Positions 1 through 64,000 of a stretch of 64,000 nt of DNA are shown piece after piece. The stretch's first letter is position 1. Each line of letters starts with the position of its first letter. Under the pieces are notes generated by a model that saw only the letters and a list, made by a program, of their open reading frames with translations, was not told where the DNA came from and made no database searches. A program made the translations under genes and the position numbers. Origin of the DNA: Microcoleus sp. FACHB-61 (GTDB lineage: Bacteria; Cyanobacteriota; Cyanobacteriia; Cyanobacteriales; Microcoleaceae); assembly GCA_014695295.1 (NCBI GenBank), contig JACJNY010000061.1, forward strand, positions 124,001 through 188,000. Reading direction: 5' to 3'.

Positions 1-84
1 CGGCGTCGGTGCAGGTGCAGGCGTCGGCGTCGGTGCAGGTGCAGGCGTCGGCGTCGGTGCAGGTGCAGGTGTCGGCGTGGGTAC
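1..84. repeat. 24-bp tandem repeat coding for a Pro/Thr/Ala linker
   Basis: Three consecutive near-identical 24-bp units (GGCGTCGGTGCAGGTGCAGG plus four bases) reach the window edge. In the minus-strand frame they code for an eight-residue Pro/Thr/Ala unit. The array continues outside the window, so its length is unknown. Such linkers usually separate extracellular domains. Confidence 0.85.
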
Positions 85-3000
85 AGGTGGCAGTGGCGGC
101 GGCGTCGGAGTCGGCGTCGGCGGCGTCGGCGTCGGCGTCGGCGCTGGGAAGTTGCCGAAGTTGATGCCAGTGACAATAGCGCCTGAAGTTAGGGTGATGT
201 CGGCGGGTGGGGGTGTGCTTTGGGTGAATCCAGTTTGGTTGACCTCCCTGATGCGGTAGGTTCCCGGCGTTAGGTTCGCGAACAGGTAGTTGCCACTGTT
301 GTCTGTGGTAGTAGTAACAGGAGCAGGAGCAGTTCCAGCTACGACATTGGTTAACTGAATTTGGAAATTGGGTAAACCCGGTTCTCCAGCATCCTGAGTG
401 CCATTGTTGTTGGTGTCTTGGAACTTCAGACCTTGGATCGCCCCGGGTTGGGGCAGGAAGTTGCCGAAGTCAATGCCTGTGATGTTATCGGAGGGATTAA
501 CCGTAACGGGGGCGGGGTTGGGGGTCGTCTGCGTCCAGCCGTTTTGCTGGACTTCCCTTACCTGGTAAGTACCTGCGGGTATATCTCGGAGAGTGTAGTT
601 GCCCGCTGCATCAGTGATGGTAGTCGGTTCGCCCTGCTGAAATATGCCATCGGGATTGATACTGTCGAGGAATATTTGCCAGTTACCTAGCCCCAATTCT
701 CCGGCATCCTTAAGGCCGTTGTTGTTGAGGTCATTGAATTTTTGACCGCTGATAGTGCTCGACTGGAAGTTGCCGAAGTTGATATTAGCGATATCTTGAC
801 CGCTGGTGAGAGTGATGTCATCCGGGTCGGGGGTAGTTTGCGTCCAAGTAGGCTGCAAGACTTCCCGCACCTTGTAGGTTCCTGCTGACAAATCGAGGAA
901 TTGGTAGTTACCGGCGGCATCGGTGAGGGTGTTCGGTTCCCCGGTGTCGAGAGTGCCGTTATCGTTGGTATCGAGGAAGAATTGCCAGTTGGGTAGTCCT
1001 GTTTCTGCTGGCGCATCTTGGATGGCATTTTTGTTGAGGTCATTGAACTTCAGACCACTAATCGAGTTGGGTCTGAAGTTGCCGAAGTTGTTGTTTTGGG
1101 AGTCGGTGCCGCTGGTGACGGCGACCGTAAACGCGCCTGAAAGGGTAGGCGTGGCTGCGTTGACCGGGGGCACAGTTTGCGTCCAGCCTGTTTGTGGGAC
1201 TTCCCGCACTGTATAAGTGCCGGCTGGCAGGTTGGCGAACTGGTACTTACCCGTGACATCGGTGACAGCGGCGTTGGTGCCAGTTTCTGCTGGTACTTGG
1301 TCTTGCACGCCGTTGTTGTTGGCATCCAGGTAGATTGTCCACCCTCCTAGGGGTTGTTCTGCTGGCAAATCTTGAGTGCCATTTTTGTTGAGGTCATTAA
1401 ATTTGATCCCGCCGATTTTGCCTAGCTGAAAGTTGCCGAAGTTTTGCTCCGTAATGGGGGTGCCGCTGACCGGGTTAATTGTATAAAAAGCCGGACCTGC
1501 GGTTGGTGAGAATCCCGCCGACACGTCCTCTGTCACAAAGTGCCGACCGGAGCCGACGTTGGTAAAGCTATATGTACCAGCAGCCGCTGGCGGTGTTCCG
1601 GTAACTTGAGGAGAGGCGATTTCGGCGTCGCCGATATCTAAAGTGCTGTTATTGTTAGTATCCTTGAACAAGCGAACGGTAGTACCGTTGAGGGGCGTAT
1701 CGTCGGGAGAGAAGCCGTTGCCTGTGAGGTCGGTGAATTTGGTGCCGCTGACGGTGATGTTTTGGAAAACGCCGAAGTTTTGACCGGTGACGGGAGTACC
1801 GCTTTGGGCGGTAACCAGAATTTCGGCAGCGGGGAAAGAAATACTGGAGTTGGCTGGGGGAGTGGCTTGTATCAGGTAATTACCGGGGCCGATATCCGCG
1901 AATGTGTAATCTCCTCCAGCAGTCGTTTGCGCAGTGCCGACAACAGTATCTGTGAGGACATCTAGCCTACCGTTGGCGTTGGTGTCTTTGTATAAGTTAA
2001 CGGTGATGCCACCAGATACGGTGTCGGTGGCCTCATCTAAAACGCCGTTGCCCGCGACATCGGTGTAGGTTTTGCCCGCGATCGATGTCAGTTGGAAGTT
2101 GCCGAAGTCTCGGCCTGTAGCAGCGTCAGCAACACCTGTGCTGTAGGGAGTTGCGCCTGTAGCCGGGAGAGTTTGCTGCCAACCTGTTACTGCCACTTCC
2201 TTAATCGGGCTGTTAGTCTTGGTGTCGGGGAGGGTGTAGGTACCGCCTATGGCGACGGTAGCCTGATCTTCAGTGGGGTCCAGCGCATTGTTGTTGTTGT
2301 TGTCTACATAAATAACAAAGTTTTGCGCTGGAGTTGTGGCGGTGGCATCAGTCCCGTCTTTAACGCCATTGCCATTGAGGTCATTGAATTTCTGACCAGT
2401 AATTGTGGGGCCGTATTCGTAAGCACCGATGTCAACAACGCCGTTGACGGTACGGGCAAAGGGAATGTTAAATTCAGTGCCACGTTGGTCAGTAGTAAGA
2501 GCCGCACCAGTTTTTGCGTTGAGGGCGGTGGCTGCGTTGCCAGTATTGATTGCGGGGCTGCCAGGAAGTAAGGCGTGGGTTGGCACAACACCGCCATTAT
2601 TTTGCAGGGGGCCAAGTAAGGCAGCACCGCCAATTAAGTTGTTGGCACCTGTTGATACGACGTTACCTGTAATGTCAGGATTAGCACCGCCAGTATTGCC
2701 AGAGATGATTGTGTTGTTGGCGTTGAAAGTCCCAGCGTAGGAAACACCGCCACTATTGGTGCTGGCAGTGTTGAGGGTAATGGTCGTATTCGCTAGGTTA
2801 GCTGTAGCACCTGTGTTAACAAAAATCGCGCCACCTAAGCCTTGACCGGGAGTACCGTTGCCCCCAGCACCACCACCTGTCACTGTATTAGCGCTAAAGG
2901 TGCTGTTGCTAACATTTAATGTGCCTGCATTGAGGAAAATAGCCCCTCCTAGACCCGATCCACCGCCACCGCCAGTAGTACCGCCAGCACCAGCACCGCC

Positions 3001-4458
3001 ACCGCCACCAGCACCACCAGTGCTTCCAGCACCACCGCCACCACCAAAGCCACCGGCACCACCGACACCGGCACCACCAGCGATACCAGGAACAGTACCA
3101 GTACCACCAGCACCACCAAGGCCACCAGGGCCACCACCGCCACCGACACCGCCAGTACCACCAGCACCGCCAACACCACCATTACCACCGTTACCAGTGC
3201 CAGTCCCATTCTGGCCAGCACCACCAGTGCCGCCAGCACCACCGCCACCACCGAAGACTCCAGTACCGCCAGGGCCGCCAGCACTACCAGGGCCGCCAGC
3301 ACCATTGGTTGCACCACCAGTACCGCCAATGCCACCAGTACCACCAGTACCACCAGGGAAGCCACTACCACCAGGCAGAGCAGTACCACCAATACCACCG
3401 GCACCATCGGGTGTACCACCAATACCACCGGCACCAGCAGCACCCGGGGTACTGCCTACGCTACCGGTGCTTAAGTCGCTGTTGCCACCTGCACCACCGT
3501 TCCCGACCGCACCTGCACCGCCTGTTGCTGTATTGCTAGCAAAGGTAACGCTGTCAATATTGACAGTGCCCTGGTTGATAAAAAGTGCCCCACCTAAGCC
3601 AGCGCCGCCACCACCACCGCCGGTGCCCGCGCCACCGATTGCGGCTCCATTTTGAAGTGTGAGGTTAGATAAGGTGACTGTGGCAGGGGTGTCAACGAAA
3701 AATAGTCGGCTATTACCGCCGCCGTCGAGCGTAATCCCAGTAGTAGCGCTGCCAATAAAGTTAACAGGGTTAATAATTACAGGCAGAACTTGTCCGGGAG
3801 TGAAGGTGATAGGACCAGTGATGTTGACATCATCAGCATCCGGCAGGACATTAGCAAAAAGGATGGCGTTGTTAAGACTGGTAAAGTCGGTAGCGGTAAA
3901 GGTTGCTAAAACTGCGCTGTAAGCTTCCCTCGCCTCTGCCGAAAATGCCAAAGGTGTTTCTATGTTGCCGGTAGTCACTTGCAGCACCCAGTCTCCACCC
4001 AGTGCCGCACTGCCGGTCAAGTTATCGGAAGCGGCAATATTTGCCCCCGTGAGCTGGCTCAGCCTTTCCACGAAAGCGACACCTGCTTCTGTGGCGGCGA
4101 CGTTGCAACCGTAAAGCAGAATTTCTGGTTTAGCTGTAATTGAAGAGTTCGAGTTTGCTTCGACTGCTGGCAAAGCAAACCATTTTTCTAAATAATTGCG
4201 GTAGCTTTCAATGTTGCTGAGATTTAGCTCTGTGCCCCCCAGTTGTAAGCTGGCTGCTGCGCCGTGAGACAAAATGTGGACGGCTGCAATGTTTGTCCGC
4301 TGTTTAAGTGTTTCGGCGATTTGCTCGATCCCGTCGCGATCGGCTTTGAGAATAACAATTTCTGTATCGGGATTGACCGTTTCTGTTAAACTTTCGCAAT
4401 CTTTAACTTGTGAATCTGCAAAAACTATCTGGTGTTTCCGTTCTTTATAGAATTCCAC
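1..4458 (-). CDS. Giant DUF4347 / SdrD_B-repeat surface protein, C-terminus outside window
   Basis: The start is a GTG at 4458-4456 with AGGAG nine bases upstream; 1486 codons stay open to the left edge. Residues 1-175 form a DUF4347 domain, with ILSHG (His65) and YGCNVA (Cys118). Residues about 190-680 resemble a parallel beta-helix (choice-of-anchor Q type, ending DIGAYEYG), interrupted by an almost pure Gly/Ala tract at about 275-505. From about residue 686 there are seven SdrD_B (Cna-B-like) repeats with motifs such as GQKFNDLNGNG, beginning near 686, 793, 900, 1015, 1133, 1235 and 1340. The visible end is a Pro/Thr/Ala linker. No Sec signal peptide is seen, which fits type I secretion of cyanobacterial DUF4347 proteins (inference). 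Likely role: cell-surface adhesion or matrix. Family assignment is firm; function is inferred. Confidence 0.88.
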   Translation of the reverse strand, partial: MEFYKERKHQIVFADSQVKDCESLTETVNPDTEIVILKADRDGIEQIAETLKQRTNIAAVHILSHGAAASLQLGGTELNLSNIESYRNYLEKWFALPAVEANSNSSITAKPEILLYGCNVAATEAGVAFVERLSQLTGANIAASDNLTGSAALGGDWVLQVTTGNIETPLAFSAEAREAYSAVLATFTATDFTSLNNAILFANVLPDADDVNITGPITFTPGQVLPVIINPVNFIGSATTGITLDGGGNSRLFFVDTPATVTLSNLTLQNGAAIGGAGTGGGGGGAGLGGALFINQGTVNIDSVTFASNTATGGAGAVGNGGAGGNSDLSTGSVGSTPGAAGAGGIGGTPDGAGGIGGTALPGGSGFPGGTGGTGGIGGTGGATNGAGGPGSAGGPGGTGVFGGGGGAGGTGGAGQNGTGTGNGGNGGVGGAGGTGGVGGGGGPGGLGGAGGTGTVPGIAGGAGVGGAGGFGGGGGAGSTGGAGGGGGAGAGGTTGGGGGSGLGGAIFLNAGTLNVSNSTFSANTVTGGGAGGNGTPGQGLGGAIFVNTGATANLANTTITLNTASTNSGGVSYAGTFNANNTIISGNTGGANPDITGNVVSTGANNLIGGAALLGPLQNNGGVVPTHALLPGSPAINTGNAATALNAKTGAALTTDQRGTEFNIPFARTVNGVVDIGAYEYGPTITGQKFNDLNGNGVKDGTDATATTPAQNFVIYVDNNNNNALDPTEDQATVAIGGTYTLPDTKTNSPIKEVAVTGWQQTLPATGATPYSTGVADAATGRDFGNFQLTSIAGKTYTDVAGNGVLDEATDTVSGGITVNLYKDTNANGRLDVLTDTVVGTAQTTAGGDYTFADIGPGNYLIQATPPANSSISFPAAEILVTAQSGTPVTGQNFGVFQNITVSGTKFTDLTGNGFSPDDTPLNGTTVRLFKDTNNNSTLDIGDAEIASPQVTGTPPAAAGTYSFTNVGSGRHFVTEDVSAGFSPTAGPAFYTINPVSGTPITEQNFGNFQLGKIGGIKFNDLNKNGTQDLPAEQPLGGWTIYLDANNNGVQDQVPAETGTNAAVTDVTGKYQFANLPAGTYTVREVPQTGWTQTVPPVNAATPTLSGAFTVAVTSGTDSQNNNFGNFRPNSISGLKFNDLNKNAIQDAPAETGLPNWQFFLDTNDNGTLDTGEPNTLTDAAGNYQFLDLSAGTYKVREVLQPTWTQTTPDPDDITLTSGQDIANINFGNFQSSTISGQKFNDLNNNGLKDAGELGLGNWQIFLDSINPDGIFQQGEPTTITDAAGNYTLRDIPAGTYQVREVQQNGWTQTTPNPAPVTVNPSDNITGIDFGNFLPQPGAIQGLKFQDTNNNGTQDAGEPGLPNFQIQLTNVVAGTAPAPVTTTTDNSGNYLFANLTPGTYRIREVNQTGFTQSTPPPADITLTSGAIVTGINFGNFPAPTPTPTPPTPTPTPPPLPPVPTPTPAPAPTPTPAPAPTPTPAPAPTP
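2950..3640. repeat. Low-complexity CCACCAGCACC tract coding for a glycine-rich insert
   Basis: On the + strand this is a degenerate array of CCACC(A/G)(G/C)CA trinucleotide-type repeats. In the frame of the giant surface protein it encodes about 230 residues that are nearly all Gly and Ala with scattered Thr, Val and Ile. The long proline-rich reading frame on the opposite strand is a by-product of this composition. The tract is prone to slippage and copy-number change. Confidence 0.85.
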
Positions 4459-5139
4459 GTTCAAATTCTCCTGGTACACGCACACATCAAATTCATATCA
4501 CAAACCAACCGCAGCAGCGATCGCTCTTTTCCGGTGCGGATAAGAGTCGATCGCCCCTAACTGTCACCTAACCTAACTTTCACCTAAATTGAATATTGAC
4601 AAAAACGGTTTTATATGCACCCCTACCCTAACTGAGTTAGTTTGATGGTTGAGAAGTTTTAAAGGGGGATATTGTTCCGGCTGTTACCAAAAATGTTGGA
4701 TCAAACTTGCGCGCTGTTTTATGCTCTACCCGAGATGGGTAAGATACCAGATTTTATAAAAATTGTCAATCAAATAATTAACCGATGGCGATCGATATTT
4801 GTGAGTCAAGAGTCATCAGTCACGGTTATTAGCTGTAAGCTAATATTATTTGGTAGTTGTTCGCGGTTGAATCATAGGTATATGCGATCGAACAACCGCA
4901 ATCAAATTGGTTTTTAGCGAGGAATGCAAGTCCTCATAAAAATCAGAGGACTTGCATTCCTCACTACAAAGGTTATAACGGTTATTTTACAGGAATAGAT
5001 ATGACTGATGAATGCTAACTCCTGACTAACATTCCTGGAGACTATTAGACTCAATAAACCGGGAAGAGGAAAGAACATTCTGCGTTTGGGTCCAGAATCT
5101 TAACTCCTATTCCGGGTTTCTGCGCCCAAGACTGACTAA
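4459..5139. other. Intergenic region upstream of the giant gene
   Basis: It separates the NIL gene from the GTG start of the giant surface protein and must hold the latter's promoter. The only clear structure is the perfect inverted repeat at 4919-4962. A short open frame at 4672-4917 (+) has no recognisable domain and is not called. No tRNA or riboswitch was seen. Confidence 0.6.
4919..4962. repeat. Perfect 17-bp inverted repeat, member of a dispersed hairpin family
   Basis: Arms 4919-4935 (GAGGAATGCAAGTCCTC) and 4946-4962 are exact reverse complements around a 10-base loop, followed by ACTACAAA. The pattern of an AGGACTT-type palindrome flanked by TAGTGAGG and ACTACAAA recurs at 25898-25960 and 48825-48893. 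It looks like a small non-coding palindromic element and could also act as a terminator. Confidence 0.75.
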
Positions 5140-5499
5140 TTACCAAGTTTCTTCATCGGGCTTGTTGGAATTGCTCCAGATTTCCACATCTAAATCATTG
5201 AGATAAATCAGAGCACTTTCAATCTGTTGACTTGTACCGTTAAGTTCCAAATCAAACCAACCGTCCTCTAAAGTTTTGACACCCAAGAAAGCAGCATTAA
5301 AATTAACGGTCAAACCGTATTCAGAAATCAGGTTAGAAATGACAGGTTCCTGATGGTATTCTTTAGGAACACGAATGCGAATGCGGGTTTGAGTTGGTCT
5401 GCTGTCGCCATTTTCAGATTTGGGAATATCTGATTCTTGGGTTTTGTGAAAATCGTCGATCGCCTCAAATTGAGATTCGGTAGTGTTGTGAGCTAACAT
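5140..5499 (-). CDS. NIL domain protein of the sulfate uptake operon
   Basis: This 119-residue cytosolic protein has a disordered, acidic N-terminus (1-35) and one NIL domain (about 37-113). NIL is an ACT-like ligand-binding fold best known from the C-terminus of the methionine importer ATPase MetN. It lies 98 bp downstream of cysW on the same strand, with a short GC palindrome between them, so it is probably the last gene of the sbpA-cysT-cysW transcript. An effector-sensing role in control of sulfate or other sulfur uptake is an inference from family and position. The start has good context and the length is typical for the stand-alone cyanobacterial version. Confidence 0.8.
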   Translation of the reverse strand: MLAHNTTESQFEAIDDFHKTQESDIPKSENGDSRPTQTRIRIRVPKEYHQEPVISNLISEYGLTVNFNAAFLGVKTLEDGWFDLELNGTSQQIESALIYLNDLDVEIWSNSNKPDEETW

Positions 5500-5534
5500 T
5501 TGGGTCTCCTAATGTTTATTGATTTCAGGGATGA

Positions 5535-5551
5535 GGTGCGCACTGCGCACC
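5535..5551. repeat. Short GGTGCGCA-n-TGCGCACC palindrome (copy 1)
   Basis: A 17-base perfect palindrome with a one-base centre lies between cysW and the NIL gene, followed by CTA. The same palindrome with a different central base occurs at 28895-28911. It is a dispersed repeat and may form a processing hairpin in the operon mRNA. Confidence 0.6.
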
Positions 5552-5597
5552 CTAAAGCCCTAATGAATAATGACCAATGACAAATAACTAATGACTA

Positions 5598-6473
5598 TTA
5601 TTCAACCTCCTTAATGCTAGTCTTTCTTTCTAAAATCTCCTTAAGCACGAGGGTAACCACTGCTAAAAGACCTAAAACTACCGCCGCTGAAAATGCGGCT
5701 TGCGTCGCGTACTGCTTGTAAGCATCTTCTACAAACAAAGGCAAAGTTTGCGTTTTTTTAGCAATATTTCCCGACACTACAGAGACGGCTCCAAATTCTC
5801 CCATTGCTCTAGCATTGGTCAAAATTACTCCGTAAAGCAATCCCCAGCGGATACTTGGAAGGGTGACATTCCAGAAAATTTGCCAGTCATTTGCTCCCAA
5901 AGTTTTCGCCGCCTCTTCTTGATCAGTTCCCACTTCTTCCAAAACAGGAATCACTTCGCGGGCCACAAAAGGCAAGGTAACAAAAGCAGTAGCCAGCACC
6001 ATTCCAGGGAAGGCAAAAATAACCCTGATATTTGCCGCATCCAGCCACGGCCCGAACCATCCCACCCGACCGTAAAGCAGTACAATCATTAAACCTGCTA
6101 CTACGGGAGATATGGCAAAAGGCACGTCTAAAAGGCTGATTAATAGCGTGCGACCCGGAAATTTGTTGCGGCCAATTACCCAGGCGGCACACAAACCGAA
6201 TATTGTATTTATAGGCACAACTATCAGAGAAATCACCAGGGTAAGTTGCGCTGCGTGCAGAAAATCGGGCGATGTTAAGTTAGCAAAAAATGGCCCAAAT
6301 CCCTTGCTGAAAGCTTGGTAAAAAACGTTGAGAGTGGGGATAAATAAGACCAGAGCAAGATAGCCGATCGCAATTCCGATTAAAGTGGGTTTTACCCAAG
6401 CTTTTTCCTGGCTCCGCGTCGAACCACTGGGCGGAAATTTGTAATCAGCGGGTGAATTGATATTAGCCGTCAT
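5598..6473 (-). CDS. cysW: Sulfate/thiosulfate ABC transporter permease CysW
   Basis: At 291 residues this is the usual length for CysW. After a short cytosolic N-terminus there are six hydrophobic segments (first at about 31-55). The EAA loop that docks the ATPase is seen as [20 protein letters not shown] in the second half. Its ATG overlaps the end of cysT by 11 bases, a sign of translational coupling. With CysT it forms the inner-membrane channel for sulfate delivered by SbpA. No cysA ATPase gene is adjacent, so the ATPase must come from elsewhere. The C-terminus (RKTSIKEVE) is complete. Confidence 0.93.
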
Positions 6474-7323
6474 AGCGTCTTCTCCATGCTTGTAAGAGAT
6501 TAATGGCGAACAGCATTGCCAGGGAAATAGCTAACATGACAGTACCGATAACTGTGGCTCCTGCATAGTCGTACTGTTCCAATCTTTGAAAAATTAATAC
6601 TGGCGCGATTAAATCTTTGAACGGTATGTTAGAAGCTACAATTACAGTAGACCCGTACTCGCCAACCGCTCGCGAAAAGCCGAGTGCTACTCCGGTTAAA
6701 ATAGACGGAAATAGCGGCGGCAAAACTACTCGCCAGAAGGTTTCAAATTGAGAAGCACCTAAGCACCAAGCTGCTTCTTCGATATCTTTTTCCATCTCGT
6801 TTAAAACTGGCTGTACGGTTCTAACTATAAATGGCAAGGAAATAAATATCATCGCTATACCTACGCCCAAGCGAGTAAAGGATATCTTGATTCCCAAAGG
6901 TGCAAAAAGCGAACCAATCCAGCCGTTATCGCTGTAAACAGTGGCGAGAGTTAAACCGGCGACCGAGGTGGGCAGTGCAAAAGGCAAATCGACGACTGCA
7001 TCTACAATCCGTTTTAAGGGAAAGTCGTAGCGGACTAATACCCAGGCAATTAATGTGCCGAATACTCCGTTAATTAAGGCCGCAATTAATGCCGTAAAGA
7101 AGGTGACATCGTAGGCGGAAAGGGCGATCGGACTGGTGGCAATTTTCCAAAACTCGGCGGGGTTTGCTGTGCTGGCTTTCAGCAGCATTGCTGTAACTGG
7201 GAGCAATAGCATTAAGCTGAGGTAGCCTAGGGTGATGCCCCAAGGTAATGTGATTTTGCCGATCGCCTTTTTGATATTTTCGAGCGGAGATTGAGGGTTG
7301 CTGGTTGGAGATAATACAGCCAT
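6463..7323 (-). CDS. cysT: Sulfate/thiosulfate ABC transporter permease CysT
   Basis: This 286-residue permease pairs with CysW. It has six membrane segments and the EAA loop ([20 protein letters not shown]). The ATG at 7323 (MAVLSPTSN) is chosen; a longer frame open from 7458 would overlap the 3' end of sbpA in another frame and adds 45 residues unlike CysT. The gene follows sbpA by 88 bases, and that gap contains a stable hairpin. The stop overlaps the cysW start. The ribosome-binding site is weak, which fits lower expression than the binding protein. Confidence 0.92.
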
Positions 7324-7362
7324 AAGTGAATAGTTGGGAGTTGGAAGAATAGTGAATGTTTT

Positions 7363-7396
7363 AGATCCCCGACAACTTCGGGGAAGTCGAGGATCT
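7363..7396 (-). terminator. Intercistronic hairpin between sbpA and cysT
   Basis: The arms AGATCC (7363-7368) and GGATCT (7391-7396) pair, extended by inner GAC/GTC pairs around an internal mismatch. It lies just after the sbpA stop and before cysT, without a long U-run on the minus strand. It probably acts as a partial terminator or mRNA-stabilising hairpin that raises binding-protein levels above permease levels, as in other ABC importer operons (inference). Confidence 0.5.
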
Positions 7397-7411
7397 GAGC
7401 CTTCTGTTTTT

Positions 7412-8557
7412 TTACTGTCTAATTGAACCTTGAATTTTGTCAAAAACAGCTCCGTCATCGAAGAATTTCTGCTGAATATCTCCCCAACCTCCTAAGTCTT
7501 GAGCTGTAAATATGGTTTTGATGGGGGCATATTTTTGGACAAATTCTGGTTCCGCCGCTACTGTCGCATCTACAGGGCGGAAGCCTGCTTTGGCAAATTC
7601 TCGCTGAGCTTCTGGGGTGTACAGAAATTTGACAAATGCTTCGGCGACTTCGCGAGTGCCGTGTTTATCAACGTTTTTATCGACGATGGCAATAGGATTA
7701 TCGATCGAAACATTGACTTCAGGAATAGTATAAGTCGGTTTTTCGCCTTTCTCACCCGCCAGAAGAATCTCGTTTTCGTAGTTAATTAAGGCGTCGCCTT
7801 GGCCTTGTTTGAAAAATACGTCGGTGGCTTCGCGGGCATCTTTAGTCAGGATGGGGACGTTTTTGTAGACTTTGCTAGTAAAGTCTAATGCTTTGGCTTC
7901 GTCTCCTCCGGTTTTAACAACCGATCCCCAAAGTGCGAGGAAATTCCAGCGGGCAATGCCTGATGTTTTAGGATCGGCAGTAATCACTTTTACTCCGTCT
8001 TGGCTTAAGTCTTCCCAGGTTTTGATGCCTTTGGGATTGCCTTCGCGGGTGACTATTGCTCCTACAGATTTGCTGACTATGCCTTCGTTGGGGACTTCTT
8101 TTTCCCATCCAGGCTCAATGAGTCCGGCTTTTTCGATTTTTGCGGTGTCGAGGGCGAGGGCTAAGTGTACGATGTCGGCTTCTAAACCGTCAACTACGGC
8201 CCGAGTTTGGGAACCGGAACCGCCGTAGCTTTGGTTGAAGGTGACGGTTTGACCCTTTTCTTTTTGCCATTGTTCTACGAATTTGGGAATTATGGCTTCG
8301 TGGGCGGCTTTGGTGACGGCGAAGGATACTAGGGTTAATTCTACGTTGCCTTTGTTGGCTGCTGGGCTAGCACCGCCTGGAGTGGCTGCGGGGTTGTTGG
8401 TGGTTCCCTGACCGCAGGATGCAACGGCCAGACTTAAAGTTATTCCCACTAAAAATAGCGACACAAATCTTTTCAGCGCAGTCAATGATTGGTTTGTGCT
8501 GCCTGAAGGCTGTTGCGGCCAGTGAAGGTGTTGAGTTAGGCGTTGCCACGGACTCAT
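7412..8557 (-). CDS. sbpA: Periplasmic sulfate-binding lipoprotein SbpA
   Basis: This 381-residue protein is the solute-binding component of the sulfate ABC importer. The N-terminus has a hydrophobic stretch (about 30-47) ending in a lipobox (VAS then Cys48), so it is probably a lipoprotein, followed by an Ala/Gly/Pro linker. The mature part has sulfate-binding-protein features such as [14 protein letters not shown] near 105 and the C-terminal FRPVDATVA. The ATG at 8557 follows AGAGGA by eight bases. It is the first gene of sbpA-cysT-cysW-NIL. Expression is normally induced by sulfur limitation; an inverted repeat at 8581-8606 is a candidate operator. Confidence 0.93.
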
Positions 8558-8935
8558 TATATTTATTCCTCTAGTGAAAGTACGGTTATTAGGTCGGAAT
8601 ACCGTAATTATGGTTGTGAAGTACGATTATAGACAAGAGCGAGTGAAATGGCAACAAAAAAAACGAATTGGGAGAACTCAAGGTCGATCGAATATGTTGA
8701 TGTCTTTTCCCTCGGTGTTTTTGAGTCAGATTAGGGGTAAAATGTAAAGTGTATAAATACTCTTATTGAGTTAAGGTGCTAAACTTGCGCGGCTGCAGGA
8801 TACGCCTGCACGATACGCCTTACGGATACCATCGGCCGATCGCCCAAATGTAATAGCCCTGCCAAGAGTCCCCGCCCCAGGGGGATATGCCTGACTCGCG
8901 CGATCGCCCTTAAGTAAGAAAAAGTTTTAACTGGT
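8558..8935. promoter_or_regulatory. Divergent promoter region sbpA / WD40 gene, with inverted repeat 8581-8606
   Basis: Two genes diverge from this 378-bp stretch. An inverted repeat TACGGT (8581-8586) and ACCGTA (8601-8606) with a 14-base spacer lies 24 bases upstream of sbpA, a plausible place for a regulator operator. The half closer to the WD40 gene is GC-richer and has no recognised element. Regulator identity cannot be read from the sequence. Confidence 0.4.
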
Positions 8936-11092
8936 ATGTCCTTACCCCGCCCCGTCTCAGACACCCTAATTGAACTGTTGAAGCCTGTAGCCTGCGAATT
9001 GGGAGAAAGATTGGGAGCAAGCGCTGTCAATGAACGCTATGCAGAAATTGAGCCGTCTGGTTCTTCAGCTTTGACCCAGCAAATAAAAAAAGACCCCCGC
9101 TGGATTAAAGCACAAATGAGATATTTGCAGCGGCAGCAGGCCAGAGAACAAAAATTAATCGCGATCGCCGACGCAGAAGAATGGGTAAAGGAAGAACGCG
9201 CTAATCGAATTAAGGCACAAGAATTGAGAGATAAGCGGGCAATTAGCCGGCTTTGCCGCGAGTTAATGCGGGAGTTTCAATCAGATGCAATTCGAGTTAA
9301 ACTGAGCGAAATTCAAACTATTTGGGACAGGGACAACTGGTTTTCTAATTTGAGCAGGCAGGAAACTGAACAGATTTTGCAGCAGCAGCAGCACCGATTG
9401 CTGCTGTTAGTTGCTCCCGCAAAAATTAGCGAAGATTGCCCGGATTCATTTCGCCACAATCTGAATATCGAGCTGCCGGCTAAGTTGAGAGCTTTTTTGA
9501 ACCAACACTACCCCCAGCATGGAGAGTTGTGTCCGGTTCAGTTTTACGGAGACTATTTCAAAAAGGCGATTTCTGATATTGATGTGGAGCGGTTGCAGAG
9601 TGTTTTGTCTCCCGTACCTACAGCTATACTGTACAGCGATATCAGCGATTATGAAGTTAATTTTCATGTCGGTTTTTGGGGAGTCATAAATCAGAGTGTT
9701 TCTCTAGTGGCGATGCAGCCTTGGAATTGGGAAGAGGTTTATCACCAGTTGGAGGCGGAGGGGAAAGATCAAAAGTTTAGCCTGCGGATTATTCGACAAA
9801 TAATTGTGACTATTCACAAGTTATTAGCTGCTTTTTTAGCGGATTTGTATTATTTAAATATCGATTTTACTCACGAACCTCAGCTATTTAATTTAGAGGC
9901 GGAATTTGCTCAGGAATGGTTTTCTAAAGATTGGGTTCTACCGTATATTGAAACTCTTAAAGAAATTCAGGAGCAACAGCGAATAGTATATAAGGGAGAG
10001 ATGCGGCGGCTGTCGCTTCGAGAGGCGAAAGCTAGGGCGGAACGCCAGCGTTTGGAGGAGGCTGAACTCAAACGCCGAGAGGAACTTGAGGCTGCATCTA
10101 AGCGGGCGAAGGAATTAGCTAACAAATTAACACATCTGAAATGGCGGTGTGTATTTACGCTGTCTGGACATTCATCGTTTGTGAATTCTCTGGCGATTAG
10201 TCCTGACGGCAAAATTCTGGCTAGCGGCAGTTGGGATAAAACTATTAAGATTTGGAATTTAGAAACAACGGAATTAATTGGCACTCTGACGGGACATTCC
10301 GATCGCGTAAATTCGGTTGCGATTAGCTATGACGGAAAAATGTTGGTCAGCGGCAGTTCCGACGAAACCATTAAGTTTTGGAATTTGCACACCGGCGATT
10401 TGTTGTGTACTTTTCCGGGACATTCTATGGAGGTGAATTCGGTGGCAATTAACCCGAAGCGCCAGGTAATTGCTAGCTGCGGCGGCGCTGATAATACGAT
10501 TAAGCTTTGGAATTTGCGGAGTGGTGAGTTGCTGCGGACTTTGAGGGGTCATTCTGACAATGTGAATGCGGTGGTTTTTAGCCCGGACGGTAAAATATTG
10601 GCGAGTGGCAGTTCGGATGCGACGAGCAAGGTTTGGGATGTGGAAAGCGGCAAGTTGCTGCGGACTCTTTCGGGGTTGAATGTTGGGGTGAATTCTGTGG
10701 CGATCGCCCCGGACGGTCAGATTCTTGCTAGCGTCAGCAATGATTATACGATTAAGCTGCGGAATTTGCATACGGGCAGTTTGTTGCGGATTTTAAATAC
10801 TAATTCTGGGAGGGGAAAGGGTGTAACGAATTTAGGAACGAATGAGGCGGTGCATATTCTGCAGAATTATGTGAGTCGGGGCGAGTCCGTTGCTATCAGT
10901 CGGGACGGTTTGAGCTTGGCTAGCGGGTGCGATGATAATACGATTAATATTTGGAATTTGCAGACGGGGGAGTTGTTGACCAGTCTTAAGGGACATTCGG
11001 GTACGGTGTACTCGGTGGCGATCGCACCTTCGGGCAAGATACTTGTCAGCGGGAGTGCGGATCAGACGATTAAAATTTGGCGGTGCGATTAG
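8936..11092 (+). CDS. WD40 beta-propeller protein with uncharacterised 400-residue N-terminal region
   Basis: The product has 718 residues. The C-terminal half (about 403-718) contains seven WD40 repeats with GHS...VNSVAISPDGKILASGS...TIKIWNL signatures, enough for one closed propeller. Blade 6 carries an insert of about 25 residues. The N-terminal 400 residues are not recognised: they show charged helical segments at 60-130, a mixed globular part at about 150-330 and a coiled coil at about 340-400 (alternating Arg/Glu/Ala). No NB-ARC, kinase or CHAT motif is visible. WD40 propellers serve as scaffolds. The ribosome-binding site is weak, but the start fits an otherwise empty upstream region. 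Confidence 0.85.
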   Translation: MSLPRPVSDTLIELLKPVACELGERLGASAVNERYAEIEPSGSSALTQQIKKDPRWIKAQMRYLQRQQAREQKLIAIADAEEWVKEERANRIKAQELRDKRAISRLCRELMREFQSDAIRVKLSEIQTIWDRDNWFSNLSRQETEQILQQQQHRLLLLVAPAKISEDCPDSFRHNLNIELPAKLRAFLNQHYPQHGELCPVQFYGDYFKKAISDIDVERLQSVLSPVPTAILYSDISDYEVNFHVGFWGVINQSVSLVAMQPWNWEEVYHQLEAEGKDQKFSLRIIRQIIVTIHKLLAAFLADLYYLNIDFTHEPQLFNLEAEFAQEWFSKDWVLPYIETLKEIQEQQRIVYKGEMRRLSLREAKARAERQRLEEAELKRREELEAASKRAKELANKLTHLKWRCVFTLSGHSSFVNSLAISPDGKILASGSWDKTIKIWNLETTELIGTLTGHSDRVNSVAISYDGKMLVSGSSDETIKFWNLHTGDLLCTFPGHSMEVNSVAINPKRQVIASCGGADNTIKLWNLRSGELLRTLRGHSDNVNAVVFSPDGKILASGSSDATSKVWDVESGKLLRTLSGLNVGVNSVAIAPDGQILASVSNDYTIKLRNLHTGSLLRILNTNSGRGKGVTNLGTNEAVHILQNYVSRGESVAISRDGLSLASGCDDNTINIWNLQTGELLTSLKGHSGTVYSVAIAPSGKILVSGSADQTIKIWRCD

Positions 11093-11093
11093 G

Positions 11094-11160
11094 CAGTTGA
11101 CAGTTGACAGTTGTCAGTTGACAGTTGTCAGTTGACAGTTGACAGTTGTCAGTTGACAGA
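11094..11160. repeat. Tandem heptanucleotide repeat CAGTTGA / CAGTTGT
   Basis: About nine consecutive copies of CAGTTGA or CAGTTGT start directly after the stop codon of the WD40 gene. A short related array (CAGTCAA) lies at 11358-11381. Short tandem heptad repeats of this kind are characteristic of filamentous cyanobacteria. Confidence 0.85.
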
Positions 11161-11212
11161 TCCTGTTCGCTAATTAACAAGAATAGTTGTACGGGCGGGT
11201 TCAGCAAAAATC

Positions 11213-11315
11213 TACAGCACTTCCGGCTATTATGAAGCACAGTTTTACTCGTATCCCTTTCCTGTCCTAACTTTCGATACTGTCTGCGTACCTCATAGCA
11301 GCCGGAAGTGCTGTA
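11213..11315 (+). mobile_element. MITE copy 1 (103 bp)
   Basis: This 103-bp non-coding element begins TACAGCACTTCCGGCT and ends AGCCGGAAGTGCTGTA, giving terminal inverted repeats of about 24 bp with two mismatches. A second copy at 13798-13900 is its reverse complement with one base different. The TA at both ends suggests a TA target duplication as in IS630/Tc1-mariner elements (inference). No transposase for it is in the window. Confidence 0.85.
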
Positions 11316-11397
11316 AATCCCCGCTTCCTAAACGGTTTGATTCGGGTATCATAACAGTCAACAGTCAACAGTCAACAGTCAGCGGAAAGTTTCTGGG

Positions 11398-11565
11398 GGC
11401 TCTCGTTCGATGAAGCGATTTGAGGAAACGGCTAATCTGCTGAGTGTGATTCAAACCTGTCGTTTTCAAGCTCGTTCAGTAATGGCTTTTTTCCGTGAGG
11501 CTATTTCTGCCCATTCTTGTGACTACTTTCCTATGCCTGACCTCATTCCCTTCTTTCAGACCTGA
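11398..11565 (+). pseudogene. C-terminal fragment of a transposase (IS66-like)
   Basis: An open stretch encodes GGSRSMKRFEETANLL, continues with TCRFQARSVMAFFREAISA and ends at TGA 11563-11565. The order 'SGGSRS', a helical 'VIQTCR' part and a terminal 'FFREAI' part resembles the C-terminus of IS66-type transposases, recognised from memory. The rest of the gene is missing, so it is a remnant of an older insertion. Another transposase family remains possible. Confidence 0.45.
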
Positions 11566-11623
11566 ATCTTTACATTTCTTTACACAACTAATTGAAAGGT
11601 TGTATTAGAATTAAATTGCAAGT

Positions 11624-11926
11624 AAAACAACTATCTACGTGTTGAAACACGCCTTGTATCGGAGAAATCCCGGCGAGCGTGACCCGCTGCACTCCTTAAG
11701 GAGTAGTTAGCCTGTATAACTGACACGTAAGGGCAGAGTGTGAAGCGTACCTAACTCGCTTTGTGATGGACTAAGAAAGCAAACATAATTTAAAAGTAAG
11801 CGCAATGGCAGCACCTTTTGGGTAGTTGTTTTGAGCGTATAGAGGTGCTTTGATAACCCCTTTGAGAGTTTTCGGATTCATTCAAGACTCCCCGTGGCTT
11901 CATCCCTGGGGAGTATCAATAAGGGG
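11624..11926 (+). ncRNA. Candidate structured RNA, possibly a transposon-associated omega/HEARO-type RNA
   Basis: This region has no open frame but dense complementarity. Segment 11624-11633 (AAAACAACTA) pairs perfectly with 11823-11832. Inside are hairpins CGTGT-TGAA-ACACG (11638-11651) and ACTCC-TTAA-GGAGT (11691-11704). GCACCT (11811-11816) can pair with AGGTGC (11843-11848), crossing the closing stem and so predicting a pseudoknot. A second domain pairs CCCCTT (11857-11862) with AAGGGG (11921-11926) around an ACTCCCC/GGGGAGT hairpin (11887-11914). The size, pseudoknot and transposon setting recall HEARO/omega RNAs of IscB elements, but no nuclease gene follows. The family call is tentative; the structure is what I see. 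Strand is inferred. Confidence 0.4.
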
Positions 11927-12053
11927 AAGTCGGGACGATTAAAAACTTCCGATAGTTAAGGTAGAGGAGAATGAGAACTTTCAATAATTGTCCTGGCTGG
12001 TTTGTGATCGCCCACAACTAGGCAACAGCTCATTGAACGTTCGCTACTTTGAC

Positions 12054-12491
12054 CTAATTAAGGGAGGCACGCTTCCAAATCAGATAAGCAGTCTGCGGCT
12101 TACGGCTTATTAAGATGAGAGGAGTGCTCAATGTCAGCCGATCATCCTTGAATTCAAAGAAGCGTTCTTGGTCTACACCGACCCAGTTGGGGAACAGGCT
12201 GGCTTTAATATGATGAATAACCGTATTGCCCTTGATTTCATACTCACCGCAATAGGTGACGTAAGTTTTGGCTGCCTCTGCCCGCTCTTCTGTGGTTCCG
12301 CCCAGAATGTCGTCAGTAGCAAAGTTGGGGCGGTTGGCTGTCATCAGAGCAACAGAAATATATCCATCCTCGGAATACACAATGTAGCCAATTGCATCTT
12401 TACCGAAGGGGTAGGTGACGTTGCCCTCTTCATCCCTATTTTCCCACGAAAGCAGTAGCCAAGTTCCCACAAATGGGTTTTTTACACTCAT
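12054..12491 (-). CDS. Lipocalin-like domain protein
   Basis: This 145-residue protein has the lipocalin-like (Lipocalin_5) pattern: an N-terminal NPFVGTWLLLSWE strand, a central GYIVYSEDGYISVALM strand pair, and a C-terminal RLTLSTPLI stretch. It has no signal peptide. Members are small beta-barrels thought to bind hydrophobic ligands and are often encoded beside secondary-metabolite genes; the actual ligand is unknown. It lies inside the island bounded by the two MITE copies and diverges from the hotdog-like gene. The ATG is preceded by AAGGAAT. Confidence 0.75.
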   Translation of the reverse strand: MSVKNPFVGTWLLLSWENRDEEGNVTYPFGKDAIGYIVYSEDGYISVALMTANRPNFATDDILGGTTEERAEAAKTYVTYCGEYEIKGNTVIHHIKASLFPNWVGVDQERFFEFKDDRLTLSTPLILISRKPQTAYLIWKRASLN

Positions 12492-12662
12492 TTTTTATTC
12501 CTTATATATTCACTCTTCATTATCATACAAAAAATCCATTCCACAAGCAACAACCTACGAACGAGTTTATCTCTTACCTTTTTCCTGTTGAGTTTTAAGG
12601 GGTTAAGCGATAGAAAGGAAATTAAAAATCACTTTTTATTCACTGATATGGAGAACAAATAA

Positions 12663-13601
12663 ATGATATTTGATGATTTAGGGATTTCAAAATCAGGAAA
12701 AGATTTATCTTCCCAAATATGCCATTTAATTGATGTAAATAAACCCTACTATGCCCTTCAAGGATTATGTGAAACTGGGAGTGGAGAAGTTTATGCAGAA
12801 ATTGATGTAGAGCGTCTTGAATATGATGAAGTTTCGCCAATTTCGCTGGCAGAAGCAACTCGTCACCTTGCTATTCTCGGTTCTTGTGCGTTGAGCCTCA
12901 TCAATAAAAACAAATCAAAACACTACTATCTTGCTAGCAATGGAGCTATTTTATTCCATAGCTCTAAAATTAGTTCATTTAAGGGACAGCAACAAAGAAA
13001 ATTAAAATGCTTTGCTAAGGCTATTGACTTAGATGACAAGACTAGAACTGGTTCAGTATCATCCAGAATCTATACAGAAAATGATCAATTAATATTCACT
13101 CTCGATCTCTCCTACTTGATTCTAAGGGAGACTTTGTTTAAAAAAAAGTTTAGGCAACAACAAACAGAACTAATCCAAGATAACTTCATAGTTGATAACC
13201 CATACAAATTTCCTGTAACACTAAAGCAAATTAGCATTACGGGAAATAGGCTGACTTGCACTTTAGGTAAGATTGAGACTTATCAATGTATGGGACATTT
13301 TATAAGTTATCCTGCTTTCCCTGTTTCTTTTTTAATGTCAGCTTTCCTCGATTCTATTGGAATATTTTTAAAGTCTCGATATCCTGAATACTGGAAAATT
13401 AGAATTAATCAATTTAATGTTATGCCAAACAAGCTAGCTTTTGCGGGAGAAGAAGTTAATATTGAAACTAATTTACTTGAGTATAGCGGAACAAGTTACC
13501 ATTTTTCATGCCATGCTATTAACGAAGATAAAAATCTTATTTGCAAAATATTTACTACAATTGATGTGATAACTCAATCTGATATAAAAGCTAATGAATA
13601 G
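12663..13601 (+). CDS. Putative double-hotdog protein, AT-rich
   Basis: I do not recognise this 312-residue protein with certainty. The N-terminal motif ISLAEATRHLAILGSCALSL resembles the central helix region of hotdog-fold dehydratases or thioesterases, and a second half (about 190-300) with SFLMSAFLDS and a long beta-rich stretch could be a second hotdog unit. No signal peptide or membrane segment is visible. Base composition is clearly more AT-rich than its neighbours, pointing to horizontal transfer. It stands upstream of a P450 fragment in the same direction, so both may be left-overs of a secondary-metabolite or lipid-modification cluster. The frame has no internal stop; whether it functions is unknown. 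Confidence 0.6.
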   Translation: MIFDDLGISKSGKDLSSQICHLIDVNKPYYALQGLCETGSGEVYAEIDVERLEYDEVSPISLAEATRHLAILGSCALSLINKNKSKHYYLASNGAILFHSSKISSFKGQQQRKLKCFAKAIDLDDKTRTGSVSSRIYTENDQLIFTLDLSYLILRETLFKKKFRQQQTELIQDNFIVDNPYKFPVTLKQISITGNRLTCTLGKIETYQCMGHFISYPAFPVSFLMSAFLDSIGIFLKSRYPEYWKIRINQFNVMPNKLAFAGEEVNIETNLLEYSGTSYHFSCHAINEDKNLICKIFTTIDVITQSDIKANE

Positions 13602-13651
13602 ACTCACAGCTCATAAGAAATTGTGGGTAGACTAGCCGAGATATCAAAAAA

Positions 13652-13797
13652 ATGAATTCACAACCGAAGAATATGACACCATTCGCCAAGCCGCAATCGT
13701 ATGATCTGTTTTCACCAGAAGCTCTGCTCAATCGCTATCCACTCTACAAACGGATGCGTAAAGATGGGGTCGGCACAGCCGAATTAACCATTCCTTT
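13652..13797 (+). pseudogene. Cytochrome P450 N-terminal fragment, cut by a MITE
   Basis: The first about 40 residues (SYDLFSPEALLNRYPLYKRM) match the conserved N-terminus of bacterial cytochrome P450s, which reads F-x-P-E-x-L-x-N-P-Y-P-L-Y. The frame runs into the MITE at 13798, where it ends after 16 further codons. Nothing P450-like follows the MITE, so most of the gene is lost: no heme-binding Cys motif and no I-helix. It starts 50 bases after the hotdog-like gene. Confidence 0.5.
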
Positions 13798-13900
13798 TAC
13801 AGCACTTCCGGCTGCTATGAGGTACGCACACAGTATCGAAAGTTAGGACAGGAAAGGGATACGAGTAAAACTGTGCTTCATAATAGCCGGAAGTGCTGTA
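13798..13900 (-). mobile_element. MITE copy 2 (103 bp), inverted relative to copy 1
   Basis: It has the same length and 102 of 103 bases in common with the reverse complement of 11213-11315; the single difference is C versus G in the ACTGT(C/G)TGCG segment. It is inserted into the P450 fragment. The near-identity of the copies points to recent transposition or gene conversion. Confidence 0.85.
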
Positions 13901-13969
13901 TTGTTCTCACTAACAGTCTATATAAACCCGCCCCCACCACGCGGCTAGATAGGATTTTAGATTTTGGGG

Positions 13970-14142
13970 CGAGAAACCGGGTTTCTGCGAAGATGTGGGT
14001 TGAGTAATCAGAAATACACTCAGAAACCGGGTTTCTGAGGTCTGGGTGTACCAAGGAGGGGGCGAGAAACCGGGTTTCTGCGAAAATTTGGGTTGAGTAA
14101 CCAGAAATATCGGAAGAAACCCGGTTTCTGAGGTCGGGGTGC
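13970..14142. repeat. Two tandem 80-bp units with four AGAAACCGGGTTTCT palindromes
   Basis: The palindrome AGAAACCGGGTTTCT occurs at 13972-13986, 14022-14036 and 14065-14079, with a variant (AGAAACCCGGTTTCT) at 14115-14129. They belong to two diverged direct repeats of about 80 bp (13970-14050 and 14063-14142), each containing GGGTTGAGTAA. Such palindromes are widely dispersed in Oscillatoriales genomes. No coding potential. Confidence 0.8.
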
Positions 14143-14262
14143 GATCAAAAGACGATAATTTCGGTTTGGCCCTTACCGGGAGGGGTTTTGGACGAATGTG
14201 AAAAAAAAATTGGCTGGGGGGGTTGCGCTAATGACTATAAGTTTGCTATATTAAGTTTCACT

Positions 14263-14335
14263 GCTGGTGTAACTCAGTTGGTAGAGTAGCTGATTTGTAA
14301 TCAGCCTGTCGCAGGTTCAAATCCTGTCACCAGCT
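14263..14335 (+). tRNA. tRNA-Thr (anticodon UGU)
   Basis: A full cloverleaf is visible: acceptor GCTGGTG / CACCAGC with discriminator T, a D-arm with TTGGTAGAG, an anticodon stem GCTGA/TCAGC around loop TTTGTAA (anticodon TGT), and a T-arm with GGTTCAAATCC. The 3' CCA is not encoded. It reads ACA-type threonine codons. Its position beside the mobile-element island fits the habit of elements to accumulate at tRNA genes. Confidence 0.96.
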
Positions 14336-14403
14336 TTATAGCAGTTTTCAATCGGATTAAATACACTTTGAGTTGGTCAGTCAAGATCAAATCTTTGACT
14401 TTC

Positions 14404-14616
14404 CTAAGCTGCACACCTAGGGAAATTGCTCACCACTGATTTAGGATTGGTATATTTGACATCCAATTTATCGGCTTGCACTTTATCAACTGCCGTTTAA
14501 CCCTTGACTCGATCGCGACTGATGAGAATGACTTGAATATCTCTTTGTGCCAGTTGGCGGCACGTTTCCAAACCTAATCCGCGATTAGCAGCCGTTACAA
14601 CTGCGAGCTTTTTCAT
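14404..14616 (-). pseudogene. Decayed short-chain dehydrogenase (SDR)
   Basis: From an ATG at 14616 the frame reads [20 protein letters not shown] and continues to SRDRVKG, then meets TAA (normally CAA/Gln here). The same frame continues with TAVDKVQADKLDVKY and TNPKSV, as in intact SDRs of the GxxxGxG type, before losing similarity and reaching TAG at 14404-14406. The catalytic Tyr-x-x-x-Lys part is missing. It therefore carries a nonsense mutation, a small internal deletion and a 3' truncation. Confidence 0.7.
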
Positions 14617-14810
14617 AAGTCTAACCTTCTCTTGCCTTAGTAAAAAAAATCACGCTAGTTGCTTGACCAAGGCACGGAATTTCTATTCTGTAAAAATCCC
14701 CTACCTCGATCTAAATAAAGATGTTGCCTTCAGAAGAACTCTCTGAAACGGTTCCTATTTCTGCCAATTCTAACCGAGAGACGGCTGAAGACTCTGAAGC
14801 CGGGTGGCGA

Positions 14811-15353
14811 TTAATACGAACCAAAAAACCAGTTGGCGGGCGCTTGTGGATCGTTACCTGTGTTATATTCGTACAGGGCGATGGAAAAATCATCTCGGGA
14901 AAGTTTCCCATCCCCGTTCGTGTCTATTTTGGAAAAACCGATTTTAGCGTCTTCTTCTGAGCGGCCAAATGAATTCAAAAAAAGAGTATACTCTTTTAAT
15001 GTAATCTCTCCATCCCCATCTATATCGACAGAATCAAAAAGGCCTTTCTGAACCTGATAATTTGTTTTTTCGGTTGTCTTTGCCGCAATCAAGATATCGG
15101 CGGACTTCAGGAATTCATCCAATGTGATTTTATTGTCTCCATCTGCATCTGCAGGTTTCCAATAAGTTTCCCAGTTATAGAGAGCGGCGGACATGATTTT
15201 CTCATAGTCTGTTGAACCTGGTTGAATCCCCCTCAGTTCAGCAAGCTTTTGACCATGCTGTTCAAAGTCGGCTAATTCTAGGATTCCATCCTTGGACGTG
15301 TCCAGCATATAAAAGCGCAAGGCGAGCTTTCTTTTTTGAAATTCACTCAGCAT
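14811..15353 (-). CDS. Calerythrin-like EF-hand calcium-binding protein
   Basis: This 180-residue cytosolic protein has four EF-hand loops at residues 18-29 (DTSKDGILELAD), 69-80 (DADGDNKITLDE), 110-121 (DIDGDGEITLKE) and 144-155 (DTNGDGKLSRDD). Length and spacing match calerythrin/sarcoplasmic calcium-binding proteins, which buffer or sense Ca2+. Loops 1 and 4 end in Asp rather than Glu at position 12, so they may bind more weakly. It is monocistronic, followed at its 3' side by the SDR pseudogene and tRNA-Thr. Calcium binding is secure from motifs; the target is unknown. Confidence 0.9.
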   Translation of the reverse strand: MLSEFQKRKLALRFYMLDTSKDGILELADFEQHGQKLAELRGIQPGSTDYEKIMSAALYNWETYWKPADADGDNKITLDEFLKSADILIAAKTTEKTNYQVQKGLFDSVDIDGDGEITLKEYTLFLNSFGRSEEDAKIGFSKIDTNGDGKLSRDDFSIALYEYNTGNDPQAPANWFFGSY

Positions 15354-15747
15354 AAATAATCTTCCTTGTTTTGTGGTTTGATGCTTTTTTCAACTGTTGC
15401 AATTGCTTCTTATAATAAGACACCATCGAGCGCATTTTTTTGGAAGGTACAATAATCTTTACAATACAAATTTTTAGTGGCAGCTTAAAATCAGCAAATG
15501 CGTTTCAGGCCCGGATTGAAAACCGCCCGCTTTAACTCACGAGGGTCGGGTTCGACTAGATTAACTCATTCAAGTCGGCTAGCATAAATAACTAATTCCA
15601 AGAAAACTGCTACCTCTATATTCTCACAACTGATTTATGATTGCTATGTGTGCTATTTTGTACCTTTGGGGCGGGTTCGCGTGCCCACCCCACAAGAGGT
15701 TCCCTAAAAATAGGTGGACAAGTTAAATGTCGGACAAATTACAAGGC
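15354..15747. other. Intergenic region without recognised gene
   Basis: It lies between the start of the EF-hand gene and the end of the aminopeptidase gene, so it holds the EF-hand promoter and the aminopeptidase 3' end. A GC-rich imperfect inverted repeat (GGGGCGGGTTC...GCCCACCCC, about 15669-15692) might be the aminopeptidase terminator. Nothing else was seen. Confidence 0.5.
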
Positions 15748-17637
15748 TTAACCTAACGCAGTGCAGGCTGTTTTCAACCATTCAATTGTTGCTGCATCAA
15801 GTACGGGTTCCAGTTTCTCGACTACCGAAGCGTGATAATTATTCAACCATGCTAGTTGAGTCTTTGACAGCCGATCGACATTTATCAATTTGCGCTCAAA
15901 CGGAATATAGGTCAGCGGTTCAAATCCGTACCAAACCGTACTGTTTTTGGATGGCATTTCCCTGACAACATAGAGATTTTCGATGCGAATTCCGCCCCAT
16001 CCCGGTTCGTAATATCCCGGTTCGATGCTGGTTACCATTCCGGCTTCTAGGGGATATTGTACCGATTTGCTGATGCCGTTTGGCCCTTCGTGGCCTGCTA
16101 AAAACGCGCCGACTCCGTGCCCTGTACCGTGTCCGTAGTCTAGCTGTTCTTGCCATAATACCGCACGGGCGATCGCGTCTAATTGCGCTCCCGTTGTTCC
16201 TTTGGGGAATTGCTGCATTGCACAGTTGATGTGCGCGATTAAGACTGTTGTGTAGTGTTCTATTTGTAGCGCCGTCGGTTCTCCGATACTTACTGTTCTC
16301 GTATCGTCGGTTGTACCTGCTAAATATTGCGCGCCTGAGTCCAATAACAGCAGTTCCCCCGGTTTTAAGGTTATTTCTGGGCTGGGGGTTCCGTAATGTA
16401 CGATCGAGCTATTGGCTCCCGCACCGGCGATCGTTCTAAAAGTTAAAGTCTGAAAATCTGTTTCTTGCTGGTAAAAATTTTCGATGCTTTCTTTGACATC
16501 AAACTCGGTCACTACGTTACCATTTTCGAGCTGTTCGGTCAACCACTTTAAAGTCAAAGTTTTCGCTCGGCTTGCTTTGAAATTGGCTGATTGCATCTGC
16601 TCGATTTCAACGGGATTTTTGCGAGCTTTCATCCCTTCTACCGGATGAGCCTCAAAAACTATTTCGATGTTGTAAAACTGCGCTTCTTGATGGTTTAATA
16701 TTAACTGGTACGTGCCTGCTGTGCTGTGTTTCGGGTCTAAAAGTACCCGAACTTTATGTGGCAAATTTACGCAAGTTTCTAATGTATGCGGATAGTCTGC
16801 GTAGGGAAGCAAAGTTACATCCGCCCGCAATTCTTGCTTAATTTCTAGCGGAATTCGTTCGGGATTTGTAAACAAAAACGCTGAATCTGTGGTGACAATG
16901 GCATAGGATATGAAAATGGGAATGTGGGGAATATCCGAGCCTCGGAGATTGAACAGCCACGCTATTTGATTCAGGTTGGTAATCGGAAGCACATCGATAT
17001 TGGCTTTTTGCATGGCTTCCCTGACTCTGGCTAATTTTTCGGCGGCGGTTTCTCCTGTCAGGGATGCAGGTAAGCTAAATATAGGCTCTGCATCAATCGC
17101 GGGTAAAGTCTCTGCTGTTTGCCAAGGAGTTTGCGATCGCACTTTGTCTGTCAAATTCTCCCGGATTGGTATGAGTTCAATCTCCGCAGTGGCAAATTTT
17201 TTTACCCAATTTTGATATTGCTCTGTCGCTACAGTAAACGGGTCAAAACCCATGCGAACTTTCGTTGATTTTTCTGCCGATTCTACAGCCAGTTTTTCTA
17301 AAGTTTCAATTAAGGTTAAATTTCCTTCTAAGCCGAGTTTCGATATTTGGATAATTCCCCTATCGACTTGCAATTCGGCTTGTTCGTAATAGCGGGAATC
17401 CACAAACAACCAAGCGGAATCTTTGCCAACCAACAAATCGCCGGCGGAACCCGTAAAACCGCACATCCAAGCTCGTCGCTGCTTCGCTGCGGGAACTGAT
17501 AAATTTAAGTGTTCGTCAACCGCTGGGATGTAATAGCAATCTAAGTCGTAATCTGCCATCAAATCGCGCAAGTCTGCCAGTTTTGCAGCGGAGGTATCTT
17601 GGATATTTGTATTTGCTTTTAAGTTAGTGGCAACCAT
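15748..17637 (-). CDS. Xaa-Pro aminopeptidase (aminopeptidase P, M24B family)
   Basis: This 629-residue metallopeptidase removes N-terminal residues preceding proline. It is the long, three-domain form related to eukaryotic XPNPEP1: two creatinase-like N-terminal domains (about 20-165 and 200-335) and a C-terminal pita-bread domain (about 345-560). Dinuclear metal ligands are visible: Asp433 (LLLDSG), Asp444 (TDDTRT), His507 (GHGTGHGVG), Glu539 (SIEPG) and Glu553 (RIENL). It follows the aminotransferase by 16 bases on the same strand, so the two are cotranscribed. A cytosolic role in peptide turnover is expected. Confidence 0.93.
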   Translation of the reverse strand: MVATNLKANTNIQDTSAAKLADLRDLMADYDLDCYYIPAVDEHLNLSVPAAKQRRAWMCGFTGSAGDLLVGKDSAWLFVDSRYYEQAELQVDRGIIQISKLGLEGNLTLIETLEKLAVESAEKSTKVRMGFDPFTVATEQYQNWVKKFATAEIELIPIRENLTDKVRSQTPWQTAETLPAIDAEPIFSLPASLTGETAAEKLARVREAMQKANIDVLPITNLNQIAWLFNLRGSDIPHIPIFISYAIVTTDSAFLFTNPERIPLEIKQELRADVTLLPYADYPHTLETCVNLPHKVRVLLDPKHSTAGTYQLILNHQEAQFYNIEIVFEAHPVEGMKARKNPVEIEQMQSANFKASRAKTLTLKWLTEQLENGNVVTEFDVKESIENFYQQETDFQTLTFRTIAGAGANSSIVHYGTPSPEITLKPGELLLLDSGAQYLAGTTDDTRTVSIGEPTALQIEHYTTVLIAHINCAMQQFPKGTTGAQLDAIARAVLWQEQLDYGHGTGHGVGAFLAGHEGPNGISKSVQYPLEAGMVTSIEPGYYEPGWGGIRIENLYVVREMPSKNSTVWYGFEPLTYIPFERKLINVDRLSKTQLAWLNNYHASVVEKLEPVLDAATIEWLKTACTALG

Positions 17638-17653
17638 TTTTAAATTTCCTATT

Positions 17654-18826
17654 TTACTTGTTTAAAATTGTCTTCAAACCTTTAACTAATCTCCTAATAC
17701 CAGCGGTGGCGGTTGCTTTCTCCAAAGCACCGTAAGCAACCCGCAAATAGCAGCCGCTATCCATGCCGAAGGTTGTACCGGGAAGCACTGCTACGTGATA
17801 TTCGCGAATTAATTGTTCTACTAATTCCATTGTATCGAGTTCAGTATCAACTTTCAAGAAAAAGTAGAAAGCTCCAGCGGCTGGGGAAATTGTACACAAG
17901 TTTTGGATGGTATTGAGTTCGTCTAATACGAGTTGGCGCACAGATGCGATCGCCCTTGCATAATTATCGCAGTAACCTCTACCAACTTGCAAGGCTCCCA
18001 GGGCTGCATACTGAGAAATTACGGGCGGACAAATTAAGATGGTATCTTGAATCTTTCTCACTGAAACGAGCAAGTGTTCTGGTATTACCATATACCCGAT
18101 CCGCCAACTCGCAAAACCGTAAGCTTTGGAGAGGCTAAACAGAGAAATTGTATGTTCGCTGCTGTTGGGAAAAGCGGCGGGCGAACAGTGTTTGACGCCG
18201 TTATAAGTAAAATATTCGTAAGCTTCATCGCTGATGTGATAAATGTTGTGCTGGCGACAAATTTCGTTAACTTCTCGCAGTGCTTCGATTGAATAAACAA
18301 CACCAGTGGGATTATTTGGTGAAATGGTAACTATGGCTCGCGTTTTGTCGGTAATTGCTTTTTTTATAGCATCGATATTAAGTTGATAGTTAACGTCGGT
18401 TTCTACTATCACTGGTCGGCAATTTGCCATAATTGCCGCCATTTCGTGGTTAAAGTAATAAGGTGATTGGATAATAACTTCGTCCCCCGCTGAAGTGATG
18501 GCGAGAATGGCGTTGGTAAATCCCATGTTGCTGCCGGCGGTAACGACAATGCAGTTTTTGCTATTAATTTCTATGTCGTTATCGGTTTTTAGTTTGGCTG
18601 CGATGGCATCCTGTAATTGTGGAATTCCTTCCACGGCTTTGTATTTGTGATTGTCGGGATTTGCAAAAAATTCGGGGATTTTTTCAAATGATTCTTGTGG
18701 CGGATTGTAGTAAACTACGCCTTGTCCTAATGATATCGTTCCCGGATTTTGGCGAATCAGTTCCCCAACTACTGGAATTATTGGCGACTGTACTGATTGC
18801 ATTCGAGTCGGGTGATTTTCCATCAT
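17654..18826 (-). CDS. Class I/II pyridoxal-phosphate aminotransferase
   Basis: The 390-residue protein has the fold-type I aminotransferase motifs: NNPTG (about 171-175), ISDEAYE with Asp200 binding the PLP pyridine nitrogen, SLSKAYGFASWRIGY with the Schiff-base Lys234, and a C-terminal LRVAYGALEK holding the carboxylate-binding Arg. The substrate cannot be fixed; closest in style are aspartate/aromatic or MalY-type transaminases. It is the upstream partner of aminopeptidase P, with a 16-base gap. Start codons ATGATG at 18826/18823 are both possible. Confidence 0.88.
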   Translation of the reverse strand: MMENHPTRMQSVQSPIIPVVGELIRQNPGTISLGQGVVYYNPPQESFEKIPEFFANPDNHKYKAVEGIPQLQDAIAAKLKTDNDIEINSKNCIVVTAGSNMGFTNAILAITSAGDEVIIQSPYYFNHEMAAIMANCRPVIVETDVNYQLNIDAIKKAITDKTRAIVTISPNNPTGVVYSIEALREVNEICRQHNIYHISDEAYEYFTYNGVKHCSPAAFPNSSEHTISLFSLSKAYGFASWRIGYMVIPEHLLVSVRKIQDTILICPPVISQYAALGALQVGRGYCDNYARAIASVRQLVLDELNTIQNLCTISPAAGAFYFFLKVDTELDTMELVEQLIREYHVAVLPGTTFGMDSGCYLRVAYGALEKATATAGIRRLVKGLKTILNK

Positions 18827-18911
18827 ATATTATAGAGAATTGTAGGGGCAGGTTTAGTTAGAATGTACGTCCTGAAGCAAGTTTACTATTTCACGCAGGC
18901 GCCTCTCAGCT

Positions 18912-21900
18912 TCAGGATCTATGTACTTCTATTTTAGAACCTTGCGGGGATTTGGAAACTTTAACTTGTGCAGGCAATCTTTCGCCCAATTCTCGAACGT
19001 GGGTAATCACTCCAATCAGCCTGTCTCGCTGCCGCAAAGATTCTAAAATTTGAGTAACGCTTTCAAGAGTTTCGGTATCTAAAGTACCAAATCCTTCATC
19101 GAGAAACAAGCTGCCCAAGTGAGCTCCTTGAGACAGTTTTTCTGACAAAGCTAAAGCCATTGATAAGGAAGTGGCAAAGGTTTCGCCACCGGAAAGAGTG
19201 CGCACTCGTCTAGCTTCGCCGCCGTTCCAATTATCTGCTACCCAGTATTCGCCGTCTTGGTTTCTTAGTTTGTAGCGATTTTCGGTTAATTCTTGCAAAA
19301 TTAAGGTGGCGCTGCCGACTAATTCTGCTTCTAAATGTTCTAAAATATAGGATTGAAATTCGTTGGATTTGAGATTCTGCGCTAAGGTGTGATAAGTTTG
19401 CTCTTGTTCTGTGAAATTTGTGATTTGCTGTGACAGTCTTTCGGCTTGTTCGAGATTTTGGGCTGCTACTTGAATCCAAGCTAAAAGTTCGGCGCGGTTG
19501 TTGTTGGCTTGTTTGAGGTTTTCTTGGGCGGTATGTTTTGCCGATCGCACTTGTGCTAACTTATTCTCATCCGTAGTTCTGCCTGCGATCGCCTCGCTCA
19601 AATCTTTCGCCCGCGTCTCTAACTGAATTTTTGATTCCCGGTGAGAGCGAATAGCATTTTCCCATTCTGATTGTTCCTTAACTGTCGCAACCGCTGCTAA
19701 AAATGTCTCTTCTGTGAAATCAGCCGCTGTTAATTTTGCTGACCAATCCAGGTTTAGCTGGTGTTTATGGGCCTGGGCTTGTCCAAAAACCTCTCCAGCT
19801 TGTTGCTCTCTCTGTGCTGCTTGAATAACCTTATTTTGAGCAGTTTGATATGATTGTTCGGCAACTTTCAGCAGATTTGCCAAGTCTTCCTTGTCTTGTT
19901 CTAAGGCTTTTGCTAAATTAGGATAAGGTTGATATTCGGTAATTTGATAGAGCGCATTTACACAAATTTGCAACTGCTGCTGCCTGCGGTCGGATTCGGC
20001 GATCGCATCTTGATATTCTTGCTGTTTAGCTGCTTGAGTCGCCACAGCAAAATTAAATCTTTGCTGAAAATTCTCATATTCCAATGATGCGAGTTGGAAC
20101 TGCTGCTCGGTTTCGCGGTATTGGCGATCGCTCTCTTTAAGTATTGCCAACTCCTGCTGCAACCCCAAGATTTCCCACTGAGAATCTTCCCGAACTTGAG
20201 TGATTTGCTGCTGCAATTCCGCAACTCTATTCCCTGTTAATTCGAGCATTTGAGCAATTTCCGACTCTTTTTGCAGGCAAGATGAAACTGCACTTTTTGC
20301 CTCAGCCTCCAACCTTTGAGCAGCTTGAAAAACCTGATTTGCCGCCGCCAATTTCCGCCGCAAATCAGCGAGATCGACAATATTAGAATTTGGCAAAGGA
20401 GGGAGGATCTCGCTCTCAGGATGCACCCCCCCGCACACCGGGCAAGTATCCCCAGAATTCAGCGACATTCTGATAGCAGCAACACTCTCCAAACGTGCCG
20501 CTTCCGCATTAGCGGTTTGGGCCGCTTCTAACTCGGCGCTGCACTCTTTTAGCCTGATTTCGGCTGTTTCTAAATTAGTGGCAACCTCCACATAACTCTG
20601 TTGAGCTTTTTCCTTATCTGCGATAGATTTATCCAACTGTTGCTCCTGAGCTTTTCCCTGCTTGGCAATTAGCTGAAGTTCCATCAACAAGGGTGCAATT
20701 TGCTGCAATTGCTCTAAACGCTTTCCTCCCGGCGAATACTGTTCGAGCTGTACTGCTGCTTGAGTAACTCTAAAACCCGCACCTTGAATTTTATTGTTAG
20801 CAGCTTGCAGTTCTTTATTTGCTGTTTGAAAAAAGCGAAGTTTTTCCTGTTGAATTTTTTGGGTACGCGCAACTTCTTTTTCTAATTGAGCGCGCTGTTC
20901 TTCATATACCTTAGCAGCAGCCAGAGCATCTTCGCGAGCCTTAATTTGTGGCGCTAGGATTTTTTCTTTGGCTTTTGCCGCGTCAAGTTGCTGCTGCTCT
21001 ACTGCCAGCTCAGAGCGAGCTTTAATTAACTGCTTTCGCGCTGCCATCGAGGCACTTTCGGCAGTTTCATACTGACTGCGAGCCGATCGCACTAAAGCCC
21101 AGTCTCCCTGTAAATGATTGGCAGCTTGCGCTTTTTCTAAACGCTGTGCTAAAATTTTCATCTCAGCGGAATTAGTATTTAATTCAGCCAGTTTTTGTTG
21201 CAGCTCTTGCCAGCGAGAGATTTGCGAAAATAGCTGTTCCTCTTCATCTAGAGCCTTCTGAGCTTTCATAACGGCGCGATCGAACTCAGGCAACTGGTGC
21301 TCTAAAATCAAAAGTTGCGATCGTCTTTGATCCACCTCATCCGCCGTCGGCGCACTCAACTCAGCTAGCTGTCTTTCCACCATTTCCCGTTCCTGTTTTA
21401 GCAGCTTAGCCAGCTCATTTGTTTCCTTCCGCATCTGCTCAAAAATCTCAAATCCCGCTAGCTGCCGCAAAATTTCCCGGCGTTTTGAAGTATCCCCTTT
21501 AATAAACTCATCAAACTTGCCTTGAGGCAGAACAATTGCTCGCGTAAAAGTATCAAAATCCATTCCTAAAATCTGCTCAATCGTATTTTGAACAGCAACG
21601 ATACTCGTCCCCAAAGTTTCCCATTGACCATTTTGCCAGTTGTCCAAAATCACCTTATTTTCGGGAGATTTCGGACGGAAACGCCACCTTCGCGTCACCC
21701 GATACTGTGCCGAACCCACAGCAAAACGCAACTGCACTTTTAAATTTTCGCTACCTTGACTTGCCAAATCACTTACTTGTTTGCCGCTGCGAGTAGTCGT
21801 ACCAAAAAGAGCGTAAGTCATCGCATCTAGCAGTGAAGATTTGCCGGCACCTGTAGCACCAGTAATTGCAAACAAATCGAGTTGAGAAAAATCTAAACGC

Positions 21901-21953
21901 TGTTCCTGGCGGAAGCTGGTAAATCCTTCGAGAATAAGTTCGAGTGGACGCAT
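18912..21953 (-). CDS. sbcC: Exonuclease subunit SbcC (Rad50-like ATPase)
   Basis: This 1013-residue SMC-type protein has a Walker A (GATGAGKSS, about 32-40), long coiled-coil arms, a zinc-hook CPVCGG near residue 503, an ABC signature LSGGETFATSLSMALAL near 919 and a Walker B (LFLDEGFGTLD) near 950. With SbcD it opens DNA hairpins and processes double-strand ends in the cytosol. SbcD is encoded upstream on the same strand, but a 383-bp stretch with a repeat element separates them. The start ATG is preceded within three bases by a tandem GATTTTA-type repeat (+ strand) instead of a visible Shine-Dalgarno sequence. Confidence 0.95.
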   Translation of the reverse strand: MRPLELILEGFTSFRQEQRLDFSQLDLFAITGATGAGKSSLLDAMTYALFGTTTRSGKQVSDLASQGSENLKVQLRFAVGSAQYRVTRRWRFRPKSPENKVILDNWQNGQWETLGTSIVAVQNTIEQILGMDFDTFTRAIVLPQGKFDEFIKGDTSKRREILRQLAGFEIFEQMRKETNELAKLLKQEREMVERQLAELSAPTADEVDQRRSQLLILEHQLPEFDRAVMKAQKALDEEEQLFSQISRWQELQQKLAELNTNSAEMKILAQRLEKAQAANHLQGDWALVRSARSQYETAESASMAARKQLIKARSELAVEQQQLDAAKAKEKILAPQIKAREDALAAAKVYEEQRAQLEKEVARTQKIQQEKLRFFQTANKELQAANNKIQGAGFRVTQAAVQLEQYSPGGKRLEQLQQIAPLLMELQLIAKQGKAQEQQLDKSIADKEKAQQSYVEVATNLETAEIRLKECSAELEAAQTANAEAARLESVAAIRMSLNSGDTCPVCGGVHPESEILPPLPNSNIVDLADLRRKLAAANQVFQAAQRLEAEAKSAVSSCLQKESEIAQMLELTGNRVAELQQQITQVREDSQWEILGLQQELAILKESDRQYRETEQQFQLASLEYENFQQRFNFAVATQAAKQQEYQDAIAESDRRQQQLQICVNALYQITEYQPYPNLAKALEQDKEDLANLLKVAEQSYQTAQNKVIQAAQREQQAGEVFGQAQAHKHQLNLDWSAKLTAADFTEETFLAAVATVKEQSEWENAIRSHRESKIQLETRAKDLSEAIAGRTTDENKLAQVRSAKHTAQENLKQANNNRAELLAWIQVAAQNLEQAERLSQQITNFTEQEQTYHTLAQNLKSNEFQSYILEHLEAELVGSATLILQELTENRYKLRNQDGEYWVADNWNGGEARRVRTLSGGETFATSLSMALALSEKLSQGAHLGSLFLDEGFGTLDTETLESVTQILESLRQRDRLIGVITHVRELGERLPAQVKVSKSPQGSKIEVHRS

Positions 21954-21956
21954 ACT

Positions 21957-21988
21957 GATTTTAGATTTTAGATTTTGGATTTTAGATT
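21957..21988. repeat. GATTTTA heptad repeat abutting the sbcC start codon
   Basis: On the + strand this reads GATTTTA repeated with one GATTTTG variant, starting three bases from the sbcC ATG (21951-21953). In the sbcC mRNA it is a run of UAAAAUC units directly before AUG. The same arrangement occurs at 41865-41903 and 43423-43457. Confidence 0.8.
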
Positions 21989-22065
21989 GTTATATTCAGG
22001 TCTACAGTCTTCCCGATCCCCCCTAACCCCCCTTAACAAGGGGGGGACAAGAGTATTATCAAAGT

Positions 22066-22235
22066 CCCCTGGGAGGCAGGGCGGTTTCATTTTCTTGTAG
22101 GGGCAAACCCCCCGTGGTTGCCCCGATGCCTGAAATGCCCATGAAATCATCTGTGGGCGGGGGCGGGCACGGGGGCACCGCCCCTACAAAAGCCTGGTTT
22201 TCCTGAGAATGAAACAGCCCTGCCCTGGGAGGGGG
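22066..22235. repeat. MITE-like inverted-repeat element between sbcD and sbcC
   Basis: The outer arms around GGCAGGGCGGTTTCATT (from 22075) and AATGAAACAGCCCTGCC (22209-22225) are imperfect inverted repeats, and inner arms GTAGGGGC (from 22097) and GCCCCTACAAA (22182-22192) pair as well. The element is about 160 bp and non-coding. It is flanked by a run of C's and G's (about 22019-22046). It interrupts what is normally a compact sbcDC operon. Confidence 0.65.
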
Positions 22236-22336
22236 ATTTAGGGGAATCTAGACTCGACTACAAGCGACATTGAGCGTGGGTTTCCCTCTTAAAACTATTT
22301 GAAATTTGAAATTTTGGATTGTATCTTTTTACCCAT

Positions 22337-23512
22337 TTAATTGTTAACTGTTTCCTTAAACTTCTTGTACAAATTTTGAAATTCCTCCAATACTGCCGGT
22401 TTCGGTGTCGTTGCTAATCGGTTTTGATAATAGTTGCAAAACTCGGCTGCCGGATCGAAATTATTGGGATCGATATTAGTTATTTCTGTTGGTTCTAGCG
22501 CTGCATCTGGATAGCGCGGTTCAATTAACAGCGCTTGAGAACAGATTTGGCGCACTCGATCGGCAAGTCCGATTTGCGGACTGTCCAGTTCGACAATTAC
22601 TTTCAAGAAACCCGGATGATACTGATGAGCTTCTAAAGTTTCATCAAGATTGTCGTTATGACATTTAAGCACTTTTAACGGCTTGTGGCAAGCCACAGGC
22701 TTAAATTCCACCTTTGCTTGACTTCCCGGCTCAACTTCTATCAAGCAAAATCCTTTTTCCTGTTCCGCTTCTCCAAAATCTAACTGAATCAAAGAACCCG
22801 AATAATAAGCGGGAGAAGTCTCAGAAATCCGCTGGTGAATGTGGATGTGTCCGAGGGCAACATACTGAGCTTCCGGCGGCAGAGTTTGCGATGAGAGCAG
22901 GTATTTTTCTCGCGTGTAATAAGCGACTTCGGATTTTGCCAATCGAGCGCCGTCAATGCTCATGTGTCCCATGAGAAAATTGACAGTATTGTCTCTAAAA
23001 TCCCTGGTTAAATCTTCGAGTAAATATGCTACGATTTCGCGGTAATCTTTTCGGCGATCGGCATCGCCCGACTGCCAGAGAGAATTAGCATCTAACAGTC
23101 TTTGTTCGGAAGCAAAAGGCATCGCTCCAACACAAAGTTTACCGCTTTTTGTATTGAGAGTAATCGTGCCGCCGTCTGCCGATCGCCTGGGTTTGCCTAA
23201 AGCGCGAACACCGGCGAGGGAAAGCAATTGCGCGATGCTGTCGATGCGGGATGCGGAATCGTGATTACCGGCGATCGCAATTGCGGGAATTCCCGCCGCT
23301 TGGAGTTCGCAGAAAAAGTTATAAGCAATGCGTTCGGCGTAAGCGGTGGGGTTGGGCACGTCGAAAATGTCGCCTGCAACGAGCACAGCATCGACATCCA
23401 AGGCTTTTGCTTGCTTCAAAATCTGTTCGAGGGCGATCGCAATTTCAAAAGTGCGATCGATCCCTCGGAAACGCCGCCCTAAATGCCAGTCAGCAGTATG
23501 AATTATTCGCAT
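22337..23512 (-). CDS. sbcD: Exonuclease subunit SbcD (Mre11-like)
   Basis: This 391-residue calcineurin-like phosphoesterase contains the metal-binding motifs DWHLG (8-12), GDIFD (about 47-51), GNHD (about 82-85), GHMS and GHIHIH. It is the Mn-dependent nuclease subunit of SbcCD. The start ATG at 23512 gives the canonical MRIIHTADWHLG N-terminus. sbcC follows on the same strand after 383 bp. The C-terminal cap region (about 270-391) is present, so the protein is complete. Confidence 0.94.
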   Translation of the reverse strand: MRIIHTADWHLGRRFRGIDRTFEIAIALEQILKQAKALDVDAVLVAGDIFDVPNPTAYAERIAYNFFCELQAAGIPAIAIAGNHDSASRIDSIAQLLSLAGVRALGKPRRSADGGTITLNTKSGKLCVGAMPFASEQRLLDANSLWQSGDADRRKDYREIVAYLLEDLTRDFRDNTVNFLMGHMSIDGARLAKSEVAYYTREKYLLSSQTLPPEAQYVALGHIHIHQRISETSPAYYSGSLIQLDFGEAEQEKGFCLIEVEPGSQAKVEFKPVACHKPLKVLKCHNDNLDETLEAHQYHPGFLKVIVELDSPQIGLADRVRQICSQALLIEPRYPDAALEPTEITNIDPNNFDPAAEFCNYYQNRLATTPKPAVLEEFQNLYKKFKETVNN

Positions 23513-23536
23513 AGTACGAGGAGTATTTTGTTTATG

Positions 23537-23554
23537 TTAATAGAAACGCGCCAC
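23537..23554 (-). pseudogene. Five-codon vestige of a second DUF5615 gene
   Basis: Just after the shorter DUF433 gene, the sequence GTGGCGCGTTTCTAT followed by TAA encodes Val/Met-Ala-Arg-Phe-Tyr-stop. This equals the first five codons of the intact DUF5615 gene at 24151, in the same position relative to a DUF433 gene. It marks the end of a tandem duplication whose second toxin-like gene was deleted. Confidence 0.7.
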
Positions 23555-23557
23555 TTT

Positions 23558-23803
23558 TCAATCTTCCTCATTTTCTTGAATTGCTGTTTCAATCTCATCA
23601 GGATATGCCTCAGCATAACTAAAAGCATTCACCAAATCTGCTGCACAGAGATCGGGATGACCTTCTAAAATATGAGCATCGGTGGCATCTTGACGGCGAT
23701 AGCTTATTAACAGCCAAACAGGAATCCGCGTTTTTCGGATACAGGCGGCACCACCCATGACACCGGGAGTCTTTTGAATTCCATACCAGAGGTATTTTAT
23801 CAC
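23558..23803 (-). CDS. DUF433 protein (truncated duplicate, antitoxin-like)
   Basis: The 81-residue protein carries the DUF433 motifs GIQKTPGVMGGAACIRKTRIPVW and a C-terminus (AYAEAYPDEIETAIQENEED-type) identical to that of the larger DUF433 gene at 24155-24502. It starts at GTG 23803, seven bases after the stop of the DUF5615 gene. The N-terminal helical part of the larger copy (about 35 residues) is missing. DUF433 proteins have a helix-turn-helix-like fold and usually pair with DUF5615 PIN-like proteins. Whether this copy still binds DNA or toxin is uncertain. Confidence 0.75.
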   Translation of the reverse strand: MIKYLWYGIQKTPGVMGGAACIRKTRIPVWLLISYRRQDATDAHILEGHPDLCAADLVNAFSYAEAYPDEIETAIQENEED

Positions 23804-23809
23804 TTCTAC

Positions 23810-24151
23810 TCACTCCGAAGGACGGTTAACTCGAATCAGTAAACTTCTCACTGTTTCTTGATTAGCAAGAGCTTCATTAATCCGTAAAGCCAGCCTATCC
23901 CTATTTGAATCATCTTTACAAACAATGATACCAGCATGGTCTGGTTGTAATGTATGCAGCCTGATAAAATGACGGCGATTGAGCGTTAAAATAGCGCGAT
24001 CAATACTCACTGCAAAAGCTAACACTTCTTCATCAGGAATTTTTTGATTAGCATTTCCTGCTTCCTGTACGGTAAGGACATCGTGACCTAAAGTCCTCAG
24101 CAATTCCACAAGCCGCCTCGGAAATTGTTCATCTGCATAGAAACGCGCCAC
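23810..24151 (-). CDS. DUF5615 PIN-like protein (toxin-like partner)
   Basis: This 113-residue protein starts at GTG 24151, three bases after the stop of the DUF433 gene, so the two are translationally coupled. It shows the DUF5615/Mut7-C PIN-like acidic residues: FYADEQFPRR (Asp7, Glu8), the central IPDEEVLAFAV with Asp and Glu, and ILTLNRRHF. DUF5615 proteins are predicted RNases and form toxin-antitoxin-like pairs with DUF433. Catalytic activity is inferred from the family. Confidence 0.8.
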   Translation of the reverse strand: MARFYADEQFPRRLVELLRTLGHDVLTVQEAGNANQKIPDEEVLAFAVSIDRAILTLNRRHFIRLHTLQPDHAGIIVCKDDSNRDRLALRINEALANQETVRSLLIRVNRPSE

Positions 24152-24154
24152 TTT

Positions 24155-24502
24155 TCAATCTTCCTCATTTTCTTGAATTGCTGTTTCAATCTCATCAGGA
24201 TATGCCTCAGCATAAGCCCAAGCATTCGCCAAGTCAGCGGCACGCAGAGTCGGATAGTCTTCTAAGAGTTCCGCCTCAGAAATACCTAAATCGCGAGCAT
24301 TCACCAGTACCCACACAGGAATTCGCGTTTGTCTGATGCAAGCATCGCCGCCGCACACGCCGGGAGTCTTTTGAATTCCCGACCAAAATTTTCTTAAACT
24401 TTGGGCTAGTAATTCTATAGCTTGAGCCTTCTCTTCGGGAGTTAAAGCTAAGAGTTGCGGTTGCAATTCTTTCAGTGTCGTATTTGCCGTTATTGAGTTC
24501 AT
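24155..24502 (-). CDS. DUF433 protein (full-length, antitoxin-like)
   Basis: The ATG at 24502 (MNSITANTTLKELQPQ) gives 115 residues; a GTG at 24541 would add 13. An N-terminal helical part (about 1-40) is followed by the DUF433 domain with GIQKTPGVCGGDACIRQTRI and a terminal EAYPDEIETAIQENEED. It is the first gene of a DUF433-DUF5615-DUF433 run. By analogy with VapB-like partners it probably neutralises the DUF5615 protein and represses the locus. Confidence 0.8.
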   Translation of the reverse strand: MNSITANTTLKELQPQLLALTPEEKAQAIELLAQSLRKFWSGIQKTPGVCGGDACIRQTRIPVWVLVNARDLGISEAELLEDYPTLRAADLANAWAYAEAYPDEIETAIQENEED

Positions 24503-24561
24503 AAATATTAACTTTTTTTTGCCATACAGGTATTCTAGCACTGGTGGCTAAATCAAAACTT

Positions 24562-25482
24562 TCATTCAACAGGCTTCACATCGTGAAACCTAGTATAATC
24601 AACCACCCGCCCTCCCGTCGCCGATTTCAAAAGAATATCTACAAACCGCATATTCCACATAATTTCAGACGCCACAAAAGAATGTCGCGCGTGAATAGTT
24701 TGCGAAACAGTTTCGTCAATTCCTGTTAACGTAATTACAATTTCCGCTTGCTGATCTATCAAGTCTTGGGCAGTAAGTTGGTACAAAGGACTGCTCTCCT
24801 CAATTGCGTGCATAACCGTCCAAGTTAATGCAAAAATCGGAGAGTGACTCCGCACCAATTGCAAATCGTAAAAACGGCGCATAAATTCTCCTTCCGGTGT
24901 TACCTCGTCACGGATCAAAGTAGCTCGCTGCTGCGCTTCTAAAATTTGGTTGAAACGCTGATTTGCCGTGCGGTACATCAGAGTCGGAACGCCGTTGAAA
25001 GGAGCGATCACAGCTACGCGGCTGAAGATAACTCTAGCTGTTGGTCGGGAAAATCTAGCAAAAGCCAGTCCCGTAATCATCGCGACTCCCCACAAACCAA
25101 AAAGCGCTTGGATCGCGACTATAGTATTAGCGTAATCCGTGCGCGGATACATGGCGCCGTAGCCGATCGTCGCCATTGTTTGCACGCTGAAATAAAAGGC
25201 ATCTTGGAAAGAACCCGGCCGCGCGTTAGCAATGCAATCTCCTCCCGCCAAGTAAGCTAAGGCAAATAAAGAATTTGTGACTGTATAGGAGAGACAAATG
25301 AGCATGAAAAATCGCGACCAAGAAAGAGTTAGCAGCCTGTGGTAGAGGTCGGCAAAATGCAGGCGAGGTACTCCCAACTTGACAATATTTAATGGGAATT
25401 GTCCTTTGCGACTGACTAAACGAGCCTGTGGCTGGTGGTTGTGGTGAGTTTTCATTGCGATTTGTAACTCCTGCTGTTTCAA
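24562..25482 (-). CDS. KirBac-type inward-rectifier potassium channel
   Basis: The 306-residue protein has an amphipathic slide helix (about 42-52), TM1 (about 57-80), a pore helix with the K+ selectivity filter TIGYG (105-109), TM2 (about 117-142) and a C-terminal beta-rich IRK domain (about 145-300). These are the defining parts of KirBac channels, which form tetramers in the cytoplasmic membrane. The gene is monocistronic and ends 60 bp from the DUF433 gene. A start further inside (MKTHH) is possible. Confidence 0.93.
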   Translation of the reverse strand: MKQQELQIAMKTHHNHQPQARLVSRKGQFPLNIVKLGVPRLHFADLYHRLLTLSWSRFFMLICLSYTVTNSLFALAYLAGGDCIANARPGSFQDAFYFSVQTMATIGYGAMYPRTDYANTIVAIQALFGLWGVAMITGLAFARFSRPTARVIFSRVAVIAPFNGVPTLMYRTANQRFNQILEAQQRATLIRDEVTPEGEFMRRFYDLQLVRSHSPIFALTWTVMHAIEESSPLYQLTAQDLIDQQAEIVITLTGIDETVSQTIHARHSFVASEIMWNMRFVDILLKSATGGRVVDYTRFHDVKPVE

Positions 25483-25567
25483 TTTGTAACTATTGCTTGG
25501 AGCGGGAAAACTTATCCTTTAGACTGATGTCTGATTCCAAAAATTCGGATAAAAGCGGAGTTTAGAA

Positions 25568-25888
25568 ATGGTTGAGCTTAACTGGCGTGACTATCTCGTT
25601 ATGGTTTCTTTTGTGGCTTCTATTGCGGGTCTAGTCCTGCTGGGTGATAATCGCAACTCACCGCCAACGGACGATCGCACTTTGAGCGAAGAAATCCTAA
25701 TCAAGATGAGCTTTACTTACTGGATAGTGTACTGCATATCTTTTTTCGGGCTGAAACTTCACCTACCAGAGGATAGCTGGTTATTGCTCAGTTTGAAGCT
25801 GACTACGGTTCTTTCTTACTTGTTGACTGCTTCTAGCATACTCAGCCTGCCGCTGCAACGCATGGCTGTCCGACGAGTTGAAGATTAA
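25568..25888 (+). CDS. Small membrane protein of unknown function
   Basis: I do not recognise this 106-residue protein. Three hydrophobic segments are seen at about 9-27, 47-66 and 71-94, separated by a charged loop (NRNSPPTDDRTLSEE). A GGAG ribosome-binding site (25557-25560) precedes the ATG by seven bases. It diverges from the KirBac gene 85 bp away, so the two could share control elements; a functional link to the channel is only suggested by position. Confidence 0.65.
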   Translation: MVELNWRDYLVMVSFVASIAGLVLLGDNRNSPPTDDRTLSEEILIKMSFTYWIVYCISFFGLKLHLPEDSWLLLSLKLTTVLSYLLTASSILSLPLQRMAVRRVED

Positions 25889-25897
25889 CAAAAGGTG

Positions 25898-25960
25898 TTT
25901 GTAGTGAGGACTTCAGTTCTTTCGATCGCGGTGAATAAAGACTAAAGTCCTGACTGCAAA
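25898..25960. repeat. Dispersed TAGTGAGGACTT hairpin element (copy 2)
   Basis: It starts TTTGTAGTGAGGACTTCAGT and ends ACTAAAGTCCTGACTGCAAA, forming an imperfect inverted repeat around a GC-rich centre. It is related to the elements at 4919-4962 and 48825-48893. It may serve as the terminator of the upstream membrane-protein gene. Confidence 0.7.
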
Positions 25961-26317
25961 GCTATTTGAGTTATATTACCGGGCAATAAGCTCACAGCTA
26001 GCGGCGAGCTTGTTTAATTATTTATTATGTAAGGGATGCAGGCTAAGGCGCTCAAAATGGCTGCTGTCGATCGCACTCGCACTTGAAATTGCCATTCTCT
26101 TCCTGCTTTCCCTTGGCTGCGGCAATCTCACAAAATATCCTCATGCTGCCGGTAATCACGCCTTGGGCACTTCGCAGCGGTGCACTCACCCTTAAAGCCG
26201 ATCGAGTATCCGTTGGCGAAGCCGGCGCGTTAGTGCATAGCATGAGGTGGAGTTGGTGACCTGCCTACACTGTATGCCATAGCATAGCGTGTAGGAGTCT
26301 GCCACTAATTTAGTTGG
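25961..26317. other. Intergenic region with a hairpin near 26264-26295
   Basis: CCTACAC (26264-26270) and GTGTAGG (26289-26295) enclose further partial complementarity, a plausible terminator for the minus-strand gene ending at 26318 or a small palindromic repeat. A 61-codon TTG-started frame at 26010 was judged unreliable. Nothing else was seen. Confidence 0.45.
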
Positions 26318-27652
26318 TTAGGATTTAAAGCCTTTAGAGCTTTTCTTTTTCTCTTGGGGTTTGGACTTTGACTTATTAACTTCGCCTAAAGCTTCCTGAA
26401 ATAAGTTGTGCAGGTGCACGGGAACGCTGGCAATTTCCGGGAGTTCGGGTTCTAAAGGTTTTTTAAACTCTTGCAGCAGGGCATCTAAATCGCGATCGAT
26501 CTGAAAATTAGTCCGCTGCAGTACAGTTTGCAAAATTTGTTCTAATTTCGCTGGATTAACTTTAGCTAACCGTTGCCAAATCCAGACATTAATTGCAGGA
26601 TCTTCTAGATAGTTACGCACCAGCTTTTCGTAACCGGGAACGGTTGAAAAGTCTTCGGCTGCTAGCAGTGCAGTAAATTGAGCGTAAGTAGACAAAAAGG
26701 TTTGTCCCCAGCGAGGATGAGAAAGTGCTGTCACCTGTTCGGCTTTCTTGAAGCGATCGGGCAATTCGACTTTCGGCATTACCATTTTTGAACTAGCATT
26801 GCTGTCGAGCATTACCTCAACTGCTTTAGCATCAGCACCTGCTGCCGCGATTGCTGCTGCTTTGATTTCTTCTCGATCGACTCCGGCATCTTCAACGATA
26901 TCCGCCAGAGATTTACTTCCATCAACGCCGATATCAGCTAGGCGTTTTTTAGTGATGAATTCCTGAAATTCAGCCAACTGTTTATTCAGGTGATATCCCG
27001 ATAGCGTCAATTCCTCACTGCCAAAAAATTCGGTAAAATCTTCGTGGTAGTGTTCTACCGACTGCCAAGCTTGCTCTAACAATTCCGGGGCATCGCTGTA
27101 CAGGTTATTTTTGTGATTTTGCTTGAAATTGCCGATCGCCACCGCCAACTTCGGCTTACCCAATTTCCCCATCACGATGGGAGAGCTCGAAAGTATCCAC
27201 CAGTCATCGGTGAGGGGAGCAATCCGAGCCCGCAAGATTTCTCCTAACTTAAAGCGAGACATTTCTGCAAGAAAATTAGCACTGTTGGGCTTGACAACGT
27301 AGTGCTTGGCTGTCAGCCAGTTCATCAGTTCAAACCTGTCGGGGAAAACTTTAGTAATTTCAAATAAGCCCGTGAAGCTTCTGTGCCGCCAACTTTCCAG
27401 CAAGCTGCGATCGTTCTGGGTTAAATCCGGTTGACTTTCGACAAATAGGTCGATCGGCGTTTTGTCTCCGACTTTACCTTCGACTGTAAAACTGTCAATC
27501 ACTTGATTTTGCTGAGCAATGTCGTAGCGCTCACCAGTCGATCGAGCTGCAGCATAAGCTTCCAAAGCTACCGCCAACTCTCCCTCAGCATCCAGCACAA
27601 AGTCAATTAAATTTTGCTTGAGTGTCCAAGCTCTTTCCAACATTTCATCCAC
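26318..27652 (-). CDS. Conserved cyanobacterial protein of unknown function
   Basis: This 444-residue protein is not assigned to a known family here. It is rich in helices, soluble, without signal peptide or membrane segment. Notable parts are an N-terminal MLERAWTLKQNLIDFVLDAE helix, an Ala-rich helix at about 265-285 (KAAAIAAAGADAKAVEVM) and a Lys/Ser-rich basic tail (KSKSKPQEKKKSSKGFKS), possibly for nucleic-acid or membrane contact. It is monocistronic. Codon use matches its neighbours. No enzyme motif was visible. Confidence 0.75.
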   Translation of the reverse strand: MDEMLERAWTLKQNLIDFVLDAEGELAVALEAYAAARSTGERYDIAQQNQVIDSFTVEGKVGDKTPIDLFVESQPDLTQNDRSLLESWRHRSFTGLFEITKVFPDRFELMNWLTAKHYVVKPNSANFLAEMSRFKLGEILRARIAPLTDDWWILSSSPIVMGKLGKPKLAVAIGNFKQNHKNNLYSDAPELLEQAWQSVEHYHEDFTEFFGSEELTLSGYHLNKQLAEFQEFITKKRLADIGVDGSKSLADIVEDAGVDREEIKAAAIAAAGADAKAVEVMLDSNASSKMVMPKVELPDRFKKAEQVTALSHPRWGQTFLSTYAQFTALLAAEDFSTVPGYEKLVRNYLEDPAINVWIWQRLAKVNPAKLEQILQTVLQRTNFQIDRDLDALLQEFKKPLEPELPEIASVPVHLHNLFQEALGEVNKSKSKPQEKKKSSKGFKS

Positions 27653-28207
27653 AATTTATACCGATTTTGAATGAGAGGATTTAGATTTTTAACAATTATC
27701 GGACTTGAAGCAACCGACGCTTTACGCTCCGGCTGCGATTGAAGAAAGCGCATGGCGAACAATGACAAAAATATGCGATCGATGCCTCAGTCCTGAATTA
27801 GTTTAATTTTAAGGCTAATAGTCAAAAAAAAATGCCAAATTTAAACGGAAGCATCCCGATTCTGTAACAAGCGTTTTTTACGACCTGCGAGCGTCCCGCA
27901 AAGCTTTGCCCATATATCTCGCTTCGATGTCTCACAGCGAACACTGCTTTAAAAGAAAAACCTTGCTGAAAAATGCGATTTCAACTTAGCCTAAAAATAC
28001 CCCTCCCCGATGTAGAGAGGGGCTCAAAATCCCCAAGAACTTCGCTAAACTCGCGTTAAAAACACTGCCACATATCAACAACAGTCCCAGACGCAGCAAC
28101 CGGGTTTTTTTATGAAAACACTTCCCTGCATTCCGGTACCCGGCTAAAAATAACCGGAACGCTTTAGTTTGTGGGCGCCCGAGACTGAAAAATACTTGCG
28201 ATCGCTC
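27653..28207. other. Intergenic region, no gene recognised
   Basis: It holds the promoter of the 444-residue protein gene and the 3' end of the glycine-zipper gene. Short complementary stretches (CCGGTACCCGG and an AACCGG downstream, about 28133-28160) could form a terminator. No tRNA-like fold, open frame or tandem repeat was found. Confidence 0.5.
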
Positions 28208-28729
28208 TTAGCGGCCGTCTTTGTCAATGTCGCCGGGTACAGCGCGTTCCACGCGATCCCAAGCGTCGCGCGTGGCGTGCTTAGCTTTTTCCCAAGTCAC
28301 ATTAGACTTACCGCGATTTGTTTCGTAGTCGCGCTGCAAATCCGGTTCGATCTCGTCGAATTTCTTACCAGTAGCGCCATAGCGGGTGTATCCCTCATAA
28401 CCGGTGCGGTATGCAGGCTGATAGTCTTGGTAAGTCGCGCTCGTGTCGGCGTAAGGACGGGAGCTGTAGTTGCTTTCCCAGTAAGCATCTTCTACTGTGG
28501 GGTCGATCGCCTCGGCCACACCTTTGCCCACCAAACCGCCACTAAACGAACCCACAACAGCGCCTACAACTGCTCCTACAGGCCCTCCGATGGCACCGCC
28601 GATCGCAGCACCTGCAGCACCGGCACTCGCCGCACCAAGACCCGTTCCTACTGGATGAGCCCCCTTTTCCCCAGAAAGCGGGTCGAGGTTAGCATCAGGT
28701 TCATGTACCGTTTTTTTGTCATCGCTCAT
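28208..28729 (-). CDS. Glycine-zipper protein, stress-type, unknown function
   Basis: The 173-residue protein is hydrophilic except for a Gly/Ala-rich glycine-zipper stretch at about 31-69 (GAAIGGAIGGPVGAVVGAVV and neighbours), which can insert in membranes. The rest is Tyr-, Asp- and Arg-rich (residues 80-140), with a charged C-terminal helix (WEKAKHATRDAWDRVERA) like that of desiccation or salt-stress proteins. No signal peptide is visible. An AAGGAAAAA purine run precedes the ATG. Function is unknown; a protective role is an inference from composition. Confidence 0.7.
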   Translation of the reverse strand: MSDDKKTVHEPDANLDPLSGEKGAHPVGTGLGAASAGAAGAAIGGAIGGPVGAVVGAVVGSFSGGLVGKGVAEAIDPTVEDAYWESNYSSRPYADTSATYQDYQPAYRTGYEGYTRYGATGKKFDEIEPDLQRDYETNRGKSNVTWEKAKHATRDAWDRVERAVPGDIDKDGR

Positions 28730-28894
28730 GATATTTTTTTCCTTTTATCTAACTGTAACTATGATTAAATTTACCTTTTAAATTAATATCTATTCATCTG
28801 CCTTAAGGATGAACCTGCTCGCTTAAAAAGAAGGGGAAGGACAAAACCGTCTTAAACGCAAAAAGTTGTTTGACAGGTTCCTCTAACGCGGTAA

Positions 28895-28911
28895 GGTGCG
28901 CATTGCGCACC
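28895..28911. repeat. GGTGCGCA-n-TGCGCACC palindrome (copy 2)
   Basis: This is the same 17-base palindrome as at 5535-5551, differing only in the central base. It lies between the glycine-zipper gene and the small secreted protein gene, so it is clearly a dispersed element rather than part of one operon. Confidence 0.6.
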
Positions 28912-29012
28912 CTACATAATTAGGTTGAAGTGAGTTCTGAGATCGGCTCAATTGTCTACTCACGGAAGCTCAGTCTTGACCCGCAACTTCGGTTAGATAG
29001 AAAATTGTAGAT

Positions 29013-29369
29013 TTAGTCGTTGCCCGTGACTTTTTCTAGGAGATCTTCAGCTTTTTGAACTATGTTTTCTTGCGGGTGTTCTCCCTTGTACTCCTGTAAG
29101 CTTTTGTCATAAGCTTTCTCGGCATTTGCAGGATTTTGAGATGTTTTGACTATTTCATCGTAATCTGCTGCTTGGGGATTGAGATCCTCGAAACTTACTG
29201 CGGGGTCAGTAATTGTAGCTTCTTGCGGCGCGCGGCTCTTGTCTTGACCTGCGTAAGCAGCCTGAGTGGGTACTACCGCTAGACCTAGCAGACCAATGAA
29301 AGCCAGCGTACAGACCAGCAAAATGCTTTGGCTCAATGTTTGTCCCAGAGCTTTTAAAACCCGCTTCAT
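29013..29369 (-). CDS. Small secreted or thylakoid-lumen protein of unknown function
   Basis: This 118-residue protein has a clear Sec signal peptide: a basic start (MKRVLKALG), a hydrophobic core at about 15-33 and an Ala-x-Ala-type cleavage site (TQAAYA) near 41. The mature part is hydrophilic and helical (AEKAYDKSLQEYKGEH), with no cysteine. It recalls small lumenal or low-temperature-induced cyanobacterial proteins, but I cannot place it in a family. The ATG follows GAGGAGAA with good spacing. It is separated from its neighbours by several hundred bases. Confidence 0.75.
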   Translation of the reverse strand: MKRVLKALGQTLSQSILLVCTLAFIGLLGLAVVPTQAAYAGQDKSRAPQEATITDPAVSFEDLNPQAADYDEIVKTSQNPANAEKAYDKSLQEYKGEHPQENIVQKAEDLLEKVTGND

Positions 29370-29769
29370 ATCAAATTCTCCTCGTATTTTTCCGCAAAAA
29401 TTATGGTGTTTGTCGCCCCTTCACTGCGATCGCACTTTTCAAAATTTAGCGATCGGGGCAACTTTTGTTGCAAGTGCTGCACCCAGAGACAGCGAAAAGG
29501 GAGATTTACTGTGTTGGGAAATATATTAAACCCCTGCTCGTTAACTTTACTTCTACCAAAAGATAGATTAGTTCGCTCCGCTTCTAAATAGAAAATTCCT
29601 CACATCACGTACCATGCTCAGTAACAGGCTAGGAGTGCCCCTTCCACAACTAATAAACTTTCTTGGATGACAGACTCCAAAGCCTGTTTATGAAAGGCTG
29701 ATTGAGATTGCTACCCCATTTCAGTTATTCGCAACTGGAGAAACATTCCAACGGATTTAAAGCCAAAAC
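29370..29769. other. Intergenic region, no gene recognised
   Basis: It holds the promoter of the small secreted protein and the 3' end of the reductase gene. Two frames that read into the region from 29266 and 29403 on the + strand have no domain and are not called. No repeat or RNA was seen. Confidence 0.5.
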
Positions 29770-30870
29770 TTACAACCATTCTTGATTAATATTGAGGTTG
29801 CGACTCTGCATCGCTTGTTCAAATAGTTCGGTAGAAAGAGCTTGCTCTACCGACCAAACGCCCGGTTTTTTTAGTTCTCCTTCTAACATTAATTGAGCTA
29901 TGCTGCCAGTACCGAGGCCCGTAGCGACGGCGGCACTGGGGTGTATCGCTGTCGAGCAAACTTTAGCGGGCTGACCGTTTTTGAGACCGGTCACTTGCGA
30001 TCGCACTGCCACACCAACCCCACTAAAACTATTAGTAACACTGGTCATCCCATAACTGACGTAGGAGAGAAATTCAATCACGGAGTTATTTTTGAGCCAG
30101 CTAGTCGGCCAATACTTGGCAACAAACCAGGTAAGGTGATTGTAAAGGTCGGGAGACGTACCGAATTTAGTCACAACTGATTTGACGGGGAAAGTTTCCG
30201 GCAAAGTGATTGCTTCCGGCATATCGAACCAGTAAACCCCTGTTTTGCCGTAGGGTGCGGGGAATTCAATTGTTTCGCGATGGCTGTAGGGTTGTACTTG
30301 CTGCCACTTGCGATCGGTCCAAACCTCAAAAGGTGTTTGCAAGCCTAAAAAAGTGGTTCTCATGACGGTAACGCCAGCACCGCCAGAACCTCCGACTACA
30401 TAACTCAAATGGATGTGTTCTGCTTCATCTAATTGTTCCACATCTCGGCGTACCATGCTGTTAGACACACCGGGGAAAATGCCCGTATTAATAATAGCAG
30501 TAATCCCAGCATTTTTAGCGGCTTCGCGCAATTCTAAAGCCTTGCGAGTAAAACTGCGGCTGTCACTGACATCAGTATAATTAACACCTGCTTCGATGCA
30601 AGTTTTCAGCACGCCGGCGTCTCGGTAGTGAAAAGGTCCCGCACAGTGAACGACAAGATTAGACTCTGAAACAGCTTTGTGCAGGGCTGCACTGTCCGCT
30701 AAATCAAAAGTTTGGTACTGCACCCGATCCGGCGGCAATCCCGGCCCAATAGAGGCTTCAGAGTTGCGTCCGGTAACGGTAATTTCTGCGTCGGTATGGG
30801 TAACAAGGTCTTGGGCAACGCTGCTGCCAATTCGTCCCCGACCGCCGACAATCAAAACTCGGTTTGCCAT
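29770..30870 (-). CDS. Saccharopine dehydrogenase-like NAD(P)-binding oxidoreductase
   Basis: The 366-residue protein begins with a Rossmann motif VLIVGGRGRIGSSVA (residues 5-19), followed by TGRN and a VVHCAGPFHY segment typical of the saccharopine dehydrogenase-like reductase family. A central GGSGGAGVTVMRTTFLG stretch and a partly hydrophobic C-terminal region follow. The substrate is unknown; members act on lipids or amino-acid derivatives. It lies downstream of crtO on the same strand with a 486-bp gap and a terminator-like hairpin, so it is probably transcribed separately. Confidence 0.82.
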   Translation of the reverse strand: MANRVLIVGGRGRIGSSVAQDLVTHTDAEITVTGRNSEASIGPGLPPDRVQYQTFDLADSAALHKAVSESNLVVHCAGPFHYRDAGVLKTCIEAGVNYTDVSDSRSFTRKALELREAAKNAGITAIINTGIFPGVSNSMVRRDVEQLDEAEHIHLSYVVGGSGGAGVTVMRTTFLGLQTPFEVWTDRKWQQVQPYSHRETIEFPAPYGKTGVYWFDMPEAITLPETFPVKSVVTKFGTSPDLYNHLTWFVAKYWPTSWLKNNSVIEFLSYVSYGMTSVTNSFSGVGVAVRSQVTGLKNGQPAKVCSTAIHPSAAVATGLGTGSIAQLMLEGELKKPGVWSVEQALSTELFEQAMQSRNLNINQEWL

Positions 30871-31356
30871 CGCTCAAAAAAGGGTAACGCCATCTTTCAG
30901 TGTATCAACTTTGGGTAAGCCTTTTCACCCGAATAAAGTATAAATTTATGAGAAGGCCAGATGCTGGGGGATCGGTGGCGATCGCCCAGATCTGCATATG
31001 GGGAGGGACTTCTCTCAGCGACTTGCCTGTTCTGCTAAATTACAGGTTTGGCTGCGGCGCTAAGTTTAAAAATGCCTTCAGCGTTAACTTGTTCTTCTAA
31101 TATTGAGAATTTTATCGATGGAATATGCTCTCTGATGACAAAATATTTTAACAGATTTGACGGAGCGCGAACCGCCGCCAGCCTTGGCGAAAGATGCACC
31201 GGATTTAGAAAAGGTATTGATGGCGCCCGCCGTTTTCCCTTCACAGGGAATCAACCAGAAAAAATTCTCGCATTCACCGACTGATAAATCAATACAAACA
31301 AACGCAGATGTGATTCATCTGCGTTTATTGGCCTTCATCTGCCGTTGCTAAAAATC
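30871..31356. other. Intergenic region crtO / reductase
   Basis: Apart from the hairpin at 31300-31326 no element was recognised. Several short frames on both strands (31035-31284) have no domain. It holds the promoter of the reductase gene and the 3' end of crtO. Confidence 0.45.
31300..31326 (-). terminator. Terminator of crtO
   Basis: AAACGCAGATG (31300-31310) and CATCTGCGTTT (31316-31326) are perfect 11-base inverted repeats with a five-base loop. On the minus strand the stem is followed by GTTTGTATTG. It lies 31 bases after the crtO stop. Confidence 0.75.
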
Positions 31357-33054
31357 TTACTTCTCATTACTCCGAAATACCGACTTACCCTTCGCTTTCA
31401 GAGTATTAGCCGCATCTGCTAAAGTCTGGGCGAAAGGCTGCTGCGAGTGCATGAAAACGCGAGCCGTATTGCGTCCCGGCATCCCCGAAATCGATCCACC
31501 CGGATGCGTTCCCGCCCCCGTCAGAAACAAACCCTCGATCGGCGTTTTGTAATTCGCCAACTCCGGTAAAGGACGGAAAAATATCATCTGATCCAACGTC
31601 ATGTCAACGTGATAATAATTCCCCTTCAAAGCCCCCAAACGCTCTCCCAATTCCGCCGGACTTTCCACGTGGCGACCGATAATTGAATTTTTGATATTTG
31701 GCGCGTATTCTGCTAATTTATCGATGCAGCGATCGGCAACTTTGTTTTTCAGCTCATCCGTCCAACCCGTACCGTGCTGGCCGGTTCCTTCAGCATTTTC
31801 GATCATGTAAGGAGCAAAAAATTCAATCCAAGCCGTATGATGTCCGGGGGGAGCCATTGACGGGTCTAGTACCGTCGGAAACACTACATACATCGATGGG
31901 TCAGAGTCGGGAATTCTGCCGATTGAAGGCTCGCTGTGAGAAATTTCAACGTGTCTCACCGAGTCTGCAATTAAAACCGAGCCGATTAAATATTCCTCCC
32001 GATGATTCCAGCGATCGAATCTAGGCGCTTCATTGAGAGCTAAGTCTATTTTGAGAATAGTCTCGTTGTTGTTAACAATTTTGCGCTCCAATCTTTCCCG
32101 CAAATCCGGGTCGGCACTGTCAACATCGCTGGAGTCCACTAAGTGCAGAAACAAGCGCTTAGCATCAATATTAGAAATGACACCTTTTGTAGCGCGGTAT
32201 TCCGTGCCGTTGGCAACTCGAACTCCCACAGCGCGACCGTCATCAATTAATATTTTCTCGACGTGCTGGTCGGTAAGTACCACACCCGAGTAACTTTTCA
32301 CTACACTAAGCAGCGCTTGCACTAATGCACCCGTCCCTCCGCGCGGTCTTGCCATGCCGGGATTGTGTCTCATTGCCAGCATAATTGCGCCTACAGCAAG
32401 GGTTTTTTGCGAAGGAGGCGCGCCGAGTTCTGCGGCGAATCTTGCTAGGGGTGCTTTGATAAATTCCTCGTCAAACCACTCGTTGAGAAGGTCTTCAGCG
32501 CTGGTGAGCATCGTGCGAATAAAGTCCAGCGTTTTGTCGGGTGAACCGATGACTGACAATAAATCTTTGATCTTTGAAATATCGTAGTTGCCCAGAATAT
32601 CTATGATGGATTTTGGTGGCGCATTAAACATCGGAACCATTGCCCCTAAAGCCCGCTGCCAAAAGTCTGTATATTCGGCATATTTTTTAGCATCGCGCTC
32701 GTTGTAGCGGGCAATTTCAGCACAAGTTTTTTCTACTGATTTGTGCGCTAAGAAATATTTGCCGTCGGGATGCGGACAAAAGGCAACTGGATCGCAGAAA
32801 AGATATTCTAAACCGTGTTTTTCCAGCTCTAATTCTTCTACAACTGGCCCTAAATGGATAAATTCGTGGTCGATCGCGCACATATTGAATTTAAAATCCG
32901 GCAATTCGGGAATCGCAGCTTCAGTAGTTGCCGCGCCGCCGGGAACCGAACGTTTTTCTAACAAAAGGACGGTATATCCCGCTTTGAGGAGATAAGAGGC
33001 GCAGACCAGTCCATTGTGACCTGCTCCAATGATAATCACGTCATACGTTTGCAT
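31357..33054 (-). CDS. crtO: Beta-carotene ketolase CrtO
   Basis: This 565-residue FAD-dependent protein belongs to the CrtI-related desaturase/ketolase family and introduces 4-keto groups into beta-carotene to give echinenone or canthaxanthin. It has an N-terminal dinucleotide-binding motif (DVIIIGAGHNGLVCASYLL, 5-23) with a following LLEKRSVPGGAA, a middle RPRGGTGALVQAL segment and the C-terminal FAD motif GLFLTGAGTHPGGSISGMPG. Length and motifs match cyanobacterial CrtO rather than phytoene desaturase. Echinenone is the ligand precursor of orange carotenoid protein. The gene is monocistronic with a strong terminator. Confidence 0.9.
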   Translation of the reverse strand: MQTYDVIIIGAGHNGLVCASYLLKAGYTVLLLEKRSVPGGAATTEAAIPELPDFKFNMCAIDHEFIHLGPVVEELELEKHGLEYLFCDPVAFCPHPDGKYFLAHKSVEKTCAEIARYNERDAKKYAEYTDFWQRALGAMVPMFNAPPKSIIDILGNYDISKIKDLLSVIGSPDKTLDFIRTMLTSAEDLLNEWFDEEFIKAPLARFAAELGAPPSQKTLAVGAIMLAMRHNPGMARPRGGTGALVQALLSVVKSYSGVVLTDQHVEKILIDDGRAVGVRVANGTEYRATKGVISNIDAKRLFLHLVDSSDVDSADPDLRERLERKIVNNNETILKIDLALNEAPRFDRWNHREEYLIGSVLIADSVRHVEISHSEPSIGRIPDSDPSMYVVFPTVLDPSMAPPGHHTAWIEFFAPYMIENAEGTGQHGTGWTDELKNKVADRCIDKLAEYAPNIKNSIIGRHVESPAELGERLGALKGNYYHVDMTLDQMIFFRPLPELANYKTPIEGLFLTGAGTHPGGSISGMPGRNTARVFMHSQQPFAQTLADAANTLKAKGKSVFRSNEK

Positions 33055-33517
33055 AGATGAAGCTCTGGGGATAAGATATTTTGCTCATTTTACAAATGTT
33101 AACAAGTTGGCAGTCTCTACCAATAGAAATAGATTCATCTTAAGAGAGTAGTTTGAGCATCTTACAAAAGAGATAGCCTGCCGCAAATTTTTAACTGCGA
33201 TCGCCCTGATTTCCTCTCTGATTTTAAGAGCGATCGCCCTCTGAAAAATTGCCCAGTATTATACCGCATTTAGTCACGTTTGTTTGCAAAAAAAAAGTTA
33301 AGCACCAGTAATATCTGCCAGATAAACCCGAGTTTTTTAAACGAAGGAAAAGGCAAGAGGCAACAGACAAGAGGCAAGAGAAAAGGTTTTGAGATTGTAT
33401 ACTTCTTCGCAACGCTGCGATTGGAAAGAGTTAAGCCTTACGAAAATTACTTACTCAACCCTCAAAACTAATTACCAATTACCAATTACCACTTACCAAT
33501 TAGTACCTTGAGAAATA
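33055..33517. other. Intergenic region with heptad repeat 33470-33502
   Basis: It holds the crtO promoter and the 3' end of the TPR gene. Four units of CCAATTA-type repeats (ACCAATTACCAATTACC) lie at 33470-33502 near the TPR gene stop. Several HIP1 octamers occur. No gene or RNA was recognised. Confidence 0.6.
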
Positions 33518-34618
33518 TTACTTTAGTTCCCGCAATGCCGCCTCAGCTTTTTCTGCACCCTCATTGTTGCCTTGCTGGCGGTAAGTGTCGAGGGCTTGTT
33601 GAAAAGCTTGAATTGCTTCGGATTTGCGATCGCGCGCTTTGAGTGCCTTACCCATATTGTAATAAGCTTCTGCGCGGTCTCGATCGAGCTCAATCACTCG
33701 CCTAAAAGTGGTAATCGCTCCTAAAAAATCTTGTTTTTCCAGTTGAATTTCCCCGATCCCCGAGTGTGCTTCAACTAAATTCGGTCGCACCGCAATAGCC
33801 CGCTGATAAGCTACAAGCGCTGCGTCGAAGTCTTTTTGAGCCTGGAGAAGTTCGCCAATTTCTAGCTGCACTTCTGGATTCCGGGGCTCCAATTTCGCAG
33901 CTTCTTCAAAAGCTGCTAGCCCTTCGGAAGTGTTGCCGCCCCGCAGCAAAGCAGTGCCTAATTTTAACTGGACACCGGCTTGTTTGGGAGCGAGTTCGGC
34001 TGCTTGTTGGAGCACGGTGACAGCACTGGCAAAATTTCCCTGCTGGATCAATACTAAACCCATTGAAGAATAAGCTTGCCAACTTTTCGGATCGAGGGCG
34101 ATCGCCTCTTGGTATGCTTTAAAAGCACCGCTGTAATCTTTTTGCTGAAAGAGTACCACTCCGAGACCGATCCGCGCATTGACATTTTTGCGATCGAGCA
34201 CAGCGGCGCGGCGGTAAGCTGCGGCTGCTGCAGGATAGTTTTGCAACTTCGCCATAGCATATCCTAAGGCGTATTGGAAGTCAGCATTGTTCGGTTCGAG
34301 ACCGATAGCTTGTTGGTAAAATCCCACTGAGGCTTGATAGTTGCCCTGACGCGCTTCTAAATAGCCAATACCCGCAAAAATGCGGGGGTTTTCCGCATCT
34401 AAACGTGCCGCTTCCTGATAAATGGCGATCGCCTTACTGTAGTCTCCTAAATCTACCAACTCGCGCCCTTCTCGCAGCAGAGCATCTAAATTTGAATTAT
34501 TTTGAGGGTTGACTTCAACTGAAGTTTCTGCTGAGAACGCTATTTGCGGCGCTGCAACAGCGAGCCCGGCTACCAAAAGCGTACTGAATACCAAGAGACT
34601 TTGTTTGTATACGGCCAT
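33518..34618 (-). CDS. Periplasmic or lumenal TPR repeat protein
   Basis: The ATG at 34618 (MAVYKQSLLVF) is preferred over a TTG three codons upstream. A signal peptide spans about residues 1-30 (cleavage near IAFSAE). The rest is a chain of about nine tetratricopeptide repeats, each with the W/L-G-Y-A-P pattern such as AIAIYQEAARLDAENPRIFA. TPR solenoids act as assembly scaffolds. No catalytic motif is present, and the partner is unknown. The gene is monocistronic; the YbjQ-family gene is divergent, 151 bp away. Confidence 0.85.
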   Translation of the reverse strand: MAVYKQSLLVFSTLLVAGLAVAAPQIAFSAETSVEVNPQNNSNLDALLREGRELVDLGDYSKAIAIYQEAARLDAENPRIFAGIGYLEARQGNYQASVGFYQQAIGLEPNNADFQYALGYAMAKLQNYPAAAAAYRRAAVLDRKNVNARIGLGVVLFQQKDYSGAFKAYQEAIALDPKSWQAYSSMGLVLIQQGNFASAVTVLQQAAELAPKQAGVQLKLGTALLRGGNTSEGLAAFEEAAKLEPRNPEVQLEIGELLQAQKDFDAALVAYQRAIAVRPNLVEAHSGIGEIQLEKQDFLGAITTFRRVIELDRDRAEAYYNMGKALKARDRKSEAIQAFQQALDTYRQQGNNEGAEKAEAALRELK

Positions 34619-34768
34619 TTGTTTCAAAGCGTGTGTGGAATGAAAGAGCGAGTTGCTGTCCGCTTGCCAAGCTGACAGCTTAGGGTTTGCCGGAAATCTT
34701 TGAACGGGGAGATGTAGTAAATCTACAGAACTTGACTAACTCAAAATGTTCGTACTTGAGGGCAACTG

Positions 34769-35095
34769 ATGATTGTAACAACAACTGATATTATCCAAGG
34801 AGCAGAAATTCAATCTTACCTGGGAATTGTAACTGCTGAGGTGGTTTACGGCACCAACGCCCTGCGAGATTTCTTCGCGGGCATTCGCGACATCATCGGC
34901 GGGCGCACCGGCAGTTACGAGGAAGTGTTTCTCAAAGGACAGCGAGATGCCCTCGCGGAACTCGAAAAACGCGCTCAGCGCCTGGGCGCCAATGCCGTAA
35001 TCGGGGTGGAAGTTGACACCGGCACGATTAATGTAGACACGAACGGGGCTTTGCTGCTGATTACTGCCGTTGGGACGGCTGTAAGACTTCGCTAA
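34769..35095 (+). CDS. YbjQ/DUF74 family (heavy-metal-binding-like) protein
   Basis: This 108-residue protein matches the YbjQ family: an N-terminal ITTTDIIQGAEI-type strand, GIVTAEVVYGTNALRDFFAG, a helix with KGQRDALAELEKRAQRLGANAVIGVEVD and a C-terminal strand. Members form pentamers; metal binding and function are not proved. It is preceded only by a weak ribosome-binding site. A long open frame on the opposite strand is a shadow. Confidence 0.87.
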   Translation: MIVTTTDIIQGAEIQSYLGIVTAEVVYGTNALRDFFAGIRDIIGGRTGSYEEVFLKGQRDALAELEKRAQRLGANAVIGVEVDTGTINVDTNGALLLITAVGTAVRLR

Positions 35096-35150
35096 GCTGT
35101 CCTTCCTGTATACGTCCGCGAACTTTTCTAACTGGATAAAATAGTTATCC

Positions 35151-35179
35151 GTCATCAGTCATCAGTCATCAGTCATTAG
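35151..35179. repeat. Heptad repeat GTCATCA
   Basis: Four tandem copies of GTCATCA/GTCATTA lie between the YbjQ-family gene and the following membrane-protein gene. It is a short tandem repeat of the same class as the other heptads in the window. No function is assigned. Confidence 0.75.
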
Positions 35180-35339
35180 TGGCTTGCTGAGGGCTGATGA
35201 ATTTTTCGTTTCTTTCTTCGGACATAGATAGTGGTTATTTCCCCAGGCAGAGATAGTTTTTATCAATCTCAGCCACAATAAATGCTTAAGGTGAAAGATT
35301 GTTAAAAATTACATCAAGTCTCTGAGGAGAGGAAAAGCT

Positions 35340-35963
35340 ATGTCATACGTAAATAGACCTGTAGATAACGTTGTTAACGAGCCGACGGTAGTAAATCAAG
35401 TCGTTGAATATCACGATCGAGTGCGGTGGGGCCCGATTTTTTCAGGTTTGGTAATTGCGATCGGCACACAACTGGTGTTAAGTGCATTGGGTGCTGCGAT
35501 CGGGTTGAGCAACATTGCTAATTCAGGAGCTCCGCGCAGTATTTCAGGGGACGTGGGTACCGGCGTCGGAATTTGGTCAATTATCAGTTTGTTAATTAGC
35601 TTGGCAGTTGGCGGTTGGGTAACTGCTCGCGCTTGCGGCCCGATGAATCGCAACACAGCGCTTTTAAATGGAGCAATTTTGTGGGCAACTACCTTAACAA
35701 TTGGCTCTTGGCTGTTAGCAAATGGCGTGGCCGGTACTTTTGGCGTAATAGCTGCCAATGCGGGAGAAGCAATTAATCAAGCGCAGCAGGGCGGGGTGGA
35801 TTTGCCGAACCGAGCGCCTAACGTAACTGCTCAGGATACTCGCAATATTGCTGGTAATGCTGCGAAAGCTGGTTGGTCGTTTTTGTTCGGCTCGCTATTG
35901 GGTTTAGTTGCTTCGATGGTAGGAGCATCTGCGGGCGCACGCACTCCTCGGCATCACTCGTAA
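35340..35963 (+). CDS. Multi-pass membrane protein of unknown function
   Basis: This 207-residue protein has a soluble N-terminus (1-28), hydrophobic segments at about 30-56, 74-97, 108-141 and 177-199, and small-residue-rich helices (Gly/Ala). A loop with NRAPNVTAQDTRNIAGNA separates the last two. The ribosome-binding site GAGGAGAGG lies nine bases before the ATG, so expression is probably good. A terminator follows. Similar proteins occur in many bacteria but without known function. Confidence 0.75.
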   Translation: MSYVNRPVDNVVNEPTVVNQVVEYHDRVRWGPIFSGLVIAIGTQLVLSALGAAIGLSNIANSGAPRSISGDVGTGVGIWSIISLLISLAVGGWVTARACGPMNRNTALLNGAILWATTLTIGSWLLANGVAGTFGVIAANAGEAINQAQQGGVDLPNRAPNVTAQDTRNIAGNAAKAGWSFLFGSLLGLVASMVGASAGARTPRHHS

Positions 35964-35997
35964 AAGTTTGGTCGGACAAGGAAAGTTCATGTTCATT

Positions 35998-36025
35998 AAG
36001 GCACTTTTTTTAAGGTGCTTTTTTG
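35998..36025 (+). terminator. Rho-independent terminator of the membrane-protein gene
   Basis: GCAC (36001-36004) and GTGC (36015-36018), extended by an AAG/CTT pairing, enclose a T-rich loop and are followed by TTTTTTG. It lies 35 bases after the stop. Confidence 0.7.
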
Positions 36026-36036
36026 TTGGTTTATCG

Positions 36037-36116
36037 TTCCCAGGTTCTACCGGGGAACGCATTTATGGAGGCTTTGCCTCCATGTTTTTAAGTGGAGGCA
36101 GAGCCTGGTAACGAGT
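36037..36116. repeat. Palindromic repeat cluster CCAGG...GGAGGCAGAGCCTGG
   Basis: Nested inverted repeats are seen: GTTCCCAGG with CCTGGTAAC across the whole element, and ATGGAGGC/GCCTCCAT (36064-36082) inside. The layout, with CGTTCC and AACGAG at the edges, is typical of a dispersed non-coding repeat of Oscillatoriales. It sits beside the metH 3' end. Confidence 0.6.
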
Positions 36117-36158
36117 AGAATTTTTCACCGAGGAATGTGCGCGGGCGCACCCTAGAAA

Positions 36159-39100
36159 TTAAGCGGTGAAGTATTTGGCTGCTGGGTGATAGGTGATAAT
36201 TGCGGTTGTTGATTGTTCGGGATAAAGTTGTTCGCTTTCATCCATGTAGAGGTTGATGCGATCGCACCCCAACAATTCCAGTTGCTTGTACTGATCCGCC
36301 ATGTTCGGACAAGCGGGATAGCCGAAACTGTACCGCGAACCGCGATATCTTTGCGCTAGCATATCGCGAATGTTGTCCGGTTCTTCGCTACCAAATCCCA
36401 ATTCCCGGCGAATTCGCGCGTGAGTCCATTCTGCTATTGCTTCCGCTGTCTGTACCGCTAATCCGTGAAAGTAGAGATAGTCGGTATATTGATGGTTAGC
36501 AAATAGCTTTTGCGCGTACTCTGTAGCAATTTCTCCCACTGTGGCTACTTGCATCGGAAATACATCGATTTTACCCGATTCTTTGGGCGCGAAAAAGTCG
36601 GCAATGCACAGCCGGCGCGCCGATTTTTGCCGGGGAAAGGTGAATGTTGCAGCGGGTGTCGATACATCTTGCCCGTTATTCATAATTTCCGGGTCGTACA
36701 AATGCAGGGAATTGCCTTCAGCTTGACAGGGAAAATACCCGTAAATTGCTTGGGGATGCAACAGCTTCTCAGTGATTATTTTGTGTTTCCATTCCTCCAA
36801 TTTCGGATAAACTGTCTCAGCTAAGAAAGCGTCGTATTCTTCCCGCGATTGGTCTTTTGGCTTGCGGAACTGCCACTGACCGGCGATTAAGGCTTGCAAA
36901 TCTAAGTGCCAGAAAATCTCCTCAAAGGGGATGTCTTCTCCCTGCAACAGTTTCGTTCCCCAGAAAGGAGGACTCGGGCGATCGATATCTGCTGCAACTG
37001 CTTCGGAGCGCCTGGTATCTATCACCACAGGAGTATCTGCTTTATTGGGATCTTCTACAGAAGTTTCTGGCGAAGCTTTAGCTTCTTTAACCGCCCCATT
37101 ATCATCATCTATTTCATCTAAAAATCCTTGCAAATCTTCCCATTTACCAGCAGATTTTGCTGGCATAAGTTTGTCCATAAAGTGCAAGTCGGAAAACGCA
37201 TCTTTGCCGTAAACGACTTTACCTTTGTAGGTATTTTGGCAGTCTTCATGTACAAACTTGGGAGTCAAAGCCGCGCCGCCCAAAATTACGGGGACGGTGA
37301 TTCCTTTCTGGTTGAATACTTCCAGATTTTCTTTCATGAATGCGGTGGATTTTACCAGCAAGCCACTCATGGCTATACAGTCGGCTTTGTGCTTTTCGTA
37401 GGCTTCGATGATATTGTCAACTGGCTGTTTAATACCCAAGTTAATCACTCGGTAGCCATTGTTTGATAGGATAATATCAACTAAGTTTTTGCCAATGTCG
37501 TGAACGTCGCCTTTGACAGTAGCGATGATGAATGTGCCTTTGGCGTTGTCCCCGGATTCGGACTTTTCCATGTACGGTTCTAAATAGGCAACTGCCGCTT
37601 TCATGGTTTCTGCTGACTGCAATACAAATGGCAGTTGCATTTGTCCCGAACCGAACAATTCTCCGACTACTTTCATGCCGTCTAGCAAGAAGGTATTGAT
37701 AATGTGGAGGGGCGGATAGGTTTCTAATGCTTTGGCGAGTTGGATGTCGAGTCCAATGCGTTCGCCGTCGATGATGTGCTGCTTGAGGCGTTCTTCTACC
37801 GGGAGGCTGGCGTCTTCTGTCCGATCGCGCTTTGTGGTTTTGCCCGCAAACACCGTTGTCAGGTCGCCCAGGGGGTCGTAAACGCAAATATCGCCGTCAA
37901 ACTCCCGTTCGTCGTAAATGAGTTTACGGCAGATTTCTTGGTGTTTGGGGTCGATTTTGGCGATCGGCAAAATCTTATTAGGGCTGACAATTGCCGAGTC
38001 CATCCCGGCTTGCATTGCTTCGTGCAAAAACATGGAATTCAAGACTTGCCGCGCCGCCGGATTCAAGCCGAAGGAAATGTTAGAAACTCCTAATATTACG
38101 TGACATCCGGGCAATTCTTGGCGGATGCGGCGGATGGATTCGATGGTAGCTTTGCCGTTTTTTCTGTCTTCTTCAATCCCGGTGGAAATGGGCAATGCTA
38201 GGGTGTCAAAAAAGATTTCCTCGGCGGGAATTCCGTAGGCGACGGCGGCGTTATATGCGCGCTGGGCGATCGCAAATTTTTGGTCAGCCGTTCTCGCCAT
38301 CCCGTCTTCGTCAATCGTCCCGATAACTATGCCCGCGCCGTATTTTTTCGCCAACTCCAAAACTTGATAAAAACGCGGTTCTCCGTCTTCGTAGTTAGTG
38401 GAATTCAGCAAGCATTTGCCGCCCGCAACTTTTAAGCCTGCTTCCATCTTTTCCCATTCGGTGGAATCCAGCATTAAAGGGAGAGTTGCATTAGTCACAA
38501 CGCGCGAAACTAATTCTTTCATGTCTCGCACGCCGTCGCGGCCGACATAATCAACGTTGACATCGAGAATGTGCGCGCCTTCTCGCACTTGTTCCCTGGC
38601 CATTGCTACTAAACCGTCCCAGTCTTCGGCGTTTAGCAAATCGCGGCATTTTTTGGAACCGCTGGCGTTGAGTCTTTCGCCGACAATTAAGAAGGAATTC
38701 TCTTGTTCGTAGGGTTGGGCGCTATAAATTGAGGCGGCGGATGGTTCCCAAGTAATTTCGCGGATTTTGGGTTTAAGAGTTTTGCCAATTTCTGCTAGTT
38801 CGCGGATGTGATCGTAGCGGGTGCCGCAGCAGCCGCCGATGACTTGCACGCCTAAGTCTTCGACAAAGCGCATCAAGGCCATTTTTAATTCTATTGGCGT
38901 GAGTTTGTAGTGCGCGTGGCCGCCGATGTTTTCGGGTAAACCAGCGTTGGGAACGCAGGAAACGACGAAGGGCGAATGTTCGGAAAGGTATTTGACGTGT
39001 TCCGCCATGCGATCGGGCCCGGTGGCGCAGTTGAGGCCTAAAATGTCGATCGGGTACGGCTGCAAAATGGCTAGGGCGGCGCTAATGTCGGAACCTACTA

Positions 39101-39710
39101 ACATTGTGCCGGTCGCTTCCATTGTCACTGATACCATTAACGGAATTCGCGCACCTTTTTTCTTAAATACTTCTTCAATGGCATTTAATGCTGATTTAAT
39201 TTGCAGCACATCTTGACAAGTTTCGACAATAAATAAGTCAACGCCGCCGTCATAAAGTCCTTCTGCTTGTTCGGTAAAAGCGGCGGTGAGAGTGTCGAAA
39301 TCGATGTGTCCTAATGTTGGCAATTTGGTGCCTGGCCCGATCGATCCTGCGACAAATCTCGGTTTTTCTGGCGTGGAAAATTCGGCGGCGATACCCTTAG
39401 CGAGTTCGGCGGCAGTTTTGTTGAGATAATATGCTTTGTCTGCTAAATCATATTCGGCGAGAACGATGGAAGCAGCGCCGAAGGTGTCTGTTTCGATGAC
39501 ATCGGCCCCTGCTTCGAGGAATCCCCGGTGCACGTTGGCGACGGCTTCCGGCTTGGTGTGGACGAGATATTCGTTGCAGCCTTCGTATTCTTTGCCGCCA
39601 AAGTCTTCTGCGGTGAGGTTTTGGACTTGCAGGTTGGTTCCCATTGCGCCGTCGAAGACGATGACGGGGCGCGAGGGGTGGTGGAGGCGATCGAGGAATC
39701 TGCTATTCAT
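36159..39710 (-). CDS. metH: Cobalamin-dependent methionine synthase MetH
   Basis: This 1183-residue, four-module enzyme transfers the methyl group from 5-methyltetrahydrofolate to homocysteine via methylcobalamin. The homocysteine domain (about 1-325) has zinc ligands Cys228 (GLNCATGP) and Cys294/Cys295 (GGCCGTRYD). The pterin-binding domain follows (about 340-620, with [12 protein letters not shown]). The B12 domain has the DVHDIGKN motif with the cobalt-binding His near 737. The C-terminal reactivation domain (about 910-1183) has [15 protein letters not shown] near 1141. Full length for the family; no B12 riboswitch was seen upstream. Monocistronic. Confidence 0.97.
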
Positions 39711-39798
39711 AAGCGGTAAAAAAAAACGCAGGTGCTATATATTTACAATTTTCTCTATTGTGCAATATTGTCAACAATTATGTGAATGTTGGGAACTA

Positions 39799-40107
39799 AT
39801 GACTGAAGGATTTAATGCTGCTGACAATAGTTTGCTCGTACCTGTAATTTTACCGATCGCCCTGGATAATTGTCAAAATTCTGTTGGGGGCGAGGCTGCG
39901 GCGGCAAAACGGGCGATCGGCTGCAAGGGGTTTTTCCGCTTAACTGTTGAGGAATTTTGCGAAAATGCGATCGAAATAATTAAACGAGTGATGTTAAAGG
40001 GCGATCGGATTCTCTTGCAGCAAGCCGGGGAAGATATCGCCGCGATAATTGTGGAAACCGAGTTTCACAAGCTAGATTATCTGATGGCAGATCTCAAACC
40101 TTCATAA
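39799..40107 (+). CDS. Phd/YefM-like antitoxin-type protein
   Basis: From the ATG at 39799 the product has 102 residues. The frame is open further upstream, but that part overlaps metH on the other strand. The segment FRLTVEEFCENAIEIIKRV followed by GDRILLQQAGEDIAAIIVE has the Phd/YefM pattern (a helix binding DNA, then a 'GE/KPVAAIV' strand). An N-terminal extension of about 40 residues is unusual. No toxin gene is adjacent; the coiled-coil gene converges on it. Assignment rests on motif similarity only. Confidence 0.55.
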   Translation: MTEGFNAADNSLLVPVILPIALDNCQNSVGGEAAAAKRAIGCKGFFRLTVEEFCENAIEIIKRVMLKGDRILLQQAGEDIAAIIVETEFHKLDYLMADLKPS

Positions 40108-40139
40108 TATTCTTGCCTGACGGAGAAGAATATTATGAA
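40101..40139 (+). terminator. Perfect 14-bp inverted repeat over the stop codon
   Basis: TTCATAATATTCTT (40101-40114) and AAGAATATTATGAA (40126-40139) are exact reverse complements with an 11-base loop. The TAA stop at 40105-40107 lies inside the left arm. AT-rich stems like this can act as terminators or as a regulator site; no U-run follows. Confidence 0.6.
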
Positions 40140-40257
40140 GATGAAGGAGGAATCCACTGCATTTACCCGGACGAAGTTTTATAGAACTTTATATGTATGG
40201 TGCGCCGTGCGCCCCTTACCCCTATAAGTAGTGCGTCAAACTATACACAGCATCTCA

Positions 40258-41076
40258 TTATTTCTTTCTCATCCTTCTCTGTGAACCTCTTTTATGCAGG
40301 CGCTTAATTTCCGTTTCGCTTCCTTTAAATTCAACTTCTTCTCTAATTTCTATATCTGCAGCTTTTACGTCGCTTCCGCTCATTTCTTCCTCTTCCTCAA
40401 TCTCCTCTGAATGCTGTTGATTTTCTATTAGCTGCACTGCTAATCGAGAATCTTGAATCGGCAATTGTTCTATTTTATGAGTAATTTCAGTTTCTCCAAT
40501 CCGATAATCCATTCCCGCCACCGCTAAATCTTCCTGTGACGCTGAAAATTCATCGATTGCTTGACCCACTTCAATTTCTACAAAATTATTCTGCATTTCC
40601 GCCGCTGCTAAATCTTCCTCCGAAGCAGGAAAATCATCAATTTCTTGACTAATTTCAGTTTCTCTGATTTCCTTCTCTACTAGCTGCATTGATAACTGCT
40701 GCTTTTCCATTGACAATTGCTCAACCCGCGCCGCAAGCATTCTAATCTGTTCGTTGAGAATGCGAATTTCTCGGTTTTGCTGCTGAATCTGTTCTTCGGC
40801 ATCAGCAATAGTTCGATTTCTCTCTAATATCACCTCATTTCTAGTTTCTAATTCCAAAGCGCTCATTGCCGCTTTAATCACATTATAAAAATGCGACTTA
40901 GATACATCAACTTGTTTAGCATTATGGCGACTTTTCCCTAAAAGCCCAATCTTTTCTCCTTGCTTAACAGCCAAGACAAAACCTTGATGATTTTTAATTT
41001 TTAATTCTTTGACAAAATCCACTTGAACTAAACTGCAAATATATTTGTGACAGTCAAAATAAAATTCTGCTTTCAT
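40258..41076 (-). CDS. Coiled-coil protein of unknown function
   Basis: The ATG at 41076 gives 272 residues. Residues 1-80 are a small globular region with HFYNVIKAAMSALELETR; 80-130 form a strong coiled coil (NREIRILNEQIRMLAARVEQ). Between about 135 and 215 there are three diverged internal repeats of the type EI-x-x-x-ID-x-F-x-AS-x-EDLA-x-A. The tail is acidic then strongly basic (KRGSQRRMRKK). It lies 105 bp downstream of the dual-OB gene on the same strand. No known family was recognised. Confidence 0.65.
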   Translation of the reverse strand: MKAEFYFDCHKYICSLVQVDFVKELKIKNHQGFVLAVKQGEKIGLLGKSRHNAKQVDVSKSHFYNVIKAAMSALELETRNEVILERNRTIADAEEQIQQQNREIRILNEQIRMLAARVEQLSMEKQQLSMQLVEKEIRETEISQEIDDFPASEEDLAAAEMQNNFVEIEVGQAIDEFSASQEDLAVAGMDYRIGETEITHKIEQLPIQDSRLAVQLIENQQHSEEIEEEEEMSGSDVKAADIEIREEVEFKGSETEIKRLHKRGSQRRMRKK

Positions 41077-41181
41077 CAAAAAGCACCCCTTTCTGCTACA
41101 GTCCCGCAGAATTATAGCACGAACAGAGTTTTTGCGGGAAATAAAAAGAAATAAATAATCGATAGCCCATTTTGGTCAAAA

Positions 41182-41862
41182 CTAAATTTCATCATCAACA
41201 ACATCTTCCGGCAACTCTACCACACCCGCAATCAACTTCCAACAAGGGTCATCTCCCTTCCAATTCTCGGGCCGCCAAGGCATACTCAAACTCACTGTTA
41301 CCAAACAAGCTTTTTGCGGTCGATACCCCAATTCTAACTTGAGAATAAACACCGGATCGGTAATTGTTGCAGTCAATCTTTGACCATGCTGCGTGACAAT
41401 AGATCCTTTCCATTGATTACCACCTTTCTTTCTTTTAAGTGGCTCGTTTACCGTAAATCTTACTGCTTTGACTAATTGCAAAGTTAGGCGCTCGCACATT
41501 GGCAAAGACTGCATATATTCCACGGTAACATATCGCAAATCGTTGTGCAAAATATATTCTTGACTATTGCAATATTTCAGCAAATATGCTGGCGCAACTT
41601 TCCCTACTTGCCGCCATTCTCCCGGTAAAACAGAAAGATTTTCACACGCAAACCCAAAGTCCGGTCCCGTCTTGGCCAGAGGGATTTCTAGAACATCTAA
41701 CAACGCGGGTTCAAGTCTATTTATCAGCCACATTGCTTTAGGAATTCGGCCATCTGGTAAGTCGGAAACAGGACGCACCCACTTACCTTGAAGTTCATTA
41801 ATTCCGGCGATGCACCTGTCGCGGTTTTTCCAGGAATTAGCGAGACAAATTATTTGAGCCAT
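41182..41862 (-). CDS. Dual OB-fold domain protein
   Basis: This 226-residue protein starts MAQIICLANSWKNRDRCIAG and contains GKWVRPVSDLPDGRI; both parts are typical of the dual OB-containing domain family, whose members sit beside DUF488 genes and nucleic-acid-related conflict genes. The second half (about 115-220) is beta-rich. Nucleic-acid binding is the expected but unproved role. It is encoded downstream of two DUF488 genes on the same strand. A GATTTTA heptad array ends two bases from its start codon, replacing a Shine-Dalgarno sequence. Confidence 0.7.
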   Translation of the reverse strand: MAQIICLANSWKNRDRCIAGINELQGKWVRPVSDLPDGRIPKAMWLINRLEPALLDVLEIPLAKTGPDFGFACENLSVLPGEWRQVGKVAPAYLLKYCNSQEYILHNDLRYVTVEYMQSLPMCERLTLQLVKAVRFTVNEPLKRKKGGNQWKGSIVTQHGQRLTATITDPVFILKLELGYRPQKACLVTVSLSMPWRPENWKGDDPCWKLIAGVVELPEDVVDDEI

Positions 41863-41864
41863 TC

Positions 41865-41903
41865 GATTTTAGATTTTAGATTTTAGATTTTAGATTTTAG
41901 ATT
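41865..41903. repeat. GATTTTA heptad repeat abutting the dual-OB gene start
   Basis: Five GATTTTA units and a partial sixth start two bases from the ATG at 41860-41862 and stretch away from it. In the mRNA these are UAAAAUC units directly before AUG. The same array type touches the starts of sbcC and the DUF3082 gene. Confidence 0.85.
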
Positions 41904-41934
41904 CATCCCACAATGATATAGTATTTTTACTAAA

Positions 41935-42387
41935 TCAAAGATGATTAATTGTGACATTTTTCCACTTCTCGCTGAGATATTCAGCAACTAAGCGGCGGTG
42001 ACAATTATGAGGTTTTGGTTCGCTACAAAGCAGACACCCGCAGTCTAAAATATCCGCTGAAACCTGGTGTTCAATTTGTCGCTCGCCCATCAACTCCAAA
42101 AACTTCTGTTCATAAACATCCCAATCTCCCTTTTTCTTTTTATAATCATCCAAAATATCTGGAGTCGGCGCTAAATCCAAAAGGTGAACGTACTCAATAT
42201 TGCCAATTGTTCGCAAAAAATACTCTAAATCTTTCCGCTTAGCAAAACCCGCCAACTGCGACACATTATTCAGCCGCGTATCTATCACCGTGCGGACTCC
42301 CGCTTTCATCAAAGTATCAAAAAACTGCTCGGCGCTTTTTTGAGTAAAACCAATTGTAAATAAATTAATTGCTTTCTTTGCTGACAT
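41935..42387 (-). CDS. DUF488 family protein (second of pair)
   Basis: This 150-residue protein has the DUF488 hallmarks: LFTIGFTQKSAEQFFDTLMK at the start, VRTVIDTRLN and a C-terminal LLCSEPKPHNCHRRLVAEYL with a conserved Cys-x(n)-Cys-His. It is short for the family but complete. Its start overlaps the end of the upstream DUF488 gene by 23 bases, indicating coupling. DUF488 proteins are of unknown function; the CxxE...CHR motif suggests a thiol/His active or metal site. Confidence 0.85.
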   Translation of the reverse strand: MSAKKAINLFTIGFTQKSAEQFFDTLMKAGVRTVIDTRLNNVSQLAGFAKRKDLEYFLRTIGNIEYVHLLDLAPTPDILDDYKKKKGDWDVYEQKFLELMGERQIEHQVSADILDCGCLLCSEPKPHNCHRRLVAEYLSEKWKNVTINHL

Positions 42388-42991
42388 AAGCGATTTCCAA
42401 TCCGTGACGATAATAAGCTGTGTCTAAATCAACTATTTCCTGTTTAACTTGAGGCTCTAAGTCAAACAAGCTTAGCTGAATTGGCTCATTATTTTTTTTC
42501 CCTTTGTTAAACTTGCTCAAAAGTCTTTCTTCTAAATGCTGGTGCGATTCTAAATTGCCATCTGACAGAATGTGATTAATCTGGAAATTAAATTCTTTGA
42601 GCTTGTAGCAAACTAAAATAGTCCGGTGACAAGTAATCGGGTCTTTTTCCGCACACATTAAACTAATTTTATAATTGGATGCGCCTTTTAGCAAGCGCTG
42701 AATTCCTGCGGAAAATAGAGGAGTGGCTGCTATGCGATCGTATAAAGCTTTACCGCTAGTATCGTAACAGCTTAAATCTTCTGGTCTGGCGCCCAACTCT
42801 TTGCCTAAAAAAACATATTTAATGCCGACCCTTGACAGAGAAGCTGTAATTTCGGATTTATTAAAATGAGGTAAATAGCGGCTGAAAGGATGCGATCGCA
42901 CGTCCGCAACCGCCATAATTCCGTGTTGTTGCAGCAGCAAAACAAACGCTTCAATACTCAGATTGGAGTGTCCGATCGTAAATAATTCCAT
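42365..42991 (-). CDS. DUF488 family protein (first of pair)
   Basis: The 208-residue protein begins MELFTIGHSNLSIEAFVLLL, has VADVRSHPFSRYLPHFNK and SLMCAEKDPITCHRTIL, the standard DUF488 signature. The tail (about 150-208) is charged and probably flexible. It is the first gene of a run DUF488-DUF488-dual OB-coiled coil on the minus strand. Two DUF488 paralogues side by side with clear sequence divergence suggest distinct subunits of one assembly. Confidence 0.87.
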   Translation of the reverse strand: MELFTIGHSNLSIEAFVLLLQQHGIMAVADVRSHPFSRYLPHFNKSEITASLSRVGIKYVFLGKELGARPEDLSCYDTSGKALYDRIAATPLFSAGIQRLLKGASNYKISLMCAEKDPITCHRTILVCYKLKEFNFQINHILSDGNLESHQHLEERLLSKFNKGKKNNEPIQLSLFDLEPQVKQEIVDLDTAYYRHGLEIAYVSKESN

Positions 42992-43065
42992 TGCTTCGAT
43001 CTTAGTATTCAGTCCGCCTGCGCGAAGTAGAATTTGTGCAGCCCGATTGTTTCAACCTCTCGACT

Positions 43066-43419
43066 TCAACCTGTGGGTTTTTTTACCAACTTTTGAATCA
43101 AAAGTTGCAAAGCCAGCAGCATCAAACCCAAAGATGCAAAAGCAAAAACACCCGCACCCAAAGCCACAATCCCCATGACTAAAGTTCGCACAGCCGAGCC
43201 AATATTAATCGCAGTCACATTGTCAGAATGAATGGGCGAATTTGCAAAAGTTTGGACGATCGACAAAGTTAGCGCGTACAAAGCCGCCGCAAACCCGCCC
43301 GCGATCAGCGAACCAATCACGCACCGCAAAATCGTTGGCGCCTCAGAAGAGGCAGAGGTTGTATCCCCAGCCGGACCCAGAGGTTTAGAAGTAGAATTTG
43401 GATTAGTTAAATCAGCCAT
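43066..43419 (-). CDS. DUF3082 membrane protein
   Basis: This 117-residue protein belongs to the cyanobacterial DUF3082 family: a disordered Ser/Thr/Pro-rich N-terminus (1-28) and two membrane segments (about 31-54 and 82-107). It lies downstream of ispE on the same strand, its usual neighbour in cyanobacteria. A GATTTTA-type heptad array begins three bases before the start codon. Function is unknown. Confidence 0.82.
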   Translation of the reverse strand: MADLTNPNSTSKPLGPAGDTTSASSEAPTILRCVIGSLIAGGFAAALYALTLSIVQTFANSPIHSDNVTAINIGSAVRTLVMGIVALGAGVFAFASLGLMLLALQLLIQKLVKKPTG

Positions 43420-43422
43420 TGC

Positions 43423-43457
43423 GATTTTAGATTATAGATTTTAGATTTTAGATTTCT
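43423..43457. repeat. GATTTTA heptad repeat abutting the DUF3082 gene start
   Basis: Units GATTTTA, GATTATA, GATTTTA, GATTTTA and GATTTCT follow each other, starting three bases from the ATG at 43417-43419. This is the third start codon in the window touched by this repeat. Confidence 0.8.
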
Positions 43458-43602
43458 GGTTAATTCACCAAAACTAAAATCCGTCCTTCATCCCATTTTA
43501 TCAGTTATTCGATCTCAAGAGACTCTGCGCAAAGTTAGATTCATCTTGACCGATCGCCTGTTAAACAGGTTTAACTCGGATTGCGATCGCACTATCTTCG
43601 AG

Positions 43603-44580
43603 TTACACCCTCGAAATCGGCGGTTTCGTATCGTTTCCCTCCGAAAAAATCTGAATCCCAGTATTGCTAAACTTTGCTACCCAAAAATCCAAATCTGGAG
43701 AAGCGATCGCATTCTTAACCCGTTCCATAACCTGCTGAGCCTGCTCTGGAGACTCCGCCAGCGCAAACACCGTCGGCCCGGAACCCGACATCATCGTTCC
43801 CAAAACCCCCGCCGACTCAAAAGCCTGCCGCAACTGCACCACCTGCGCGTACACGGGCAAAGCAACTTTTTCTAAATCGTTGTGCAGCAATTGACCAATT
43901 TTTGAGCGATCTTTGTGGGCGATCGCCGCCACCATCGGCCCCGAATGCAGCCGTTCCCGACGGCAGTCCAAATCCTGGGCCGCACAATAGGAACTACTGA
44001 ACTGCTGGCGATAAGTTTGATACGCCCATGCCGTAGAAATGCTGAGATTGCGGTACTTCGCCAGCACCACAGACAAGCCTCCCAAATCGGGCAGCGGCGA
44101 CAGTTTATCCCCGCGACCGGTTGCCAAAGCCGTACCTCCAGCAATGCAAAAAGGCACATCCGAACCCAAAGTTCCCCCCAACTCTTGCAACTCCGACTGA
44201 GTAAGTCCCAATTGCCACAGCAAATCCATCCCCACTAAAACCGCCGCCGCATTTGCAGAACCGCCGGCGAGTCCCGCCGCCACCGGAATCTGCTTGTGAA
44301 TGACAATCTCGACTCCGCCGTATTTCGCCAAAGCATCGGGGAATTGCTTCGCCAACAAATCCGCCGCCCGGTAGGCAAGATTATTCTTATCAGGAGGGAC
44401 TTGCGGGTGATCGCAGCGCACGCGAATCGTGTCCGTACCGATCGCGCGCAAGTCAATTCGATCGGCTAAATCAATGCTTTGAAGTACCATCGCCAGTTCG
44501 TGATATCCGTCCGGGCGATCGCCTATGATTTCCAAATACAGATTGATTTTTGCTGAAGCTAGCAGAGAATATGAACGCAT
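43603..44580 (-). CDS. ispE: 4-diphosphocytidyl-2-C-methyl-D-erythritol kinase IspE
   Basis: This 325-residue GHMP kinase phosphorylates CDP-methylerythritol in the MEP isoprenoid pathway. It has the N-terminal SYSLLASAKINLYLEIIGDR substrate segment, the GHMP phosphate loop PVAAGLAGGSANAAAVL (about 97-113) and the C-terminal GTMMSGSGPTVFAL motif. The start at 44580 gives the typical N-terminus. In many cyanobacteria ispE follows rsmA directly; here a divergently oriented histidine kinase gene separates them. Confidence 0.95.
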   Translation of the reverse strand: MRSYSLLASAKINLYLEIIGDRPDGYHELAMVLQSIDLADRIDLRAIGTDTIRVRCDHPQVPPDKNNLAYRAADLLAKQFPDALAKYGGVEIVIHKQIPVAAGLAGGSANAAAVLVGMDLLWQLGLTQSELQELGGTLGSDVPFCIAGGTALATGRGDKLSPLPDLGGLSVVLAKYRNLSISTAWAYQTYRQQFSSSYCAAQDLDCRRERLHSGPMVAAIAHKDRSKIGQLLHNDLEKVALPVYAQVVQLRQAFESAGVLGTMMSGSGPTVFALAESPEQAQQVMERVKNAIASPDLDFWVAKFSNTGIQIFSEGNDTKPPISRV

Positions 44581-44670
44581 AGGTGATTAAGCCGCAGGTG
44601 AAAGAAACCCCTGGTTGAAATTAATTGACACCAGTCCGAGTCCATTTTCTCACAACTCAAAGGAAATATT

Positions 44671-46224
44671 ATGCAGGAAATGTGGAAAAGTTTTTTTAGT
44701 TCCGGGTCATTTATTCCTCACGGTCACTGCTATCTCTGGCAGACCAAGTTAGTCTGGCTTCACGTTGCCTCAGATTCGATCATTGCGCTGGCGTATTTTT
44801 CTATCCCGATTACACTGATTTATTTTATTTCCAAACGCAAAGATTTGCCCTTTGACTGGATCTTTGCCATGTTTGGAGGCTTTATCGTCGCCTGCGGGAT
44901 CACTCACATATTTGAAGTCTGGACGCTTTGGCATCCTACCTATTGGCTTTCAGGAACAATGAAAGCAATTACTGCCGTTATTTCATTTGCTACAGCCATA
45001 CTTTTGGTAGACTTAATTCCTCAAGCCCTAGCGCTTCCTAGTCCCGCACAGTTAGAATTCGCCAACCGACTCCTACAATCTGAAATTGTCGATCGCCAAT
45101 TAGCAGAAGCTGCACTACAAAAAGCTAAAGAAGAATTAGAAATTCGAGTTGAGGAACGCACGGCAGAGTTAAAGTCTCAAACTCAACAGTTAGAATTCGC
45201 CAACCGACTCCTAGCATCTGAAATTGTCGATCGCCAATTAGCAGAAGCTGCACTACAAAAAGCTAAAGAAGAACTAGAAATTCGAGTTGAGGAACGCACG
45301 GCAGAGTTAAAGTCTCAAGCTCAACAGCTCAAACAAGCCTTGTGTGAATTGCAGCAGGCTCAATCAAAGCTAATTCACAGCGAAAAAATGTCATCTTTGG
45401 GGCAATTAGTTGCTGGGGTTGCTCATGAAATCAACAATCCGATTAACTTTATTTACGGCAATCTTACTCACACCCGCGAGTATGCCGATAGTTTGCTAGA
45501 AGTGGTGAATATCTATCAAGAGCAGTATCCGAATCCCCTACCCACAGTTCAAGAAAAAATCGAGTCTGTAGATTTAGGTTTTATCATCTCTGACCTGCCA
45601 AAAATATTAATTTCTATGAAAAACGGTGCCGAGCGCATTTTTGGTATTGTCAAATCGCTGCGAATTTTTTCTCGCCATGACGAAGCAGAAATGAAATTAG
45701 CCGACATTCACGAAGGAATTGACAGCACACTGATGATTTTGCAAAGCAGATTGAATACTAAGCCAGGTTTGTGGAGCATTCAAGTTATCAAAGAATATGG
45801 CAATTTACCGAAAATAGAGTGCTATCCCGGACAGCTAAATCAAGTATTTATGAATATCATGGCTAATGCTATTGATGCTTTAGAAGAGGACAGTCATCGC
45901 GAGTCGATTGCAGCCAATGAAGCTAATCCCCGCCTCATCAAAATTTCTACCAAACTTTTAGACAGTGAAGTGGTAGAAATCCGAATTAGCAACAACGGCC
46001 CAGAAATAACAGAATCGGTTATGAAGCAGTTATTTAATCCATTTTTTACCACTAAACCAGTAGGTAAAGGCACGGGATTGGGTTTATCGATCGGCTATCA
46101 AATTATCGCAGCAAGACATAACGGCGAATTGCAGTGTATTTCTGCACCGGGGAAAGGTGCGGAATTTATTATTAAAATCCCGATTAGCCTGCAATACACC
46201 TGTGAAAATTCACATAACTCCTAA
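44671..46224 (+). CDS. Ethylene-receptor-like sensor histidine kinase
   Basis: This 517-residue kinase has an N-terminal membrane domain of the ETR1 type (residues about 25-125): Asp35 in SDSIIALAYFSIP and the copper-ligand pair Cys75/His79 in FIVACGITHIFEVW, as in plant ethylene receptors and Synechocystis SynEtr1. No GAF or phytochrome domain follows. Instead a coiled-coil linker (about 127-225) contains a 46-residue tandem duplication. The kinase core has His252 (GVAHEINNPINF), an N-box (NIMANAIDALEE) and a G-box (GKGTGLGLSIGY). The gene is on the opposite strand between ispE and rsmA. No response regulator is adjacent. Confidence 0.9.
   Translation: MQEMWKSFFSSGSFIPHGHCYLWQTKLVWLHVASDSIIALAYFSIPITLIYFISKRKDLPFDWIFAMFGGFIVACGITHIFEVWTLWHPTYWLSGTMKAITAVISFATAILLVDLIPQALALPSPAQLEFANRLLQSEIVDRQLAEAALQKAKEELEIRVEERTAELKSQTQQLEFANRLLASEIVDRQLAEAALQKAKEELEIRVEERTAELKSQAQQLKQALCELQQAQSKLIHSEKMSSLGQLVAGVAHEINNPINFIYGNLTHTREYADSLLEVVNIYQEQYPNPLPTVQEKIESVDLGFIISDLPKILISMKNGAERIFGIVKSLRIFSRHDEAEMKLADIHEGIDSTLMILQSRLNTKPGLWSIQVIKEYGNLPKIECYPGQLNQVFMNIMANAIDALEEDSHRESIAANEANPRLIKISTKLLDSEVVEIRISNNGPEITESVMKQLFNPFFTTKPVGKGTGLGLSIGYQIIAARHNGELQCISAPGKGAEFIIKIPISLQYTCENSHNS
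45049..45324 (+). repeat. 138-bp tandem duplication inside the histidine kinase gene
   Basis: Units 45049-45186 and 45187-45324 are nearly identical at DNA level and encode QLEFANRLLQ-type and QLEFANRLLA-type 46-residue blocks ending with LKSQ(T/A)Q. The length is not a multiple of seven residues, so the coiled-coil register shifts. The high identity points to a recent duplication. Confidence 0.9.
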
Positions 46225-46281
46225 ATTCAACTCTTTCTAGTCATGCGGAAGAGTCCTTATTCATAAAAAAACCGAATACCC

Positions 46282-46314
46282 AGATACCCGACTTCATTAA
46301 TAATTCGGGTATCT
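46282..46314 (-). terminator. Terminator of rsmA, convergent with the kinase gene
   Basis: AGATACCCGA (46282-46291) and TCGGGTATCT (46305-46314) form a perfect 10-bp stem. On the minus strand it is followed by GGGTATTCGGTTTTTTT, a good U-run, so it ends rsmA; it may also stop the kinase transcript. Confidence 0.8.
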
Positions 46315-46330
46315 AACAGAATCGTTAACT

Positions 46331-47152
46331 TCAAACCTCGCACATAATATTATTACTCAAATTGACCCATTGCTCCACGCTTAAATCTTCAGCGCGAGAT
46401 TGAGGATTTATCTGTAACTCTTCTAGCAATTGAACAAGTTTATCTAAATCAACAGCCCCTTTCAAATTATTTCGCAGCATCTTGCGCTTGCTACCAAATC
46501 CCAACTTAACTAAAGTTTCCAAATAGCGCGGATTAACCGCCGCAGTTTCTATCTGTCTGGGAAGCAGCCGCACCACGGCCGAATCGACTTTGGGCGGCGG
46601 AAAAAAGTCTTTAGACGGCACATCGCAAATTAACTCGCATTCTGCTAAATACTGCACCCGCACCGACAAAGCGCCAAAAGCTGTCGAACCCGGTTTAGCG
46701 TAAAGCCTTTGGGCCACTTCTTTCTGCACTAACAGCACGATCGAATCGAAGGGTTTAGCAGCAGGCACAGATATCGTTCCCAGCAGTTTTTGCAGAATCG
46801 GGCCGGTAATATTATAAGGAATATTGGCAACAACTTTATTGGGATTTTGGAATTTGGGAAAAGCCGTTAGTTCAGCCTCTAAGTCCATTTCTAGGATGTC
46901 GCCTTGCAGCAGTAAAAAATTGTCGGTTTTGCCGAGTTGTTTGGCTAGCTTGAGACACAAATCTCGATCGATCTCCACAGCAACAACAGACTCAGCCGCA
47001 GACAGCAAACGCCGAGTTAGAATCCCCGTACCCGGCCCAATTTCGAGGACGCGATCGCCATCCAAAGAAGCCGCTTTCACAATCTTATCTAAGGCTTTCT
47101 CGCTTTTGAGCCAATGTTGAGCAAACTGTTTCCTGGGTCTGGTCGATCGCAT
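46331..47152 (-). CDS. rsmA: 16S rRNA dimethyladenosine transferase RsmA (KsgA)
   Basis: The 273-residue enzyme dimethylates the two adjacent adenines near the 3' end of 16S rRNA (A1518 and A1519 in E. coli). It shows RKQFAQHWL at the start, the SAM-binding VLEIGPGTGILTRRLL (about 35-50) and the catalytic NIPYNI motif (about 110-115), followed by the PPPKVDSAVVRL segment. The length is typical. It faces the galK gene divergently. Confidence 0.95.
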   Translation of the reverse strand: MRSTRPRKQFAQHWLKSEKALDKIVKAASLDGDRVLEIGPGTGILTRRLLSAAESVVAVEIDRDLCLKLAKQLGKTDNFLLLQGDILEMDLEAELTAFPKFQNPNKVVANIPYNITGPILQKLLGTISVPAAKPFDSIVLLVQKEVAQRLYAKPGSTAFGALSVRVQYLAECELICDVPSKDFFPPPKVDSAVVRLLPRQIETAAVNPRYLETLVKLGFGSKRKMLRNNLKGAVDLDKLVQLLEELQINPQSRAEDLSVEQWVNLSNNIMCEV

Positions 47153-47332
47153 TTTTTGAATTTTTGGAGAAATCTTAGCCTGTCATTTTATCACAGCTCA
47201 ATCTTTTTTCCTAACCTACGGTCATGTTTATTTTTGTTAACAGGGGTTGAATTAAGCAAAAAGCATGGGCACTATAAAAGGATAAACGATAAAAAATAAA
47301 TTAATTTCTTCCCCATTACCAATTCCCCAAAA

Positions 47333-48412
47333 ATGAAATTCCAACGAGTATTTGGTACATTACCCCAAACCACAGCCAGCGCGCCCGGAAGAGTAAACCT
47401 GCTGGGCGAACACACAGACTACAACGATGGATTTGTACTTCCCACTGCGATTCCCCAGCGCACAACAGTACAAATCGGCTTCAGCAGCGACGCTCGCCAC
47501 CATTTTTATTCTGCAGAATATGACGAACTCATAAATTATTCAGACGACGATACCATACCGCAAAAATTCGTCAGTTATATCTGTGGCTGCTTGAGACTTT
47601 TAGAAAAAGAAGGATACAAAATACCGCCAATAAATCTCTACATTACCTCGAATGTGCCGATCGGAGCCGGTTTGTCCAGCAGCGCCGCTTTAGAAATAGC
47701 AACCCTCAGAGGACTGCGCGCCCTGCTGGATCTCCCCCTAGAGGACGTACGGCTAGCTCAAATCGGACAGCAAGTCGAAATTCAGTATGCCGGCTTGAAC
47801 TGTGGCATCATGGATCAAATGGCGTCGAGTTTAGCAGACACCAACACCATGCTACTTATCGACACCCGCAGCCTCGAATGTCGCCCGATACCTTTTCCCA
47901 CAAACACAGAAATTTTAATAATTGACAGCGGCGAAAGCCACGAACTAGCAGCAGGAAGCGGCTACAACCAGCGGCGCGCCGAGTGCGAAGAATCCGCGCG
48001 CATATTGGGAGTTAAAGCTCTCAGGGATATCGCCGATCCCCAAGCAGTGGAAGTATTGCCAGAACCCCTCAGGAGGCGAGCGCGCCATGTCGTTACCGAA
48101 AACAACCGCGTGCTCGAAGCGGTAAAATCTTTGCCAGCAGAGCGTTTTGGCGAGTTAATGAATGCTTCCCACGCGAGTCAGCGCGACGACTACGAAGTTT
48201 CGGTGCCGGCAGTAGACGCCCTGGCGGCAATCTTGCAGTCAATCCCCGGAGTCTTTGGCGCAAGGCTGACGGGCGGAGGTTTTGGCGGTGCTTGCGTAGC
48301 GCTGGTTGAGAGTGGGAAAGCGGGTGTTATCGCATCAGAGGCGATCGATCGCTACCAGCGCACGGGTTATACCGGCCGCGTTTTAGTTCCAGAAGTTAAA
48401 GTTAATTCTTAA
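47333..48412 (+). CDS. galK: Galactokinase GalK
   Basis: This 359-residue GHMP kinase phosphorylates galactose at C1. Motifs: GRVNLLGEHTDYNDGFVLP (19-37, galactose binding), PIGAGLSSSAALEIATL (about 108-124, ATP loop) and GARLTGGGFGGACVALV near the C-terminus. Length is slightly short but complete. The start is preceded by CCCCAAAA, with no strong Shine-Dalgarno. Its 3' end overlaps the convergent cupin-like gene by 11 bases. No other Leloir gene is adjacent. Confidence 0.94.
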   Translation: MKFQRVFGTLPQTTASAPGRVNLLGEHTDYNDGFVLPTAIPQRTTVQIGFSSDARHHFYSAEYDELINYSDDDTIPQKFVSYICGCLRLLEKEGYKIPPINLYITSNVPIGAGLSSSAALEIATLRGLRALLDLPLEDVRLAQIGQQVEIQYAGLNCGIMDQMASSLADTNTMLLIDTRSLECRPIPFPTNTEILIIDSGESHELAAGSGYNQRRAECEESARILGVKALRDIADPQAVEVLPEPLRRRARHVVTENNRVLEAVKSLPAERFGELMNASHASQRDDYEVSVPAVDALAAILQSIPGVFGARLTGGGFGGACVALVESGKAGVIASEAIDRYQRTGYTGRVLVPEVKVNS

Positions 48413-48776
48413 TTCCAGAACTATCTCCCGACAGGGAAGGCCAGCGCACAGTCACGATCGTCGAATCCTCCTCGGCCGACCAATAATGAGGCACTCCCGG
48501 CAGCCACAGAGCATAATCTCCTTCGCGAGAAAGCAAGATTTCTTGCTCTGGAAATTGCAGGCGAAACCGCCCTTTTACCAGGATAGAAAGCGTGGTGGCT
48601 GCCGCATTTACCGCCCACTGAGTCCTGCAATCTCCGGCGGGGTGAGCGCCCCATTTTACCTCTAAAACTGAAGTCGATCGCGGGTCGTCTTCAGGCGTCA
48701 TAAAGTGACCTGCAAACCACCCGCCGCGACTTGCGCCTTCAGCGCCCGCATTTCCAAAAACCACTTCTGAGGACAT
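48402..48776 (-). CDS. Cupin-like small protein
   Basis: This 124-residue protein has the double-stranded beta-helix features of a small cupin: a TTLSILVKGRFRLQFPEQEI strand pair, a GDYALWLPGVPHYW turn with a single likely metal-ligand His, and TIVTVRW at the end. The first cupin motif (G-x5-HxH) is incomplete, so metal binding is doubtful. It may act as a signal- or substrate-binding protein. It overlaps the 3' end of galK on the other strand. Confidence 0.7.
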   Translation of the reverse strand: MSSEVVFGNAGAEGASRGGWFAGHFMTPEDDPRSTSVLEVKWGAHPAGDCRTQWAVNAAATTLSILVKGRFRLQFPEQEILLSREGDYALWLPGVPHYWSAEEDSTIVTVRWPSLSGDSSGIKN

Positions 48777-48824
48777 CAGTTAATAATGTAAAAAATAAAT
48801 AAGTTGCCCACACAAACTCTACCG

Positions 48825-48893
48825 TTTGTAGTAAGGACTTTAGTCCTGATAGATTCCTAGCTCCCGAGAAAGGGCTGAAGTCTTCACTACAAA
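48825..48893. repeat. Dispersed TAGTRAGGACTT hairpin element (copy 3)
   Basis: It begins TTTGTAGTAAGGACTTTAGT and ends GGCTGAAGTCTTCACTACAAA, so the outer TTTGTAGT/ACTACAAA arms are exact inverted repeats. It is the best-preserved member of the family also seen at 4919 and 25898. Confidence 0.8.
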
Positions 48894-48910
48894 CTTTATG
48901 ATGCTTATAT

Positions 48911-48941
48911 CAAGGGACATGATATAATATCATGTCCCTTG
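48911..48941. repeat. Perfect 31-base palindrome
   Basis: CAAGGGACATGATAT (48911-48925), a central A, and ATATCATGTCCCTTG (48927-48941) form a perfect inverted repeat. It lies between the hairpin element and the SRPBCC gene end. It could be a bidirectional terminator, but no U-run is present. It is an unusual length for an exact palindrome. Confidence 0.8.
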
Positions 48942-49075
48942 CATTGGTCGCGATAAAATAATTTTGTTGCCCGGTGGGGGCGGGTTTATAGATATTGTGG
49001 ATGTGAATCAAAAATAGTTGGTAAAACCCCCCCCTACAGGAATTACCATTAATTTACCGGACACGAGCTAACTGA

Positions 49076-49768
49076 TTACTTGCGACCCGAAGGTTGACCT
49101 TCCGTGGTAGCTATTTCCCCAGCTTCCATCAACTGCTTAAACCGACGCAAATCATTGGCAATTTGCTGTTCGGGAGCTTCGCCAAATAGTTTAGCAGCGC
49201 CAGCACCAATTGCACCGCCCGGAGGGTTGTATTCGATGACAACTTTGACCTCTGTACCGCGTCCTGCAGATGCCGGTTGAAAGCGCACAAAACCTGAATT
49301 CTCAACATCAGCCCCTTCAACAGACGCCCAAGCAATTAAGCGGTTTTCTTCTTCGCGGACAATCTCTGCATCCCATTCCACACTATTGCCCATCGGCGCG
49401 CTGGCAATCCAGTGAGAACGTTTTTCATCTATTACCGTAACGTGTTTGAGATGCTTCATAAACCGAGGCAAGTTTTCAAAATTGCGCCACAAACGGTACA
49501 ATTCCTCAGTCGGTTTGTCGATCGTCACTGTCTTTTCAACTTTAATGCTTTGATTCGGATCGGCAGCCGATTGCAAACCCTCCACAACCCCCAGCCCGCG
49601 AGCCGCTAAACCGCCGCCTGCAACCGCCAGCAAAGCACCTCTCAAAGAACGCTGCGACAAACCAAAAAGCACCAGCGCCCCGCCACCAATTAAAGATGCC
49701 CAGCGTTCGGTATCGCCGCTGCTACTTTGGTTTTGTTTGTCGGAATTTGTGCTTGAAGTAGATTCCAT
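49076..49768 (-). CDS. SRPBCC (polyketide cyclase/START-like) protein with N-terminal membrane-associated region
   Basis: This 230-residue protein has a hydrophobic Gly/Ala-rich region at about 24-62 (GGGALVLFGLSQRSLRGALL...) resembling a DUF2892-type hairpin, then a coenzyme Q-binding/START-like SRPBCC domain (about 75-215) with VTIDKPTEELYRLWRNFENL. SRPBCC domains bind hydrophobic ligands in a deep cavity; the ligand here is unknown. It lies 18 bases downstream of the eRF1-like gene, so the two are probably cotranscribed. Confidence 0.85.
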   Translation of the reverse strand: MESTSSTNSDKQNQSSSGDTERWASLIGGGALVLFGLSQRSLRGALLAVAGGGLAARGLGVVEGLQSAADPNQSIKVEKTVTIDKPTEELYRLWRNFENLPRFMKHLKHVTVIDEKRSHWIASAPMGNSVEWDAEIVREEENRLIAWASVEGADVENSGFVRFQPASAGRGTEVKVVIEYNPPGGAIGAGAAKLFGEAPEQQIANDLRRFKQLMEAGEIATTEGQPSGRK

Positions 49769-49786
49769 TGCTTTAAACCTGGTAAA

Positions 49787-50950
49787 TTAATAGCGAAAAA
49801 TAGCAGCTAAAGGCGCCTCGTCCGGCACTTGTTCCGGCGGCATCGCGTAAACAGTTCCGCCGTTGAGAATAGTTTGAATTGCTGCCGCATTCAACAAATC
49901 TTCGTCGCCCAATTCTGGATCTGGGTGGATTTGCACCGCGTTCGTATCGGGATTAAAAGTACCCCACTGCTGAACGCCAAGAGCAACAAACAGTCGATCG
50001 ACCCGTCCAAAATAAGCAGCCGAAACAGCTTCTTTCAAATCAGCAGAAATTTTATCGCTTCCTGTCAGATCGCGGTATTGTGCGATCGCCTCTGACTGAG
50101 CCTGCAAAAACAAAGGTTCCACAAGCGGCAAAGCTTCCGCCCGCAACTCTTCCGGCTTGAGAAGTTTCTGATTCCCTGTAATTCCTTCTTCAACTAAATG
50201 CGGGTAGGTATTGGCTTCTCGGTAAAGCGGGAGCAAATACTCAACTCCAGCTAACACTAAAGGAGCTTTTTTATTGCGCAAATATTCGTGCAGCGCCGCA
50301 TCGATTATGTGGAAATACTGCACAATTTCCTGCTGGGGCTCATCTCGATCCGGACTTCCTTGACCGTGAAAACTTCCCGGCTGCTGAAAAGAATTATTAG
50401 TGCCTCCTTTTGAAGTAGCAATCCGAAACTGACCATCTTTAGCAGTCGGGTCATATTGCAGAGCCTCCTCAAGGCTTTTCGGCAAGTTTTCAACTTCAAC
50501 TTCCCGAGCACTGTAAGCCGTACACCGAATCAGCCTCACTTCCTTTTTACTGAGAGCTAAAACATAAAATAAATTATTTCCTGTCAGCATAGGCATCAGC
50601 GGTTTGACGTGAAAATTGTCGCTCACAACCACTAATTCGTCAAAATTCACCGGACAGGTATAGTAGCGGAAAAATCCCGAACCGACAAAAATCGCCAGCA
50701 GGTTGCTTTGATTTTCCCAAAAGTTTTCCTGGTCAATTTCTGCTCTGACTGGCTCTAGCAATTCTGCAGCTTCTTTTTTGTCAAATCCGTACTCTACTAT
50801 TTTGTCTTCAGCCTCTCTGATTAAATTTTTGAACCGAATCGGGTTTTGTTGAATTTCTGTTCCTTGAGCCACTGGCATATAAATTGAGACGCACAATCCA
50901 GGAGATTGTTGTACCAGCGCTTTGAGTTCCTCTACAGATATTAAGTTCAT
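49787..50950 (-). CDS. Bacterial archaeo-eukaryotic release factor family protein (baeRF3-like)
   Basis: The 387-residue protein belongs to the bacterial eRF1-like group: an N-terminal region with LCVSIYMPV and a central RNase-E/Pelota-like domain (about 125-270) and C-terminal domain with NAAAIQTILNGGTVYAMP. Such proteins are predicted ribosome-associated factors for stalled or stressed ribosomes; this is not proved for bacteria. The AAGGAG ribosome-binding site is good. The SRPBCC gene follows after 18 bases. Confidence 0.85.
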   Translation of the reverse strand: MNLISVEELKALVQQSPGLCVSIYMPVAQGTEIQQNPIRFKNLIREAEDKIVEYGFDKKEAAELLEPVRAEIDQENFWENQSNLLAIFVGSGFFRYYTCPVNFDELVVVSDNFHVKPLMPMLTGNNLFYVLALSKKEVRLIRCTAYSAREVEVENLPKSLEEALQYDPTAKDGQFRIATSKGGTNNSFQQPGSFHGQGSPDRDEPQQEIVQYFHIIDAALHEYLRNKKAPLVLAGVEYLLPLYREANTYPHLVEEGITGNQKLLKPEELRAEALPLVEPLFLQAQSEAIAQYRDLTGSDKISADLKEAVSAAYFGRVDRLFVALGVQQWGTFNPDTNAVQIHPDPELGDEDLLNAAAIQTILNGGTVYAMPPEQVPDEAPLAAIFRY

Positions 50951-51205
50951 TGCTGAAACTCCTTTTCTAATAAGGGGTTGTGTAATGAAAACAACCGATT
51001 CTTTAAAATGTATCTCTCCTGACGCGGCTCCTGCGTCTGCCTAAAGTAAGGATCGGCTAATGTAGAGCCTTTCATCCCCCAACTAAAACGGGGTTTGCAG
51101 CCGCTGTTCCAATCGAACTGCTTATCACCTAAGATAGACGCCGCTAACTCGGCGGCTACTTTACCATAATTTACTTTAGTCGGCTTCTACTACTCGTTAT
51201 ATCTG

Positions 51206-51883
51206 ATGAAAACAAAAATGTTTCTGTGGTTGCTGTGGGCAACATTTATTGCCTACACCTTGCTGCTAGCTCCTCTCGATCAGCCCGGAACGCTAACAGT
51301 TATTGAAAAAATGCTCAAGTTGCAGCTAGAAGGAATTAACCCCTACCTTGTCACCCTATTCGCTCTCATGGGAGTGTGGCCGATGGTCTACGCTTGCCTC
51401 CTATTCATTGATGAGAGAACCCAAAATATATCCGCTGGGCCTGCTTTGATCGCTTCCAACGGCGCCGGTATCATCGGCTTAATTCCCTACTTACTCCTCC
51501 GCCAGCCCGAGCCACAATTTTCAGGTCGCAAAGATATGTTGATCAAAATATCAGACTCCCGCTGGACAGGCATTGTACTTTTACTAACGACTATCTGGCT
51601 GTTAGCTTGGGCTTGGTTAAATGGAGATTGGGGAGATTATGTCAGGCAGTGGCAGTCAATTTCTTTTGTGCATTTAATAACTTGGGATTTTTGCTTGATG
51701 GCTGTAATATTTCCCTCAGTTTTGGGAGACGACATGGCACGCCGCGGACTCTCGGACGATCGCATTTTTTGGGCAGTCTCTCTAGTTCCGCTGTTAGGGC
51801 CGCTAATTTATCTTTGTCTGCGCCCCCCTCTGCCAGAATCTGCAACAGAAATCGGCACTTTCCCACTGACTGCCAGAAATTGA
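51206..51883 (+). CDS. Multi-pass membrane protein, conserved in cyanobacteria
   Basis: The 225-residue protein has about six hydrophobic segments (about 5-23, 46-68, 79-98, 121-137, 153-171 and 184-202). Acidic residues in loops (FIDERTQNIS) and a DDMARRGLSDDRIFW segment before the last helix are conserved-looking. I cannot name a family with confidence. It is monocistronic and convergent with psaK, with a shared terminator between them. Confidence 0.75.
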   Translation: MKTKMFLWLLWATFIAYTLLLAPLDQPGTLTVIEKMLKLQLEGINPYLVTLFALMGVWPMVYACLLFIDERTQNISAGPALIASNGAGIIGLIPYLLLRQPEPQFSGRKDMLIKISDSRWTGIVLLLTTIWLLAWAWLNGDWGDYVRQWQSISFVHLITWDFCLMAVIFPSVLGDDMARRGLSDDRIFWAVSLVPLLGPLIYLCLRPPLPESATEIGTFPLTARN

Positions 51884-52109
51884 AAAATTGAAAAATTTTA
51901 TTCCCAGGACTAAGGCTAGCTGTCACTCGCTGTAGCTGGAGGCTGCGCCCGCCTTGATAAGATCTCGATTTTCAAAGGTTTTATCTAAATGAGGCACTTG
52001 ACAAGCCGATCGAACTCTGGCATTTGGCCTCTGTTGTAGGCTGCACGGTCAAAAAAAAACCGCAAAAAAAATCTGTTTCTGCGTAATGTCCGGAGAAAAA
52101 GCTAAAATT

Positions 52110-52136
52110 AGGGGTGAGTGCTTTTCACTTACCCCT
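52110..52136 (+). terminator. Bidirectional terminator between membrane-protein gene and psaK
   Basis: AGGGGTGAGTG (52110-52120) pairs with CACTTACCCCT (52126-52136) through one wobble, with a five-base loop. A T-run (AATTTTTTTGG) follows on the + strand, and a weaker one (TAATTTTAGCTTTTT) on the other. Confidence 0.8.
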
Positions 52137-52208
52137 GCCCAATTTTTTTGGATCATTTAAACGGGTTTATTGCCGTAACAAATCGCCCACTAAACGACGC
52201 AGTTGCTA

Positions 52209-52487
52209 CTAGATAGCCTTGTCGATACTCAGCCCCAAAATGGCGAATACCCCCAGCAAATGACCGGCGCTCATGCAAGCCAGAAATGCCGGTACGCTAA
52301 CATTGTTGAACAAAGACGGGAAGGGCAAAGGCATTTTCGGCCCGACGTGGGGATACCAAATTCTGCGGCTGAGAACTAGCAAGGCTAAGATATTGCAAAC
52401 AAACATCACCAAAGGCTTTTGCCAATTTCCTGATGCTGTGTCAGTCACAGTCGATGCTACTACTGCCAGTAAATTTGAGTTAATCAT
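52209..52487 (-). CDS. psaK: Photosystem I subunit PsaK
   Basis: This 92-residue thylakoid protein has two membrane helices (about 24-41 and 66-88) joined by a stromal loop, and the PsaK consensus CNILALLVLSRR, VGPKMPLPFPSLF and FLACMSAGHLLGVFAILGLS. It sits at the rim of photosystem I. GGAG stands eight bases before the ATG. The hli gene is 298 bp upstream on the same strand but has its own terminator. Some cyanobacteria have two psaK forms; which this is cannot be decided here. Confidence 0.88.
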   Translation of the reverse strand: MINSNLLAVVASTVTDTASGNWQKPLVMFVCNILALLVLSRRIWYPHVGPKMPLPFPSLFNNVSVPAFLACMSAGHLLGVFAILGLSIDKAI

Positions 52488-52728
52488 TGTTGATGCTCCT
52501 ATTTTTCATAAACTATCAGAAATGCTCGATGAGATTTCTTTCCACCAATATAGCAGGGGCGATCGCCTTTACGTAATAAATATCTGTCGGTGTGAATATT
52601 CACCGCGCCAGCGACAGCGCCCCCACCCGAAATCATCGTATCACAGCAAGAAGTCTTTTAATGCCATTCAAAAGTAACGAAAGATACAAAGGGACAAAAC
52701 CATACTCGCTGCCATTTGTAACTTTTAG

Positions 52729-52770
52729 CCTGTCTGGCAGTTGCGGCATTTCCTCATGCTGCCAGACAGG
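52729..52770 (-). terminator. Terminator of hli
   Basis: CCTGTCTGGCAG (52729-52740) and CTGCCAGACAGG (52759-52770) form a perfect 12-bp stem with an 18-base loop, 15 bases after the hli stop. The following minus-strand bases CTAAAAGTTAC hold only a weak U-run. Confidence 0.7.
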
Positions 52771-52785
52771 ATAGACTGCTCGTCA

Positions 52786-52998
52786 TTAGTGAGCAATGTA
52801 GGTAGGCAGAAAGTGGAGAATGTCGCGCAGAACGCTATAGCCAGCAGCATCCCAGAGCAAATAAGCTAAGAAACCGATCATCGCTAAGCGACCGTTCCAA
52901 AGTTCTGCTTGCGGGTTGAAGCCAAACAGAAAGGCATTCCGATCTTTGCCGTTGTAAGCATTAGCCGTAGGAGGCAGGTTAGTAGGACGAGTTTCCAT
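52786..52998 (-). CDS. hli: High-light-inducible protein (single-helix chlorophyll-binding)
   Basis: The 70-residue protein has one membrane helix containing the HLIP motif AELWNGRLAMIGFLAYL (about 31-47), in which Glu and Asn/Arg bind chlorophyll and pair the helices. The tail DILHFLPTYIAH is typical. HLIPs dissipate excess excitation and bind to photosystem assembly intermediates. AAGGAATG precedes the ATG at 52998. An HLR1-like element overlaps this site. psaK follows downstream. Confidence 0.93.
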   Translation of the reverse strand: METRPTNLPPTANAYNGKDRNAFLFGFNPQAELWNGRLAMIGFLAYLLWDAAGYSVLRDILHFLPTYIAH

Positions 52999-53001
52999 GT
53001 T

Positions 53002-53019
53002 TTTACATTCCTTAACAAT
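53002..53019 (+). promoter_or_regulatory. HLR1-like element at the hli start
   Basis: TTTACATT CC TTAACAAT matches the HLR1 consensus (two (G/T)TTACA(T/A)(T/A) boxes two bases apart, bound by RpaB) with one mismatch. It lies 4-21 bases upstream of the hli ATG on the opposite strand, overlapping the ribosome-binding site, which is an unusual place. The AT-rich sequence could match by chance. Confidence 0.3.
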
Positions 53020-53378
53020 GTTCGCTTCTCATGGTAGCGACCTAATTTCTGCTTGGCTATCTGTCTCTAGGCCCAAGATACACACAAGTCTAAAGGAGGA
53101 TTTTGAAACAAAAAATAAAGTGTTAAGTTTTGTTGCGCGAGATTCTTCAGCGATCGCCTGTATCTGTAGATACTAAATACAACTGCAAGTTGAGATGGCT
53201 GCTGTGAAAGGCTCCATCGCCCCGTAGCGACAAACAACGGCGCTGGTGACTCGACAATACTGAATCCGCGCTCTGCTAGAGGCAAGAAAATTTAGTAAAT
53301 TTCAGCTTAAAACCCGAACACGATCGTCCTTGAGTTAATTAAAATAGGAGATAAACAGATCGATCGGGAGAAACAGTT
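53020..53378. other. Divergent region hli / hflX
   Basis: It contains the promoters of both genes. The hflX ribosome-binding site GGGAG lies at 53366-53370. A minus-strand frame at 53067-53285 has no domain. No RNA or repeat was seen. Confidence 0.45.
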
Positions 53379-55172
53379 ATCGAAACCATCTACGGCAATC
53401 TTCAAGGTTTAAAGTCCAGCCAGCTCAAGCAACTCGAAAAGCTGTACCACCAGCGACTACCGGGCGATCGCATCACCACAGCAGAATTCGCCCAGCGCGT
53501 CGCCGCCATCAGCACGGAAATAGACAAACCAATCTGCACCTACATCAACCGCCGCGGACAAGTAATTCGCGTCGGCGTCGGTACACCCCGCCAAACGCAG
53601 ATTGCGCCATTAGAACTGCCCCGCTACGGGGGAGGTCGCCTCAGCGGTATTCGCTGCATCGCCACCCACCTGAAGCCAGAAACCCCAAGCGAAGCAGCAC
53701 TCACAGCAATGGCAATTCAGCGCCTGGACGCCCTAGTGTGGCTGACACTGACCGGCGGAGGATTTCAGCGCCGCGGCGGCGGTGCGACTGGTTACATTCA
53801 AGAAGCTTATCTCGCTCACCTGATACCCCAGGGAGACCAGCCAAATTTTGAGTTCTCTGTTTTGAGCGCTCAGTTAGAACCAGATTCAACTGATGAAATA
53901 GAAGAGCCTTCAATTCAAAAGTCACTAATCAAAACTCAACACTTTCCCTGGAAAATATCAGAACCGCTGAATTTGGACGAACTCGCCGACCAAGACTTTC
54001 TGGATTTGGTGGAAGGACTCGAAGCAGAGTTTGAAGCAGAGTTTGTCGCTAAGCAGGTCGATGCAGACCAAGACAAAGTGCTGTTGGTAGGTGTAATGAC
54101 TCAGCACATGACTCAGTTGGAGTTTGAGGACGGGCTCGCAGAAATCACGCGGCTGGTTGAAAGCGCCGGGGGTCAGGTACTGCAAACAGTGCGCCAAAAA
54201 CGATCTCGCCCCAATCCGCAGACAGTTGTCGGCGAAGGCAAAGTTCAGGAAATTTCCCTCGCCGCTCAGACGGTTAGCGCTAACCTCGTTGTATTCGATC
54301 GCGACCTGTCGCCCGCACAGATACGAAACTTGGAAACTCAGATAGGCATCCGCGTAGTCGATCGAACAGAGGTAATTCTTGACATCTTTGCCCAAAGAGC
54401 TCGATCGAGCGAGGGTAAATTGCAAGTCGAACTCGCTCAGCTAGAGTACGCCCTGCCCCGGCTCAGAGGTCGCGGTCAGGCTATGTCGAGACAGGGTGGC
54501 GGCATCGGTACCAGAGGCCCAGGGGAAACCAAACTAGAAACCGAACGGCGGACGATCGCCAAACGCATTTCTCGATTGCAGCAAGAAGTAAATCAACTGC
54601 TGGCCCACCGCTTCCGGTTGCGGCAGAACCGCCACCATCACGAGGTACCCTCAGTCGCGATCGTCGGCTACACCAACGCCGGTAAATCGACTCTACTCAA
54701 CCTGCTCACGAATTCCGAGGTCTATGCAGCCGACCAGTTATTTGCCACCCTCGACCCCACAACCCGAAAGTTGACCATTCCCGGCGCTGTCACCGGGGAA
54801 CCCCTGTCGATCGTCCTCACAGATACAGTGGGCTTTATTCGCGAACTGCCTCCCCCTTTGATCGACGCTTTTCGAGCTACCCTCGAAGAAGTCACAGACG
54901 CCGATGCTTTGCTGCACCTTGTCGATCTCTCCCATCCCGCGTGGCAGAGCCAAATTCGATCGGTCATGAATATTTTGGCAGATATGCCCGTCACTCCCGG
55001 GCCAGCAGTTGTAGTTTTTAACAAAATCGATGCCGTAGATGGAGATACTCTCGCCCTCGCCCGAGAAGAGTTTCCTCAAGCCGTATTTATTTCGGCGGCC
55101 AAAGGTCTGGGGATGGAAACTCTCCGCCAGCGACTAGCTCAACTCATTCAATACGCCCTCTACCCTCGGTAA
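53379..55172 (+). CDS. hflX: Ribosome-associated GTPase HflX, apparent ATC start
   Basis: The 597-residue product is HflX, a GTPase that splits or rescues ribosomes under stress. HflX-type sequence is already present before the first ATG at 53709: ETIYGNLQGLKSSQLKQLEK and GDRITTAEFAQRV. In that frame a TAA lies at 53352, and no ATG, GTG or TTG occurs between it and 53709. GGGAG (53366-53370) is eight bases before ATC at 53379. The G domain has GYTNAGKST (about 430), DTVGFI (about 481) and NKID (about 547). The glycine-rich GGGIGTRGPGE is present. Start assignment is an inference; the enzyme call is firm. Confidence 0.92.
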   Translation: METIYGNLQGLKSSQLKQLEKLYHQRLPGDRITTAEFAQRVAAISTEIDKPICTYINRRGQVIRVGVGTPRQTQIAPLELPRYGGGRLSGIRCIATHLKPETPSEAALTAMAIQRLDALVWLTLTGGGFQRRGGGATGYIQEAYLAHLIPQGDQPNFEFSVLSAQLEPDSTDEIEEPSIQKSLIKTQHFPWKISEPLNLDELADQDFLDLVEGLEAEFEAEFVAKQVDADQDKVLLVGVMTQHMTQLEFEDGLAEITRLVESAGGQVLQTVRQKRSRPNPQTVVGEGKVQEISLAAQTVSANLVVFDRDLSPAQIRNLETQIGIRVVDRTEVILDIFAQRARSSEGKLQVELAQLEYALPRLRGRGQAMSRQGGGIGTRGPGETKLETERRTIAKRISRLQQEVNQLLAHRFRLRQNRHHHEVPSVAIVGYTNAGKSTLLNLLTNSEVYAADQLFATLDPTTRKLTIPGAVTGEPLSIVLTDTVGFIRELPPPLIDAFRATLEEVTDADALLHLVDLSHPAWQSQIRSVMNILADMPVTPGPAVVVFNKIDAVDGDTLALAREEFPQAVFISAAKGLGMETLRQRLAQLIQYALYPR

Positions 55173-55653
55173 ATACTTAAATATTCCTTTTAAGTAGTTG
55201 ACATTCGGGAATACACGTACATATACTGAGGACAGATATCGTCGAACTATGAGACTATAAAAGAGTAGTCAGATTGTGCATGGCAAAGTACAATACAGCA
55301 GCTCTAGTTTGCGCTCGGTTAAAGAATTAATTTCCGGAGGCGTCGGTTAAGGTAAAAACACTCTTTGTTAATGGCTGTAACGGCTGTTGGTTCTGAGGTT
55401 GCAAAAAGATGTTGCTTCACTCTGTGCAAACCACTACCTAGTGCAAACCACGGTACGCGGCGTCAAGGTGAAAGAGAATAATATTATTAAAGTGTTTGGG
55501 CGATCACCTCAAGCGCTATACTATCTTTTACAGGCGCCCGCGAGAAAAAACATCCATTTATTGTAAGAGAGCTAAAATCCTTGCCCGTCGTGCAGCGCTA
55601 ATCTCTAGGACTATTTCTATTTTCCGATTTTACCACTGTTTAACTAAATAGTT
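55173..55653. other. Intergenic region with an 11-base direct repeat
   Basis: GTGCAAACCAC occurs at 55424-55434 and 55441-55451, a 17-base spacing, about 200 bases upstream of the PEP-CTERM gene; it may be a regulator site. A 16-codon frame starts at ATG 55280 (MAKYNTAALVCARLKN) without recognised homology. Nothing else was seen. Confidence 0.4.
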
Positions 55654-56319
55654 ATGTGTACGCCACTGGCAAAACTAGCAATTGGACTCTCTGCCACAAT
55701 GGCAACAGCGTTTTACTATCTAGCTGCCGCCCCTCCGGCTTCAGCGCAATCTTTACCGCCAGTCACTCATGTGTGCGGGCCCGGTAACTTTTCAAATGAG
55801 TGCGGGGGAGGTCAGGTACGCAGCGAGCAATCAGCAGGAACCTCATCACAAGGCTCAGTGCGAAACCCTGGGCGAAACGAGGTACAGGAAGCGCCAGTGG
55901 AATCGCCGTCACCGGTCGCACCAGACCTGGTAGAGGAAGCGCCGCAGCCGATCGCACCAGACCTGGTAGAGGAAGCGCCGGATGCAGTCGCATCACCAGG
56001 ACCGCTATGGGTAGAACCCCAACTGTCGCCGGATGCAGTCGCATCACCAGAACCGTCATTTGTAGAAGAGTCGGTAGAGTCGGTGCCTGCCGTCGCACCG
56101 CCAGCACCAACACCAGACCTGGTACCGGAAGTACCCCCAACCGCACCACCAGTAACAACCACGCCCGCCCTGAACTTTGCAAACATATACGCCACCCCCA
56201 CCCCCGTGAGGACAAAACCTATCCCAGAACCGGGTACTGTGGTAGCACTCCTGGTGACAGGCGCAGGAATCATCTGTTCCGGCAGAAAACGAAATAAGCA
56301 GGTTGGTCAGCAACGGTAG
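55654..56319 (+). CDS. PEP-CTERM protein, proline-rich
   Basis: This 221-residue exported protein has a signal peptide (about 1-31, cleaved after PPASA), a long Pro/Val/Ala/Glu-rich unstructured middle with repeats of APDLVEEAP and DAVASP, and a C-terminal PEP-CTERM sorting signal: PIPEPGTVVALL, a hydrophobic helix, and SGRKRNK. It should be processed by an exosortase and end in the extracellular matrix. A terminator overlaps its 3' end. Confidence 0.87.
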   Translation: MCTPLAKLAIGLSATMATAFYYLAAAPPASAQSLPPVTHVCGPGNFSNECGGGQVRSEQSAGTSSQGSVRNPGRNEVQEAPVESPSPVAPDLVEEAPQPIAPDLVEEAPDAVASPGPLWVEPQLSPDAVASPEPSFVEESVESVPAVAPPAPTPDLVPEVPPTAPPVTTTPALNFANIYATPTPVRTKPIPEPGTVVALLVTGAGIICSGRKRNKQVGQQR

Positions 56320-56346
56320 GCAGGCCCAACCTGCTGCTTGTTTTGA
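56297..56346 (+). terminator. Terminator overlapping the PEP-CTERM gene end
   Basis: AGCAGGTTGG (56297-56306) and CCAACCTGCT (56326-56335) form a perfect 10-bp stem, followed by GCTTGTTTTG. The left arm lies inside the coding sequence. Confidence 0.7.
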
Positions 56347-56513
56347 AAATCTCTCCGTTTTTTGAAGCGTGGGTGTTTTTTTATTTTTAGGGTAAAATTT
56401 TATGAAATGGTATAAATAATAACTTTAGAGCTTGCTCGCGGCACCTATATAAAAATTAAAATAAGATTGGTTAAGATTACAATTAAAAAATATTGTTATT
56501 GTTTGAGCGTCCG

Positions 56514-56777
56514 ATGACCCCTAAAGTAGAAATTTACACTTGGAGAACCTGCCCGTTTTGCATTCGTGCCAAAGCACTTCTGAAGCGAAAAGGGGTTAAT
56601 TTTACAGAGTACGCGATCGACGGAGATGAACCAGCACGAGCTCAAATGAGCGATCGAGCCCACGGAGGTCGCACCCTGCCCCAGATATTCATTAACGACC
56701 AACACATAGGCGGCTGCGACGACATCCACCAACTCGATTCTCAAGGCCTGCTCGATCCGCTGCTAGCAGCAAAATGA
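56514..56777 (+). CDS. grxC: Glutaredoxin GrxC
   Basis: The ATG at 56514 (MTPKVEIYTWRTCPFC) gives 87 residues; a TTG at 56493 would add seven. It has the dithiol active site CPFC (residues 14-17), the cis-Pro segment TLPQIF and the glutathione-binding GGCDD. It reduces disulfides and dehydroascorbate with glutathione. It precedes gshB by 67 bp in the same direction, a conserved pairing in cyanobacteria. Confidence 0.94.
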   Translation: MTPKVEIYTWRTCPFCIRAKALLKRKGVNFTEYAIDGDEPARAQMSDRAHGGRTLPQIFINDQHIGGCDDIHQLDSQGLLDPLLAAK

Positions 56778-56844
56778 GGCATTCCCTGTTAAATTTTCAG
56801 TTAGCCCACATTTTCCGGCGACCAATTCTTAATTTTAACTGACA

Positions 56845-57831
56845 ATGAAATTTGCATTCATCATCGATCCCCTTGCGCGACTAATTCCAGGACACGATAG
56901 CAGCGTAGCGCTGATGGAGGCAGCTCAAGAGTTGGGTCACGAAGTCTGGGCGACTCAAGCCAACGAATTAAGCGTCATCGGCGGCAAAACCTGGGCAATG
57001 CTCAGTCGGGTAGCCCTCACCCCAGTAAAACTGGTAGATGGACGCTGGGAGGCTGCTGAGGCTTGGTACGAGGTGGAACAGCCTACTTTGCAGCCTCTGG
57101 AAGCAATGGACGCTGTATTTATGCGGACAGACCCCCCAGTCAACATTCCTTACCTCTACGCTACTTACCTTCTAGACGGCATCGACCCCGCTAAAACTTT
57201 GGTAGTTAACAGTCCCAAAGGATTGCGGGCGGCGAATGAAAAGATGTATGCTTTGCAATTTGAGGGAGCGATCCCCGAGACAATTGTTTCTCAAAACAAG
57301 CAGGTAATTCGGCAATTTGTTGAGAAAAAAGGAGCGGCAGTTCTTAAACCCTTGGGCGGCAAAGCTGGCGAGGGGATTTTGTTTTTGGAAGCGAACGATC
57401 GCAATCTCAACTCCCTGGTCGAAATTAGCACTCAGCAAGGGCAAATTCCAGTGATGGTTCAGACTTATCTGCCGGAAGCAAAAGACGGAGACAAGCGGAT
57501 TATACTTTTGGATGGCAAGCCCATCGGTGCTATCAACCGTATTCCGACCGGCAATGAATTTCGCGGCAACATGGCCGTCGGCGGCCGAGTTGCAAAAACA
57601 GAAATTACCGATCGCGAACTGCAAATATGCACTCAGTTAGAACCAGTGCTGCAACGGGACGGACTGTACTTTGTCGGCATTGATATCATTGGCGGTTATC
57701 TCACAGAAGTTAATGTCACCAGCCCTACAGGGATCAGAGAAATTGACTTGTTTGACGGCGTTAATTTGGGCAAACAAGTAATTGAATGGGTGGAGAAGGA
57801 AGAAGGAAGAAGGAAGAAGGAAGAAGGATGA
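56845..57831 (+). CDS. gshB: Glutathione synthetase GshB
   Basis: This 328-residue ATP-grasp enzyme joins gamma-glutamylcysteine and glycine. It has the KFAFIIDPLARLIPGHDSS N-terminus, AVLKPLGGKAGEGILFLE (ATP-grasp loop), GDKRIILLDGKPIGAINRI and the C-terminal EVNVTSPTGIREID. It follows grxC and is likely cotranscribed. The last 12 residues (EKEEGRRKKEEG) come from a tandem GGAAGAA repeat that has extended or replaced the normal end. Confidence 0.95.
   Translation: MKFAFIIDPLARLIPGHDSSVALMEAAQELGHEVWATQANELSVIGGKTWAMLSRVALTPVKLVDGRWEAAEAWYEVEQPTLQPLEAMDAVFMRTDPPVNIPYLYATYLLDGIDPAKTLVVNSPKGLRAANEKMYALQFEGAIPETIVSQNKQVIRQFVEKKGAAVLKPLGGKAGEGILFLEANDRNLNSLVEISTQQGQIPVMVQTYLPEAKDGDKRIILLDGKPIGAINRIPTGNEFRGNMAVGGRVAKTEITDRELQICTQLEPVLQRDGLYFVGIDIIGGYLTEVNVTSPTGIREIDLFDGVNLGKQVIEWVEKEEGRRKKEEG
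57797..57830. repeat. GGAAGAA heptad repeat at the gshB 3' end
   Basis: Four to five copies of GAAGGAA/GGAAGAA lie just before and over the gshB stop codon (57829-57831). They encode a Glu/Lys/Arg-rich tail. Copy-number change here would alter the protein end. Confidence 0.8.
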
Positions 57832-57944
57832 GGGAAGAAGCCAAGCACGACACAGATGAGGACACGGATACACGGATTAATTATCGACCTTCAGGCCGAT
57901 GTTTAAGTCCTTAGTTATGTGTTAGTTGCTACCAATGCCTGATG

Positions 57945-57996
57945 CCCAATTCCCAATTCCCAATTCCCAATTCCCAATTCCCAATTCCCAATTCCC
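57945..57996. repeat. CCCAATT heptad repeat upstream of the oxidoreductase gene
   Basis: About seven tandem copies of CCCAATT run up to 12 bases before the ATG at 58009. It occupies the expected leader of the following gene, as the GATTTTA arrays do elsewhere in the window. Confidence 0.85.
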
Positions 57997-58008
57997 ACTT
58001 ATTAAATT

Positions 58009-59148
58009 ATGTCAAAAATTGGCGTTGCAGTAGTCGGTACAGGTTTCGGCCAAAAAGTGCACATTCCCGGATTCCAGGCACATCACCGGACAGAGGTTGT
58101 GGCTGTTTACCACCGGAATTTAGACAAAGCAAAGGCGATCGCCTCTACCCACAATATCCCCTACGCTTGCGACTCGCTCGCCGATATAGTAGCCATCCCA
58201 GAAGTAGCGGGCGCCAGCATTTCCACGCCGCCATTTTTGCATTTTGAAATGGCAAAAACCGTCTTGGAAGCAGGCAAGCATTTATTATTAGAAAAACCCA
58301 CAGCCCTGACAGCAAATGAAGCGAGGGAACTTTACCGCTTGGCAAACAACGAATCTCAAACCGATTTTAAAAAGGGTGGTTCGAGAGCAATTGCCACAAT
58401 GGACTTTGAGTTTCGCTTCATCCCCGCATGGCAAATACTAGCAGAATTATTGGCAGCAGAATATGTGGGAGAAAAGCGTTTAATTAAGATTGATTGGCTG
58501 GTATCGAGCCGCGCTGATGCGAGTCGCCCCTGGAATTGGTACGCGCAAAAAGAGCGAGGAGGCGGAGTTTTGGGCGCGACAGGTTCTCACGTTTTTGATT
58601 ATATTAGCTGGCTGTTCGGCCCGCCGCAGAGGCTTTCTGGGCAATTGATTACAGGAATTTCGGCGCGCCCCGATCCGAATGATTCGGGAAATTTAAAATT
58701 AGTTGATGCAGATGATTCTTGCACGTTGATGTTGGAATTAGCCGGGGGAACGCCTTGTCAAGTTTGTTTGAGTTCGGTTACTTATCAAGGGCGGGGACAC
58801 TGGGTGGAAATATACGGGAGTAAGGGTACGTTGGTGTTGGGAAGCGACAACCAGCAAGATTACGTACACGGATTTCGCTTGTGGGGTTCCCAAGGTGGAG
58901 AACCTTTAGCTGAAATCAAAATTCCTCAAAGATTGGAGTTTCCTCAAGTTTATCCAGACGGGAGAATTGCACCGTTTATTCGAGTAGTAGATAGGTGGGT
59001 AGAAGCGATAGATGCAGGTAAATCGTTGATACCGTCGCTCAGAGAAGGGGTTTACTCTCAGTTGTTGATGGATTTGACCCAGGAGTCGAATGCTACGGGG
59101 ACTTGGGTAGATTTACCGAATTTAGATAAATTTTTGGGCACTAAGTAA
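58009..59148 (+). CDS. Gfo/Idh/MocA family oxidoreductase
   Basis: This 379-residue protein begins with a Rossmann fold (KIGVAVVGTGFGQKVHIPGF), contains the family motif LLLEKPTALTANEARELYRL (about 92-111), where Glu-Lys-Pro is conserved, and has the GGGVLGATGSHVFDYISWLFG segment of the C-terminal domain. Substrates are usually sugars or cyclitols; this one is unknown. No Shine-Dalgarno is visible because a heptad repeat fills the leader. Monocistronic. Confidence 0.9.
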   Translation: MSKIGVAVVGTGFGQKVHIPGFQAHHRTEVVAVYHRNLDKAKAIASTHNIPYACDSLADIVAIPEVAGASISTPPFLHFEMAKTVLEAGKHLLLEKPTALTANEARELYRLANNESQTDFKKGGSRAIATMDFEFRFIPAWQILAELLAAEYVGEKRLIKIDWLVSSRADASRPWNWYAQKERGGGVLGATGSHVFDYISWLFGPPQRLSGQLITGISARPDPNDSGNLKLVDADDSCTLMLELAGGTPCQVCLSSVTYQGRGHWVEIYGSKGTLVLGSDNQQDYVHGFRLWGSQGGEPLAEIKIPQRLEFPQVYPDGRIAPFIRVVDRWVEAIDAGKSLIPSLREGVYSQLLMDLTQESNATGTWVDLPNLDKFLGTK

Positions 59149-59256
59149 AAGTAAAAACTCCCAAAGCAATCTCACGCACTCGATCGCACCCCAAACCCGA
59201 TAAACTACTAATAGAGAAACTCAATCCAACCCTATATCCAGAGTCGGTAGTTGTGA

Positions 59257-61071
59257 ATGGCGCGCCCTGAAAGTCCTTGCCTCAGTATAGCGATCGCTCG
59301 CCTGAGAACCGCTGGGGCAAACCATTTTGCCACTTGGGTTCTACAAGCTCCCTATCCCAGCGGGTACGTTCACCACGACTGTATGTGGCCCGATACCCTA
59401 TCCCAATCATGGAAAGCTTGGCAGGAAATGTTTTCGCCCTCCGGGACAATTCACGAATTGCCCCTAAATCCAGATGGCAGTTTCGTCTCGCCGGAAAACA
59501 CCCAGAATATACTGGCAGAAACTGAAAAACGAACACCGACGCCCTCAGTGCCTCTCCACCTCGGTCAAGGGGGGTGGGGCGACAGGAGGGAGCAGAATCC
59601 GCCGGCGCCACCGGCCAGCTACAGCAGCCGCCTGATGCAGCATTTGGGGATTAATCTTTGGCAGTGGCTGTTTGAAGGGCCGATTCAGGGTAGTCTCCAG
59701 GAAAGTAAAGGGATCGCGATCGGGCAAAATCTACCTTTGCGCGTGCGCGTAGACTTGCGCGAACCCTATTTAATTGCTTTGCCTTGGGAAATTATGCAGC
59801 CTCAAGCCGGTCAACCGGCAATTTCTCTGTCGCAGCAACTGCTTTTCAGCCGTACTACCAGTAATGTTGAACCTCTGCCGCCCCTGCATCCTGCAGAGTC
59901 GCTCAACATTTTGCTAGTTTTGGGACAAGCAGAACCCGGCCGCGGTGCTAATTCTCAATTTTCCAGCAGCAACAACCGTCATTTGCAGTTGGAAGCAGAA
60001 GCACTCGCCTTAGCTGGCGTTCTCGAAAGCGCTTTTCAAACCGACGACAGCGGCAAATATTTTGACATCAGCGTTCCGACTCGCGTCGATACTCTGATCG
60101 AACCTACTGCGGCGGAACTAATTTCTCGGCTGGAAACGGAAGCTTACAACATTCTGTTCTACGCAGGCCACGGGATACCGGGCCCCGACGGCGGTTTGCT
60201 GTTTTTGGGGCCGGAAACCGCGATTAATGGCACTGAACTGGCTCAGGTGTTAGTTCGGTGCCGCGTGACGCTGGCGGTGTTTAATGCCTGCTGGGGAGCT
60301 CAGCCCGCGGTGGAGAGGCTGCACTCAACTAACGGCCAGCAACAGGCGATCGCCCGCAGCAGTTTGGCTGAGGTACTGATCCATCACGGGGTGCCGGCGG
60401 TGTTGGGGATGCGGGACTCGATCGCCGATCGCGAGGCCCTGAGTTTTATCCAAACTTTTGCCCAAGCTTTGGCCGGGCGGATGTCAATCGATCGGGCCGT
60501 CGCCGTCGCCAGACAGCAGCTACTAACGCTCTACAAGTTCAATCAACCGGCTTGGACGCTGCCTGTGCTGTATATGCACCCTGAGTTTGACGGTCAACTA
60601 ACTGAGCCTGTAGATGACCTCAAAACAGAATTGCCTTTAAATTCTTCTACTCGGCTGGGACGGTTGCCGCCTTGTGCTTATTTGCGGGGGCGCGATCGAC
60701 CCAATGCCAAATCCACCGAATCGACCAATCAGGTTTGGCCGATTCGCGCGGGTATGGTTCGAGTCGGGCGCTGGGAAGAAAACGACGTAGTGATTCGAGA
60801 ACAGTGGGTTTCTCAAAAACACGCGGAGATTTTCTGCCGCAACAGTATCGGAGATAGCCCGGGGGAACCTAGCTACTTCCTGCGCGATTTTTCTCGTTAT
60901 GGGACTCTAGTTTTGGGGCCTGAGGGATGGCAGAGAGTTCACCACCAAGAATTGCTGCTGCGATCGGGCACTCAGCTAAAATTTGGCAGTTCTCAAGGTC
61001 AGATTTTTGAGTTCACTATTGAGGTTCCAAAAACTTCCGGCTACAGTGAGACTGATTGCGGAACGAATTAA
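59257..61071 (+). CDS. CHAT peptidase-like domain fused to an FHA domain
   Basis: The 604-residue protein has an uncharacterised N-terminal region (1-190), a CHAT domain (about 205-440) with the clan CD His305 (LFYAGHGIPG) and Cys345 (VFNACWGAQ) dyad, and a C-terminal FHA domain (about 497-595) with MVRVGRWEENDVVI, VSQKHAEI and a YGTLV strand. Both catalytic residues are present, so peptidase activity is plausible. The FHA domain should bind phosphothreonine peptides, pointing to kinase-controlled action. There is no signal peptide. A small gene follows 160 bp downstream. The ATG has only a weak ribosome-binding site. Confidence 0.9.
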   Translation: MARPESPCLSIAIARLRTAGANHFATWVLQAPYPSGYVHHDCMWPDTLSQSWKAWQEMFSPSGTIHELPLNPDGSFVSPENTQNILAETEKRTPTPSVPLHLGQGGWGDRREQNPPAPPASYSSRLMQHLGINLWQWLFEGPIQGSLQESKGIAIGQNLPLRVRVDLREPYLIALPWEIMQPQAGQPAISLSQQLLFSRTTSNVEPLPPLHPAESLNILLVLGQAEPGRGANSQFSSSNNRHLQLEAEALALAGVLESAFQTDDSGKYFDISVPTRVDTLIEPTAAELISRLETEAYNILFYAGHGIPGPDGGLLFLGPETAINGTELAQVLVRCRVTLAVFNACWGAQPAVERLHSTNGQQQAIARSSLAEVLIHHGVPAVLGMRDSIADREALSFIQTFAQALAGRMSIDRAVAVARQQLLTLYKFNQPAWTLPVLYMHPEFDGQLTEPVDDLKTELPLNSSTRLGRLPPCAYLRGRDRPNAKSTESTNQVWPIRAGMVRVGRWEENDVVIREQWVSQKHAEIFCRNSIGDSPGEPSYFLRDFSRYGTLVLGPEGWQRVHHQELLLRSGTQLKFGSSQGQIFEFTIEVPKTSGYSETDCGTN

Positions 61072-61231
61072 GGTGCGGATGTAGCTAATGAAGGCAATCG
61101 GCGATCGGCACAGCAAAGTTCTGGGCGTTGAGTCTCAAATCTGAAGTTAAAAGAGTTACTCACAACTCGCAACTCGCATTTTGCAAAGTCCCGGTTCTGT
61201 ATTTTATTTTTCCTACTTTAGGTATTACATC

Positions 61232-61813
61232 ATGGCTAGCCAATCTCCTGATTCTCAATATTTTCGCGACTCGCAAACTCAGGCCCAGATGGAACTTCTC
61301 GCCACAATTGTTCAGACTGATGTTGCTTATCCCTGGAATCCCGCACAGCTTGAATCAGAATCTTATTTGACTGCCCTAGAGCAGGAATTTGCCCTGTCTG
61401 ATTCCTTCAGCGACAGCGATATTGCCCAGAAGTCGCAAGTTCTATTCGCGCAATTAGAACAAGTTTGGCTGACGACTGCTGTGCAAAAGTCTTTGCGTGA
61501 AAAATTTGCTCGCGTTCCTCAAGATTTTCTGACCCGCATCGCTCAAAGCGTTCAAAACGCAACTGTTAAGTATCAATCTTTAGCTGACCAAATGGTAGAG
61601 TGCGTGTTAGATATTTTGCCTCAGTGGGCTGAAGAAGATTTGCAGGTGTTGGCGCGTCCTTTGGCTTATGCAATGCGAGATGTTGATTCGGAAGGGGCGG
61701 AATTGGTCATGGCGACTAGAAGACCTTGGGCCCAATTGTCGGAAATAGAACAAGCGAGAGTTAGTTTGGCTGCCGCCCGCTATGCAATCTCGCAATTAGC
61801 AATCTCTGATTAA
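61232..61813 (+). CDS. Helical protein of unknown function downstream of the CHAT-FHA gene
   Basis: From the ATG at 61232 (MASQSPDSQYFRDSQTQAQM) the product has 193 residues. It is soluble and mostly helical, with VLARPLAYAMRDVDSEGAEL and RVSLAAARYAISQLA near the end. A frame open from 61181 would add 17 unlikely residues. It lies 160 bp after the CHAT-FHA gene on the same strand and is followed by a terminator, so the two may form a unit. I do not recognise the family. Confidence 0.75.
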   Translation: MASQSPDSQYFRDSQTQAQMELLATIVQTDVAYPWNPAQLESESYLTALEQEFALSDSFSDSDIAQKSQVLFAQLEQVWLTTAVQKSLREKFARVPQDFLTRIAQSVQNATVKYQSLADQMVECVLDILPQWAEEDLQVLARPLAYAMRDVDSEGAELVMATRRPWAQLSEIEQARVSLAAARYAISQLAISD

Positions 61814-62391
61814 TTGTTTGATGAGTGGATTTCTGTACTGCGATCGCGGTAATTTTTTTAAATTAATATAAAATTTGTCTACCTTTAGCTAGATGTCAAA
61901 TTCGTCTATTTCTTAACCCGTAGGGATTGCTATATTTTGATATAGCAATCCTATTTGGTTTATAGACACGATAATTTGTTGTTGAACGATACCAACCGCG
62001 CCCGACGGTGAGGACGTTCTTAATTGCACAAATATGAGTTGTTATATTAGACAAGATTGCATAGATTCGCAAACTATGTTGAAATGCCTCGGCGTTGCAT
62101 CTGCGGTTTTCCTATCAATCAAAGTTTTATGCAATAAATCTATTGCTTCTTCCCTCTCTCTTAGATAACTAAAGCGTTCTTCCTTCTTGCTTCAACATCT
62201 GCTATACCTTGCCCGGATTGGACAGGCTCAGGGGTTTGGCAGCAGGAAGCAAGATGAACTATCATACAATTGTCAGAATATTAAAAAATGTAAATATAAT
62301 AAGTGGGGTGTGCCGGAATTTTAAACGGGATTAAAAAGTGCACAGCAGGAAACCCTGACTGTTGCAGGTACGATCGGGAATTTCACATTTT
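61814..62391. other. Intergenic region before the cellulose synthase-like gene
   Basis: A terminator occupies 61924-61951. The remaining part is AT-rich and must hold the promoter of the glycosyltransferase gene. I searched it by eye for a c-di-GMP riboswitch core and did not find one. Confidence 0.5.
61924..61951 (+). terminator. Terminator-like hairpin after the helical protein gene
   Basis: GGATTGCTATA (61924-61934) and TATAGCAATCC (61941-61951) are perfect 11-base arms with a TTTTGA loop, followed by TATTTGGTTT. It lies 111 bases past the stop. Confidence 0.65.
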
Positions 62392-64000
62392 ATGACAACT
62401 TCAAGATTTGACCTTCAAGAGTTGAAACGCCGCTTTTGGCGGATTTCGCGGGTGCCGGCGGCAACGCTAGTGGTGTTGGGGGCAGTTGCTTTCGCAGGTG
62501 CGATCGCCGGGGCCTGGTTTGCAGGTGAAGGTACAGTCAGCGGTATTTTTGCCACAATCAACACTTGGCAGCAAAACCCGCCTGTGTGGCTGCAAGTGTC
62601 TGCTACGAGCAAGATGTATTTGTTAGTGCCGACTTTTGTACTGGTTTCGGCCGCTTTAGCTGCCATTAAAATTTCGCCTCAGCCGCAGAAATGGTCGCGC
62701 GCTGTGGTAGTTGCAATAGTTCTGGCTTTAACGATTCGCTACGTTTTGTGGCGATCGCTCGCTACTCTCAATTTAAGCGATCCCCTCAACGGTATCTTTA
62801 GTTTGGGGCTGTTTTTCCTAGAAATGTTAATGGTTTTCACCACCAGCATTCAACTGTATTTAATGCTGAAAGTGAAAGATCGGCGTCGAGAAGCCGATTG
62901 CATGGCAGTTGCAGTTGAAGCGGGAAACTTTGCCCCGCGCGTAGATATTTTTATCCCAACTTACAACGAACCCGCTTTTATTTTACGGCGCACAGTCATA
63001 GGCTGTCAAGCTTTAGATTATGCCAACAAAAAAGTATATTTGCTCGACGATACCAAGCGCCCTGAAATCAAATTGCTGGCAAAAGAGCTGGGATGCGAGT
63101 ATATAACAAGACCCGATAATATTCACGCTAAAGCTGGAAACATCAATCACGCCACAGCCCTAACTAATGGAGAACTAATTGTAGTTTTCGATGCAGATTT
63201 TATTCCTACTAAAAACTTTTTAACAAGAACAGTTGGATTTTTTCAAAATTCCCAAATCGCCCTCGTTCAAACACCGCAAAGCTTTTACAACCACGACCCC
63301 ATCGCCCGCAATTTAGGTTTAGAAAATGTGCTGGCGCCGGAAGAAGAAGTATTTTACAGGCAAATTGAAATCATCAAAGACAGCGCCGACAGCGTGGTTT
63401 GTTGCGGCACATCTTTTGTAGTTAGGCGCAGTGCTTTAGAAACAGCGGGAGGCTTGGTCACCGATTCAATATGCGAAGATTATTTTACCGGAATTCGGCT
63501 GTCAGCAACCGGGTATCGCTTAGTTTATTTAGATGAAAAATTGAGTGCTGGTTTGGCCGCTGAAAATATAGAAGCTCATCTAACTCAAAGGTTTCGCTGG
63601 GCGCGAGGCACGCTTCAGGCATTTTTTATTGATTCCAATCCTTTAACGATTCGCGGCCTCAGATTCGTACAAAGGCTGTGTCACTTGGAAGGATTGCTGC
63701 ACTGGTTTACCAGTTTAACCAGGGTTTTGTTTCTGTTGATGCCTTTAGCTTATTCGTTTCTCGGCATACTTCCTTTGCGGGCAAGTGCCGGGGAATTGCT
63801 GTACTTTTTCCTGCCTTACTATTTGGTGCAAGTTACTGTGTTTTCTTGGCTGAACCGCCGATCGCGATCGGCTTTGCTTTCTGATGTTTATTCTTTTGTC
63901 CAGTGTATACCTTTAGCGGTGACGGTGGTGAGTGCCATGCTGAATCCTTTTGAGAAAGGGTTTCAGGTGACGCCAAAAGGAATTGCGAGCGATCGCTTTC
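62392..64000 (+). CDS. Cellulose synthase catalytic subunit-like glycosyltransferase (GT2), 3' end outside window
   Basis: The visible 536 residues start MTTSRFDLQELKRRFWRISR. Four or more N-terminal membrane segments (about 24-44, 81-96, 101-119 and 137-158) precede the GT2 domain. The BcsA motifs are all present: DDTKRP near 219, DADF near 269, TPQSFYN, the TED-like CEDYFTG near 361 and QRFRWARGTLQ near 399. Further membrane helices follow from about 430. It would polymerise UDP-glucose into a beta-glucan across the membrane. The C-terminal PilZ (c-di-GMP) domain, if present, lies outside the window. Cyanobacterial homologues make cellulose for aggregation. Confidence 0.92.
   Translation, partial: MTTSRFDLQELKRRFWRISRVPAATLVVLGAVAFAGAIAGAWFAGEGTVSGIFATINTWQQNPPVWLQVSATSKMYLLVPTFVLVSAALAAIKISPQPQKWSRAVVVAIVLALTIRYVLWRSLATLNLSDPLNGIFSLGLFFLEMLMVFTTSIQLYLMLKVKDRRREADCMAVAVEAGNFAPRVDIFIPTYNEPAFILRRTVIGCQALDYANKKVYLLDDTKRPEIKLLAKELGCEYITRPDNIHAKAGNINHATALTNGELIVVFDADFIPTKNFLTRTVGFFQNSQIALVQTPQSFYNHDPIARNLGLENVLAPEEEVFYRQIEIIKDSADSVVCCGTSFVVRRSALETAGGLVTDSICEDYFTGIRLSATGYRLVYLDEKLSAGLAAENIEAHLTQRFRWARGTLQAFFIDSNPLTIRGLRFVQRLCHLEGLLHWFTSLTRVLFLLMPLAYSFLGILPLRASAGELLYFFLPYYLVQVTVFSWLNRRSRSALLSDVYSFVQCIPLAVTVVSAMLNPFEKGFQVTPKGIASDRF

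Follow-up and report, generated by a model that had tools for sequence, protein, structure and literature searches.

Translation of hflX in the cyanobacterium Microcoleus sp. FACHB-61 appears to begin at an AUC codon. For the gene in the stretch of DNA analysed here (64,000 nucleotides; the window), comparison of sequences gives initiation at an AUH codon a probability of roughly 0.93, where AUH denotes ATC, ATA or ATT and the canonical start codons are ATG, GTG and TTG. An earlier note on this DNA had proposed ATC at 53379 as the start, and this proposal was supported by conservation across much of the phylum, the spacing of the Shine-Dalgarno (SD) sequence, a coding boundary that sets in sharply at this codon and covariation in a leader hairpin, all four established by comparison; together with the lack of a canonical codon, they make AUH initiation very likely. 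The best explanation as a whole, which we consider highly probable, is that AUC 53379 serves as a weak start codon of the type discriminated against by IF3; HflX would thereby be kept scarce.

The hflX locus in the window

The features of the locus are as follows.

53352–53354, plus strand: in-frame stop codon TAA upstream of hflX (sequence read directly)
53366–53370, plus strand: SD sequence GGGAG, with the core GGAG at 53367–53370, 8 nt before the start codon
53378, plus strand: U immediately before the start codon, at −1 (T in all 27 genus loci and in 152 of 165 distinct AUH sequences)
53379–53381, plus strand: putative start codon ATC (AUC), invariant in 27 of 27 genus loci; AUH in 165 of 177 distinct sequences phylum-wide
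53379–55172, plus strand: hflX coding sequence, 597 codons plus stop codon (55170–55172), with the TIGR03156 equivalog and Pfam domains
53709–53711, plus strand: first downstream ATG, a start at which would lose 110 conserved codons

From TAA 53352 onwards, the frame reads ACA GAT CGA TCG GGA GAA ACA GTT ATC (53379) GAA ACC ATC TAC GGC. Direct reading of this frame in the window confirmed two statements of the earlier note, namely, that no in-frame ATG, GTG or TTG is present between TAA 53352 and ATG 53709, and that GGGAG (53366–53370) lies eight bases before ATC 53379, the intervening sequence being AAACAGTT. The 597-residue product was identified as HflX by TIGR03156 (E 1.5e-141; 471.4 bits against a cut-off of 216.75; residues 233–589), and the N-terminal, middle and GTPase domains of HflX, PF13167 (GTP-bdg_N), PF16360 (GTP-bdg_M) and PF01926 (MMR_HSR1), all scored above their cut-offs. 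The named records closest to its N-terminus were from Microcoleus, Tychonema and Lyngbya. As for the neighbouring genes, a 70-residue chlorophyll a/b-binding-like protein (PF00504, E 6.2e-5), probably of the high-light-inducible type, is encoded divergently from hflX on the minus strand at 52786–52998, and a glutaredoxin gene (PF00462, E 4.2e-22) lies downstream on the plus strand at 56493–56777.

Conservation of the start codon within the genus

The genus search covered 29 genomes and detected hflX in 27, the two genomes without it being G005 (74% complete) and G018 (95% complete). ATC directly preceded ETIYG, or its variants HTIYG and QTIYG, in all 27 primary hflX loci. Since each of these loci came from a different genome, ATC is not a sequencing error, and the misreading of ATG as ATC at 53379, for which the earlier note had recommended a check, was ruled out. 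The three bases of ATC and the T preceding them never varied across the 27 loci, while many neighbouring bases did. The four positions of the SD core GGAG read G (27 loci), G (27), A (26, with G in one) and G (27). One locus (L024) carried a TTG five codons before ATC.

We then compared the variable sites on both sides of this codon in the same 27 loci. Over the 110 codons after ATC, which contained no stop codon, variable sites numbered 28, 9 and 84 at the first, second and third codon positions, respectively; over the 12 codons ending with ATC the corresponding numbers were 7, 10 and 8, that is, without codon rhythm. Protein-type constraint therefore begins at ATC, neither upstream of it nor at the later ATG, and the 330 bases between ATC and 53709 are coding.

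Spread of AUH start codons across the phylum

A total of 263 loci were collected by genus, family and phylum searches and from named genome contigs, of which 244 passed the filters and 177 were distinct. The 19 loci dropped before counting were second or odd copies (L002, L029, L030, L246, L247 and L248), copies with less than 35% identity (L252, L257, L258, L262 and L263), loci whose match began too late (L230, L239 and L250) and loci without a tblastn match (L251 and L253–L256). Among them, L002, L029, L030, L246 and L248 started with ATG and the five low-identity copies with TTG or ATG; L247, a divergent hflX, showed CCT ATT AGT before TPIHG, a probable AUU start.

The alignment of HflX starts from relatives, by which the earlier note had suggested that its start be checked, gave AUH at the start position in 165 of the 177 distinct sequences (ATC in 103, ATA in 59 and ATT in 3), and 12 sequences carried another codon, in one case ATG. 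No canonical codon was present within 12 codons upstream in 121 of the 165 AUH sequences, nor back to the in-frame stop in 114. In the other 44, a canonical codon occurred among the 12 codons upstream and may be the start; its position was two codons before AUH in 34. All 111 loci from L031 to L141 had ATC (75) or ATA (36), a count in which a gene present in two collections can appear twice. In some loci the in-frame stop lies so close upstream, as in TAA AAT ATC (L135), TGA CCT ATA (L226) and TAA GCG CCT ATA (L160 and L191), that almost no alternative start is left. These phylum-wide sequences share descent, so that the counts are not independent.

Among the named records, AUH without a canonical codon was found in Microcoleus, Tychonema, Kamptonema, Nostoc, Komarekiella, Aliterella, Gloeocapsa and Calothrix, and an ATG two codons before AUH in Brasilonema, Scytonema, Okeania and Hydrocoleum. 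The three Trichodesmium records comprised one with ATG two codons before AUH, one with a canonical codon further upstream and one with none. Some other families begin with ATG TCT ATC, ATG ACC ACT or similar sequences. In family f25, probably picocyanobacteria as judged from their small genomes, the five low-identity copies read TTG AAG CAG or CAA, TTG AAA CAA, or ATG AGG CAG, with the canonical codon two codons before the anchor. In genus g12 (L194, L199 and L207), ATT was located two residues before H-x-IYG, as in ATT AAT HHIYG; these genes possibly have AUU starts that the fixed anchor counted as non-AUH.

Five of the 18 genomes of the other class of the phylum, probably the non-photosynthetic sister class, gave a match. 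In two of these loci AUH directly followed a strong SD sequence, AGGAGG-tttttctc-ATC (L241) and GAGGAGG-ttcggt-ATT (L244), a layout hinting that the AUH trait may be older than the cyanobacteria proper; L242 had ATT with canonical codons upstream, and L243 and L245 had ATG. An N-terminal match was lacking in 242 of the 386 phylum genomes, so these counts cover the small-genome families and the other class poorly. A search of plasmids for AUH hflX beyond the phylum gave no match.

Shine-Dalgarno spacing and the base before the start codon

The 165 distinct AUH loci were divided by an automatic hairpin search into 71 without and 94 with a strong leader hairpin, five of the former (L105, L112, L113, L129 and L177) showing a weaker form of the hairpin by eye. 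Among the 71 loci, 56 had an SD match of at least four bases at an aligned spacing of 4–10 to AUH, compared with 17% of shuffled leaders. The most frequent spacing was 7, observed in 31 of the 71; the scan breaks ties towards a spacing of 7, and the shuffled leaders were scored under the same rule. Outside the genus of the window, the SD sequence was placed for AUH in 33 of 47 such loci. An SD match of at least four bases was lacking in 14 of the 71.

Of the distinct sequences with no canonical codon nearby, numbering 123 (121 with AUH and 2 with another codon), 116 had U at position −1; U was also common there when a canonical codon was near (40 of 54). For comparison, the frequency of U at −1 was 0.49 among 86 unambiguous ATG starts of the 237 predicted genes of genome G082, from the same order, and CCT occupied −3 to −1 in 5 of these 86. 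A paired test on the tree of U at −1 against the lack of a canonical codon, with only six supported pairs, was not significant. In the class lacking a strong hairpin (71 loci), the triplet before AUH ended with T in 60, while its would-be residue varied among P, V, L, S, A, H, T, N and R; a steady third base combined with a changing residue is the reverse of the pattern of coding. In the hairpin leaders this triplet was CCT in 79 of 94, which is non-discriminating and could be a conserved proline codon.

In chloroplasts, U at −1 is cited as favouring binding of the anticodon through extended pairing (PMC4587860). The U at −1 of hflX resembles it, being found in 152 of 165 sequences next to a weak start codon; the chloroplast pairing is described in the relevant part of that source without a link to hflX, and such pairing in hflX is hypothetical.

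A hairpin between the Shine-Dalgarno sequence and the start codon

The foot of the leader hairpin was separated from AUH by 10 nt in 67, 11 nt in 14 and 9 nt in 5 of the 94 loci, i.e. by 10 or 11 nt in 81, and a G-rich stretch was usually located directly 5′ of the hairpin. To analyse covariation, eight of the 94 loci with chance or unclear hairpins were removed, and from the 62 distinct leaders left, 42 were chosen manually and aligned. In this alignment 91.2% of the cells of the stem were paired, and four of the six pairs were changed on both sides. None of 500 shuffles was as good in the percentage paired, the pairs changed, the pair types or the covariation score, and 2 of 500 were as good in the cells changed. 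When the partner was slid, pairing was at most 42.7%. One lineage (L190) had, in almost the same position, a stem of very different sequence, GGATCGG-ACTG-CCGATCC. In four hairpins taken as examples, the folding energy improved on that of shuffled sequences only to a moderate degree (z −1.4 to −2.6), and the case for the hairpin thus rests on covariation and position, not on stability.

A covariance model of the leader (R1) was searched against 40 genomes of the order, and all eight matches at E ≤ 0.1 were located at the ATC or ATA of hflX, five of them at leaders absent from the training alignment; one match (L343) also had GTG two codons before AUH. The remaining 32 genomes, including that of the window, gave no match, and the hairpin is absent in the genus of the window. 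No Rfam 15 family matched the hflX leader up to an E-value of 1 in ten representative loci. In an uncultured cyanobacterium, a HEARO RNA (RF02033, 90.2 bits) was observed a few hundred bases upstream of hflX, on the minus strand (L135:2489-2750).

The sequence GCCU before the start could base-pair with G-rich stretches, for example the SD sequence, and two of four folded leaders paired CCU with AGG or GGG upstream. These predicted folds, of L159 and L053, place the partner upstream of the hairpin, and may represent an alternative, closed conformation of the leader. Through such pairing with the G-rich stretch, the CCU box might alternatively regulate how accessible the ribosome-binding site is.

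Comparison with infC

The 33 infC loci collected (L282–L312, L314 and L315; L313 is hflX2, not infC) included six without a motif match, which were left out. At the start position all 27 parsed loci carried GTG, which followed CCT in 24; ATG stood two codons before this GTG in eight, among them that of the genome of the window. As a parallel AUH gene in cyanobacteria, infC was ruled out by these GTG codons, and the gene of IF3 therefore gives no direct parallel to hflX. The U-ended box, mostly CCU, before both the AUH of hflX and the GUG of infC might hint at joint tuning of two subunit-separating factors.

Work of Butler in 1987 and La Teana in 1993 is said to concern infC and third-base-mismatch starts discriminated against by IF3. 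Two marks of the infC type were found at cyanobacterial hflX, in that AUH replaces the canonical start at a conserved N-terminus and the ribosome-binding site is spaced for AUH. As in E. coli infC, which starts with AUU under IF3 autocontrol, a gene acting on ribosomal subunits has a third-base-mismatch start of the class that IF3 discriminates against (PMC4611024). The two cases differ in the gene, which here is hflX, in the codon, AUC or AUA, and in the hairpin located between the SD sequence and the start in many lineages. Since the gene encodes HflX rather than IF3, classical IF3 autocontrol cannot apply, and only cross-control is possible.

Proposed control of hflX translation

Taken together with what is described for E. 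coli, these features lead us to propose the following mechanism. Translation of hflX would start at AUC 53379 with initiator fMet-tRNA, the mismatch at the third position placing AUC in the codon class that IF3 discriminates against, and the well-placed SD sequence and U at −1 would support this weak start. Other cyanobacterial hflX genes would use mostly AUC or AUA, and rarely AUU, at the same position, and in many lineages the hairpin probably shortens the effective spacing between SD and start. By analogy with E. coli, IF3 would repress the AUH codon. The weak start would then keep HflX scarce, and its synthesis might rise when free IF3 or the stringency of initiation falls, so that a second subunit-separating activity would be made when the first is short.

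Discrimination by IF3 against AUU, AUC and AUA starts, unlike AUG, GUG and UUG, is described in PMC4611024. In a reconstituted system, more IF3 reduced the fraction of full-length product where the third-base pair was weak, as for AUU with anticodon CAU, and increased it where the pair matched (PMC10158994). HflX is described as splitting ribosomes at about one-fifth of the rate of EF-G, RRF and IF3 together (PMC9067457).

The preservation of a weak start suggests that production of HflX is deliberately held back by the translation machinery on which HflX acts. One form of such restraint would be a constant brake, in which the AUH start is real and sets a low, unregulated level of HflX without IF3 feedback, and we give this form an even chance. 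The E. coli hflX transcript is reported to rise with heat, and HflX to be dispensable in normal growth (PMC9067457), which makes a low basal level plausible. In addition, strict sensitivity to IF3 is not needed everywhere, as in some lineages an ATG, GTG or TTG two codons upstream has replaced AUH or accompanies it. A merely weak start would, however, be expected to drift among GUG, UUG and AUH, and codons ending in G are nearly absent at this position (one ATG among 177 sequences); the class that has been kept is the one described as rejected by IF3 (PMC4611024). Both points bear only indirectly on the constant brake. Control by IF3 that is regulated, by analogy with E. coli, falls somewhat short of an even chance. 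As a tentative and rather doubtful proposal, hflX may belong to an old cyanobacterial circuit in which the gene is held on a start that IF3 rejects, with a ribosome-binding site compacted by a hairpin in many lineages, and a back-up ribosome splitter is made when IF3 or stringency is short. If AUH is sensitive to IF3, the stress ribosome splitter HflX would be linked to the fidelity of initiation, with cross-control of two subunit-separating factors.

Relation to known leaders

In genes 38 and 25 of phage T4, a hairpin lies in the spacer between the SD sequence and an AUG start. The hflX leaders are alike in that SD and start are separated by a hairpin and would come nearer when it is folded; they differ from the T4 genes in the AUH start and in the retention of the element at one chromosomal gene across several families. 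The layout of SD, hairpin and AUH offers a natural series in which the possible rescue of weak starts by spacing and by U at −1 can be studied.

Other leader RNAs of hflX genes are described, namely, the uORFC-6-1 motif upstream of hflX in Bacillales, a leader thought to control hflX (PMC8632094), and rli80 of Listeria hflXr, thought to control hflXr (PMC9067457). Compared with these elements, presented there as of the uORF and transcription-attenuation types, respectively, the cyanobacterial element is located at the ribosome-binding site and accompanied by a non-canonical start. As regards an upstream ORF of the uORFC-6-1 type, no in-frame canonical start precedes AUH in 114 sequences; the other frames were inspected by eye in the window. 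No earlier report of AUH starts of hflX was found in the literature searched, which dealt with hflX and cyanobacterial start codons and lay mostly outside subscription journals. Gene callers limited to ATG, GTG and TTG put hflX at risk of truncation or wrong extension across much of the phylum.

Alternative start sites

An alternative to initiation at AUH is a start two codons upstream, in the arrangement NNN CCT AUH, at ATG or GTG in some lineages and at a near-cognate codon, for instance ACG or CTG, in others, with isoleucine as the third residue. At that position, ATG, GTG or TTG was found in 34 of the 165 AUH sequences, and ACG in 59 and CTG in 3 of the 121 with AUH only; the CCT preceding AUH in 79 of the 94 hairpin leaders would fit a conserved proline codon. 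Nevertheless, 57 of the 121 AUH-only sequences have none of ACG, CTG and AUH there, and the same is true of the genus loci, which carry ACA (19), AAA (7) or AGA (1). Moreover, in the genus of the window a spacing of just 2 nt separates the SD sequence from that codon, which is too short for its use; in the other loci without a strong hairpin the spacing is mostly 1–4 nt. The T at the third base in 60 of 71 such loci, with a changing would-be residue, also runs against translation of the intervening triplet. We therefore regard a start two codons upstream as quite improbable.

The full-length frame might also be entered by frameshift or by stop read-through from an upstream open frame, and some lineages do keep the frame open for 20–71 codons upstream. 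This route is very improbable, given the lack of codon rhythm before ATC in the genus (7/10/8), an in-frame stop as little as one codon before AUH (L135 and L226) and an SD sequence spaced for AUH in 56 of the 71 loci without a strong hairpin. Equally improbable is a short form made solely from ATG 53709, the first in-frame ATG, GTG or TTG of the gene, with the preceding 110 codons as a relic, for these codons are free of stops in 27 loci, show a strong third-position bias (28/9/84) and are 75–100% identical in the primary matches of the family search.

An ordinary start was observed in the second hflX paralogue, present in genomes G000, G027 and G028 (L002, at G000:C15:166723-167088 in the genome of the window, L029 and L030), which begins with ATG AGC and provides an internal contrast to the AUC start of the primary gene.
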